Positions 1 to 38,860 of a stretch of 38,860 nucleotides of DNA are shown in pieces (the stretch's first letter is position 1; every line of letters begins with the position of its first letter). The position numbers and the translations under genes were made by a program. The notes under the pieces are model-generated. The model searched no databases. It had not been told where the DNA came from and saw only the letters and a list, made by a program, of their open reading frames with translations. This DNA is from Candidatus Spechtbacteria bacterium SB0662_bin_43 (GTDB taxonomy: Bacteria > Patescibacteriota > Minisyncoccia > Spechtbacterales > 2-12-FULL-38-22). The DNA lies in NCBI GenBank assembly GCA_009839835.1, contig VXOY01000032.1, forward strand, positions 1 through 38,860. The letters are read 5' to 3'.

Positions 1-74
1 ATACCATATGTTTCATGTATTTTTTTACAAGATTCGAGGTCGTTTATTAATTTTATAATATCTTGTCTATTCAC
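1..74 (-). CDS. Partial hypothetical gene cut by left edge
   Basis: An open frame runs leftward off the window from a GTG at 74, directly preceded in frame by a TAA stop. The visible peptide begins VNRQDIIKLINDLESCKKIH. It lies 29 bases after the stop of the previous leftward gene, so it would be the fourth gene of that operon. Nothing is recognisable in 24 residues. The start is a guess because no ATG is available; the frame itself is uninterrupted to the edge. Confidence 0.4.
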   Translation of the reverse strand, partial: MNRQDIIKLINDLESCKKIHETYG

Positions 75-103
75 AACAAATTAAATTAATTATAGCAACT
101 ATT

Positions 104-625
104 TTATTTTCCATTTTGCTCTGGCAATCTCTCTACAATCTGCTTGCCCATGATAGATAACTGCATATTCTCTTTACTATTCTTACTTTTTGTTTTTATA
201 TATTCAATGTATCCATACTGAGGATTACTACGTGTTGCCTTTATGGCACTGTCTAAGTAAGTAGTGTTTTTAATTGTAGTATCACCTGGATAATCACGAA
301 CATATTGTATAATCTCCTTTTTTGTGATGTGACTATTACCTAACTTTTCTGTATGATAATAAACATCACAAGCAATCCTCTGGTATATGTTTTTGGGGTG
401 CTTCTTTTTTATAAATTCTTTATGTACATCCGTATCATCATTAACTACATTCACTCCACCCATAGCATTATTACTTGATAATTTGCTCTGATTTTGCCCA
501 GAATTTAATAAATGCCCCAACACAACCCCAAATGCTGATTCATAAAAGTCAATATTAACCTCGCTATTATTTACTATTTCTTCTGTCTCTTTTATTTTTT
601 CTATGATGTATTCATTTTCGCTCAT
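104..625 (-). CDS. Hypothetical protein, possible winged-helix fold (operon gene 3)
   Basis: This 173-residue protein is not recognised. Residues 1-60 are polar with a short hydrophobic patch (FGVVLGHLLNSG). Residues about 80-170 resemble the C-terminal part of the neighbouring 142-residue protein: a helix beginning IYQRIACDVYYH, a segment with TKKEIIQYV, a helix around YLDSAIKA, then a beta-like YGYIEYIKT and LSIMGKQIVERL. That order (helices, then a two-strand wing, then a final helix after LTxxG or LSxxG) suits a winged helix. The gene follows its upstream neighbour by 11 bases and is clearly in the same leftward operon. It is AT-rich. Function is unknown; DNA binding is only inferred. Confidence 0.7.
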   Translation of the reverse strand: MSENEYIIEKIKETEEIVNNSEVNIDFYESAFGVVLGHLLNSGQNQSKLSSNNAMGGVNVVNDDTDVHKEFIKKKHPKNIYQRIACDVYYHTEKLGNSHITKKEIIQYVRDYPGDTTIKNTTYLDSAIKATRSNPQYGYIEYIKTKSKNSKENMQLSIMGKQIVERLPEQNGK

Positions 626-636
626 ACTAAAATTTA

Positions 637-1065
637 TTATTGATTTGTAACTTCATTGCTCATTTGATTCACAACCTCATTACCAGATTGCGTAAGCTCA
701 TACCTCCTTTTCTTTGTACCAGATTCTTTATTATCAGAAAGCATTATCCATCCCTTGTTGACACACTGACTTATTGCATCGCTTATATTAACTGGAATTT
801 TTATCTTGCTATTTTTTACTCCAGAAAGTATATTTTTAACATCCTCGCTTTCAAAATTTTTCATATCTTTTTTATAATGCGACAAATAAACCACAGAACA
901 TACCACTGTTTCATTCGTAGTTTTAGGCTTTCGCTCCAATAAAAACTCTACTATACTTTGTTTTTTAGTAAATTTATTCATACTTTTCTTTGATAGAACA
1001 TCTTCCAATGCCTCAACTCTATCACGCAACTGATTAAATTCCTTTCTTGTAATACTATTACTCAT
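637..1065 (-). CDS. Hypothetical protein with coiled-coil start and winged-helix-like end (operon gene 2)
   Basis: This 142-residue protein opens with a heptad-like stretch (FNQLRDRVEALEDVL), suggesting a short coiled coil. It continues with a helical segment (VVCSVVYLSHYKKD) and a C-terminal region ending GWIMLSDNKESGTKKRRYEL followed by TQSG, the pattern of a wing plus last helix in winged-helix proteins. Its start codon overlaps the stop of the upstream gene (start 1065, stop 1062), so the two are translationally coupled. The spacing of predicted helices resembles the proteins on either side, so the three may be diverged paralogues. No family name can be assigned. Confidence 0.72.
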   Translation of the reverse strand: MSNSITRKEFNQLRDRVEALEDVLSKKSMNKFTKKQSIVEFLLERKPKTTNETVVCSVVYLSHYKKDMKNFESEDVKNILSGVKNSKIKIPVNISDAISQCVNKGWIMLSDNKESGTKKRRYELTQSGNEVVNQMSNEVTNQ

Positions 1066-1493
1066 ACTTCGCTTTTGTTATTAATTTTAGTTATAAAATC
1101 CATCACAACACGCACTCTATATTTGGGGATGTGATACAAAACTTCCCGATTATTTTTCCCAACTCTCTCTATAGCATTTTTCATCCTGAGATCCTTCACA
1201 ACTCCATCTGCTTCATTTTTAGAGATACCTATCTTTTTTTGCAATGACTTAGAAGATGAATATATCAACTCTTCTTTACCAACTCCACTAAAAACAAGAA
1301 CACATTGACCTAAGAGGAAATACAGTACCTTCAATTTCGCGCTTTTATGTAATAGCAGATCTGAGGACAGAACAACCTCATTAGTATCTTTAACTATAGA
1401 TACCTTGCTTCGCAAAAATGGAACTATAACATCAATCATATTCTCTGGTTTCTCTACATAAAGATCGTTTATTGTGAATCTCTGGTTCATCAT
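1062..1493 (-). CDS. Hypothetical protein, winged-helix-like (operon gene 1)
   Basis: I place the start at the first ATG of the pair encoding MMNQRF (1493), not at 1535 as in the ORF track. The track's longer N-terminus reads through a promoter. A promoter with TTGGCT, a 17-base spacer and TATACT ends 8 bases before this ATG. The resulting protein is about 143 residues. Residues 55-130 show AKLKVLYFLLGQ, then a helix-turn-helix-like LQKKIGISKNEADGVVKDL, then the wing-like EVLYHIPKYRV. This is a plausible DNA-binding fold but not a recognised family. It is the first gene of a leftward operon of at least four genes. Confidence 0.7.
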   Translation of the reverse strand: MMNQRFTINDLYVEKPENMIDVIVPFLRSKVSIVKDTNEVVLSSDLLLHKSAKLKVLYFLLGQCVLVFSGVGKEELIYSSSKSLQKKIGISKNEADGVVKDLRMKNAIERVGKNNREVLYHIPKYRVRVVMDFITKINNKSEV

Positions 1494-1501
1494 ACACCTT
1501 A

Positions 1502-1530
1502 AGTATAACAAAGAAAAAATAAATAGCCAA
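1502..1530 (-). promoter_or_regulatory. Promoter for the left-edge operon
   Basis: Read on the minus strand: TTGGCT (1530-1525), a 17-base spacer, then TATACT (1507-1502) with a TG one base before it (extended -10). The -10 box ends 8 bases before the ATG at 1493, so transcription should begin at or within a base or two of the start codon. The AAGGTG that looks like a Shine-Dalgarno site lies at the start point and may not be in the RNA. Confidence 0.6.
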
Positions 1531-1884
1531 CTCATTTAACGTCTCGTTGCGATAATATATCGCATACATCAAAATAATGTCTAAAAATAAGGGGAAAAAG
1601 CAGTTATTGTCTATAACAGTATCATTATAATGAATAGCAGTTAGACGTCAATCTGTTGATAAATATAACCTACTATTACAAGCATCGCCTCTATATACAC
1701 ATAAATACTCATTGTCAAGACTATTTTCTGTGTATAATAATGGCTCTATATAGATAATCAACAATAGAATATTGAAAAACAGATAAGAAATAAGGTATTT
1801 GATAACGCTGCTCTACACAAAATAAAATAGTATTATTTCAAAATAGCTATATTCTTTTATTTTACCCCTAAAATCAGAGTTTAA

Positions 1885-1912
1885 ACCATTTTGTTGAGTT
1901 CAACAAAATGGT
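1885..1912. repeat. 28-bp palindrome, 13-bp arms
   Basis: ACCATTTTGTTGA, the two bases GT, then the exact reverse complement of the first arm. It is isolated in intergenic DNA between the end of the nucleotidyltransferase gene and the left-edge operon. It could be a protein-binding operator or an RNA hairpin; it lacks a T-tract on either side, so a simple terminator is less likely. Confidence 0.6.
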
Positions 1913-1980
1913 CACTTGAAAAAAGCCGGAGCATATCTTTCCACAATAATATACCCTACCACCATTATTGTGGTGTATAT

Positions 1981-2004
1981 CGTATAAAAACACTCTTTTA
2001 TACG
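1981..2004 (-). terminator. Hairpin downstream of the nucleotidyltransferase gene
   Basis: CGTATAAAA, a 6-base loop, then TTTTATACG: perfect 9-bp arms starting 35 bases past the stop codon at 2039 on the minus strand. The stem is AU-rich and no clean U-run follows it, so the terminator role is only probable. Confidence 0.35.
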
Positions 2005-2038
2005 CACATCGCGGTTCTCTGTGTTATCTGTCAACATC

Positions 2039-2497
2039 CTATGCTTCGTATGCATCTTTATGTTGTTGGTATTTTTTTACCAATCCACTGCTGGATTGAA
2101 CTTTGCCGCCGTGCCCTACATTAAAAACAGGTTGTATGCCCAACGACTTACACACAACTGCCTCGGGTATATTACCGTGTTTTCTATCTCCTCCGTTCGC
2201 AAAAATATGGGGTTGTATCTTCTGCAATTCAGCTGCAACGCTCAAGTCTGTTGTGCCTTTTGTATGGAACGAAAGAATAACCTCATCAACACAATCTAAC
2301 GCGTGTAGTATCTCTTCGCGTTCTTTTTCAGGCATAAACACAAATCCTTTTTTTGCGCGCAGCCAGTGGTCATTATTCAAAATAACGATGTGCTTTGACC
2401 CCAGTTGTTTTGCTTCTTGGAACATCCGAATGTGCCCTATGTGCAGAGGGTCAAATCCTCCAGATGTTACAACAATAAGGTTCTTTTCTTGTGCCAT
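2039..2497 (-). CDS. Cytidylyltransferase-like nucleotidyltransferase (RfaE-C / TagD type)
   Basis: This 152-residue protein has the signature of the nucleotidylyltransferase superfamily: GGFDPLHIGHIRMFQEAK near residues 13-30, with the HxGH motif that binds the nucleotide phosphates. SSSGLVKK near the C-terminus corresponds to the second conserved phosphate-binding block. The length fits the small single-domain members that join CTP or ATP to a sugar or polyol phosphate (ADP-heptose synthase C-domain, glycerol-3-phosphate cytidylyltransferase). The exact substrate cannot be told from sequence. It begins one base before the upstream NTPase gene ends, so the two are co-transcribed leftward. 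A role in supplying activated precursors for surface polymers is inferred from the adjacent glycosyltransferase. Confidence 0.8.
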   Translation of the reverse strand: MAQEKNLIVVTSGGFDPLHIGHIRMFQEAKQLGSKHIVILNNDHWLRAKKGFVFMPEKEREEILHALDCVDEVILSFHTKGTTDLSVAAELQKIQPHIFANGGDRKHGNIPEAVVCKSLGIQPVFNVGHGGKVQSSSGLVKKYQQHKDAYEA

Positions 2498-2498
2498 A

Positions 2499-3026
2499 CT
2501 ACGACAGATGATGTTCTTTATACGCCATTGCCATAATCAATCCATATTTTGTGTACTCTTTTCGTGTCATCCTTCCTCCTGTGAACAAGCCAACAAAACC
2601 ATCTGCGTGCCCTATGTTTTCCTCGCTTGTCAAACCACTCACCTTGCACGCACGGCTCAAATCAATATCGCCCTCAAGCGCAGTATCAACGAGCCGCTTT
2701 GGCAACGCAATGGCAGGCGAAAACCCTGTATAGAGACGGTCGCCATCGTACACCGAAACAACCGACACATCCATATACCCTACCTGCGGAACCTGCATCA
2801 ACCCCGATTCAATGCCAACGCTCAATACGCACTCGGAAAAACTGTTCTTTGCCCTGTTGTGTGATCCTTGTATTGTTTCGTCCAATGAGAGGGGCTGGTC
2901 AGAAACACCAGACTCCACAGAAACACCAACAACTTCTGCATCTTTATACTCATCGTACAACTGCAACCCTTCCTGTATTGCCTGAACCTTTGTATTATTT
3001 TTTGACCCAACGCAAACTTTTATCAT
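2499..3026 (-). CDS. DUF84 / YjjX-like inosine/xanthosine triphosphatase
   Basis: The family starts with the KVCVGSKNNTKVQAIQEGL motif, a nucleotide-binding SxNxxK turn. I therefore start the gene at the ATG encoding MIKVCVG (3026), giving 175 residues, the usual size. The longer ORF in the track (to 3245) would run across a divergent promoter and the neighbouring plus-strand gene. Other family blocks are SVESGVSDQP, ETIQGSHNRAKNS, VGIESGL and the C-terminal GLFTGGRMTRKEYTKYGL. Members hydrolyse ITP/XTP and clean the nucleotide pool. The gene overlaps none of its neighbours and is followed at once by the nucleotidyltransferase gene. Confidence 0.8.
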   Translation of the reverse strand: MIKVCVGSKNNTKVQAIQEGLQLYDEYKDAEVVGVSVESGVSDQPLSLDETIQGSHNRAKNSFSECVLSVGIESGLMQVPQVGYMDVSVVSVYDGDRLYTGFSPAIALPKRLVDTALEGDIDLSRACKVSGLTSEENIGHADGFVGLFTGGRMTRKEYTKYGLIMAMAYKEHHLS

Positions 3027-3035
3027 AGTTATCAC

Positions 3036-3065
3036 AGTGTAGCACACAATGCATAGAACGCTCAA
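3036..3065 (-). promoter_or_regulatory. Promoter of the YjjX-like gene
   Basis: On the minus strand: TTGAGC (3065-3060), an 18-base spacer, TACACT (3041-3036) with an upstream TG. The -10 box ends 9 bases before the ATG at 3026, so the message should be leaderless or nearly so. This also supports the shortened start. Confidence 0.55.
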
Positions 3066-3078
3066 CAACGGCTCTGTG

Positions 3079-3107
3079 TTGCAAAGAGCATACCCAACCA
3101 TTACAAT
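3079..3107 (+). promoter_or_regulatory. Promoter of the carbonic-anhydrase-like gene
   Basis: TTGCAA (3079-3084), 17 bases, TACAAT (3102-3107). The box ends 8 bases before the ATG at 3116, again placing the transcription start at the start codon. It is divergent from the promoter of the YjjX-like gene, with about 13 bases between the two -35 boxes. Confidence 0.6.
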
Positions 3108-3115
3108 ACCCGTAT

Positions 3116-3640
3116 ATGCAACAAGATACACCAAACACTGCAACGACAACCGTAGGAATTTTCTCTGTGCCACACGAACGAATGCAAACGCACACATCCA
3201 GTGCGTTTGTTGTGTCGTGTATTGACCCTCGGTTTGCAGACGCAATATGGGAGTTTATGAAGAAACAGCATCCGTATCATTTTGACGCTCCTGTCAACAC
3301 GCCAGGAGGAGCGAAAGCGCTTGCAGAAGATACAGTAAAAAGACAAGAGATATACAACGATCTAACAGTGGCTATCGCCCTCCACTCTGTAGAGTATCTG
3401 TATGTCTTTGTTCACAGTCAGTGCGGAGGATACAATATACCAGACAGGTCTCAAGAACAACAGCAGCAAATAGCAGACCTGTACCAAGTACGCAATAGCA
3501 TCAAAACACATCCGCAAGACCAGGTTCGCAACCTGACAGTGCGCGCATTTATCGCAGATGGACACGACGATTCAATCCAGCAAACAAACGCATCCAAGAC
3601 CAGACAGTGGGACAACATCCTTATCAAACAGGTGTACTAA
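3116..3640 (+). CDS. Small beta-carbonic-anhydrase-like protein
   Basis: This 174-residue protein carries the zinc-site pattern of beta-carbonic anhydrases: VVSCIDPRF at residues 32-40 (Cys ligand and the Asp-Arg pair) and FVHSQCGGY around residue 100 (His and second Cys ligand, HxxC). VNTPGGAKALAED corresponds to the RNAGG-like loop. Typical enzymes have about 200-230 residues, so this is a compact form, and the active-site surroundings are unusual. It may hydrate CO2 or be a family member with another role. The start is chosen from a promoter 8 bases upstream. It is divergent from the NTPase gene and followed by an elaborate inverted repeat. Confidence 0.6.
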   Translation: MQQDTPNTATTTVGIFSVPHERMQTHTSSAFVVSCIDPRFADAIWEFMKKQHPYHFDAPVNTPGGAKALAEDTVKRQEIYNDLTVAIALHSVEYLYVFVHSQCGGYNIPDRSQEQQQQIADLYQVRNSIKTHPQDQVRNLTVRAFIADGHDDSIQQTNASKTRQWDNILIKQVY

Positions 3641-3768
3641 ATCCTGTTTTTTCTTGTACAAAAAAGAGGTACGTATCCCCAAAAACAAGTGAAAAGAGTA
3701 TGACTTGTCGTACAATAACGTGGCGCAAGGGATACTCACCAAAAGAGGTTGTTTGAAAAAACAGGATT
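3640..3768 (+). repeat. Nested inverted repeat between CA-like and glycosyltransferase genes
   Basis: Three nested perfect stems can be read: AATCCTGTTTTTTC (3640-3653) with its complement at 3755-3768; GTATCCC (3673-3679) with 3729-3735; ACAAGT (3685-3690) with 3703-3708. The first arm begins at the stop codon of the upstream gene, and the last arm overlaps the -35 box of the glycosyltransferase promoter. The layout suggests a folded RNA at the 3' end of the upstream message, serving as a terminator or a small structured RNA. Confidence 0.6.
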
Positions 3769-3781
3769 GATACAGTATAGT
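3753..3781 (+). promoter_or_regulatory. Promoter of the glycosyltransferase gene
   Basis: TTGAAA (3753-3758), 17 bases, TATAGT (3776-3781). The -10 box ends exactly 8 bases before the ATG at 3790, predicting a leaderless mRNA. The -35 box is embedded in the right arm of the nested inverted repeat, so folding or protein binding there could affect initiation. Confidence 0.7.
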
Positions 3782-3789
3782 AGTGTATT

Positions 3790-4632
3790 ATGGATGTTTC
3801 TATTATTGTGAATCACTATCGGCTGTCCAGTGTGCTTGAGCTATCGCTTACGTATCTTTTGAAGTGGCAGAAAGAGTACGAGATGCGCAATGGAGAAGGA
3901 AGTACAGAGATTATTGTTGTTGATTCTGGGACAACACGCAAGACACGAGAGATGGTGAGTACTGGATTTCCATCTATTGTTTTTTTGTCGCACGAGCACA
4001 ATATCGGTTTTGGAAAATCGGTGAACGCTGGGCTCAAACGCGCGCAGGGATCGTTCATTTTTATACTGAACGCAGATTGCATTGTTCCGTATCCAAAAGA
4101 AATTGATGTGCTGTTGGACTACTTGAAACAGCAACGACATGTTGGTTTAGTAGGACCCCAGTTATTGAATTTTGATAACACGCATCAGCACTCAGCGTTT
4201 CGTTTCTATACCCCTCTTACTATCTTGGCGCGCAGAACGCCGTTTGGAAGAACGACAAAAGGAGTACGAGCAATTGAGAGATTCATTATGGCGCGGAGCG
4301 CGAGAAGGTCAAATGAGGGCACAAATGTAGATTGGTTGATGGGGTCTGCGCTCCTCACAAAAAAGAAGTATGTAGAGAAAGTCGGCTTGTTTGACGAACA
4401 GTTTTTTATGTATATGGAAGATGTTGATTGGTGTCGCAGATTTTGGGAGGCTGGGTTGCGGGTTATGTACTGCCCTGCCTCTAAAATCTACCATTTTCAT
4501 GGCAAGGCGAGCAGAAACAAAAACCCATTGGCATTTTTATTCAATAAGTACACGCGCATCCACCTTATGAGCGCGTATAAGTATTTCAAAAAGTACGGTA
4601 CAAAAGCACCATCCTATACGATGAAGTATTAA
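3790..4632 (+). CDS. Family 2 glycosyltransferase
   Basis: This 280-residue protein opens with the GT-A fold start DVSIIVNHYRLSSVLELSL and has IIVVDSGTT (nucleotide-sugar binding), HEHNIGFGKSVNAGLKRAQG and FILNADCIVP, the DXD-like metal site in its NxD form. Further on are VDWLMGSALLTKK and the acceptor-side motif FFMYMEDVDWCRRFWEAG with its ED pair. This is the rhamnosyltransferase-like (WcaE/RfbF) branch. No membrane segment is evident, so it should act at the inner face of the membrane on lipid-linked or polysaccharide acceptors. The donor sugar cannot be inferred. It is transcribed alone from its own promoter and meets the leftward small membrane protein gene tail to tail. Confidence 0.88.
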   Translation: MDVSIIVNHYRLSSVLELSLTYLLKWQKEYEMRNGEGSTEIIVVDSGTTRKTREMVSTGFPSIVFLSHEHNIGFGKSVNAGLKRAQGSFIFILNADCIVPYPKEIDVLLDYLKQQRHVGLVGPQLLNFDNTHQHSAFRFYTPLTILARRTPFGRTTKGVRAIERFIMARSARRSNEGTNVDWLMGSALLTKKKYVEKVGLFDEQFFMYMEDVDWCRRFWEAGLRVMYCPASKIYHFHGKASRNKNPLAFLFNKYTRIHLMSAYKYFKKYGTKAPSYTMKY

Positions 4633-4659
4633 TTTCAACAAACCAACCTTCTTTGTGAA

Positions 4660-4687
4660 TATGAAAAAGGATTATACTTTTTTCATA
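4660..4687. terminator. Bidirectional hairpin terminator, GGATT family
   Basis: TATGAAAAA, a 10-base loop containing GGATTATACT, then TTTTTCATA. It lies between convergent genes (ends at 4632 and 4724), and A- and T-runs flank it on both strands. It therefore suits termination in both directions. Its loop shares the GGATTNTACTTTTTT motif with inverted repeats at 6473, 9057 and 24307. Confidence 0.6.
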
Positions 4688-4723
4688 CAAACATCAAAAG
4701 GCAAGAGTTTCTGTGCTAATCTC

Positions 4724-4936
4724 TTATGCAAACACCTGAACAAAAAGAAAGGTGAATAAAGCAATGAGCCCGACAAAAACAAGAAACCCAATCACAAGAT
4801 AGGGCAGTGCTTTTTTCAGGGCTATTTTGATAATCCGTTCGCGTATCATATTCCTTTGTTGAAAGACAACTTTGAAGGCTGCTATCACGATACGCAGCCA
4901 CGAAGTATCTTTTTTCTTATATGAATCGTCTGTCAT
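4724..4936 (-). CDS. Small single-pass membrane protein
   Basis: This 70-residue protein has a polar, basic N-terminus (MTDDSYKKKDTSWLR), an amphipathic middle rich in Arg and Lys, and one strong hydrophobic segment at residues 46-68 (LPYLVIGFLVFVGLIALFTF). It starts 5 bases after the metG stop, so it is the last gene of the metG transcription unit. It is not recognised. Topology by the positive-inside rule would put the N-terminal part in the cytoplasm. The 61-residue ORF in another frame (4716-4901) is a shadow. Confidence 0.65.
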   Translation of the reverse strand: MTDDSYKKKDTSWLRIVIAAFKVVFQQRNMIRERIIKIALKKALPYLVIGFLVFVGLIALFTFLFVQVFA

Positions 4937-4941
4937 AAAAA

Positions 4942-6432
4942 CTATGGAAGGTGCTGGAAGAGCGGTTCTCCTTTTTGTAGAGTGAACGATTGCGGCTCAG
5001 ATTCAACACTCACTCCGCATCGTCTCATCATCTCTTCTGCGCTATCAGGAATAATGGGCAACAACAACCACGCAATTGAGTAAAGGAGGTACGTCATATC
5101 TATCATCTCTTTTTGAAACCGCTCTCTATCTTGGGTGGGCAACTCCCACAAACGAATGTCGTTGATCCTCTTATCGCCCCACCGCATCAGAGAACGAACA
5201 GACGCTATAGCTTCGTTGATGGAAAACTGCTCCATAGAACGATGGTAGATCTGCGTGTGTTCTGCAACAACAGTGCGGCACTGTTTGGTTGGCATATTAT
5301 CAAACGCGCCCTTGTAATGCTGCTCTCCTAAGGACGAGATGCGCGAGGTAAAATTGCCAAACCCAAACGCCAAATCTGCATTACATCGCGTTTCTAACTT
5401 TTCATACGAAAAGTCGCCGTCTTGGGTGCTGGATATTTCAGCGAGCAAAAAATAACGGACTGGATCCGCGCCGTATTTCTCAACCAGTGCTAATGGATCA
5501 ACAACATTTCCCAACGATTTTGACATCTTCACCCCATCAACGCTCACAAAGCCATGGGCAACAATACATTTTGGAAGCGGTATATTGGCACTCAAGAGCA
5601 TCCCGATCCATATAGCTGAATGAAATCGCAAGATGTCTTTTCCAATAATATGGACATCAGCAGGCCAGTACTGCTGAAACTGATCGCTATTGTGCTCGTA
5701 CCCAAGCACAGAGATGTAGTTCGTGAGCGCGTCTGCCCATACATACATTGTTTGCGTGTCGTCGTCTGGAACAGGAATGCCCCACTGTAAGTCCTTTCTG
5801 GGACGGGAAAACGACACATCTTCTAACCCCTGACTGAGCAACGAAAGCACCTCGTTCTTTCGCTCTGTTGGGTAAATCATCAACTCATTGCTCTCAATCG
5901 CTTGCTGTATTGCGTCTGTGTACGATGAGAGGCGAAAAAAATAGTTTTCCTCCTCTACGACATCGGGTTTTGCGTTGTGCAGCTCGCATACACCATTGCT
6001 ATTCAAATCTTTACTTGTGACAAATGCCTCGTGTCCAACGCAATACAACCCTTGGTATTGCTTTTTATACATATCACCGTTTTCAAGTAATACGTTCCAC
6101 AGCTTCACAACACTCCCCCAATGCGCCTTTTTATCACTCGTCCGAACAAAAGCAGAGTATGAAACATTGAGCATATCAGCCATTGCACGAAAAACAGATG
6201 TGTTGCTGTCAACAAATTCTTGAACCGCGCTCCCTGCTTGTTCTGCTGCTCGCACGATCTTTGCTCCGTGCTCGTCAACGCCTGTTGCAAAAAATACATC
6301 CTTCCCTAAGAGCCGCTGGTAGCGCGCAAGTGCATCGGCTTGTACTTTTTCTAATGCGTGTCCGATGTGCGGTTTGCCGTTCACATAATCAATAGCAGTC
6401 GTAATATAGTACGATGATGGAAATGACCTCAT
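4942..6432 (-). CDS. metG: Methionyl-tRNA synthetase
   Basis: Charges tRNA-Met in the cytoplasm. The class I motifs are clear: PHIGH at residues 21-25 and KMSKS at 302-306 in VKMSKSLGNVVDP. The connective-peptide zinc site appears as CVGH (131-134) and CELH (149-152), a CxxH...CxxH arrangement, whereas the one-zinc MetRS type usually shows CxxC...CxxH. At 496 residues it ends after the anticodon-binding helices and lacks the C-terminal EMAP/Trbp111-like dimerisation domain found in the long enzymes. The following gene for a small membrane protein is in the same unit. Identification is secure; the zinc-ligand reading is mine. Confidence 0.96.
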   Translation of the reverse strand: MRSFPSSYYITTAIDYVNGKPHIGHALEKVQADALARYQRLLGKDVFFATGVDEHGAKIVRAAEQAGSAVQEFVDSNTSVFRAMADMLNVSYSAFVRTSDKKAHWGSVVKLWNVLLENGDMYKKQYQGLYCVGHEAFVTSKDLNSNGVCELHNAKPDVVEEENYFFRLSSYTDAIQQAIESNELMIYPTERKNEVLSLLSQGLEDVSFSRPRKDLQWGIPVPDDDTQTMYVWADALTNYISVLGYEHNSDQFQQYWPADVHIIGKDILRFHSAIWIGMLLSANIPLPKCIVAHGFVSVDGVKMSKSLGNVVDPLALVEKYGADPVRYFLLAEISSTQDGDFSYEKLETRCNADLAFGFGNFTSRISSLGEQHYKGAFDNMPTKQCRTVVAEHTQIYHRSMEQFSINEAIASVRSLMRWGDKRINDIRLWELPTQDRERFQKEMIDMTYLLYSIAWLLLPIIPDSAEEMMRRCGVSVESEPQSFTLQKGEPLFQHLP

Positions 6433-6472
6433 GGTATTAGTAACCTTGCGATAAAATTCTTTATATTCTTAC

Positions 6473-6570
6473 AGAGAAAGGATTCTACTTTTTTGTGCAT
6501 AAATACTACTACGCAAAATGAGTATATATTGATAGATGACCTTGGCACAAAAAAGTAGAATCCTTTCTCT
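6473..6570. repeat. Long inverted repeat, 26-bp perfect arms (GGATT family)
   Basis: The left arm at 6473-6498 reads AGAGAAAGGATTCTACTTTT and continues TTGTGC; the right arm at 6545-6570 is its exact reverse complement; the spacer is 46 bases. It lies between the stop of the AI-2E family gene (6627) and the start of metG (6432), both leftward, so it probably ends the upstream transcript. The arms match those of the repeat at 24307-24406 and single copies near 4665 and 9057. Total length of 98 bp is close to the 100 bp of the 24307 copy. Confidence 0.8.
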
Positions 6571-6626
6571 TCCAATGGTCTTGACAAAAAAGATGTCCTG
6601 TCTTCTTAAATATACACGAGTTTGTT

Positions 6627-7703
6627 CTATGGCGGTGGTTTACTGTCCTGCGGCACTTTTGTTTGTGATTCATCAGATTGAAAATCGCGCATTACTTCTC
6701 CAAGAACTGCAACGAGCGGAATTGCAATGATAATACCCCAGAACCCCAAGAGCTCTGCTCCTATCAATGCAGATGTCAAAATAACAAGAGGGTTTGAACC
6801 AACAACTCGCGCCATTACTGTTGGAAGAATAAAGTTCTGCTCTATTTGCTGGAACAAAACATACACAGCAACAGCGATAAGTCCAGTGATAATGTTAGGA
6901 TCTCCTGCCCCAAGCGACACAAAGAGGAGAATCAAGAATCCTGCGATAAGAGGACCAAGAAATGGAATAATCTCTAAAAATCCTGCCAAGATACCGAGTG
7001 TTGTTGCGTATGGCGACCCTAATATCGTCAAAAGGATAAACACACTCACTCCCATAAATATGGCAAGGATGAATTGTGCCTGGAGCCAGTGCCCTAACCT
7101 CTTTTGGATACGAGACCATAAGTCAGAAACATGGGATCGGTACGAAACAGGGGTAATCTCGGTCAGGAATCGCTCTACTTCTTTTCTATCAAGCGAGAGG
7201 TAGAAGGAAGCAACAAGGGTAAAGAAGAACGACACAACACCACCAAAAATGGAGGTGATAAATACAAATACATCGCCCCCCAAGTCTCCTATCTTGGATT
7301 GAATGCTCTGCAAGAGATCTTCAACATACGGCACAATAAAAGCAAGACCACCAGATTCATCTTCACCTGTTTGCGTATTCAGGAACGAAGTAATCTTGTC
7401 AGGGAGGTCTCTTGAAAGCGTATTAATCTCTGAGAAAAGACCTGGCAAGATAACGTAGAAAACACCAGCAAGTCCAGCAAATGCAACCAAATAAATAGCA
7501 GGCACGCTGACCGCCCTCCGTATTCTGTGGCTCTCTAACCATCGCAGGCTTGGCTCCAGTGCTGCCGCAATAACAATCGCCAAAAACACGCTCGCAAGAA
7601 TACGCCATGTCTCTAACAGCAAGAATATAAACGCAACAACACCCAAAATACGGATAATGGTGTTTGTTGATATATCAATTGTTGTAATGCGATGGTGGTT
7701 CAT
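6627..7703 (-). CDS. AI-2E family transporter (PF01594-type permease)
   Basis: This 358-residue integral membrane protein has about seven to eight hydrophobic segments. The first pair is at residues 16-50 (IIRILGVVAFIFLLLETWRI and the segment after it); others are near 60-85, 150-172, 210-250 and 270-335. The conserved family features include LEPSLRWLE near residue 50 and the C-terminal block NFILPTVMARVVGSNPLVIL followed by ELLGFWGIIIAIPLVAVL. The family exports small molecules or acts as an ion antiporter; the autoinducer-2 label is historical and says nothing certain here. The gene starts 4 bases after the M16 peptidase stop, so the two form an operon. Confidence 0.9.
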   Translation of the reverse strand: MNHHRITTIDISTNTIIRILGVVAFIFLLLETWRILASVFLAIVIAAALEPSLRWLESHRIRRAVSVPAIYLVAFAGLAGVFYVILPGLFSEINTLSRDLPDKITSFLNTQTGEDESGGLAFIVPYVEDLLQSIQSKIGDLGGDVFVFITSIFGGVVSFFFTLVASFYLSLDRKEVERFLTEITPVSYRSHVSDLWSRIQKRLGHWLQAQFILAIFMGVSVFILLTILGSPYATTLGILAGFLEIIPFLGPLIAGFLILLFVSLGAGDPNIITGLIAVAVYVLFQQIEQNFILPTVMARVVGSNPLVILTSALIGAELLGFWGIIIAIPLVAVLGEVMRDFQSDESQTKVPQDSKPPP

Positions 7704-7707
7704 TATA

Positions 7708-8997
7708 TTACTCTAATTGGGAGAGCGACCCAAGAAGCGATTCGTCACTATGCTGCGCAGCAACAAGTGCGATGTGCGTCTTTCCTTTTAAGAATACATC
7801 ATTTGCGACCTCTTGGGTATCCTGCAACGAAACACTCTTAAGAGCATCTATATACTCTCCAGGGGATTGAGTTGTTCCTACAATAACTTCTTGCATACCC
7901 CAAAACTCTGCAACGCCATCGGTGTGTTCTAATCCTAAATACAGATGTCCTTCTATGTTGTTCTTTGCGTTCGCAAGCTCCTGTTCTGTAATACCTTCAT
8001 CTTTCATATCTTGCATAACGCGAACAATAACCTCTATAGCTTCTTCGGTTTTTCCTTTTGCAATGCCACTCCGTATATATGAAAATCCATAGTCGCTACC
8101 CATTTCAGCTCCTGCACCTATAGCATAACATAGTCCCCGCTGCTCTCGCACCTGGTGGAACAACCGAGAACTCATACCACCGCCCAGCACGGTGAGTAAT
8201 ACTCGCAAAGCATACCTGCGCGAGTCGCCCATCGCATAGCTTGGAAATCCAAGGGCAATGTGGGTTTGATCTGTTGTTTTCTCTTGGATGCGAACAATAG
8301 GAGAGTGAGTTGCAGGTGGCTGTACAGGATCTTTCACGATGGCTGCTGTACCATCAGACACCCCGCCAAAATACTGATTCGCTAACTCCATAGATGCTTC
8401 GTGGGTGATATTGCCTGCAAAAACCGCAATAATATTCTCCCCTCTGTACTGTTTCTGGAAGTAATCAACAACATTCTCCCGCGTAATATTCTTGACTGTT
8501 TCAGGAATACCTCCAATATCTCGTCCTGCGGGTTGGTCTCCGTACAGCGCCTCTTGCAACACATCCATCACTCTCCGAGATGGTGTGTCGTAGTACATAT
8601 TCAACTCTTCCAGAATAACCGCCTTTTCTCGCTCAATCTCAGAATCAGTGAACAGCGGATGCTTCAGAAAATCACCCATCACATCCAACGCCACCTCTAT
8701 CTTGTCTTTGAGGAGCTTTACATAAAAGGCAGTCCATTCCTCGCTCGTGAACGCATTGAATGCAGCACCAACGCCATCAAGCGTGCTGCTAATCTCAATG
8801 GGTGTTTTGTACTTCTCAGACCCCTTGAAAAACAGGTGCTCTAAATAGTGAGATATACCACTCATCTCTTTTTCCTCGTGGTGAGACCCTGTACATACAA
8901 AAAAATAAACAGTGACCGTCTCAACACGGGGCATTGGTATTGTCATAACCCGAATACCGTTCTGAAGAGTGCCTTTATGCATTGTTTGTTTCATCAT
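7708..8997 (-). CDS. M16 family zinc metallopeptidase
   Basis: This 429-residue protein has the inverted zinc motif HxxEH as HYLEHLFFKG (His50, Glu53, His54), with the third ligand expected in AVILEEL (Glu129), about 75 residues later as the family requires. The C-terminal half contains the R/Y region of the second M16 lobe (GGGMSSRLFHQVREQRGLCY), which helps bind substrate. It resembles bacterial processing-peptidase-like proteins (PqqL/YmxG type) acting on short peptides. No signal peptide is visible, so it should be cytoplasmic. Two adjacent ATGs are possible starts. It is the first gene of the pair with the AI-2E permease. Confidence 0.92.
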   Translation of the reverse strand: MMKQTMHKGTLQNGIRVMTIPMPRVETVTVYFFVCTGSHHEEKEMSGISHYLEHLFFKGSEKYKTPIEISSTLDGVGAAFNAFTSEEWTAFYVKLLKDKIEVALDVMGDFLKHPLFTDSEIEREKAVILEELNMYYDTPSRRVMDVLQEALYGDQPAGRDIGGIPETVKNITRENVVDYFQKQYRGENIIAVFAGNITHEASMELANQYFGGVSDGTAAIVKDPVQPPATHSPIVRIQEKTTDQTHIALGFPSYAMGDSRRYALRVLLTVLGGGMSSRLFHQVREQRGLCYAIGAGAEMGSDYGFSYIRSGIAKGKTEEAIEVIVRVMQDMKDEGITEQELANAKNNIEGHLYLGLEHTDGVAEFWGMQEVIVGTTQSPGEYIDALKSVSLQDTQEVANDVFLKGKTHIALVAAQHSDESLLGSLSQLE

Positions 8998-9109
8998 AAA
9001 CTATGTTTTTATATGTAGTAATTGTAACACTTCAGTAAAGTTCTTTGCATCCTACAGAGGATTGGGATTTTACCTTTTTATGCATAATTGAAGTGCTCTA
9101 TGGATTATA

Positions 9110-9178
9110 GAGAGTATGAGAATATGCTTTTATGAGCATCCGTCTTCGGCGTGAAGAAAAGCATATTCTCATACTCTC
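9110..9178 (-). terminator. 22-bp-arm hairpin downstream of glyS
   Basis: GAGAGTATGAGAATATGCTT plus TT at 9110-9131 pairs perfectly with 9157-9178, leaving a 25-base loop that itself holds CCGTCTTCGG. It begins 42 bases past the glyS stop (9221) on the minus strand and probably ends the long argS-to-glyS transcript. A single arm of the GGATT repeat family (GGATTTTACCTTTTTATGC) lies just beyond at about 9064-9084. Confidence 0.65.
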
Positions 9179-9220
9179 GCCGTATAAACAACTGTGGCAT
9201 AAAAAGCATAATCATAACCT

Positions 9221-10624
9221 CTATACGCTATACCTTGACTGTATATCGGCAAACGATAATCCCTGCAAAACATCGTGAATACAACGAGATATATCAGAGC
9301 ACTGAACTCGCACCTGCTCCATCGAGTCGCGGTCGCGGAGCGTTGCAGTATCGTCCTGCAATGAGTCGCCATCTATGGTCACGCACAACGGTGTTCCTAT
9401 TTCGTCCTGCCTGCGATACCGTTTTCCTATGGCGCCACTCTGGTCGTAGAACGCGCTATACGAGCCTGACAACGAACCCCATAGAGTGGTTGCTTTTTGG
9501 CGCATCTGACTGTCGTTCGCAACCAACGGGAATACTGCAACAGTGTAAGGCGATAGCCAAGGTGCAATTTTCAGAACAATCCGCGTATCGTTTTCCAATA
9601 CTTCTTCTGTGTACCCATCTACCAACACTGCAAGGAGAGTCCGTTCAACGCCGAATGTTGGTTCAATGGTGTGCGGAACTACCTTTTCGTTCGTTTGTGC
9701 ATCTACTATCACAAGCGTCTCGTTGCTGTGGGATGCGTGTTGTTGCAAATCGTAGTCGCCACGATACGCCAGACCATACAGCTCTTTTCTCCCAAATGGA
9801 AAATCGTACTCAATATCAACTGTTCGTTGCGAGTAGTGCGCTCGCTCCCCTTCAGGAATCTCTGCACGATGGATACGCGTTTTCTTGAGTCCGAGTCGCT
9901 GTATCCACGCATCCATCTCCTGCAACCACTCTTCAAAATGCTCCTCCCACTCGCTTGCACGGACAAAATACTCAATCTCCATCTGCTCAAATTCGCGGGT
10001 ACGAAAAATAAAGTTCCGTGGCGTTATCTCATTACGAAACGCTTTCCCTATCTGCGCAACACCGAACGGCAACGAGACACGGCTGGAGGAGACAATATTT
10101 TTGAAATCAACAAACATTGCTTGTGCGGTCTCAGGTCGAAGGTACACAGTGCTCATTGTCTCTTCTGTTGTGCCAATGTGGGTTTGAAAGAGCAGATTAA
10201 AGTGTCGTGCGTTTGTTAAAGCATTTCCATCTGGGCTCTTGATGCCGCGTTCCTCTATAACAGCAGACATCTCGTCAATACCCATACCAGTTATATCAAT
10301 ATCGTGTTCTTCCAAAAGGTGATCCAAACGATACCTCTTATGTGTTTTGACATCTTCCACCAAAGGGTCGCTAAATTCTGCAACATGACCGCTCGCTTCC
10401 CATACTTTTGGGTTCATAATGATGGATGCGTCTAAACCAACGATGTTCTGCCGTTTCCGAACAAACATCTTCCACCACTCGTTCTTGATATTATTCTTCA
10501 TCTCAACACCCAATGGCCCATAGTCAAACGCATTTGAGATACCGCCATAAATCTCAGAGCTTGGAAAAATAAAACCCCGTCTCTTTGCCAATGCTACAAT
10601 AGCGTTTATGTCCTTTTGTTCCAT
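9221..10624 (-). CDS. glyS: Glycyl-tRNA synthetase, alpha2 (class II) type
   Basis: Charges tRNA-Gly. The 467-residue length and the opening ALAKRRGFIFPSSEIYGGIS match the dimeric eukaryote/Thermus-type enzyme (GlyQS), not the alpha2beta2 form. Motif 1 region: FDYGPLGVEMKNNIKNEWW. Motif 2: AFRNEITPRNFIFRTREFEQ. Motif 3: IEPTFGVERTLLAVL. The C-terminal anticodon-binding domain begins near residue 365 (LSPYTVAVFPLVAND) and contains the usual DQSGAIGKRYRRQDEIGTP. It is the last gene of the argS-ileS-recO-surface protein-glyS unit, 8 bases after the preceding stop. The Gly synthetase gives no sign of reassigned UGA. Confidence 0.96.
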   Translation of the reverse strand: MEQKDINAIVALAKRRGFIFPSSEIYGGISNAFDYGPLGVEMKNNIKNEWWKMFVRKRQNIVGLDASIIMNPKVWEASGHVAEFSDPLVEDVKTHKRYRLDHLLEEHDIDITGMGIDEMSAVIEERGIKSPDGNALTNARHFNLLFQTHIGTTEETMSTVYLRPETAQAMFVDFKNIVSSSRVSLPFGVAQIGKAFRNEITPRNFIFRTREFEQMEIEYFVRASEWEEHFEEWLQEMDAWIQRLGLKKTRIHRAEIPEGERAHYSQRTVDIEYDFPFGRKELYGLAYRGDYDLQQHASHSNETLVIVDAQTNEKVVPHTIEPTFGVERTLLAVLVDGYTEEVLENDTRIVLKIAPWLSPYTVAVFPLVANDSQMRQKATTLWGSLSGSYSAFYDQSGAIGKRYRRQDEIGTPLCVTIDGDSLQDDTATLRDRDSMEQVRVQCSDISRCIHDVLQGLSFADIQSRYSV

Positions 10625-10632
10625 ACAAAATC

Positions 10633-12324
10633 TCAGAACGTAACAATACCGTCTGTGCGAGAAATGTTCTCATCGTCAGGCAGTGAGGAATCAACAGAAG
10701 GAAGGACTTGCTCTATCACATCCTTTGCTTCAGCATCAAGCGCACGGAACGATGTTGGTTGGAGGATTTGAACAAGATTGCCCTCGTGCTCAGAGCGTGG
10801 AATCACCCATACAGCAAACGAAATTTCATCGTAGAAAAACGGATCTAATGTGTCCAACTCCCACACAACCTCCTTTTTCTCTTCGTCATAAAACAACGAA
10901 TCTTGTCTCACAGGATACACACTGCCACCAAAATCAACGTTATCGGGCAGTCGTGCAATGACTTTTACATTATTCAGTGCGCTCAAGCTGTTATGAATTC
11001 TCCAGTACACAACAAAACTGGTCTCCTCTCCAACAACAGGTGGAATAGGGCCATTCGCAGGAAAATACTGAGAAGAGTGTGTTACCCGTTGCGAAAATTG
11101 CGGGTTGCCTGTAAGCGACAACTCCTGTTGAGCTGTTTGACGCAACTCACCTCTCTTTTCTAAAGAGGCGCGCGCCTCTACCTCAATCAGAAAATCTTTT
11201 CTCTGGTCTGACGCAAGCCGTTCAAAATCCCGTACAGAGAATGAGAGGATTGCCCTCACCTCTTGTTGCTGCGGCAGAACACGGAACGTGTTCATAGTGA
11301 GGTAGCCCCACGAAATCTCATTGTTGTTCTTCTGGGATCCATACCCACCTGTTGCGGTCTGAATATCAACGAATTCTTCAGGGAGAACCGCGCTCACAAC
11401 AACATTACTCATATCTACATCTCCCTTATTTTTTACAATAATATCTAAAACAACCTCAGAACCTGATTTTACATTTTTACTATTACCTCTTTTGGCAACC
11501 TCTACCAAGAGTGGTGAGCTTGTAACACGTACTGCCTGCTGTGTTGCAAACAACGGCAGAAAGTCAAGACCTCTATAGTGCCCAACTTCCACAGTAAGGG
11601 AAAAACTATTGGAATCACCTTTCCACGTTCCAGTAAAATTCAAATCCTTCTTTTCTCCTCGTTTTACATCGTCAAGTCGCCACGCCAACTCTCTATCAAA
11701 GTCAGGCATAGAGTGTTCTATCTCAAACTCTTCAGGTGCAATAATCCGTGCGTATAAAGACGCCTTGTCAAGTGAGGAACGAGGTGTGATACGAATCACG
11801 CCCTCTAACTTTTCTTGAATATACACTTCTTTAGGAATATCAATCTCCACCTCTGCATCCAGAGAACCAATAATGATATTCTCCGATTCCTTCGTTGAGT
11901 ACCGAACATTAATGTCTTGAGGTGAATAATCAGCTCGTGCCTCCACCTTGACAGTCTTGTCGGTAGAGATAGCAGAGATGTTTGTGGCAATACGATGCTC
12001 CCTACCCGGATGCAAAGAATCAATGGTTGCGCTTTTGAGACGCATACCATCATCGAAGACTAACTCTTCTGGTAGATGGATGGCAATACGGATGTCTTCA
12101 ATAACAGATGTTGATCCATTATAGAGAGCAACCTCTATAGGAGTAGTACTCCCTCCCTCAATGCTTGCGGGTGCATCAATGATCAAATGAATATCGTCAC
12201 GGATAAAATCACCCCGAGAAAAATAAGTGAATACAATCGCACCTGTCAATAACACAAACGCAAGGAGCGCTGCTTGCCACATTTTCAGTACAGGAAATTT
12301 GTGTTTCGTAGTAGGTTTATCCAT
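10633..12324 (-). CDS. Membrane-anchored protein with DUF11-like beta-sandwich repeats
   Basis: The protein has 563 residues, with a short basic cytoplasmic N-terminus, one membrane segment at about 15-35 (MWQAALLAFVLLTGAIVFTY), and a long outside part. The outside part carries three or four immunoglobulin-like repeats of the DUF11/CARDB kind: recurring patterns such as NGSTSVIEDIRIAIHLPEEL, NKGDVDMSNVVVSAVLPEEF and NSLSALNNVKVIARLPDNV. Such proteins are structural or adhesive surface components. Its start overlaps the end of recO by 8 bases, so it is translationally coupled within a tRNA-synthetase operon, an odd place for a surface protein. No enzymatic motif is seen. Confidence 0.75.
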   Translation of the reverse strand: MDKPTTKHKFPVLKMWQAALLAFVLLTGAIVFTYFSRGDFIRDDIHLIIDAPASIEGGSTTPIEVALYNGSTSVIEDIRIAIHLPEELVFDDGMRLKSATIDSLHPGREHRIATNISAISTDKTVKVEARADYSPQDINVRYSTKESENIIIGSLDAEVEIDIPKEVYIQEKLEGVIRITPRSSLDKASLYARIIAPEEFEIEHSMPDFDRELAWRLDDVKRGEKKDLNFTGTWKGDSNSFSLTVEVGHYRGLDFLPLFATQQAVRVTSSPLLVEVAKRGNSKNVKSGSEVVLDIIVKNKGDVDMSNVVVSAVLPEEFVDIQTATGGYGSQKNNNEISWGYLTMNTFRVLPQQQEVRAILSFSVRDFERLASDQRKDFLIEVEARASLEKRGELRQTAQQELSLTGNPQFSQRVTHSSQYFPANGPIPPVVGEETSFVVYWRIHNSLSALNNVKVIARLPDNVDFGGSVYPVRQDSLFYDEEKKEVVWELDTLDPFFYDEISFAVWVIPRSEHEGNLVQILQPTSFRALDAEAKDVIEQVLPSVDSSLPDDENISRTDGIVTF

Positions 12325-12919
12325 ATATATGTTCTCTGACTGTCAAGCCAAAAAAATGAATTGGTGTATTAAAATGACGTTGGAGCGTTTGCTGCAGAGA
12401 GGCATCAATATCGTACCCAGGGCGGTCATTGAACGAAGAGACTATGCTATCATCTCCTACCCCCATTATACCAAGAAGTCTGTTCAACCATTGCTTTTCA
12501 GCATTCCACAACACCTCTTCTGTTTGATTCGTGCTACACTCTTCTACAATCCCTGCAACATCGTGTAGCGATGACACCAACAAATCCCACATACTCTCGT
12601 CTCGTTCATTGTCGTAGAGCAAGGTATTGCATAGTAGCAAAAAAGAGTAAAGATAGCCATACCCATACATTGTGCGCCCTATATCAGGAAACAAAGAAAT
12701 AGCAGACACACTACGCACAAAAGGAATATGTTTTCCCAAGATAAACACAATCCGCACCACTCCGAAATGATGGAGAAAGTGAGCTTGCTTGGTGGTAATT
12801 TTTTTTCCGCCACGGACTATCATCTGCATTTTACCAAATTCTCGAGTAAAAAAAGATACCTTCATGTCGTGTTCGCCGTAATCGTGCATATTCAATACAA
12901 TAGCGTCTGTTCCGTACAT
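12317..12919 (-). CDS. recO: DNA repair protein RecO
   Basis: The N-terminal 80 residues show the RecO OB-fold pattern: TDAIVLNMHDYGEHDMKVSF, TREFGKMQMIVRGGKK. The helical C-terminal domain follows (YLYSFLLLCNTLLYDNERDE). RecO works with RecR to load RecA onto SSB-coated single strands during gap repair. At 200 residues it is shorter than E. coli RecO (about 240) and lacks the four-cysteine zinc motif often seen in the C-terminal domain of other bacteria. It lies 5 bases after the ileS stop and overlaps the next gene. Confidence 0.8.
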   Translation of the reverse strand: MYGTDAIVLNMHDYGEHDMKVSFFTREFGKMQMIVRGGKKITTKQAHFLHHFGVVRIVFILGKHIPFVRSVSAISLFPDIGRTMYGYGYLYSFLLLCNTLLYDNERDESMWDLLVSSLHDVAGIVEECSTNQTEEVLWNAEKQWLNRLLGIMGVGDDSIVSSFNDRPGYDIDASLQQTLQRHFNTPIHFFGLTVREHIYG

Positions 12920-12924
12920 ACCAC

Positions 12925-15900
12925 CTATACAAATGGAGCAATAGAAAACATCACAACATCTTTATCGTTCACAGGAACCTCAACTTTTACCTCATTATGA
13001 AGGTGCGACACCCCTTCTTCTAAGGTACGTGCTCCTGTCTCGCTCGCTATTCTCTCCTTATCTCCATCAAAAATATCAGCCACCTGTTGTGGTACGCGGT
13101 AGTAAATAGCAATATCGTCAGACGCATGCAATCCAAGTGTTTTGCGAGCTTCCTGTATTCTGCGAATACATTCGCGTATCATGCCTTCGTGTTTCAGTTC
13201 GGGGGTAAGACGAATATCAAGTCCAACATCGTGCTCTTCGTCGTACTTCCAAGAGCCGTTATGATATTTTTCCTTGACAATTGACTCAACATTGACCTCT
13301 TCTCTGAGAAGATTGGAAAACGCAGACGATACGTGGCGCGGTAGAATAACCGCAGACAGAGGTTGACGTACCCGTATCTTATGCTCTGCCCGTACCCTCA
13401 ACACTGCCTGGGCGTACAGCCGTATAGAGTGCATAGAAGAAAGAATGGTCTTGTCCTGTTTTGTCATCTCCTTTCGTATCTTCCACTCCTCCCAATGAAC
13501 GCTCTGTTTCTGCGTATTGTGGATTGATTGCCACACCTCTTCTGCAATAAATGGAGTGAAAGGAGCGAGTAATTGAGCAGTCTCACTCAACACCCACAAC
13601 GCAACACGCGCTCGTTTCCTCAGCTCTTGAGACGAAGAGGGGCGCTGAAACGCGTTGCGCGATCTCCTGATATACCAACGAGAGAGGTCGTTCACAATAA
13701 AATCTTCCAAAGTGCGAGCCGCGTTCATAACATCGTACTCGTCTAAAAATGTTGCAACAGAAAGAGCAACCTCTCCAAGGCGAATGAGAATCCAGCGCTC
13801 CAGAACACTGTCTGCTCGCGGAGCACGGCTCGGCACTGTCTCGTTCGGAGCATAGGTGCGCACGAACAGGAACGAGTTATAAAACAGTGCAATGCTCGTC
13901 CGTTGCGCCTGCGCCACGTCTTTTTCAGTAAATCGTTTCACGTCCCCAGGGTTGTTCACGGTGAAAAAATACCAACGAACAGCGTCCATCCCATACTTAT
14001 CTGCCAACAATATCGGGTCAACGATATTACCCTTGCTCTTTGACATCTTCTTTCCTTTGCTATCCAGCACATGACCCAACGAGATGCCATTCCGAAATGG
14101 AGGGGTTGTAACGTTCGGAGACTGAACCATTGTACTCACAGCAAGAAGCGTATAAAACCACCCGCGTGTTTGATCTACTGCCTCGCTAATGTAGTCAGCA
14201 GGAAATACCTCACCCTTTTCTATCTGCTGTTTTCGCTGAAAGGGGTAGTGTGTACTTGCGTACGGCATCGCACCAGAATCAAACCATACATCTGCTAAGT
14301 AAGGTTCTCTCCTCATCACTCCTGTGTCGCATTTTTTACACGAGAATGTAATGTCGTCTATGTAGGGTCGGTGAAAATCAAGGTCGCCTTTATCATTGAT
14401 TGGAAACTGAGCGTACGAACAAACTTTATACGCACCAGGGGATAATTTTAATGCATCAAGTCGTGTAATAGTTTCATCTACCGTCCATCCTTGTATCGCC
14501 TTTTCTAATAAAAAGAGAGGGTCTCCATGACTTACAAGAGCAATCTTTTTCCCACTGTATTTTTTTTCTAAATCTTGTATAAAGCGAACCACTCGTTTCT
14601 GTACCTGCGTAAATGTTTCAGCACCCTTTGGAGCGTCAACGAACATCTTTCGTAGATCCGGGTACTCCTCGTCTAATAAACGTACAGATTTTCCCTCCCA
14701 CACGCCGTGTCGTGTTTCTGCTAATCGCTTGTCAACAATAACCTCTACACCCCCGAGTTGTTTCGAAATAATATCTGCTGTCTGCCGTGTTCGCAAAAAT
14801 GGTGATGTAAAAATAATATCAATACCTCCCTTTTTTTGAATATCCTCTGCTGTTTTTTGAACAACCTTACTACCTCTTGGCAACAAATCATACTCTACTG
14901 ATTCAGGATAGTCGCCAGCAAACAGCCCTTTTGAATTTTTTGCAGTCTCTCCATGCCGCACAAGGATATACGAGTTGCGCCCCTTTGTCGCTTCTGCAAT
15001 ATCTTTTCGCGAACCCAGTACAGAAAGGGCATCGCACTCTTGCGCGTCACAACGCCAAATAGGGAGGGGAGTCCCCCAGTAGCGGGAACGGGACAGTGCC
15101 CAGTCCTTTACATCAACAAGCCACTCTCCAAATCGCCCATTCTTGATGTGCTGAGGAACCCAATTGATTGCGTTGTTTGCTTCAATCAAATCGTCTTTCA
15201 ACGCGCTCATCCGTAAAAACCACGAGTGTCGTGCGTAATAAATGAGCGGAAGAGAACAACGCCAACAGAACGGGTACGAGTGTTTATAGCGTTCCTTTTT
15301 ATAGAGCAGTGAACGTTTTTTCAACGCATCAATGATAAGCGAATCCGACTCCTTAGCGTTCTTTCCTTTCCAACCCTTCACAAGGTTATTGAACGCACCG
15401 TCAAGATTAACAGTATGAACAACAGGAAGACCGTGCTTGAGAGCCAATTGATAGTCGTCATCTCCGTACGGAGGAGCAATATGAACAACACCTGTGCCCT
15501 CACCTGTTGTAACAAAATCTGCTCCATACACACAAAACGCTTCGTCTGTATCGCTGTGCTCACGCAAGGCATCAAACGGTGGGTCGTATCGTAACCCAAC
15601 AAGATCTTTCCCTGAAATGGTTCGTATTTTTTTGAACGAATCTCCCAAAACACTCACTTGCTCCTCTGCAATAATAAAGTGTTCGTTCTCCTGTTCTACC
15701 ACTGCGTACGGTATCTTTTCACCAACCGCAAGCGCAATGTTGGCGGGGAGTGTCCAGGGCGTTGTAGTCCAAACCAAAATACTCGTTCCTTCTGGAATAG
15801 TGTCGGATTGAGTGTTGTGGACACGAAACCGCACAAAAACACTCTGGTCAACAACATCTTCATACCCTTGCGCCACTTCGTGCGAGGAAAGCGAGGTGCC

Positions 15901-16431
15901 GCATCTGGTACAAAACGGAGAAACGCGATACCCCTCATAGAGTATGTCTTTTTTAAACGCTTGGGACAAAACCCAAAACAACGACTCCATATAGAGCGGG
16001 TCGTAGGTAGTGTATGGATCACTCACATCAACCCAATAACCCATTCGCTCGGTCAAATGTTCCCACTCCTGCCGATACCTCCACACAGAATCGCGACATC
16101 GCTGGTTAAACTTCGCAATACCGTACTCTTCAATATCTTTTTTGTTCTTAAAACCCAACTCTTTTTCAACCTGTATCTCAACAGGCAGACCGTGCGTATC
16201 CCATCCTGCTCGCCTCTCAACACGGTACCCCCGCATCGTCTTATAGCGGCACATAACGTCCTTGAACGACCGTGCCAAAATATGATGCAATCCAGGCATC
16301 CCATTCGCTGTTGGCGGTCCTTCGTAGAAAACAAACCGCTTGTTTTTCGGACGCAACAAAACACTCTTTTCAAATGCTTTTATTGCTCTCCATCGTTTTA
16401 TAACTTGTTCTTCCAGAGGTGCAAACTCCAT
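12925..16431 (-). CDS. ileS: Isoleucyl-tRNA synthetase with inserted histidine-phosphatase domain
   Basis: The 1168-residue class I synthetase has its HIGH-type motif in MPGLHHILAR (residues 45-54), an editing (CP1) domain with WTTTPWTLPANIA at 221-233, KMSKS at 795-799, and the C-terminal anticodon-binding region. It belongs to the long (type 2, eukaryote-like) IleRS group. Unusually, residues about 485-680 are a complete histidine phosphatase (phosphoglycerate-mutase-like) domain: LVRHGET (catalytic His493), SPFLRTRQTA (Arg547), AETRHGVWEG (Glu572) and ALVSHGD (His635). It splits the synthetase between WRCDAQEC and CKKCDTGVMRREP, two cysteine pairs likely forming one zinc site. All four catalytic phosphatase residues are present, so activity is plausible. 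The substrate is unknown. The gene lies between argS and recO in one operon. Confidence 0.95.
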   Translation of the reverse strand: MEFAPLEEQVIKRWRAIKAFEKSVLLRPKNKRFVFYEGPPTANGMPGLHHILARSFKDVMCRYKTMRGYRVERRAGWDTHGLPVEIQVEKELGFKNKKDIEEYGIAKFNQRCRDSVWRYRQEWEHLTERMGYWVDVSDPYTTYDPLYMESLFWVLSQAFKKDILYEGYRVSPFCTRCGTSLSSHEVAQGYEDVVDQSVFVRFRVHNTQSDTIPEGTSILVWTTTPWTLPANIALAVGEKIPYAVVEQENEHFIIAEEQVSVLGDSFKKIRTISGKDLVGLRYDPPFDALREHSDTDEAFCVYGADFVTTGEGTGVVHIAPPYGDDDYQLALKHGLPVVHTVNLDGAFNNLVKGWKGKNAKESDSLIIDALKKRSLLYKKERYKHSYPFCWRCSLPLIYYARHSWFLRMSALKDDLIEANNAINWVPQHIKNGRFGEWLVDVKDWALSRSRYWGTPLPIWRCDAQECDALSVLGSRKDIAEATKGRNSYILVRHGETAKNSKGLFAGDYPESVEYDLLPRGSKVVQKTAEDIQKKGGIDIIFTSPFLRTRQTADIISKQLGGVEVIVDKRLAETRHGVWEGKSVRLLDEEYPDLRKMFVDAPKGAETFTQVQKRVVRFIQDLEKKYSGKKIALVSHGDPLFLLEKAIQGWTVDETITRLDALKLSPGAYKVCSYAQFPINDKGDLDFHRPYIDDITFSCKKCDTGVMRREPYLADVWFDSGAMPYASTHYPFQRKQQIEKGEVFPADYISEAVDQTRGWFYTLLAVSTMVQSPNVTTPPFRNGISLGHVLDSKGKKMSKSKGNIVDPILLADKYGMDAVRWYFFTVNNPGDVKRFTEKDVAQAQRTSIALFYNSFLFVRTYAPNETVPSRAPRADSVLERWILIRLGEVALSVATFLDEYDVMNAARTLEDFIVNDLSRWYIRRSRNAFQRPSSSQELRKRARVALWVLSETAQLLAPFTPFIAEEVWQSIHNTQKQSVHWEEWKIRKEMTKQDKTILSSMHSIRLYAQAVLRVRAEHKIRVRQPLSAVILPRHVSSAFSNLLREEVNVESIVKEKYHNGSWKYDEEHDVGLDIRLTPELKHEGMIRECIRRIQEARKTLGLHASDDIAIYYRVPQQVADIFDGDKERIASETGARTLEEGVSHLHNEVKVEVPVNDKDVVMFSIAPFV

Positions 16432-16452
16432 ACTTCTCCTGCATTACTTCTC

Positions 16453-18189
16453 CTACATTGAATCAGGGTGGGATATACCCATTAAGTCAAGTGTGCTTTG
16501 CAGTACAACACCCGTTGTTGCAACCAGCGCCAAACGCGCTTTGTGAACCGTACCATCCTCTATCACGCGACAATCCCGATAGAATTGGTTGAACTGACGG
16601 GCAACCTCCAACACAAAAGAGCTCAAAAGATGAACCTGATAGTGTTGCGCAACCTCTTCTACAACATCAGGGGTGCGAACAATGCTACGCAACAACCGCA
16701 TCTCTTGCTCTGTGTGGAGCTCGTCCAGCGCGGATGGCTCAGGGCGCTCACCGCACTCTTCTGCTTTTTTTACAATACTACAAATCCGTGCGTTCGTATA
16801 TTGAATATAATAAACAGGGTTCTTGTTGGTTGTCTGGGTTGCAAGATCTAAATCAAACTCCATCTGCGAATTGAGGGATTTTGTAAGGTAAAAGTACCGC
16901 GCAACATCAACTCCAACCGCGTCTATCATGTCAGACATCGTAATAATCGTGCCTTTTCGCTTTGATAACTTTTCACCGTTTTTGAGACGCACCAACTGGG
17001 CGATGAGGATATGGAATTGGAATGGAGAAATATCTTCCCCATACACCTCTTGCACTGCTGCACTCAATCTTGGTTTATGCCCTTGATGGTCTGCGCCCCA
17101 GATGTCTATAAGGGTCGTAAACCCTCGCTTGAGCTTATCAACGTGATACGCAATGTCTGCCAGAAAATACGTGTTTTCACCATTGGAACGAACCAAAACA
17201 TTATCTTGGCTCAAGCCCAGCTCTTTTGTTCTCAGCCACAGTGCTCCTTCGCTCTCATACACCAAATCTCCCATCGTGCCAGAGTCAAACATCTCATCAT
17301 CCTCTGTCATCTGCTCTTCACTCACCTGAACCCTGCTCTTCAAAAGATCAATTACCTCGCGTATTGCTCTTCCATTGTTTTCATACAAATCCTCTTCTTC
17401 TTTCCATACATCAAACGCAATACCTGCTTTTTGTTCTAAAAATGCAGCAATATCTTTTTGAATTGCACCTGCCATCACATAACCCGCTTCTGCGTACGAC
17501 TTACACCGTTCTATCTCGTCACGGTGCTGCGCTATTTTTGTATCCAAATACTCCCCTTTGTACGACTCGCCTTCTCCTTGTACTGTTTTGCCCAGCTCTT
17601 GTATCTGCACGCTGTGCTGTGCGTTGTTGATGTAGTACTCGCGCGTAACATCGTACCCTGATGCAGATAATACCCGCCCCAGCACATCGCCATAGAACGC
17701 GGTACGGGCGTGCCCAACGTGCAACTCGCCCGTTGGATTCACTGACACAAACTCAAGGTTCAATTTCTCACCCTTGCCCACCTGCACAAAACGCGGAGAG
17801 GTATTTTTGAACGTATCGTGCGCTTGACGGATGAGCGCTGACGGTGCAAGATAAAAATTAATATACCCTGGTGCTACTGCCTCGCAACGAGAACAATACG
17901 AGGAAAACGCCTCGTTTTCTTGCAAGAGAGCACAGAGCTGTTGAGCGACCTCAAGAGCGGTCGCGTTGCTATACTGTGCCAATTCCATAATAGGCAACGA
18001 GTAATCGCCGTGATCCAGCCGAGACGAGTGCTTCATTGTATAAAAAGTCCGCTCACGGACAACCTTTCCGATAGCATCAGTGTCCTTATCCAGCGATTCG
18101 TTGTGGACAAAAAGCCCCTCCTTGTGAGCGTTCTTAATGCTTTCCCATAGTAAATCGTGCAGTTCCTCGCGGATAGTTTTTGTAGGCAT
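16453..18189 (-). CDS. argS: Arginyl-tRNA synthetase
   Basis: Charges tRNA-Arg. This 578-residue protein has the N-terminal additional domain, then NPTGELHVGHARTAFYGDVL (HIGH-type motif at about residues 157-160), DIWGADHQGHKPRL, the KMSKS-equivalent KLSKRKGTIITMSDMI, and a DALR anticodon-binding domain ending with PDSM. The length is normal. It is the first gene of the leftward synthetase operon and diverges from smpB with 29 bases between the start codons. An extended -10 box (TGGTAAAAT at 18201-18196 for the hexamer) ends 6 bases upstream of the ATG, hinting at a very short or absent leader. Confidence 0.96.
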   Translation of the reverse strand: MPTKTIREELHDLLWESIKNAHKEGLFVHNESLDKDTDAIGKVVRERTFYTMKHSSRLDHGDYSLPIMELAQYSNATALEVAQQLCALLQENEAFSSYCSRCEAVAPGYINFYLAPSALIRQAHDTFKNTSPRFVQVGKGEKLNLEFVSVNPTGELHVGHARTAFYGDVLGRVLSASGYDVTREYYINNAQHSVQIQELGKTVQGEGESYKGEYLDTKIAQHRDEIERCKSYAEAGYVMAGAIQKDIAAFLEQKAGIAFDVWKEEEDLYENNGRAIREVIDLLKSRVQVSEEQMTEDDEMFDSGTMGDLVYESEGALWLRTKELGLSQDNVLVRSNGENTYFLADIAYHVDKLKRGFTTLIDIWGADHQGHKPRLSAAVQEVYGEDISPFQFHILIAQLVRLKNGEKLSKRKGTIITMSDMIDAVGVDVARYFYLTKSLNSQMEFDLDLATQTTNKNPVYYIQYTNARICSIVKKAEECGERPEPSALDELHTEQEMRLLRSIVRTPDVVEEVAQHYQVHLLSSFVLEVARQFNQFYRDCRVIEDGTVHKARLALVATTGVVLQSTLDLMGISHPDSM

Positions 18190-18218
18190 AGGTACATTTT
18201 ACCACAAAAAGAACGAGT

Positions 18219-18662
18219 ATGAAAACGTATATAACAAACAAAAACGCGTCTTTCAACTACACCATTAGCGAGAAATACGAAGCAGGAATAGTCCTGAGAG
18301 GATTTGAAGTAAAAGCAGTAAAAACAGGGAGGGCGACTATACAAGGATCTCATATTACCGTAGAACACAACGAGGTATTTCTTGTTGGAGCAACGATCGC
18401 GCCATACCAACCAGCCAACACACCGTCAGACTACGACCCGCAAAGAAAACGGAAATTGCTCCTCACAAAGCAAGAAATACAGACCTTGCTTGGAAAAAAA
18501 ACACAGGCAGGATTGACAATTGTGCCTCTTAAGATTTATAATAAAAACAATACTATCAAACTTGAAATTGCCCTTGCGCGCGGAAAGAAAAAGCACGACA
18601 AGCGCGAGCACATCAAGAAACGAGACACAGACCGAGAGTTAAGAAGAGTGCACGCACAATAG
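18219..18662 (+). CDS. smpB: SsrA-binding protein SmpB
   Basis: SmpB binds the tRNA-like part of tmRNA and brings it to stalled ribosomes. The 147 residues match the family: NYTISEKYEAGIVLRGFEVK, RATIQGSHITVEHNEVFLVG, IAPYQPAN, RKRKLLLTKQEIQTL, TIVPLKIYNKNNTIKLEIAL, and the basic tail ARGKKKHDKREHIKKRDTDR that enters the mRNA channel. The gene ends 12 bases before the tmRNA gene, so the protein and its RNA partner are adjacent and probably share a transcript. It diverges from argS. Confidence 0.97.
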   Translation: MKTYITNKNASFNYTISEKYEAGIVLRGFEVKAVKTGRATIQGSHITVEHNEVFLVGATIAPYQPANTPSDYDPQRKRKLLLTKQEIQTLLGKKTQAGLTIVPLKIYNKNNTIKLEIALARGKKKHDKREHIKKRDTDRELRRVHAQ

Positions 18663-18668
18663 TATTAT
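18639..18668 (+). promoter_or_regulatory. Possible ssrA promoter inside the 3' end of smpB
   Basis: TTAAGA (18639-18644), 18 bases, TATTAT (18663-18668). It would place the start close to the mature 5' end of tmRNA at 18675. The -35 match is moderate, so read-through from smpB with processing is an equally good explanation. Confidence 0.35.
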
Positions 18669-18674
18669 AGTAGA

Positions 18675-19048
18675 GGGGGCGTACGCTTCGATCAGTTACC
18701 CCTTTCAAAAATTGCAGGCTCGTGTGTCGGCACGATAAAAACCGAAAATAAATAAGAGTAAACTTATTTGAGCGGGTCAAAGTTGCTTTTAGCAACCTAA
18801 CTCCTGCACCTGTTTACGCCTAAACCCGTAAACCATCGCTTTGTGTGACACCTGATAGCACGATAGCGGTGACACACCACACCATCAGGTTCGCGTATAT
18901 CCCCTCTCCAGGATATACGTTCAAAAACGGAGATTGGGCTTATGGTATTTTGACCATTTTTAGTCATACGCCTGAAAATATAAATGGTCTATGCATGTAG
19001 ACATTTTTGGAAGATAATTGAGACGGGAGTTCAATCTCCCCGCCTCCA
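18675..19048 (+). ncRNA. ssrA: tmRNA (ssrA)
   Basis: This one-piece tmRNA is about 374 bases. The acceptor stem pairs GGGGGCG (18675-18681) with CGCCTCC (19041-19047), with A19048 as discriminator; CCA is not encoded. The T arm is GGGAG-TTCAAT-CTCCC, with an apparent 6-base loop. Pseudoknot 1 is TCGTG/CACGA (18720-18735), with CGG pairing to CCG at 18742-18744. The resume codon is probably GTA at 18758, preceded by the usual T and A at -5 and -4. The tag reads VNLFERVKVAFSN then LTPAPVYA, 21 residues, ending at TAA 18821-18823. That stop lies in the loop of the hairpin GTTTACG/CGTAAAC (18812-18833), as in known tmRNAs. The 3' end is 20 bases from the probable infC start. Confidence 0.92.
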
Positions 19049-19067
19049 CACATCATTAACTACTTCG

Positions 19068-19616
19068 TTGTCAAGAATACGACACAGGAAAAAACCACAA
19101 GAAATAAGCGTCAGACGACCCCCTGCCAATCATCAAATTCGCGTAAAAGAAATACGGCTCATTGATGAAAACGGGGTCAATAAGGGTATTGTCGCAACAG
19201 AATCCGCTATCAGACAAGCGATTGATGTGGGAATGGATCTTGTCGCTATTGCTCCATCTGCCACCCCTCCAGTTGCACGAATCGTAGATTTGGGGAAGTA
19301 TATGTACGAACTGGAGAAAAAAGAACGAGACACCAAGAAAAAACAGAAGGACAACAACGTGGTAAAGGGAATACGAATATCCATGCGTATGTCTTCTCAC
19401 GACCTTGAGATACAGGCGCAAAAATTGGATGGATTCTTACAAAAAGGCAATAAAGTGCGAGTTGAACTTATGATGCGTGGACGAGAAAAAGCACTCAGAG
19501 ATTTGGCAGACGAACGGATAAAAACCTTTCTCTCTCTTATCCAAGAACCGCACAAGATAGAGCAAGAACCGCAAAGACAACCGCGTGGACTCTTCCTCGT
19601 CATCAGCAAAACATAA
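19068..19616 (+). CDS. infC: Translation initiation factor IF-3
   Basis: IF-3 keeps the 30S subunit free and checks the start codon. The N-domain begins NHQIRVKEIRLIDENGVNKG; the C-domain has VKGIRISMRMSSHDLEIQAQ, VRVELMMRGREKA and ends RGLFLVISKT. The ORF track's ATG at 18984 lies inside the tmRNA gene, so it cannot be the true start. I choose the TTG at 19068 (182 residues), but the in-frame ATA at 19077 is also possible, since infC is known for unusual start codons. No Shine-Dalgarno sequence is visible. It is followed after 8 bases by rpmI in the classic infC-rpmI-rplT order. Confidence 0.9.
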   Translation: MSRIRHRKKPQEISVRRPPANHQIRVKEIRLIDENGVNKGIVATESAIRQAIDVGMDLVAIAPSATPPVARIVDLGKYMYELEKKERDTKKKQKDNNVVKGIRISMRMSSHDLEIQAQKLDGFLQKGNKVRVELMMRGREKALRDLADERIKTFLSLIQEPHKIEQEPQRQPRGLFLVISKT

Positions 19617-19624
19617 CGACCACT

Positions 19625-19828
19625 ATGGCGCGCAAAAAACTCAAAACAAGAAAATCTGTAACCAAACGTTTCAAGATAACTGCAACAGGCAAAATACTCC
19701 ACCGTCCTCAGTCGCAAAGCCATTTTAATGCCAAGCAGTCAGGCAACACCAAGCGGCGAAAGCGACGACTTGTTCCTGTTGCAAAAAGCGACGCAAAAGC
19801 ACTAAGGCGTCTTATTCCTTACCTATAA
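19625..19828 (+). CDS. rpmI: 50S ribosomal protein L35
   Basis: The 67 residues begin ARKKLKTRKSVTKRFKITAT and contain the family block HFNAKQSGNTKRRKRRLV. The protein is very basic and of normal length. It lies between infC and rplT with gaps of 8 and 5 bases, the conserved gene order in bacteria. In many bacteria L20 represses this operon, but no such site can be confirmed here. Confidence 0.96.
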   Translation: MARKKLKTRKSVTKRFKITATGKILHRPQSQSHFNAKQSGNTKRRKRRLVPVAKSDAKALRRLIPYL

Positions 19829-19833
19829 CCACT

Positions 19834-20178
19834 ATGCCCAGAGTAAAACGAGGTTCTACGCGATCCCAGAAAAGAAAAAAAGTTTTAATACACACAAAAG
19901 GATTCAAATGGAGACGAAAAAACGTCTACCGTATTGCGATAGACGCAATGCGACACGCACTTATGCGCTCGTACGTAGGACGAAAAGAAAAAAAGCGAAC
20001 CCGCCGTGCGTTGTGGCAGACCAACATCAACGCAGCTGTACGAAACGAGGGAATGAATTATAGTACATTTATATATAAATTGAAACAAAACAACATAGAA
20101 ATAGACAGAAAGATATTAGCACAGATTGCAAAAGAACAACCCCAAACCTTCAAAGAAATTGTAGAAAAAGTGAAGTAA
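19834..20178 (+). CDS. rplT: 50S ribosomal protein L20
   Basis: The 114 residues start PRVKRGSTRSQKRKKVLIHT and continue GFKWRRKNVYRIAIDAMRHA, then RRALWQTNINAAVRNEGMNY and LAQIAKEQPQTFKEIVEKVK, the full L20 pattern. L20 binds 23S rRNA early in 50S assembly. It is the last gene of the rightward unit, which ends at a strong terminator about 70 bases later. Confidence 0.97.
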   Translation: MPRVKRGSTRSQKRKKVLIHTKGFKWRRKNVYRIAIDAMRHALMRSYVGRKEKKRTRRALWQTNINAAVRNEGMNYSTFIYKLKQNNIEIDRKILAQIAKEQPQTFKEIVEKVK

Positions 20179-20250
20179 ACGTGATACTACTCAAACCCCT
20201 TCCTTGATTTTGCTACCACGCTTAAACGCGGAAATAACTACTATATACAA

Positions 20251-20285
20251 CAATACACTGCACAACGCAGTGTATTGTTTTTTTA
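20251..20285 (+). terminator. Rho-independent terminator of infC-rpmI-rplT
   Basis: CAATACACTGC, loop ACAAC, GCAGTGTATTG, followed by a run of eight T. The 11-bp arms are perfect. It sits between the end of rplT and the convergent gene ending at 20323. Confidence 0.92.
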
Positions 20286-20322
20286 CAATAGCGCCACAAC
20301 CGCCCATACCCACCCCTCAACC

Positions 20323-20706
20323 TTATTTCAAAAAATCATCTTTTGTATAATCATCAACAGCAGGCGAGTTTCTCACTCCCTCCTGTAAACGAGATACCAG
20401 GTCCTTACTCGCATCATCGCAGTACCCAGTCGCTCTATTAATAACATTATTTACAGGCAATGGTCTTACGTCATTACAATCAAAACACGTCTCTTTACTG
20501 AGAGAGCATTTACCACTATTCAATTCGCTTCTATATGCATCAGGACTAACAATCACCACAGAATTTGCGTTATAAAACAGAGTTGTCTCCGCGTGTTCCA
20601 CTTTTTTATCTATCTGCGATGTCGCCATAACACATAGCGCCATCTTACTCTTCCTCCCTATCACAAAGTATCTATGATGCTTATTCGTATCGTACTCATC
20701 CCACAA
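20323..20706 (-). CDS. Probable toxin partner of the Panacea antitoxin (PemK/MazF-like?)
   Basis: The track's first residue is a TTG at 20706, but the frame stays open upstream, and the extra residues (NVIKIGSVFLWDEYD) supply what looks like the first strand of a PemK/MazF-type fold. HHRYFVIGR and ALCVMATSQ would follow. The true start is therefore probably a non-ATG codon near 20721-20733 (ATT, ATA or GTC). The only nearby ATG is out of frame and hits a stop at once. The rest contains cysteines in SGKCSLSKETCFDCND and a polar tail. The gene directly follows the Panacea gene, the usual place for the toxin in such pairs. The toxin family is a tentative guess. Confidence 0.5.
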   Translation of the reverse strand: MWDEYDTNKHHRYFVIGRKSKMALCVMATSQIDKKVEHAETTLFYNANSVVIVSPDAYRSELNSGKCSLSKETCFDCNDVRPLPVNNVINRATGYCDDASKDLVSRLQEGVRNSPAVDDYTKDDFLK

Positions 20707-20758
20707 AAATACACTGCCAATTTTTATGACATTCTTTGCTGTCTTGCCTATAGAATAG

Positions 20759-21415
20759 TTATTCGAATACCCCCCATGCTGCTTGCCTTTGATGATATAG
20801 AGACCTTACTTCATCCAAGTCCTCTTCTTGAACATCTCCCAACAAATCGTTTTCACCACTTTTTGTTGTGCTAATAAGCTCTTGTATTTTTATATCCTCC
20901 CATGTTTGACTGTCATCAAACTTTGCCCCTTCGGGATACTTGTGTGTCTCTTGCCACAACCTATCGTCAGATGTATCATCGGTAAGAAATGTATGGAACG
21001 CGTCCCATACTGCTCGTAAAGCGGCTATATCTGATTGCGACAACACCTTATCATCAACCTTCTTTTTTGAGGATATACGAATTGACTGAGACGCACCATC
21101 TCTTTTCTGAGCACTATCATCATAGTGTATATCCAAAAAATCTTTTGCGTATTTTATATTACTCACATCCACTTCTCCTTCCCTGTCTAACGCTATGGTC
21201 TCAATCAAGTCAATGGTATCTCTCGCAACAGGACCATACTGCTTTGCTTTATAAGAATCTCCAGTGATAGTGCGAATGGTTGACTCACGAAGATGTTTTT
21301 TATCCGCAAAGTATATAAGTTTTAGGGCATTTGTTTTACGCAATACTTTTCCTTCTTTCTCAGCTTGTATCGCAAAAAAGTTCAGCGCCTGAACTTTTTT
21401 TTGGTAATTGGACAT
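20759..21415 (-). CDS. Panacea-domain (DUF4065 / SocA-like) antitoxin
   Basis: This 218-residue protein has the Panacea pattern in its N-terminal part: VQALNFFAIQAEKE, TNALKLIYFADKKHLRES and TITGDSYKAKQYGPVARD, matching the KLxYFAD...YGPV signature. The middle section (SQSDIAALRAVWDAFHTF) and SRLWQETHKYPEG-like end DRLWQETHKYPEGAKF are also typical. Panacea proteins act as antitoxins for many unrelated toxins and serve as proteolysis adaptors in some (SocA). The gene is first in a leftward pair with the putative toxin. A perfect dyad at 21430-21442 just upstream may be its operator. The surrounding genes are housekeeping, so the pair looks like an insertion between pgk and rplT. Confidence 0.85.
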   Translation of the reverse strand: MSNYQKKVQALNFFAIQAEKEGKVLRKTNALKLIYFADKKHLRESTIRTITGDSYKAKQYGPVARDTIDLIETIALDREGEVDVSNIKYAKDFLDIHYDDSAQKRDGASQSIRISSKKKVDDKVLSQSDIAALRAVWDAFHTFLTDDTSDDRLWQETHKYPEGAKFDDSQTWEDIKIQELISTTKSGENDLLGDVQEEDLDEVRSLYHQRQAAWGVFE

Positions 21416-21429
21416 ATACGATAGTAAAA

Positions 21430-21442
21430 ACTAATAGTTAGT
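21430..21442. promoter_or_regulatory. Possible operator of the toxin-antitoxin pair
   Basis: ACTAATAGTTAGT is a perfect inverted repeat with 5-bp arms, 15 bases upstream of the Panacea gene start. It overlaps the region between possible -35 and -10 elements (TACTAT lies 5 bases upstream of the ATG). An autoregulatory site is plausible but not shown. Confidence 0.35.
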
Positions 21443-21529
21443 GACTTGTTGTATAATATAATACCACCTGCTATAAAACTTGTCATTTTTTGTAGCATTG
21501 CAGCCAATTCTTACACTCGCACATAAAAG

Positions 21530-21548
21530 AAATGTTTGTCAAACATTT
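21530..21548 (-). terminator. Terminator downstream of pgk
   Basis: On the minus strand: AAATGTTT, a 3-base loop, AAACATTT, then CTTTTATG. It lies 45 bases past the pgk stop and before the Panacea gene, separating the two units. It is short but perfectly paired. Confidence 0.5.
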
Positions 21549-21592
21549 TGGTATAGTCTTTGTACAAAGGTTAATACATTCATACTGAGTTG

Positions 21593-22747
21593 TCACCTCA
21601 ACGCCTCAATACCAGGGAGGGTTCCGTCTGCTAAGTATTCCAGCATTGCACCACCGCCTGTTGAGATGTGATCTACTGCGCCTCTTGCCTTTGCCATATC
21701 AAGCGCAAAAATTGACTCGCCACCCCCAACAGTTATCTCTGCGTTGGATCTCCGAAATGAGTCAATCACCCGCAGGGTTCCAAAATCAAAATCATCGTCT
21801 TCAATGTACCCTAATGGCCCATTGAAAAACACGGTTTTTGCGTTGATGATGTGTGTTGCGAATACATCTACGGTCTGTGGTCCAATATCCAGTATCATAT
21901 CACTGCCCTGTATCTCGTCTATCATCTTGATGGTCTTGCCCCCTTTCCCCTCCATATCAGGAGATACGACAAAATCAACGGGGAGGATAATCTTTTCCCG
22001 CGGCACCCTCATTGACGCAAGGTAGTTTTGTACCTCTGCGTCTTCGGTGATAACGCTCTTTCCAACATCAATGCCGTGCGACACCAGTATCTCGTTTGCC
22101 AAAACACCTCCAAAGCAAAAATGAGAAACAGCACCTTGCAACGCCTCAATCATACGAATCTTGGAACGGGCTTTTGCTCCTCCCATAATGAAAACAACGG
22201 GTTTGCGATGTGAGTGGCGCAACGAACTCAACGCATCAATCTCTCGCTGAAACAGCAACCCTGCGTACGACTCCATACGTTTGGGTAGTGCAACAACAGA
22301 GGTGTGTTTCCTGTGCGACACTGCAAAAGCATCGTTAACAAACACATCACCCAGTGCTGCCAACTCAACAGCCAACTCACCTGAATTCTTTTCTTCGCGC
22401 TCATCAAAACGAATATTCTCAAGAACCGCAATGCCTCCCTGCTTCATCCCCGACATACCTTTCTTTGCATCGTCCGTTGTGCGAAAGAACGATACTGGAG
22501 CATCCAATAACGTGCTCAAATGGGTTGCTATTGGTTCAAGAGAGAGCGAGCTATCAACGCCTTCTGGTCTGCCCCGATGGCTCACAATGAGTACAGTGCC
22601 ACCATTCTCAACGATGTACTCTATGGTTGGAATACACGCAACAATACGAAAATCCTCTTTGATACTACCGTTTGCAACAGGCACATTAAAATCTGTACGG
22701 AGTATAATTTTTTTTCCTTGTATCTCTTTATTACGAATGTACTTCAT
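21593..22747 (-). CDS. pgk: Phosphoglycerate kinase
   Basis: Transfers phosphate between 1,3-bisphosphoglycerate and ADP in glycolysis. The 384 residues show IILRTDFNVPV (substrate loop), VSHRGRP, the basic hinge GGAKARSKIRMIEAL, FNGPLGYIE and the C-terminal nucleotide block VGGGESIFAL...HISTGGGAMLEYLADG. It ends with the usual LPGIEAL and a TGA stop, which shows UGA is stop here. Its ATG overlaps the end of tpiA by 4 bases. It is the last gene of the dedA-tpiA-pgk unit. Confidence 0.97.
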   Translation of the reverse strand: MKYIRNKEIQGKKIILRTDFNVPVANGSIKEDFRIVACIPTIEYIVENGGTVLIVSHRGRPEGVDSSLSLEPIATHLSTLLDAPVSFFRTTDDAKKGMSGMKQGGIAVLENIRFDEREEKNSGELAVELAALGDVFVNDAFAVSHRKHTSVVALPKRMESYAGLLFQREIDALSSLRHSHRKPVVFIMGGAKARSKIRMIEALQGAVSHFCFGGVLANEILVSHGIDVGKSVITEDAEVQNYLASMRVPREKIILPVDFVVSPDMEGKGGKTIKMIDEIQGSDMILDIGPQTVDVFATHIINAKTVFFNGPLGYIEDDDFDFGTLRVIDSFRRSNAEITVGGGESIFALDMAKARGAVDHISTGGGAMLEYLADGTLPGIEALR

Positions 22748-23550
22748 AGTAATTCTTGTTGAATAGTAGCGTACATCGCGATAAACTCCTTTGCATCCTC
22801 CTTTACGCTTGCGCCACCAACCAGTAATCCTCGCATCCCTGTATTTTTCAGCAGAACAACCGCGTTGTTTGAGTCTGTACTTCCGCCATACAAAATGGGG
22901 ATTGCTATACCTGCCTGCCCATACAGTGTATGGAGTGTTTTTTGAATAAAAATACGAACCGTCAAAATATCGTCTGGGTCAGCACTCTGTCCTGTGCCGA
23001 TTGCCCACACGGGTTCGTATGCAATAATGACTCGCTTTGCCTGCCGTTCATTGACACCTGCGAGCGCGTCTGTAATTTGACGTTTTATCATTGGGTCAAC
23101 CATTACAGTGCCGTTATCTGCCTTTCGAGTGTGCTCACCAACCGCAATAATGGGTCTCATCCCTTCTTGCAGTAGTGCGAGCACTTTTTTGTTGACCATT
23201 CCGTTTGTTTCCCCCATTGCCCTCCGTTCTGAATGACCAACAATACAATACGAACACCCCATACTTTTGAGCATCCGCGAAGACACCTCACCTGTGTACG
23301 CACCTGCATCCTCGTAAAAACAGTTCTGCGCCCCCACATCCACATCTTTACTGACATCGCTCACAATCGACACATAAGGAAAAGGAGGACATATAACCAC
23401 ATTTATCCGCGAATCAAAGATTGTGTCCTGTGCTCCGCCACCAATGCCATGCACAGTTTTTTGCGCTAATGACTCTGCTTGCTTATACGTGGTTGGGTTC
23501 ATTTTCCAGTTCGCAACCAAGTATAGTGTGTTGTTTTTGTGTTGTGCCAT
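22744..23550 (-). CDS. tpiA: Triosephosphate isomerase
   Basis: Interconverts dihydroxyacetone phosphate and glyceraldehyde-3-phosphate. The 268 residues contain the catalytic Lys16 in VANWKMNPT, His106 in IVGHSERR, Glu179 in AYEPVWAIGTG, and the phosphate-binding ILYGGSTDSNN and GLLVGGASV near the end. All active-site residues are present. It begins one base after dedA and overlaps pgk, so these three genes are co-transcribed; two are neighbouring glycolytic steps. Confidence 0.97.
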   Translation of the reverse strand: MAQHKNNTLYLVANWKMNPTTYKQAESLAQKTVHGIGGGAQDTIFDSRINVVICPPFPYVSIVSDVSKDVDVGAQNCFYEDAGAYTGEVSSRMLKSMGCSYCIVGHSERRAMGETNGMVNKKVLALLQEGMRPIIAVGEHTRKADNGTVMVDPMIKRQITDALAGVNERQAKRVIIAYEPVWAIGTGQSADPDDILTVRIFIQKTLHTLYGQAGIAIPILYGGSTDSNNAVVLLKNTGMRGLLVGGASVKEDAKEFIAMYATIQQELL

Positions 23551-23551
23551 A

Positions 23552-24211
23552 TTATCTCCGCACCTTACGAACGCCGTTTAGTATTGTGTCTGTTACTTTC
23601 TCTCGCAACGACTTGTTCTTATGAAATTTATAAAGAAGAAAGGCTATACCAAGAACGACAAGGGCAAAAACAATGTACGAAATATACTGAGTGTACTCTA
23701 CTGATCGTTCCCATTGCTCTCCTAAGTACCACCCGATAAAAACGAACAAGAATACCGATACAAATGAGCCCAGGAATGTGAAAACACCAAATAACGCAAC
23801 GTTCATCCTTGAAGCACCAGCTATAAATGGCAGAATGCCGCGAACGCCTGGCACAAATCTACCGAAAAACACAATAGTCGCTCCGTGCTTCTCAAACATC
23901 TCGTACCCGCGGCGCAACTCTTTCTCGCGAATAAAACAGTACTTCCCGTATCGTGTTAAAAATGGAGTGCCCCAGTATCGCGCAACGCCATACGACATCA
24001 AGTTGCCAAGGGTTGTGGCGCCACTCCCGATAAAAACAATGAGCCAAAACGACATTGCGCCAGAAAAAGCAAGGAATCCTGCAAAGGGTAACATCACCTC
24101 TTCTATAGGCAGTGGAAGGACAGTTCCTTCCAAAAACATTCCGAAAAAAATACCTTCATACCCGCCCCGTTCTACGATATTGATACAAAAATCTACAACG
24201 CCTTGCAACAT
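23552..24211 (-). CDS. DedA family (VTT / SNARE-associated domain) membrane protein
   Basis: I start at MLQGVVDFCINIVERG (24211, about 219 residues). The track's ATG at 24265 lies upstream of an extended -10 box (TGATATACT, 24227-24222), which ends 10 bases before this ATG. Hydrophobic segments lie near residues 3-30, 38-62, 125-160 and 180-200. Family blocks are PLPIEEVMLPFAGFLAFSG and the conserved FFGRFVPGVRGILPFIAGAS with its essential Arg and Pro residues. DedA proteins are lipid flippases or half-transporters linked to undecaprenyl phosphate recycling. First gene of the dedA-tpiA-pgk unit. Confidence 0.85.
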   Translation of the reverse strand: MLQGVVDFCINIVERGGYEGIFFGMFLEGTVLPLPIEEVMLPFAGFLAFSGAMSFWLIVFIGSGATTLGNLMSYGVARYWGTPFLTRYGKYCFIREKELRRGYEMFEKHGATIVFFGRFVPGVRGILPFIAGASRMNVALFGVFTFLGSFVSVFLFVFIGWYLGEQWERSVEYTQYISYIVFALVVLGIAFLLYKFHKNKSLREKVTDTILNGVRKVRR

Positions 24212-24306
24212 AACTACCATTAGTATATCACACAAAAAGACAGAGTGTATGATAGTGTTGTGCATTCCCTTTTGAAGCGCGACAGAGAAGAACAGGGATT
24301 TGTTAC

Positions 24307-24406
24307 GAAAAGGATTTTTACCTTTTTGTGCCTACAATGCCACCGCTGTACATACCATTATCTATAATAAATGAGATGGGGTATAAAAAAGGTAAGAATC
24401 CTTTTC
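24307..24406. repeat. Inverted repeat, 21-bp arms (GGATT family)
   Basis: The left arm GAAAAGGATTTTTACCTTTT plus T at 24307-24327 pairs with 24386-24406 with one mismatch that would be a G-U pair in RNA. The spacer is 58 bases. It lies between the RodZ-like gene (stop at 24473) and the dedA promoter, both leftward, so it likely ends the ftsK-rodZ transcript. Its arms match those at 6473-6570 and the overall length is almost the same (100 versus 98 bp), but the spacers differ. Confidence 0.75.
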
Positions 24407-24472
24407 TTTGAGTATGTGGCACTTCAAGAAAGAATGTACCTATATGCTTTGAATTGTACTACACAATCTCTC

Positions 24473-25111
24473 CTACTCTTCTTCTAAATAAATAACTCTC
24501 CGTATGATTTGAACTGGGTCGTTATCCCTATAGGTTGCCAAAAATGGTATGGTGTTCCACCCATTATCTAATAGATAGTCGTGCGAAAACGAACCATCAG
24601 AAATATCCACCGCACTCCCATCAATGGTAAGAGTATCAACCTGTTGCACAGTCCCTGTCAACGTTATGGCTTTGTCAGCACTCACGCTGTGGAGCTCTAC
24701 AGGATGAGTAATTTTCACTTGGGGCGAACGGGTAATAATTGATTGGTTGTAGTACACATACACCAGGGATACAAGCACCACAATAATACCCATAGCAACA
24801 AGGTGCCGAACGGTAATAATCGGTCGTGAACGAAAAACGCGGATCCTTTTTTTGACACGATTGTTTTCTAAAAATGTACTCCTCTTTCTATGAATAAACG
24901 CGTTTTGCAAAGCCGCCTCATCGCCACCTGTTGCTTGCGCCCAAAACCTCAAAAACCCCTTGGTATAAACAGGTGGGGGTAATTTTTCATACTCCTCTTT
25001 TTCAAGGTGCTTCAAATAGTGGATTGGTATTCTCGTAAGACGAGATAATTCTTCAAAGGAAAGGTTCGCGTTTTTACGAAGCGCACGAAGTTGAGTTCCT
25101 AACTGTTTCAT
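24473..25111 (-). CDS. RodZ-like protein: HTH domain, membrane segment, beta domain
   Basis: The 212 residues hold an N-terminal helix-turn-helix of the HTH_25/Xre kind (LGTQLRALRKNANLSFEELS, LTRIPIHYLKHLE, residues 3-70) and YTKGFLRFWAQATG typical of RodZ. A basic stretch follows, then one membrane segment at about 103-121, and an outer beta-rich domain (VKITHPVELHSVSADKAITL...DGWNTIPF) resembling the Ig-like domain seen in Gram-positive RodZ-like proteins. RodZ links MreB filaments to the wall machinery; whether this species has MreB is not visible here. Its ATG overlaps the ftsK stop by 4 bases. Confidence 0.82.
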   Translation of the reverse strand: MKQLGTQLRALRKNANLSFEELSRLTRIPIHYLKHLEKEEYEKLPPPVYTKGFLRFWAQATGGDEAALQNAFIHRKRSTFLENNRVKKRIRVFRSRPIITVRHLVAMGIIVVLVSLVYVYYNQSIITRSPQVKITHPVELHSVSADKAITLTGTVQQVDTLTIDGSAVDISDGSFSHDYLLDNGWNTIPFLATYRDNDPVQIIRRVIYLEEE

Positions 25112-27441
25112 CCTGGTGGATTGTGGTTATGGGTACTATTGTGCTGTGATGATTGCGGATGAGACAATGGATCGTCACCATTCTCTTCGCCACCCTGCTG
25201 GGATTGCGGCGCTGCATCGGAAGGTATGGGTTGTGCAAGGTGCGATTCGGTCTGACGTACTCCATCCACAGGTTCTGACGGCGCCACAGGTCCTCCGTAT
25301 TGCTCTTCTTCTGACAGGGCGTACACTTCTCTGGGACGGGCTCCATCTGCAGGACCAATAACATTATTCTCTTCCAAGAGGTCAAGGAGCCGCGCTGCAC
25401 GTGCGTACCCAACGCGCAAACGACGTTGGAGCAGTGAAGCAGATGCCTTTTTGCTCGCAATAACAATATCCTTTGCCTCATTGTATAGTGTATCCTCTTG
25501 GCTTGGGTCGCCTGCACCACTGCTTGAGGAAACAGAGTCAAAATCAACAGCACTCAGCGAAGATGGGTCGCTTGCTTTTTGTTCCCCTGCAAAATCCTTC
25601 ATATCACTCTCTTTGGCAGACGATTGGCTCCTGATAAAGTCAGCAACTTTCTTGACTTCAGAGTCTTGGACAAATGCTCCTTGTATACGAATAGGGGTTG
25701 AGGATTGGGGAGGTATAAAGAGCATATCACCTTTCCCAAGCAATTTTTCGGCTCCTGGCGCGTCAAGGATTGTCCGCGAATCAATCTGAGACGCAACAGA
25801 AAAAGACATCCGTGAAGGGAGGTTTGCTTTAATAGTGCCAGTAATAACTTCTACAGAAGGTCGCTGTGTCGCAACAATGAGATGAATACCTGCTGCTCGC
25901 GCGAGCTGAGCAATACGAACTACCAGCCCTTCGACTTCTTTTCCCTTCACTGCCATCAAATCCGCAAACTCGTCAATGATAACCACAAGGTATGGCAGAG
26001 GACCCTCTTGCTGTATGGCTTCTTTGTTTTTATGGTACGACCCAATATCGCGCGCGCCAACGCGATTGAATATGTCAAACCGCCGCTCCATCTCGGCAAC
26101 AGCCCACTTCAACGCGTTGATAGCTTTGGAGCTCTCGGTCACAACAGGGGCTAACAGGTGTGGAATGTTTGCGTACACCCCGAACTCAACTCGTTTTGGA
26201 TCTATTAAAATAAGGCGCAACTGCTGAGGTGTATTTCTATACAACAAACTCATAATCACCGTTGTTACCGCAATAGTCTTACCTGAACCAGTGCTCCCTG
26301 CTATCAAAAGATGGGGCATTTTTGTGAGGTCAGAATACACAGGTTTTCCTGAAACATCGCGCCCCAACGCAATCGCTAAATCTCCTGCTTCTTGAAATTC
26401 ACGTCTCTCTATCAGGGCACGCAACCGCACGAGCGCTGTTGTTTTATTCGGCACCTCAAGCCCAACAAGCGACCTCCCAGGGATCGGTGCCTCAATACGC
26501 AACGAGCGTGCTGCCAAAGCCAACGCAACATCATTTGTCAAAGCAGTAATTTTTGATAAACGAATTCCATCTGCAGGCTTGATAGTGTATTGCGTCACTG
26601 TTGGTCCTACATTGACCTCGCCCATATCAACGCTAATACCAAATGTCTGAAACGTTTTTTGTATTGCGCGGGCATTCTCCTGAATATTGCCACCTAAAGG
26701 TTTTCCCTCTTCTTGCTTTAACAAGTCAAATGGTGGCAAACGAAAACGGGCATCAACGGCTGCAAACGCAGTCTTCTGTACTCCTCGTCCCTCTTGTGTG
26801 TCGTGTTGTTTCTCTCTAATCACAACAGGAGAAGTAGATGCAAGCTGCGGTTCTGTAGATTCTCCATCTGTATGATGGTGTGCCTTTTCAAACGGCGTCT
26901 CCTCTTCCTCTTGAAAAGCAACATCGCCTTGTTCTTGCGACTCCTTCTTTCTCCATTCTTGCAAAACATGCAACAACGAGATGTTGAACCCAACAATAAT
27001 GGTGGCTACGAGGAGAGCCATTATCACAAGAAACCCTCCTATTGTTCCTACGATACTGGAAAGCGCAGAGGATAAACCTTCGCCCACAACACCTGCATCA
27101 ACAGAGATGAACGACAAAAACCCTAAGAACGCGAAGAAGAAACCGATCGACGCAAAAGCAATGCTGTTTGACCGTTCTCCTCCTACTCGTGTTGCAAAGA
27201 GCACGCCACACAACAAAACAACAAGAGGAAGACCGTACCGACCGACTCCTATCACAGCATCCAACGAATCACGAATCAGCTCACCAGCCTTTCCACCTTG
27301 ATTGAAAAAACTAAGGACAACAATCGCGACAATAACAAATAGGGTAAGTGCCAAAATACCCTTCAAAACACTGTGCTGATTCTCTTCCTGTACTACCTCT
27401 TCTTCTTTTTCTTTTTTGGTTTTTCTTTTTCTCCTCGGCAT
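25108..27441 (-). CDS. ftsK: DNA translocase FtsK/SpoIIIE
   Basis: I start at MPRRKRKTKKEKEE (27441); the track's extra 14 residues precede this basic start. Four membrane segments follow within the first 155 residues, then an acidic linker, and the motor domain. The motor has Walker A in LLIAGSTGSGKTIAVT, Walker B in YLVVIIDEFADLM and LARAAGIHLIVATQRPSV. A C-terminal winged-helix gamma domain (ASASLLQRRLRVGYARAARL) reads KOPS-like sequences, followed by an unstructured tail rich in Gln, Ser and Pro. The protein moves chromosome ends through the septum and activates XerCD. It is coupled to the RodZ-like gene. Confidence 0.94.
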   Translation of the reverse strand: MPRRKRKTKKEKEEEVVQEENQHSVLKGILALTLFVIVAIVVLSFFNQGGKAGELIRDSLDAVIGVGRYGLPLVVLLCGVLFATRVGGERSNSIAFASIGFFFAFLGFLSFISVDAGVVGEGLSSALSSIVGTIGGFLVIMALLVATIIVGFNISLLHVLQEWRKKESQEQGDVAFQEEEETPFEKAHHHTDGESTEPQLASTSPVVIREKQHDTQEGRGVQKTAFAAVDARFRLPPFDLLKQEEGKPLGGNIQENARAIQKTFQTFGISVDMGEVNVGPTVTQYTIKPADGIRLSKITALTNDVALALAARSLRIEAPIPGRSLVGLEVPNKTTALVRLRALIERREFQEAGDLAIALGRDVSGKPVYSDLTKMPHLLIAGSTGSGKTIAVTTVIMSLLYRNTPQQLRLILIDPKRVEFGVYANIPHLLAPVVTESSKAINALKWAVAEMERRFDIFNRVGARDIGSYHKNKEAIQQEGPLPYLVVIIDEFADLMAVKGKEVEGLVVRIAQLARAAGIHLIVATQRPSVEVITGTIKANLPSRMSFSVASQIDSRTILDAPGAEKLLGKGDMLFIPPQSSTPIRIQGAFVQDSEVKKVADFIRSQSSAKESDMKDFAGEQKASDPSSLSAVDFDSVSSSSGAGDPSQEDTLYNEAKDIVIASKKASASLLQRRLRVGYARAARLLDLLEENNVIGPADGARPREVYALSEEEQYGGPVAPSEPVDGVRQTESHLAQPIPSDAAPQSQQGGEENGDDPLSHPQSSQHNSTHNHNPPG

Positions 27442-27593
27442 ATCGTACAAAACAAAAAGGCACACAAACACACTATCATTCACTCTCTACCGTCACTCCT
27501 GCCGCCTTGTCGGAACAAAAGACTGCAGAAACGCGCTATCTTCTGGCAAGGAACCAGCGTACACAAAAGAATACTGCGTATGGCTGGTCCTTG

Positions 27594-30500
27594 TTACTCT
27601 GCGTGAAAACCTGTGCCTGCTGGAATTATTTTACCAATAATGACATTCTCTTTCAATCCAGTCAGGTTGTCGCATTTACCCTCAAGCGCTGCACGAATGA
27701 GAATACGAGATGTCTCTTGGAACGACGCAGCAGACAAAAACGAGTCAGTACTCAACGCGACTTTTGTGATACCCAACAAAACAGGAACACTCTTTATAGG
27801 TTGCTTTTTCGCTTTTTTCAACACCTCGTTCTCGTGCTTCAACTGGGCTGTAGAAATGATCTCGCCAACGCTCAATTGCGAATCCTTTGGGTCAATAATT
27901 TTCACCCGTGAGAACATTTGGCGAACAATAATCTCAATGTGCTTATTGTGAATAATCGCTCCATTGGAGTTATAAATTTCCTGTACCTCCATCACGATTT
28001 TTTTCTGCACCTCTTGTTTTGGAACCTGCTTATACAGATCTTTCAAATCAACGTGCCCCTCGGTGAGTTGCGAGCCAGCAACCACTTTCTCGCCTTTGCT
28101 CACGATTACCACCATATCTTGAGGAACTGCGTACTCTTTGATATCGCTCTTCTTCCCCTTTTTTGTCGTTGCATTCCGTGTTTCATATGAGATACGAACA
28201 AGGTACTCGTTGTCTTTTTTCTTAATATCCTTTACCGTACCATTCACATCAGAAATAATTGCCTGCCCTTTTGGAGAACGGGCTTCAAAAATTTCTTCAA
28301 TTCGCGGAAGCCCTTGCGTCACGTCTTGGGCGCTCGCAACACCCCCTGTATGGAATGTACGCATTGTCAGCTGTGTGCCTGGCTCCCCAATTGATTGAGC
28401 AGCAACCACCCCAACCGCAGCACCCTTCTTAACAGGTTCTCCGTTCGCCAGATCCAAACCATAGCAACGTGCGCACAGTCGTTCATCCATACACGACAAC
28501 GGACTGAAAATAAAAAGTGCCTGAATGCTTGTATCCTTACCGATGATTTTTGCTTGTTCGCTCCCAATATGGCTATTGCGCTTCACGATGACTTTGCGAC
28601 CCTTACCTTTAATATCCTTGACCGCCACCCGTCCATACACCTGTTCCTCAAAATCCTGACCCACGTTTTCACTATCAGCACGCAAGACCTCTGCACCATC
28701 CTTATCAGCGCACACATCGTTGTGTATGATAAGATCTTGCGCTACATCAACAAGCCTTCGCGTCAAATACCCTGCCTTTGCAGTACGCAGCGCCGTGTCT
28801 GTTGCCCCTTTTCGTGCGGCGTGCGTCGAAAGAAAGTACTCCAACGTTGTAAGACCCTCTTTATAGCTCGAGGTAACAGGAATTTCCATCGTCTGCCCTG
28901 AGGGGTTGATAACAGAACCCTTCATACCCATCATCTGCACCAGCTGTGTCTTTGAGCCACGCGCACCAGAGGAAACAATCATAGTTACTGATCCATGGTC
29001 ATCAAGGTATGACGAGAGTTTTTCCTCAATCTCTTGTTTGGTGCGATGCCACACCTCAATAATTTTATCGCTACGCTCCTTTGCGCTTAATAACCCTTCC
29101 TCAAACTGTTCTCGAATCGCACCCACCTCAGCAGACGCAGAATCAATAATATCGGATTTTTCGTTTGGAATAGTCAAGTCGTCCATTGCCCACGTTATGC
29201 CTGAGATTGTTGAGTAGTAAAATCCTAAATTTTTAACTTTATCCAACACATCAGTAGTCACATCCATGCCATATAAACTAAAAATATCAGATGTAACTCG
29301 CTTCATAGCGCCTGCGGCAAGTTCTTCGTTCACAAATGGAAAGTCTTCAGGGAGTATCTCATTGAATAGGATACGGCCTGCGGTTGTTTTCACAAAACGC
29401 TCACCTTCTTGTGCGTATTTTTCTAACCGTGCATTGCCTGCTACCCGTACTTGTATCTCTGCTTGTATCGCAATGAGACCTGCATCAAAGGCAAAAATTG
29501 CGTCATTCAAGGATGCAAACGATTTTCCTGTTCCTTCTGCATCTTTTTTGATCTTACTCATCCAGAAACATCCCAATACAATATCTTTTGTTGGGTTCAC
29601 GATTGGCGTACCTGTTGCAGGCTTAATAAGGTTCTTTGACGAGAGCATCAGGGTTCGCGCCTCCTCTTGCGCCTCTTCAGATAACGGAAGGTGTACTGCC
29701 ATCTGGTCTCCATCAAAGTCAGCGTTATACGCTGCACACACAAGCGGATGAAGCTGTATTGCATTACCTTCAATAAGGATAGGTTGGAACGCCTGTATTC
29801 CAAGGCGGTGGAGCGTTGGTGCGCGATTCAGAAGCACATACTTATCTGCTATCACCTCTTCAAGAATAGCCCACACTTCGGGCGGTGCCTCGTCAATCAA
29901 ACGGTTTGCTGCGCGAACATTGAACGCAAGTTCTCGTTCAATGATTTGGTTGATAACAAAAGGACGGAAAAGTTCAAGCGCCATCTTCTTTGGAAGACCA
30001 CACTGCGAAAACAAAAGATCAGGACCCACGACAATAACAGAACGACCAGAATAATCTACTCGCTTACCAAGCAGGTTCTGACGAAATCTCCCCTGTTTCC
30101 CTTTCAACATATCTGCTATCGATTTGAGGGTTCGCTTCCCGCCTGATGACGCAGCGGTGAGCGTCTGACCGCTACGCGCAGAGTTGTCAATCAGCGCATC
30201 AACTGCTTCTTGTAACATCCTTTTCTCATTACGAGTGATAACCTCTGGAGCATTGAGTTCTAACAACCGCTTCAACCTATTGTTTCTATTGATAACTCGC
30301 CTATATAAATCATTGAGATCGCTTGATGCATACCTTCCACCATCAAGCTGAACCATTGGTCGCAACTCAGGCGGTATCATTGGGAGATGAACCAAAAACA
30401 TCCATTCAGGACGAACGCCTGCCCGCTTCATTCTCTCCAAAAGGATAAGCCGCTTCTGTGCCTTATCTTTTTCCAACTTCTTGGCTGACTTCAACTCTTC

Positions 30501-31199
30501 TTGTATCTCTGCGATCTTCCCATCAAAATCTAATTCTTCAAATATCTTTCTTACAGGTGCTGCACCAGTAGATGCTTGGAATATTTCGCCGTACTTCAAG
30601 CTCATATCGTAGTAATCCGACTCATTCAAGATAGCAAGCACCTTCAATTCTTTGAGCCGTGTCAGTTCTGTATCCCTCGCCCTTTTTAGCTCGTCCCGAA
30701 TCTCCAAATCTTTCTCTGTCTTAGACTTCTTTTTGTACTCTTCTTGGACCCGTTGTATAACGTCCTCTCGCTGTTCATCATCGACCGTAACAACAATGTA
30801 ATGGTTGTAGTAAATAACTTTTTCCAGTTTGTTCAAAGGAACATTGAGAATAAGCCCCATAGCGCTTGAGATGCCGCGCAAAAACCAAATATGCGCAACA
30901 GGAACTGCTAACTCAATGTGCCCCATTCTTTCGCGCCGAACGCTGGAACGGGTAACCTCAACACCACACCTATCGCACACAACACCCTTGTAGCGAATCC
31001 GCCTATACTTCCCGCAGTAGCACTCGTAGTCTTTTTCAGGCCCAAATATCCGCTCGTCAAAAAGCCCGTCCCGCTCTGGTTTTTGGGTACGATAATTGAT
31101 TGTCTCTGGTTTGATGACCTCACCGTGCGACCACTCAAGAATATCGTCTGGTGACGCAATTTTTAGTTTTATGGATTTAAAATTGGATACTTTTGCCAT
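27594..31199 (-). CDS. rpoC: RNA polymerase subunit beta'
   Basis: The 1201-residue catalytic subunit. The first zinc site is CYCGKYRRIRYKGVVCDRCG near residue 60; the active-site magnesium loop is NADFDGDQMAVHLPLS. The trigger loop region includes GEPGTQLTMRTFHTGG. The second zinc site appears as a Cys in HNDVCADKDG plus SCMDERLCARCYGLD. There are no large lineage insertions, which fits the short bacterial form. It starts one base after the rpoB stop, the normal rpoBC pair. The ORF ends with the usual NVIIGKIIPAGTG. Confidence 0.98.
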   Translation of the reverse strand: MAKVSNFKSIKLKIASPDDILEWSHGEVIKPETINYRTQKPERDGLFDERIFGPEKDYECYCGKYRRIRYKGVVCDRCGVEVTRSSVRRERMGHIELAVPVAHIWFLRGISSAMGLILNVPLNKLEKVIYYNHYIVVTVDDEQREDVIQRVQEEYKKKSKTEKDLEIRDELKRARDTELTRLKELKVLAILNESDYYDMSLKYGEIFQASTGAAPVRKIFEELDFDGKIAEIQEELKSAKKLEKDKAQKRLILLERMKRAGVRPEWMFLVHLPMIPPELRPMVQLDGGRYASSDLNDLYRRVINRNNRLKRLLELNAPEVITRNEKRMLQEAVDALIDNSARSGQTLTAASSGGKRTLKSIADMLKGKQGRFRQNLLGKRVDYSGRSVIVVGPDLLFSQCGLPKKMALELFRPFVINQIIERELAFNVRAANRLIDEAPPEVWAILEEVIADKYVLLNRAPTLHRLGIQAFQPILIEGNAIQLHPLVCAAYNADFDGDQMAVHLPLSEEAQEEARTLMLSSKNLIKPATGTPIVNPTKDIVLGCFWMSKIKKDAEGTGKSFASLNDAIFAFDAGLIAIQAEIQVRVAGNARLEKYAQEGERFVKTTAGRILFNEILPEDFPFVNEELAAGAMKRVTSDIFSLYGMDVTTDVLDKVKNLGFYYSTISGITWAMDDLTIPNEKSDIIDSASAEVGAIREQFEEGLLSAKERSDKIIEVWHRTKQEIEEKLSSYLDDHGSVTMIVSSGARGSKTQLVQMMGMKGSVINPSGQTMEIPVTSSYKEGLTTLEYFLSTHAARKGATDTALRTAKAGYLTRRLVDVAQDLIIHNDVCADKDGAEVLRADSENVGQDFEEQVYGRVAVKDIKGKGRKVIVKRNSHIGSEQAKIIGKDTSIQALFIFSPLSCMDERLCARCYGLDLANGEPVKKGAAVGVVAAQSIGEPGTQLTMRTFHTGGVASAQDVTQGLPRIEEIFEARSPKGQAIISDVNGTVKDIKKKDNEYLVRISYETRNATTKKGKKSDIKEYAVPQDMVVIVSKGEKVVAGSQLTEGHVDLKDLYKQVPKQEVQKKIVMEVQEIYNSNGAIIHNKHIEIIVRQMFSRVKIIDPKDSQLSVGEIISTAQLKHENEVLKKAKKQPIKSVPVLLGITKVALSTDSFLSAASFQETSRILIRAALEGKCDNLTGLKENVIIGKIIPAGTGFHAE

Positions 31200-31200
31200 A

Positions 31201-34200
31201 TTAATCTTCTTTAGTTTCCTCTATTTCTACATTGAGCCCAAGACCTTTAATTTCGTTCACAAGCACGTTGAACGATTCGGGGATATTCGGTTTTTTTATC
31301 TCTTCCCCTTTAATGATTGATTCGTATGCACTGGAGCGACCAAGCACATCGTCTGATTTAATCGTCAGAATTTCCTGTAAATTGTGTGCTGCCCCATACC
31401 CTTCCAGAGCCCACACCTCCATTTCTCCAAATCGCTGCCCTCCGAACTGCGCCTTTCCACCAAGTGGTTGCTGGGTAATAAGAGAATAAGGACCGATAGA
31501 ACGCATATGTATTTTATCCTCAACCATATGCACTAACTTCATAATATACATATACCCAACAGTAACGGGTTGATGGAACGGTTCCCCTGTTTGACCATCT
31601 CGCAACGTAATCTTTCCATCTTCAGGCAGACCTGCTCGCACCAGCTCGCTTTTAATATCTGCCTCTGTTGCACCAGAAAACGCAGGAGTAATCGCCCTGT
31701 AGCCAAGCGTACCAGCAGCCCATCCCAAATGAACCTCCAAGATTTGACCGATATTCATACGGCTCGGTACGCCAAGAGGATTCAGGATAATATCAACAGG
31801 CGTTCCATCAGGAGCAAACGGCATCTCTTCCTCGGGTAATACCCGCGAAATAACTCCTTTGTTTCCATGTCGTCCTGCCAACTTATCCCCTGCCTCAATT
31901 TTGCGCAACTCCGCGATTTCAACCTGTATCTTTTTGATAACTCCTGTTGGTAGCTTCTCGCCATTATCACGAGAAAATACCGTGATACCAACAACTCTCC
32001 CTCGTTTCCCGTGCGGCATCCGTAACGATGTGTCTTTCACGTCTCGTGCCTTTTCACCGAAAATAGCACGCAGCAGTCGTTCTTCGCTTGTCAAATCTGC
32101 CTCGCCCTTTGGTGAAATTTTCCCAACCAAGATGTCGCCAGGACCAACATCAGCACCAATGCGTACGATGCCCTCCTCGTCTAAATTGCGCAACTTATCC
32201 TCGCCAACATTTGGAATATCAGGCGTTGTGATTTCAGGACCTAATTTTGTCTCCCGCACATCAGTACTTTGATCCTCAATGTACACAGAACTCAAAACAT
32301 CGTCCTTTACCAGCCGCTCGTTCAACACAATCGCATCCTCAAAGTTACACCCTCGCCACGACATAAACGCAACCAGTAAATTTTTACCAAGTGATAGAAA
32401 CCCATCTTTTACCGAAGAGGTGTCAGCAAGAATATCACCCTTCTTCACGACAGCCCCAGCGTTGACTTTTGCAGATTGATGAATAACAGTGTACTGGTTG
32501 CCGCGGACAAAATTGTTGAGGTCGTATTGTTTTGTATGGCTTGCCTGTTTTTTTGTCGCGTTGTACCGCACTTTAATGTGCTTTGCATCTGAAGAGACCA
32601 CTTTTCCATTGCTTTCAGCGATCACAAGGAGTCCTGAGTCTCGCGCCACCCGCTCTTCTAAACCAGTGCCCACAAACGGATCCTCGGGTCGGATACATGG
32701 AACCGCCTGCCGTTGCATATTAGAGGCCATCAACGCCCGCTTTGCATCGTCGTGTTCAATAAACGGTACAAGCGCTGTTGCAACCGAGATAAACTGTTTT
32801 GGAGAAACATCAATATACTGTATTTTTTTCGTTGGTATCTGTGTTGGTGTTCCACGAAACCTGCAGCTCACTTCCTTATCTAAAATAACACCATCTTTGA
32901 TAGTAATATCTGTGGTGCCTGCCGCAATGTATGCTCTCTCCTCCTGCAACGCGTTTAGGTAGTGAATCTCGTTCGTTATTTTTCCATTTTTCACAACGTA
33001 GTAAGGGGTCTCCAAAAATCCAAACCCATTGATTCTTGCAAAAATAGACAGCCTCCCCACAAGCCCAATGTTCGGACCCTCAGGAGTCTGTATCGGACAG
33101 ATACGCCCATAGTGGGATGGCTGAACATCTCGCACCTCAAACCCTGCCCTGTCGCGCGTCAACCCACCAGGACCTGTTGCAGAAAGAATCCTCTTGTGCT
33201 CAAGTTCTGCCAATGGATTCGTATTATCCATGAATTGAGACAGCTGGCTGCTTGCAAAAAACTCATTCACAACAGACGCAACGGGACGAATGTTAATAAT
33301 TTGAGACGGTGTAATTGAGTCAATATCCAGAGTAGACATCTTGTCTTTTGCAATCCTCTCCATTCTTGTTAAACCTAGTCGCAGACGATTTTGGAGCGTC
33401 TCACCAACAGAACGAACTCGACGATTTCCCAGATGATCTATATCGTCTGGAACTGCGTCGTGGTCGTTATTCATACGTATAATCTCTGCGATAATCCGTA
33501 TCACATCATTTTTATGGAGAACCCGTTCCTCTTTCGTGTACGAAAATCCATCCTTTGCCTCCTTCGGTGTATCACCTGTTATCTCAAACAACTCCCCCAA
33601 ACGTTGGTCTGTTTTCCACCGCCCAACATTCGACAAATCATACCTGTCAAAATTGAAAAAGGTGTTTTCCACAAGAGACTGCGCGTTTTCAGGCGTCGCA
33701 AGGTCGCCTGGACGAATCCTCTTGTATATTTCAATAAATGCCTCTACTTGGTTTTTCGCAGCGTCTTGTTTGAGGGTCTCTGCAATGTACTGCACGCTCC
33801 CAGTATCAACCTTTTGAAACGCCTTTTTGATATCAGCTGTGCTCATCCCAAACGCACGCAACAACGTTGTTGCTGCAACCTTTCTTTTTCTGTCTATTTT
33901 TACGTAAATAACATCGGTATACTCTGTCTCAAACTCAAGCCACGCACCTCTGTTCGGAATAATCTTGGCACAAAAAAGATGTTTGCCTCGCGACATCACA
34001 TCTGTGAAGAACACTCCTGACGAACGAATAAGTTGAGAAATCATCACTCGACCCACCCCATTGATGATAAAAGTTCCTCGTTCGGTCATAATAGGGAATG
34101 TCCCTAAATAAATCTCCTGCTCTTTGATCTCCCCTGTTTTCTTCACTAAAAGCTGTGCAGTAACGCGCAACGCAGATTCATAAGATGCGTTCTGCCTACG

Positions 34201-34425
34201 CGCCTCTACTTCGTTATACTTTGGTTCCTCAAACTTGTAGTCGCCAAACGATACCTCTAATTCCTTGCCTGAAAAATCAGTAATAGGAGAAACCTCATCC
34301 AGCAACGAACGAAGTCCAGAGGCGAGGAACCATTCGTACGATGCTCGCTGTATCTCCAGTAGGTTTGGTATCTCTGTTTCCTTGTGGGAATACCGAGAAA
34401 AAACTTTTGTTTTGATGGTAGTCAT
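31201..34425 (-). CDS. rpoB: RNA polymerase subunit beta
   Basis: The 1074-residue subunit. Recognisable blocks are FIINGVGRVMISQLIRSSGV, the rifampicin region FMDNTNPLAELEHKRILSAT and VQPSHYGRICPIQTPEGPNI, the KAVMS-equivalent LVAFMSWRGCNFEDAIVLNE, and the C-terminal QFGGQRFGEMEVWALEGYGA. In the rif region the residue after the conserved HKR is I, followed by LSATGPGGLT, instead of RRLSALGPGGLT; part of the normal RRL is therefore changed to RIL. It precedes rpoC by one base. Ribosomal L10/L12 genes, which often precede rpoB, are absent upstream; a gene-free region with a polypyrimidine tract is found instead. Confidence 0.98.
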   Translation of the reverse strand: MTTIKTKVFSRYSHKETEIPNLLEIQRASYEWFLASGLRSLLDEVSPITDFSGKELEVSFGDYKFEEPKYNEVEARRQNASYESALRVTAQLLVKKTGEIKEQEIYLGTFPIMTERGTFIINGVGRVMISQLIRSSGVFFTDVMSRGKHLFCAKIIPNRGAWLEFETEYTDVIYVKIDRKRKVAATTLLRAFGMSTADIKKAFQKVDTGSVQYIAETLKQDAAKNQVEAFIEIYKRIRPGDLATPENAQSLVENTFFNFDRYDLSNVGRWKTDQRLGELFEITGDTPKEAKDGFSYTKEERVLHKNDVIRIIAEIIRMNNDHDAVPDDIDHLGNRRVRSVGETLQNRLRLGLTRMERIAKDKMSTLDIDSITPSQIINIRPVASVVNEFFASSQLSQFMDNTNPLAELEHKRILSATGPGGLTRDRAGFEVRDVQPSHYGRICPIQTPEGPNIGLVGRLSIFARINGFGFLETPYYVVKNGKITNEIHYLNALQEERAYIAAGTTDITIKDGVILDKEVSCRFRGTPTQIPTKKIQYIDVSPKQFISVATALVPFIEHDDAKRALMASNMQRQAVPCIRPEDPFVGTGLEERVARDSGLLVIAESNGKVVSSDAKHIKVRYNATKKQASHTKQYDLNNFVRGNQYTVIHQSAKVNAGAVVKKGDILADTSSVKDGFLSLGKNLLVAFMSWRGCNFEDAIVLNERLVKDDVLSSVYIEDQSTDVRETKLGPEITTPDIPNVGEDKLRNLDEEGIVRIGADVGPGDILVGKISPKGEADLTSEERLLRAIFGEKARDVKDTSLRMPHGKRGRVVGITVFSRDNGEKLPTGVIKKIQVEIAELRKIEAGDKLAGRHGNKGVISRVLPEEEMPFAPDGTPVDIILNPLGVPSRMNIGQILEVHLGWAAGTLGYRAITPAFSGATEADIKSELVRAGLPEDGKITLRDGQTGEPFHQPVTVGYMYIMKLVHMVEDKIHMRSIGPYSLITQQPLGGKAQFGGQRFGEMEVWALEGYGAAHNLQEILTIKSDDVLGRSSAYESIIKGEEIKKPNIPESFNVLVNEIKGLGLNVEIEETKED

Positions 34426-34465
34426 AGTGAGTGGGTTTTAGGGTGAAAAAATTACAACAGAACAC

Positions 34466-34501
34466 CTGCCATTGTTACGGCAGTTTCTAAAATGCACTAT
34501 A
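34466..34501 (-). promoter_or_regulatory. Possible rpoB promoter and leader hairpin
   Basis: On the minus strand a TATAGT box (34501-34496, within TTATTATAGTGC) lies about 70 bases upstream of the rpoB ATG; no convincing -35 is seen. The predicted leader contains a hairpin CTGCC/GGCAG (34483-34466). This could be a regulatory leader for rpoBC, but support is thin. Confidence 0.3.
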
Positions 34502-34610
34502 ATAAACCCAGCGTGCGAACATTGATCTCCCGCACACTGCTTGTTTGTTCTTTTTATTGTAATACACTATGTTTATTTCGTCAAACTATGTTTCCCAAGA
34601 AAAAATCATA

Positions 34611-34754
34611 CCTCTCTCTCCCTCATTCTCCCTTCCCTCTCCCTCTTTCTCCTTCTCCTTTCCTCCCCCACCTATCTCTTCCTCTCTTTTCTCTCTCCTT
34701 TTTCCCTCTTCCCCTCCCTCTTTTTTTCTCTTCTCTCTTCCTCCCCCTCCTCTC
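34611..34754. repeat. 144-base polypyrimidine tract upstream of rpoB
   Basis: All bases are C or T except three A (34625, 34670, 34674); no G occurs. On the rpoB sense strand it is a GA-rich purine run. The three overlapping plus-strand ORFs and the minus-strand 84-residue ORF here encode only low-complexity Ser/Pro/Leu/Phe or Gly/Glu/Lys peptides and are not genes. Long homopurine-homopyrimidine runs can form triplex DNA or slip in replication. Confidence 0.9.
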
Positions 34755-35054
34755 ACACACTGGAATCTGGAATATGGAACAAAAATAAAAACAGGCAGAT
34801 GGGTTGGTAGGGATACAATTCTTTCAAAAGGTATCGTCAAGGAGTGATTGAAATTAACTGATTTTAGAAAACACGCATTTTTGGGGATAATTCGGTGTTT
34901 TGAATATTTAATTTCAACCCCCTTGAAATTAAATGAAAGTACGAAACGGCTATGGATATAAAAAGATACCTTTGGTAGAGAAGAATCAATAACACAGAAT
35001 TTGGTCGTACTGAGTTAAGAACATAAATAGGTTCATAGATAAGATTAAAGAGTA
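34755..35054. other. Gene-free stretch with one perfect hairpin
   Basis: No credible ORF is seen between the polypyrimidine tract and the terminator at 35055. The stretch is AT-rich and contains ATTTAATTTCAA, CCCCC, TTGAAATTAAAT (34906-34934), a perfect 12-bp hairpin. A related TTGAAATTAA-like string (GATTGAAATTAACTG) occurs at about 34847. Role unknown. Confidence 0.55.
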
Positions 35055-35081
35055 AATCCCCCCGCTTGTAGCGGGGGGATT
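35055..35081 (-). terminator. GC-rich terminator of the small zinc-ribbon-like gene
   Basis: AATCCCCCCGC, loop of 5, GCGGGGGGATT: an 11-bp stem beginning 5 bases past the stop codon at 35087 on the minus strand. The following sequence TACTCTTTAATC is only weakly U-rich. Confidence 0.65.
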
Positions 35082-35086
35082 ACCCC

Positions 35087-35374
35087 TCAGAGAAGGAGAG
35101 GAGAGTGCGGCTCCAGGATGTCGCCATCAAATGGCTCCAGGTAGTAGTCAAGGATAGGTCTTCCGTCGTCATGGATGTCAACGGTGTACCACCCTTTTCG
35201 AACCCACCACTCTGGGTGACCATAGTGCTTCTCACAGAGCCTGCAAAAGAATGCTTTACAGGGATTTCTCGCTCCCCTCTCCTTTGCTCGCACCCCATTC
35301 ATCACAACATTGCGATGCCTGGGACACTTCACCTCTCTGCGTCCTGGTACTATATGAGGTCGAATTCCAGGCAT
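35087..35374 (-). CDS. Small hypothetical protein with zinc-ligand-like cysteines
   Basis: The 95 residues include VKCPRHRNVV and NPCKAFFCRLCEKHYGHPEW, i.e. CxxH followed by CxxxxCxxCxxxH spacing, which looks like a zinc-binding knuckle. A C-terminal part rich in Trp, Tyr and Asp follows (VRKGWYTVDIHDDGRPILDY). A strong Shine-Dalgarno-like GGGAGG lies about 5 bases before the ATG, and a terminator follows the stop, so it reads as a complete single-gene unit. The overlapping ORF 35080-35298 in another frame lacks these supports. The base composition is more GC-rich than its surroundings. Family not recognised; recent arrival is possible. Confidence 0.62.
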   Translation of the reverse strand: MPGIRPHIVPGRREVKCPRHRNVVMNGVRAKERGARNPCKAFFCRLCEKHYGHPEWWVRKGWYTVDIHDDGRPILDYYLEPFDGDILEPHSPLLL

Positions 35375-35465
35375 CTCTGCCTCCCTTCAGTACATTCTTT
35401 ATAACATATTTTCAAAAAAAGTCAATACCTATAGCGCCCCTCAATTATTGACTATGACACATATA

Positions 35466-35494
35466 TTGACATAAAGCATATAGTATGTTATGCT
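35466..35494 (+). promoter_or_regulatory. Promoter of the mini transcription unit
   Basis: TTGACA (35466-35471), a 17-base spacer, TATGCT (35489-35494). The -35 is perfect. Transcription should begin near 35501, about 28 bases before the small ORF. Confidence 0.65.
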
Positions 35495-35528
35495 ATATAT
35501 ACCTGTCAGCAGTTAGAAAGGATACGAG

Positions 35529-35591
35529 ATGGACGCCGAGATTGCGACGCTCGCAATCCTTGCTGGGCTTTTCGTTCTCAGTCTGTTGTGA
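35529..35591 (+). CDS. 20-residue hydrophobic peptide (too short for the ORF track)
   Basis: The ORF encodes MDAEIATLAILAGLFVLSLL and stops at TGA. An AGAAAGG Shine-Dalgarno-like site lies about 7 bases before the ATG, a promoter with a perfect -35 lies upstream, and a terminator follows. The peptide has two acidic residues at the start and then one uninterrupted hydrophobic helix long enough to span a membrane. It could be a small membrane peptide, for example of the type I toxin kind, or a leader peptide. It is more GC-rich than the flanking pilin genes. The transcription signals are better evidence than the peptide itself. Confidence 0.55.
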   Translation: MDAEIATLAILAGLFVLSLL

Positions 35592-35604
35592 TTGCAGCAC
35601 TCTT

Positions 35605-35638
35605 GCAGAGGAGAGTATAAACCCTCTGCTTTTGTTTT
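35605..35638 (+). terminator. Terminator of the mini transcription unit
   Basis: GCAGAGG, an 11-base loop, CCTCTGC, then TTTTGTTTT. It begins 14 bases after the stop of the 20-residue ORF. With the promoter at 35466 it defines an RNA of roughly 135 bases. Confidence 0.75.
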
Positions 35639-35710
35639 AATACAATTATTCGGATCTACCCATTGCCTCAACCCTTCTTGTGTAATGTATGCTCCGCAAC
35701 AGAGCATATA

Positions 35711-35751
35711 AACATAATGAACAATTATGGTTTTACCTTGATTGAGTTACT
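35711..35751 (+). repeat. Pilin 5' inverted repeat, left copy (41 bp perfect)
   Basis: The sequence starting AACATAATGAACAATTATGG is identical for 41 bases to the reverse complement of 36836-36876, and similarity of about 80 percent continues for a further 50 bases into the two genes. The upstream sequences differ, so identity starts just before the ATG. It covers the start codon, the leader and the first half of the pilin transmembrane helix. Confidence 0.9.
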
Positions 35752-36256
35752 TGTTGTGATTGCAATTATAGGAACTCTATCTACGATAGGTTTCATTGCT
35801 CTTACATCCTCACAAGAGGGGGCAAATGAGTCCGTGACGGTTAGTGAGTTGCAAACAATACGGTCTGCAATCACTATTAACTATGTATCAGCGGCTGGAC
35901 TACCAGAGGTCGTGGGTGGTAAAGGGGCTATAAAACTAAAGACAAGTACATCGGCAGGTATTTTGGGATGTGAGTTGGCGAATACCGCAAGCTCTATTGG
36001 CACAAAGTTGGCAGGAAAGGTTGAGGGTATTGATTGGAGCAAATATGTGTTCTGTGCTGATAAAGCAGGAAAAGGAGACGGGGCAAGAACGGTTTTGATT
36101 GGTACAGTTGCGGGAGGAGCATTGGATTCAAAACACACATTCTTGGGTGGTAGCGCAAAAGATGTAGTGCCTGTAGGAAATGGAGTAGTAGGCTTAGATT
36201 GTAGCCTAAAAACAGCACCTACAAAAACGATACCCTGTATAAAAATAGAGAAATAA
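35717..36256 (+). CDS. Type IV pilin-like protein 1
   Basis: I start at 35717 (MNNYG), not at 35663, because the prepilin leader MNNYG followed by FTLIELLVVIAIIGTLSTIG is the complete type III signal: cleavage after Gly5, Phe as first mature residue, Glu5 of the mature protein. The mature part has about 175 residues with Cys in GCELANT, VFCADK, LDCSLK and IPCIKI, likely two disulfides, and a Gly/Thr-rich globular domain. It could be a major or minor pilin, assembled by PilD/PilC-type machinery not in this window. The first 41 bases are identical to the convergent pilin gene. A bidirectional terminator follows. Confidence 0.88.
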   Translation: MNNYGFTLIELLVVIAIIGTLSTIGFIALTSSQEGANESVTVSELQTIRSAITINYVSAAGLPEVVGGKGAIKLKTSTSAGILGCELANTASSIGTKLAGKVEGIDWSKYVFCADKAGKGDGARTVLIGTVAGGALDSKHTFLGGSAKDVVPVGNGVVGLDCSLKTAPTKTIPCIKIEK

Positions 36257-36274
36257 CATAGTGTATTCCTCGCA

Positions 36275-36310
36275 ATACAAAAAACACCTCGTTTGAGGTG
36301 TTTTTTGTAT
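36275..36310. terminator. Bidirectional terminator between convergent pilin genes
   Basis: ATACAAAAAACACCTC, loop GTTT, GAGGTGTTTTTTGTAT: a perfect 16-bp stem with A-run and T-run symmetric, so it can stop transcripts from both sides. It lies between pilin ends at 36256 and 36337. Confidence 0.92.
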
Positions 36311-36336
36311 GATGCTATGTGCAATATGTCTATGGA

Positions 36337-36870
36337 TTACGGTGTAAGTGTTCCAACACAGTAAAGCCCTCCTGTTGTACCACCCGCTATACATGTAATT
36401 TGCTTCGGTGCTGTAGAACCACCGTATGTTCCTGCAGCCGCACCGCCATTAGGTAATGCTCCTTTTAGTGTTGTTGCTACTAAAAACTTACTTCCTGTGC
36501 CATCACTACAATAAAAGTAGTTGTCTTTATCCACGCCCGTAAGCTGTCCAATCATACTACCAAGAGGTGTTGCTGATGCTCCCGTTGTCGTTGCTGATGT
36601 CTTTGAGGTGTGGTCAGCCGCTGTGGTGTCTGTGTTTTGTCCATCTAACCTTATACAATCCTCACTTCCAGCAGTTACAATAGGATATACTCTATTTTTG
36701 GAAAGCTCAACAGTCGCTGCAGACCTTATGCTTTGTAGCTCTGCTAACCTTTTTGCATCATCTGCACCATCGCTTGCCCCACTTAGAGCCAAGAACCCAA
36801 TCGTTGATAGAGTTCCTATGATTGCAATAACTACCAGTAACTCAATCAAGGTAAAACCATAATTGTTCAT
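36337..36870 (-). CDS. Type IV pilin-like protein 2
   Basis: The start is set at 36870 (MNNYG), since the track's upstream 17 residues lie in the conserved leader region. The leader MNNYG and helix FTLIELLVVIAIIGTLSTIG are the same as in pilin 1 and the next residues (FLALSGASDGADDAKRLAEL) diverge. The C-terminal domain differs strongly: Thr/Ala/Gly-rich with Cys in EDCIRL, FYCSDG, ITCIAG and LYCVGT, keeping four cysteines. The two genes face each other, so the conserved N-terminal coding parts form an inverted repeat and the variable C-terminal parts lie inside. A GAGGG site lies about 10 bases before the ATG. The next gene upstream is a tyrosine recombinase. Confidence 0.88.
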   Translation of the reverse strand: MNNYGFTLIELLVVIAIIGTLSTIGFLALSGASDGADDAKRLAELQSIRSAATVELSKNRVYPIVTAGSEDCIRLDGQNTDTTAADHTSKTSATTTGASATPLGSMIGQLTGVDKDNYFYCSDGTGSKFLVATTLKGALPNGGAAAGTYGGSTAPKQITCIAGGTTGGLYCVGTLTP

Positions 36871-36876
36871 TATGTT
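36836..36876 (-). repeat. Pilin 5' inverted repeat, right copy
   Basis: Exact reverse complement of 35711-35751. Together the copies bracket about 1.1 kb containing both variable pilin C-terminal regions and the terminator. Confidence 0.9.
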
Positions 36877-36879
36877 AAT

Positions 36880-36930
36880 ACCCTCTTTTCTTTTTGTTTT
36901 TATCAATATGCTTGATATCATAACAGTATA
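36880..36930 (-). repeat. 51-bp pilin leader repeat, left copy
   Basis: Read on the minus strand from TATACTGTTATGATATCAAG to AAAAGAGGGT, it is identical for 51 bases to 38806-38856 on the plus strand. It includes -10-like TATACT/TATGAT, the inner dyad TATCAA-GCATA-TTGATA and the GAGGG ribosome site of pilin 2. The sequences outside differ at once on the distal side, so this is a sharply bounded repeat. The dyad resembles the paired arms of a tyrosine-recombinase core site. Confidence 0.9.
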
Positions 36931-37005
36931 TAATATAAATAATAATTAGATACTCCAATTATACCACACCGACAATAGAGGGTTATACACAAGGGGTGTC
37001 TTTTT

Positions 37006-37926
37006 TTAATTCATAACTTTTGCGACAATATTTTCTATGTCTTGTTGCCCATAATGAAGATATATTTGCGTGGTTACAATGCTTTTATGTCGCATGATTT
37101 CTTTTACAGCATACAGGTTTTGATTATGACGTAGGTATTTTGTTGCTGTATAGTGTCGCAAGGTATGGGGTGAAATAGGATATTGTACATCAGCTCGTAT
37201 GCCAGCCTTTTTAACCATATTATAAATTGCTGTACGACTCATTCTGTTCCACTTCATTGTTTTGGTGTTTTTTGATAAAAAAAGAGCTCTATTTTTTTCT
37301 GTACAACGATGAAGGTATTCTCGTATATGGTTATACGTATGCATCGTGAGAAATACAGTTTCGTTTTTACCTCCTTTACCTCGCACTGTTATGCGTGAAA
37401 CCCTCTTCAGTAACGCCTCTTGGGGTATATCCTCTCTATTGAGGGAACATAACTCGCTGACACGCAGTCCACTGGTTGCAAGAAATGATACAATAGCCCT
37501 ATCACGTAATCCTTCTATGGTAGAGGTATCAAAACTGTTGAGGATATTTTTTATCTCCCTATCGCTGAGAATAACTCTTTTGTGTGTCGTATGCTTTACG
37601 GACTCAAGTAACGCAATACGAATGTTGGCGTATTCCTGTTTGTTCAACCAAGATGCAAAACACTTATATATAGTCATAAAATAACGTATAGATGACATTG
37701 ATAATCCTTGTATTCTCATTTTTCCTATACAACTATTGATGCAATGATGATCTAAGTCTTCAATATATTCTACTTGAATATATTCTGTAAAACGGTTCAT
37801 AGCGTGTGTGTACATCAAAACACTGTTTTGCGACAATCCTCGGTCCTCACAGGAAATAAGGTACTCTTTGATGTAGTGGTTTATATGCGTTTCTCTTCTA
37901 CTCTTTGTTGTTGATTGATTTTTCAT
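37006..37926 (-). CDS. Tyrosine recombinase (XerC/XerD-like integrase)
   Basis: The 306 residues comprise an N-terminal SAM-like core-binding domain (residues 14-105) and the catalytic domain. All active-site residues are present: Arg155 in TSGLRVSEL, Lys184 in VRGKGGKNE, His254 and Arg257 in SPHTLRHYTAT, His280 in EIMRHKSIVTT, and the nucleophile Tyr289 in TQIYLHYG. Length and lack of extensions match Xer-type recombinases. As ftsK is far away and the gene sits between pilin genes and repeats, it may be a locus-specific invertase or integrase and not the chromosome dimer enzyme; this is inference. It is oriented toward pilin 2. Confidence 0.93.
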   Translation of the reverse strand: MKNQSTTKSRRETHINHYIKEYLISCEDRGLSQNSVLMYTHAMNRFTEYIQVEYIEDLDHHCINSCIGKMRIQGLSMSSIRYFMTIYKCFASWLNKQEYANIRIALLESVKHTTHKRVILSDREIKNILNSFDTSTIEGLRDRAIVSFLATSGLRVSELCSLNREDIPQEALLKRVSRITVRGKGGKNETVFLTMHTYNHIREYLHRCTEKNRALFLSKNTKTMKWNRMSRTAIYNMVKKAGIRADVQYPISPHTLRHYTATKYLRHNQNLYAVKEIMRHKSIVTTQIYLHYGQQDIENIVAKVMN

Positions 37927-38000
37927 ACTATAGTGATAATTGATACGATATTTTCATAGAGTAGATTACTATTTCGGTCAAGAAATTCGTTGCTCAAAGA

Positions 38001-38024
38001 AAAAATGCTCATCACAGCATTTTT
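38001..38024. terminator. Hairpin upstream of the recombinase gene
   Basis: AAAAATGC, an 8-base loop, GCATTTTT. On the minus strand it is followed by TTC, on the plus strand by GTTAAG, so it could stop leftward read-through from the NYN gene before the recombinase gene. Alternatively it is part of the structured RNA region beginning at 38028. Confidence 0.45.
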
Positions 38025-38027
38025 GTT

Positions 38028-38073
38028 AAGGAGTGTAAGGGTGTTAGTACCTAAGCTACTCTTTTCTTTTTTT
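38028..38073 (+). ncRNA. Terminator-like RNA element, copy 1
   Basis: Stem AAGGAGT (38028-38034) with ACTCTTT (38058-38064), a 23-base loop containing GGGTGTTAGTACCTAAGC, and T7 at 38067-38073. The loop matches copy 2 (38177-38228) at 16 of 19 positions, while the stem sequences differ but still pair. No promoter is evident in front of it. On the opposite strand the bases just past the T-run read TGT TTA AAC TAA, similar to the last codons of the NYN gene. This suggests that NYN-end-plus-element was once duplicated as a unit. Confidence 0.5.
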
Positions 38074-38133
38074 AGTTTAAACACCCTACAGTATGTATTT
38101 CGTGAAATAAAAACAGTGTGTGGATAATGCTTA

Positions 38134-38162
38134 TTGACAAAAAAATGGTGGGGATTTATAAT
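38134..38162 (+). promoter_or_regulatory. Perfect consensus sigma-70 promoter
   Basis: TTGACA (38134-38139), 17 bases, TATAAT (38157-38162): consensus at all twelve positions with ideal spacing. It points at the RNA element at 38177-38228 and at no protein gene. Start expected near 38169. Confidence 0.85.
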
Positions 38163-38168
38163 GGAGAT

Positions 38169-38228
38169 GTAACCACGAAGGGGGGCGCGAACGGTGTTGG
38201 TGCCTAAGCTACCCCTTTCTTTTTTTTT
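38169..38228 (+). ncRNA. Candidate small RNA, element copy 2
   Basis: Predicted RNA of about 60 bases from the start site of the consensus promoter to a T9 run. Stem GAAGGGGG (38177-38184) pairs with CCCCTTTC (38212-38219) through 8 pairs including one G-U. The 27-base loop holds CGGTGTTGGTGCCTAAGC. No ORF with a ribosome site is present. The RNA ends at the stop codon of the NYN gene on the opposite strand, so the two transcripts converge. The loop conservation plus stem change relative to copy 1 argues that the RNA shape matters. It matches no RNA family I recognise. Confidence 0.65.
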
Positions 38229-38712
38229 AATTTAAACGTTCGATTTTATGTTTTATAGTCGAGAGATGCATTGCGTACCTGTCTCCAATGCTTTTGTATA
38301 ATGAAGATTTGTTTTTATTAGGGAATAGTATTTTTCCGAATTTATTTTCATCAATAAGAAAATTTACCAATTTATAATAATCACCATCTCCTGAAACAAT
38401 AAAAATCTTTTCAATATCGCTTCGTTTTAGTAAGGCTTTCATAACAGAAAATACAAGATCAACATCAATGTTTCCCTTTTTAGGAGACAGCATTTTTTCA
38501 TTATGATCCTTGAATTGAAGAATATACCCAATTTGTTGTAGTGTGTTATATAAATCTGTTTTTCCCGCTTTTACATACCCAAAAAAGCAATACACCTCTT
38601 CAATATTGTATTTATCCCGTAAATAAATACGAAATTTTTTATAATCTACTCTCCACCCATATTTTTGGGTTCCATAGTATAAGTTTTGTTCATCTATAAA
38701 TGCGATATTCAT
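38227..38712 (-). CDS. NYN-domain (LabA/DUF88, PIN-like) nuclease
   Basis: The 161 residues match the NYN fold throughout: NIAFIDEQNLYYGTQK (Asp7 and Asn10), KKGNIDVDLVFSVM (Asp83, Asp85) and KIFIVSGDGDYYKLVNFLI (Asp109, Asp111), the acidic cluster that binds metal in PIN-like ribonucleases. GKILFPNKNKSSLYKSIGDR is the usual family end. Such proteins cut RNA or, in some systems, act in defence and regulation. The gene is convergent with a candidate small RNA ending exactly at its stop codon, and is divergent from what seems to be a third pilin leader at the right edge. Confidence 0.87.
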   Translation of the reverse strand: MNIAFIDEQNLYYGTQKYGWRVDYKKFRIYLRDKYNIEEVYCFFGYVKAGKTDLYNTLQQIGYILQFKDHNEKMLSPKKGNIDVDLVFSVMKALLKRSDIEKIFIVSGDGDYYKLVNFLIDENKFGKILFPNKNKSSLYKSIGDRYAMHLSTIKHKIERLN

Positions 38713-38742
38713 AGGTTTTGTTGCTTAGATATATATCTTATT

Positions 38743-38771
38743 ATTATACAGCATTTATGCTTGTTTTTCTA
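38743..38771 (-). promoter_or_regulatory. Promoter and palindrome upstream of the NYN gene
   Basis: On the minus strand TATAAT (38748-38743) is preceded at 17 bases by TAGAAA. Between them lies the palindrome AGCATAAATGCT (38761-38750), placed where a repressor could block polymerase. The leader would be about 25-30 bases. Confidence 0.45.
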
Positions 38772-38805
38772 TTTTTAGAATACATAGAATAATCGTAACT
38801 CATTG

Positions 38806-38856
38806 TATACTGTTATGATATCAAGCATATTGATAAAAACAAAAAGAAAAGAGGGT
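38806..38856 (+). repeat. 51-bp pilin leader repeat, right copy (window edge)
   Basis: Identical in inverted orientation to 36880-36930, the leader of pilin 2. It ends with GAGGGT four bases before the window stops. By analogy a third pilin gene, reading rightward, should begin within about 10-15 bases outside the window. Confidence 0.88.
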
Positions 38857-38860
38857 TTTA

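Follow-up and report, generated by a model that had tools for sequence, protein, structure and literature searches.

The ileS gene in the window (the whole analysed stretch of DNA, 38,860 nucleotides, from Candidatus Spechtbacteria bacterium SB0662_bin_43) encodes an isoleucyl-tRNA synthetase (IleRS) with a complete histidine phosphatase (HP) domain nested in the loop of its zinc module. This arrangement is real and conserved, and HP domains recur in several loops of IleRS and in valyl-tRNA synthetase (ValRS). It is apparently undescribed in the searchable literature: a search of open-access papers returned none on HP inside IleRS or ValRS, and no passage on it was found, with the terms used, in AARS Online or in a 2026 survey of domain insertions. 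Annotation pipelines call such proteins plain IleRS, which conceals the phosphatase.

The ileS frame is a single uninterrupted ORF of 1168 amino acids (Table 1). Its product was matched by the Pfam families tRNA-synt_1, His_Phos_1, Anticodon_1, and DUF5915, and by the NCBIfam ileS model TIGR00392 with 855 bits (cut-off 621). The protein scored 755.8 bits against Thermus thermophilus IleRS (1ILE) and 749 bits against 8c8w, compared to 325 bits against the IleRS1 8c9f, and is thus type-2-like. When the predicted model of the protein was searched with Foldseek, type-2 IleRSs (8c8w and others) were again the top PDB matches, in the same order as in the sequence search. Lys795, Ser797, and Lys798 of the KMSKS signature are invariant. 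No part of the synthetase itself is missing, and the protein should remain able to charge tRNA-Ile. Two further genes of the window were recorded, both on the reverse strand: one that lies amid the translation-gene cluster (10633-12324) and whose product of 563 residues contains DUF11 and may be a surface protein, and a SocA/Panacea-type antitoxin-like gene (20759-21415).

Table 1. Features of the window around and within ileS (aa, residue numbers of the ileS product).
Feature	Position	Strand	Evidence or remark
ileS, IleRS type-2-like with nested HP	12925..16431	-	ORF, Pfam, NCBIfam, 1ILE alignment, Foldseek
Insert as compared with Thermus IleRS, aa ~484-683	14383..14982	-	1ILE alignment break; loop comparison across many IleRSs
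HP domain, branch 1, PF00300, aa 489-653	14473..14967	-	E 2.6e-34; 119 bits vs. cut-off 21.7
RHG motif, R492 and H493 (predicted phospho-acceptor His)	14953..14958	-	
Catalytic R547 in SPFLRTRQTA	14791..14793	-	
General-acid E572 in ETRHGVWEG	14716..14718	-	
Second catalytic His, H635 in SHGD	14527..14529	-	
First Cys pair of zinc module, C461/C466	15034..15051	-	Found in ≥90% of the fused relatives; aligns with 1ILE
Second Cys pair of zinc module, C698/C701	14329..14340	-	Found in ≥90% of the fused relatives
KMSKS signature, aa 795-799, intact	14035..14049	-	
argS, 21 nt upstream of ileS	16453..18189	-	PF05746, PF00750
recO-like gene, 5 nt downstream of ileS	12317..12919	-	PF11967

The first-pass annotation, made from the sequence alone, had proposed a complete HP within IleRS, with the motifs RHGE, SPxxRxxQTA, ExxxGxWEG, and SHGD, placed between two CxxC-like pairs. 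The domain and its four motifs were located where it had placed them, between C461/C466 and C698/C701 within the frame that scores as ileS, and the RHG motif stands in the context R492-H493-G-E. The limits proposed for the insert, residues 485-680, were right as to position and were refined to ~484-683, with the HP fold covering residues ~487-674. The alignment with 1ILE breaks at query residues 483/684, which correspond to 1ILE residues 482/488, and the window protein has ~200 residues where Thermus IleRS has ~5. The insertion point is the loop that separates C461/C466 from C698/C701; the four Cys residues aligned with these bind zinc in Thermus IleRS. The PF00300 match inside IleRS is the only one in the genome of the window (G000), and its chance expectation is negligible. 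This genome is a 755 kb draft in 32 contigs, which would leave room for an assembly or sequencing join. However, the same insertion in the same loop was found in dozens of independent genomes, which refutes a join and leaves its probability practically nil.

An AlphaFold model of the window protein, built on a 44-sequence alignment, had a mean pLDDT of 90.5 and a pTM of 0.83. In the HP region (residues 489-660), pLDDT was mostly 87-97 per 10-residue block, with one block at 80. This high-confidence model predicts the insert to be a folded nested domain.

Residue conservation was counted over 86 IleRS-borne HP domains. The first catalytic Arg was present in 83/84 and the first His in 84/84 of these domains, and the second Arg and second His in all 86. 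The general-acid Glu was found in 81/86 and Asp in a further four, whereas the residue that follows RHG is variable among the fused relatives. Disabled catalytic sites in most relatives, which would have refuted the first-pass annotation, were not encountered. For pairs with unsaturated dS, the counting method gave dN/dS of 0.08-0.15 for HP (0.21 for the window and L003), similar to the 0.07-0.18 of the synthetase core; these ratios are rough because dS is high even in such pairs. At the protein level, HP evolves somewhat faster than the core in most pairs. A dN/dS of ~0.1 argues against an inert spacer. The retained residues suggest that branch-1 HP chemistry may operate in the insert. A fused HP whose RHG motif is intact need not be active, however: in mycobacterial MutT1, no activity of the RHG domain was seen in the assays used (PMC11784022).

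The nearest solved relatives of the window HP are phosphatases and not mutases, namely PspA (4IJ5; E 3.6e-17, or 4.9e-29 with a profile) and PhoE (1EBB/1H2E). The branch-1 enzymes PspA of Hydrogenobacter, PhoE, and CobC share with it the fold family, the RHG motif, the second Arg, the Glu, and the second His. In contrast to the window HP, which is nested in an aminoacyl-tRNA synthetase, they are free enzymes of ~200 residues. The window HP reached no cut-off of a specific NCBIfam subfamily: it scored 75 bits against PspA (NF045917; cut-off 350), 79 bits against cofactor-dependent phosphoglycerate mutase (dPGM, NF038349; cut-off 225), and 75 bits against the alpha-ribazole phosphatase CobC (TIGR03162; cut-off 163). 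Enzymes of this subgroup act on very different substrates, one example being a riboflavin-pathway phosphatase of Aquifex whose closest structural relative is also PspA (PMC12051542), and similarity therefore cannot give the substrate here.

With type-2 IleRSs (1ILE, Priestia IleRS2 8c8w, and MupA/B-like enzymes), the window protein has in common the editing domain, KMSKS, the Cys pairs, and the C-terminal domains, and it differs from them in that the loop of its zinc module is longer by ~200 residues. A precedent exists only in kind. The NCBIfam family ileS_w_GNAT (NF040702) likewise has an enzyme domain inside IleRS, but this domain is an N-acetyltransferase; the window protein scored 297 against its cut-off of 1999, and the Pfam scan of the window protein found no GNAT domain. 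Among the best 25 of 32 NCBIfam families matched, none was a model for IleRS plus HP. The CP1 editing domain of LeuRS, IleRS, and ValRS is also a catalytic domain nested in class Ia synthetases. It is ancient and universal and acts on misacylated tRNA, whereas HP was added later, separately from it, in a different loop. HP is likewise joined to a nucleic-acid or nucleotide enzyme in the RNase H/acid phosphatase fusion (NF005567) and in mycobacterial MutT1 (Nudix plus HP; PMC11784022), but these fusions are end-to-end and with other partners, while the window HP is inserted within another domain.

The supposition that the fusion might be shared by related lineages was borne out by a survey of PF00300 within IleRS. 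The class to which the window belongs was sampled with 112 genomes, and at E ≤ 1e-8 PF00300 was present in 91 of them. Among the matches listed, it lay inside a frame of >700 residues in at least 74 of the 112 genomes, and in 17 it occurred in shorter frames only. The fetched loci with the long frames are nearly all IleRS, ~40 of them confirmed, and a few are ValRS. In 21 of the 112 genomes no frame matched PF00300 at this threshold; some of these genomes are rated 100% complete, and the HP function is therefore dispensable. In Patescibacteria outside the class the fusion is patchy. Yanofskybacteria, Nomurabacteria, Peregrinibacteria, and Paceibacterota are among the named relatives that have it. 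A junction profile marked ~45-50 fused IleRSs in the 287 genomes of the phylum survey. Beyond Patescibacteria, the sampling covered two phyla, Chloroflexota and Bacillota, and was not exhaustive over phyla. The same junction profile, at an E ≤ 1e-36 at which it does match Patescibacteria, found no fusion in 301 Chloroflexota or in 300 Bacillota genomes. One fusion labeled Spirochaetia (L064, QYPD01000003.1) was set aside, as its IleRS groups among Patescibacteria and its genome has only 400 kb; the label is probably wrong.

The history of the fusion was followed on a tree of the IleRS core computed with HP removed. This tree contains at least 15 changes between the fused and the unfused state, and in single-label counting 8-12 changes of label are required by its well-supported branches. 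Neither count separates gain from loss, and some of the changes could stem from the transfer of entire ileS genes. Sister rows differ in state, as seen for L005 (fused) and L024 (unfused) and for two genomes of the same family, G004 (fused) and G005 (unfused). The HP tree suggested several independent origins of the insert at the IleRS loop, but a single origin of all HPs nested there was not rejected (AU p 0.12). The insertions in different loops and in the ValRS host need separate insertion or transfer events. The fused-like linker IPRN..DLHRPY in the insert-less L024, L025, and L031 was considered as a deletion scar and dismissed, since the unrelated insert-less L103 has the same segment.

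Nested domains are not limited to one HP in one loop. Two tandem HPs were found in the IleRS of Peregrinibacteria-like relatives (L143, L144, L159, L075, and L077), and in a 1572-residue IleRS (L153:1167-5882, genome G273) three separate sites each hold one HP. ValRSs with an HP at the loop equivalent to the IleRS loop were found in L146-L150 and L163. Other enzymes accompany HP in some of these proteins. An IleRS of genome G079 (L152:1638-5990) combines an HP near or before the anticodon domain with an insert that resembles a GNAT acetyltransferase, and on the same contig a 1278-residue ValRS frame has two HP matches and appears to hold two HPs. Serine-hydrolase, Nudix, and HP domains are nested in a 1544-residue IleRS (L145:141-4772, genome G311), and HAD-like, serine-hydrolase, and HP domains in a ValRS (L151:327-4157, genome G259).

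HP is also linked to ileS as a separate gene. In genomes G023, G304, and G326, a stand-alone HP gene directly precedes an insert-less ileS and ends at or overlaps its start. These loci were chosen for looking linked; of the 17 class genomes whose HPs lie in short frames only, at least three have such a gene. The HP frames of L156 and L191 end in stop codons that overlap the ATG of ileS, and their last codons contain an AGGAG-like ribosome-binding sequence for ileS (L156:2350-2450 and L191:1990-2090). The tails of the stand-alone HPs, TGEFRKL and KPGECRKI, resemble the C-terminal stretch of the nested domains. In the HP tree, the ileS-linked stand-alone HPs are placed inside the main nested-HP clade (63 rows, SH-aLRT 95).

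On balance, we lean towards the interpretation that the insert is an active nested phosphatase kept for its co-production with the synthetase, with a substrate that is not isoleucine-specific. A complete PspA/PhoE/CobC-like HP that folds on its own would have been inserted into the zinc-module surface loop of IleRS in an ancestor of much of the window's class. The chemistry of branch-1 HPs is well established. By analogy, H493 would attack a phosphomonoester held by R492, R547, and H635, E572 would protonate the leaving group, and the phospho-histidine would then be hydrolyzed. Nesting would fix the phosphatase and the synthetase at 1:1, the synthetase being essential and constitutively made, and the separate HP gene that overlaps the ileS start in sister lineages would reach much the same co-production. 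We infer that fixed co-production with an essential enzyme is the advantage that best fits all of these arrangements. Because HP occurs in both IleRS and ValRS, is doubled or tripled in some IleRSs, and is absent from the 21 class genomes, it is neither isoleucine-specific nor essential, and a general housekeeping phosphomonoester is a likelier substrate than an isoleucine-specific product. The MutT1 precedent, the dispensability of HP within the class, and the departure of a few relatives at one catalytic position (Glu to Asp in four) count against the co-production interpretation, and the repeated state changes could also fit a loosely selected passenger.

The first-pass annotation had suggested that the insert could act on a nucleotide or an aberrant aminoacylation product and so link isoleucine charging to phosphate metabolism, which the analysis did not support. 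A direct action of HP on charging is possible. HP would then remove products or by-products of IleRS and ValRS or one of their substrates when damaged (candidates are AMP, a phosphorylated tRNA end, or a phosphorylated amino acid analogue), or dephosphorylate a protein that regulates the synthetase. The equivalent loop in the two synthetases and the gene overlapping ileS are consistent with this, as is Nudix, another small phosphohydrolase, nested in one relative; for the related arrangements of SixA and MutT1, protein phosphohistidine targets are reported. We nevertheless consider such a role rather unlikely. Close relatives lack HP in IleRS (G004 is fused, G005 is not), the fusion was not found in the tested Chloroflexota and Bacillota, and the same proteins also hold GNAT and serine-hydrolase domains, which clash with a single aminoacylation-linked chemistry. 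Another explanation is that HP is a passenger: the loops would tolerate compact enzymes, exact in-frame removal would be rare, and any activity would be incidental. The variety of inserted domains and of loops that hold them, the tandem and triple HPs, and the patchy distribution all agree with this explanation, but the near-invariance of the catalytic residues in 86 domains and an HP dN/dS close to that of the essential core make it quite improbable. Moreover, clean insert-less relatives indicate that removal or replacement does occur.

A role of HP as the glycolytic phosphoglycerate mutase or as a serine-pathway phosphoserine phosphatase is very improbable. It is suggested by PspA, an HP-type phosphoserine phosphatase and the closest solved relative, and by the His of ETRHG/EIDHG, which the window protein and PspA share. 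This His, however, is not conserved in most fused relatives, and the PspA and dPGM scores are far below the NCBIfam cut-offs, so the phosphoserine phosphatase role was rejected. The mutase role was rejected as well: G000 has its own separate PF01676 (iPGM-type) protein of iPGM size (545 residues), and glycolysis should therefore not need the HP domain. PF01676 proteins are also present in 29/35 relatives, and G009 lacks both HP and PF01676.

In a large part of a mostly uncultured, genome-reduced radiation, an essential and highly conserved translation enzyme bears a second, apparently live catalytic domain. The many state changes, together with the counterparts in ValRS and in overlapping genes, offer a testable case of what is gained from nesting enzymes. 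A broader proposal, which we regard as doubtful, is that small hydrolases (HP, Nudix, HAD, serine hydrolase) and GNAT enzymes have repeatedly settled in the class Ia synthetases of Patescibacteria, with the nested HP tied in function to Ile/Val charging; synthetase and phosphatase would then make up a single undescribed bifunctional system across much of bacterial diversity.

HP domains were also observed in two other contexts. In genomes G306 and G255, which belong to one phylum family, a DedA/VTT-type membrane protein has a C-terminal HP (L154:1773-3158 and L155:1323-2660). In Urinicoccus massiliensis (Bacillota), a stand-alone HP gene starts a few nucleotides after ileS (L129:7828-8436).
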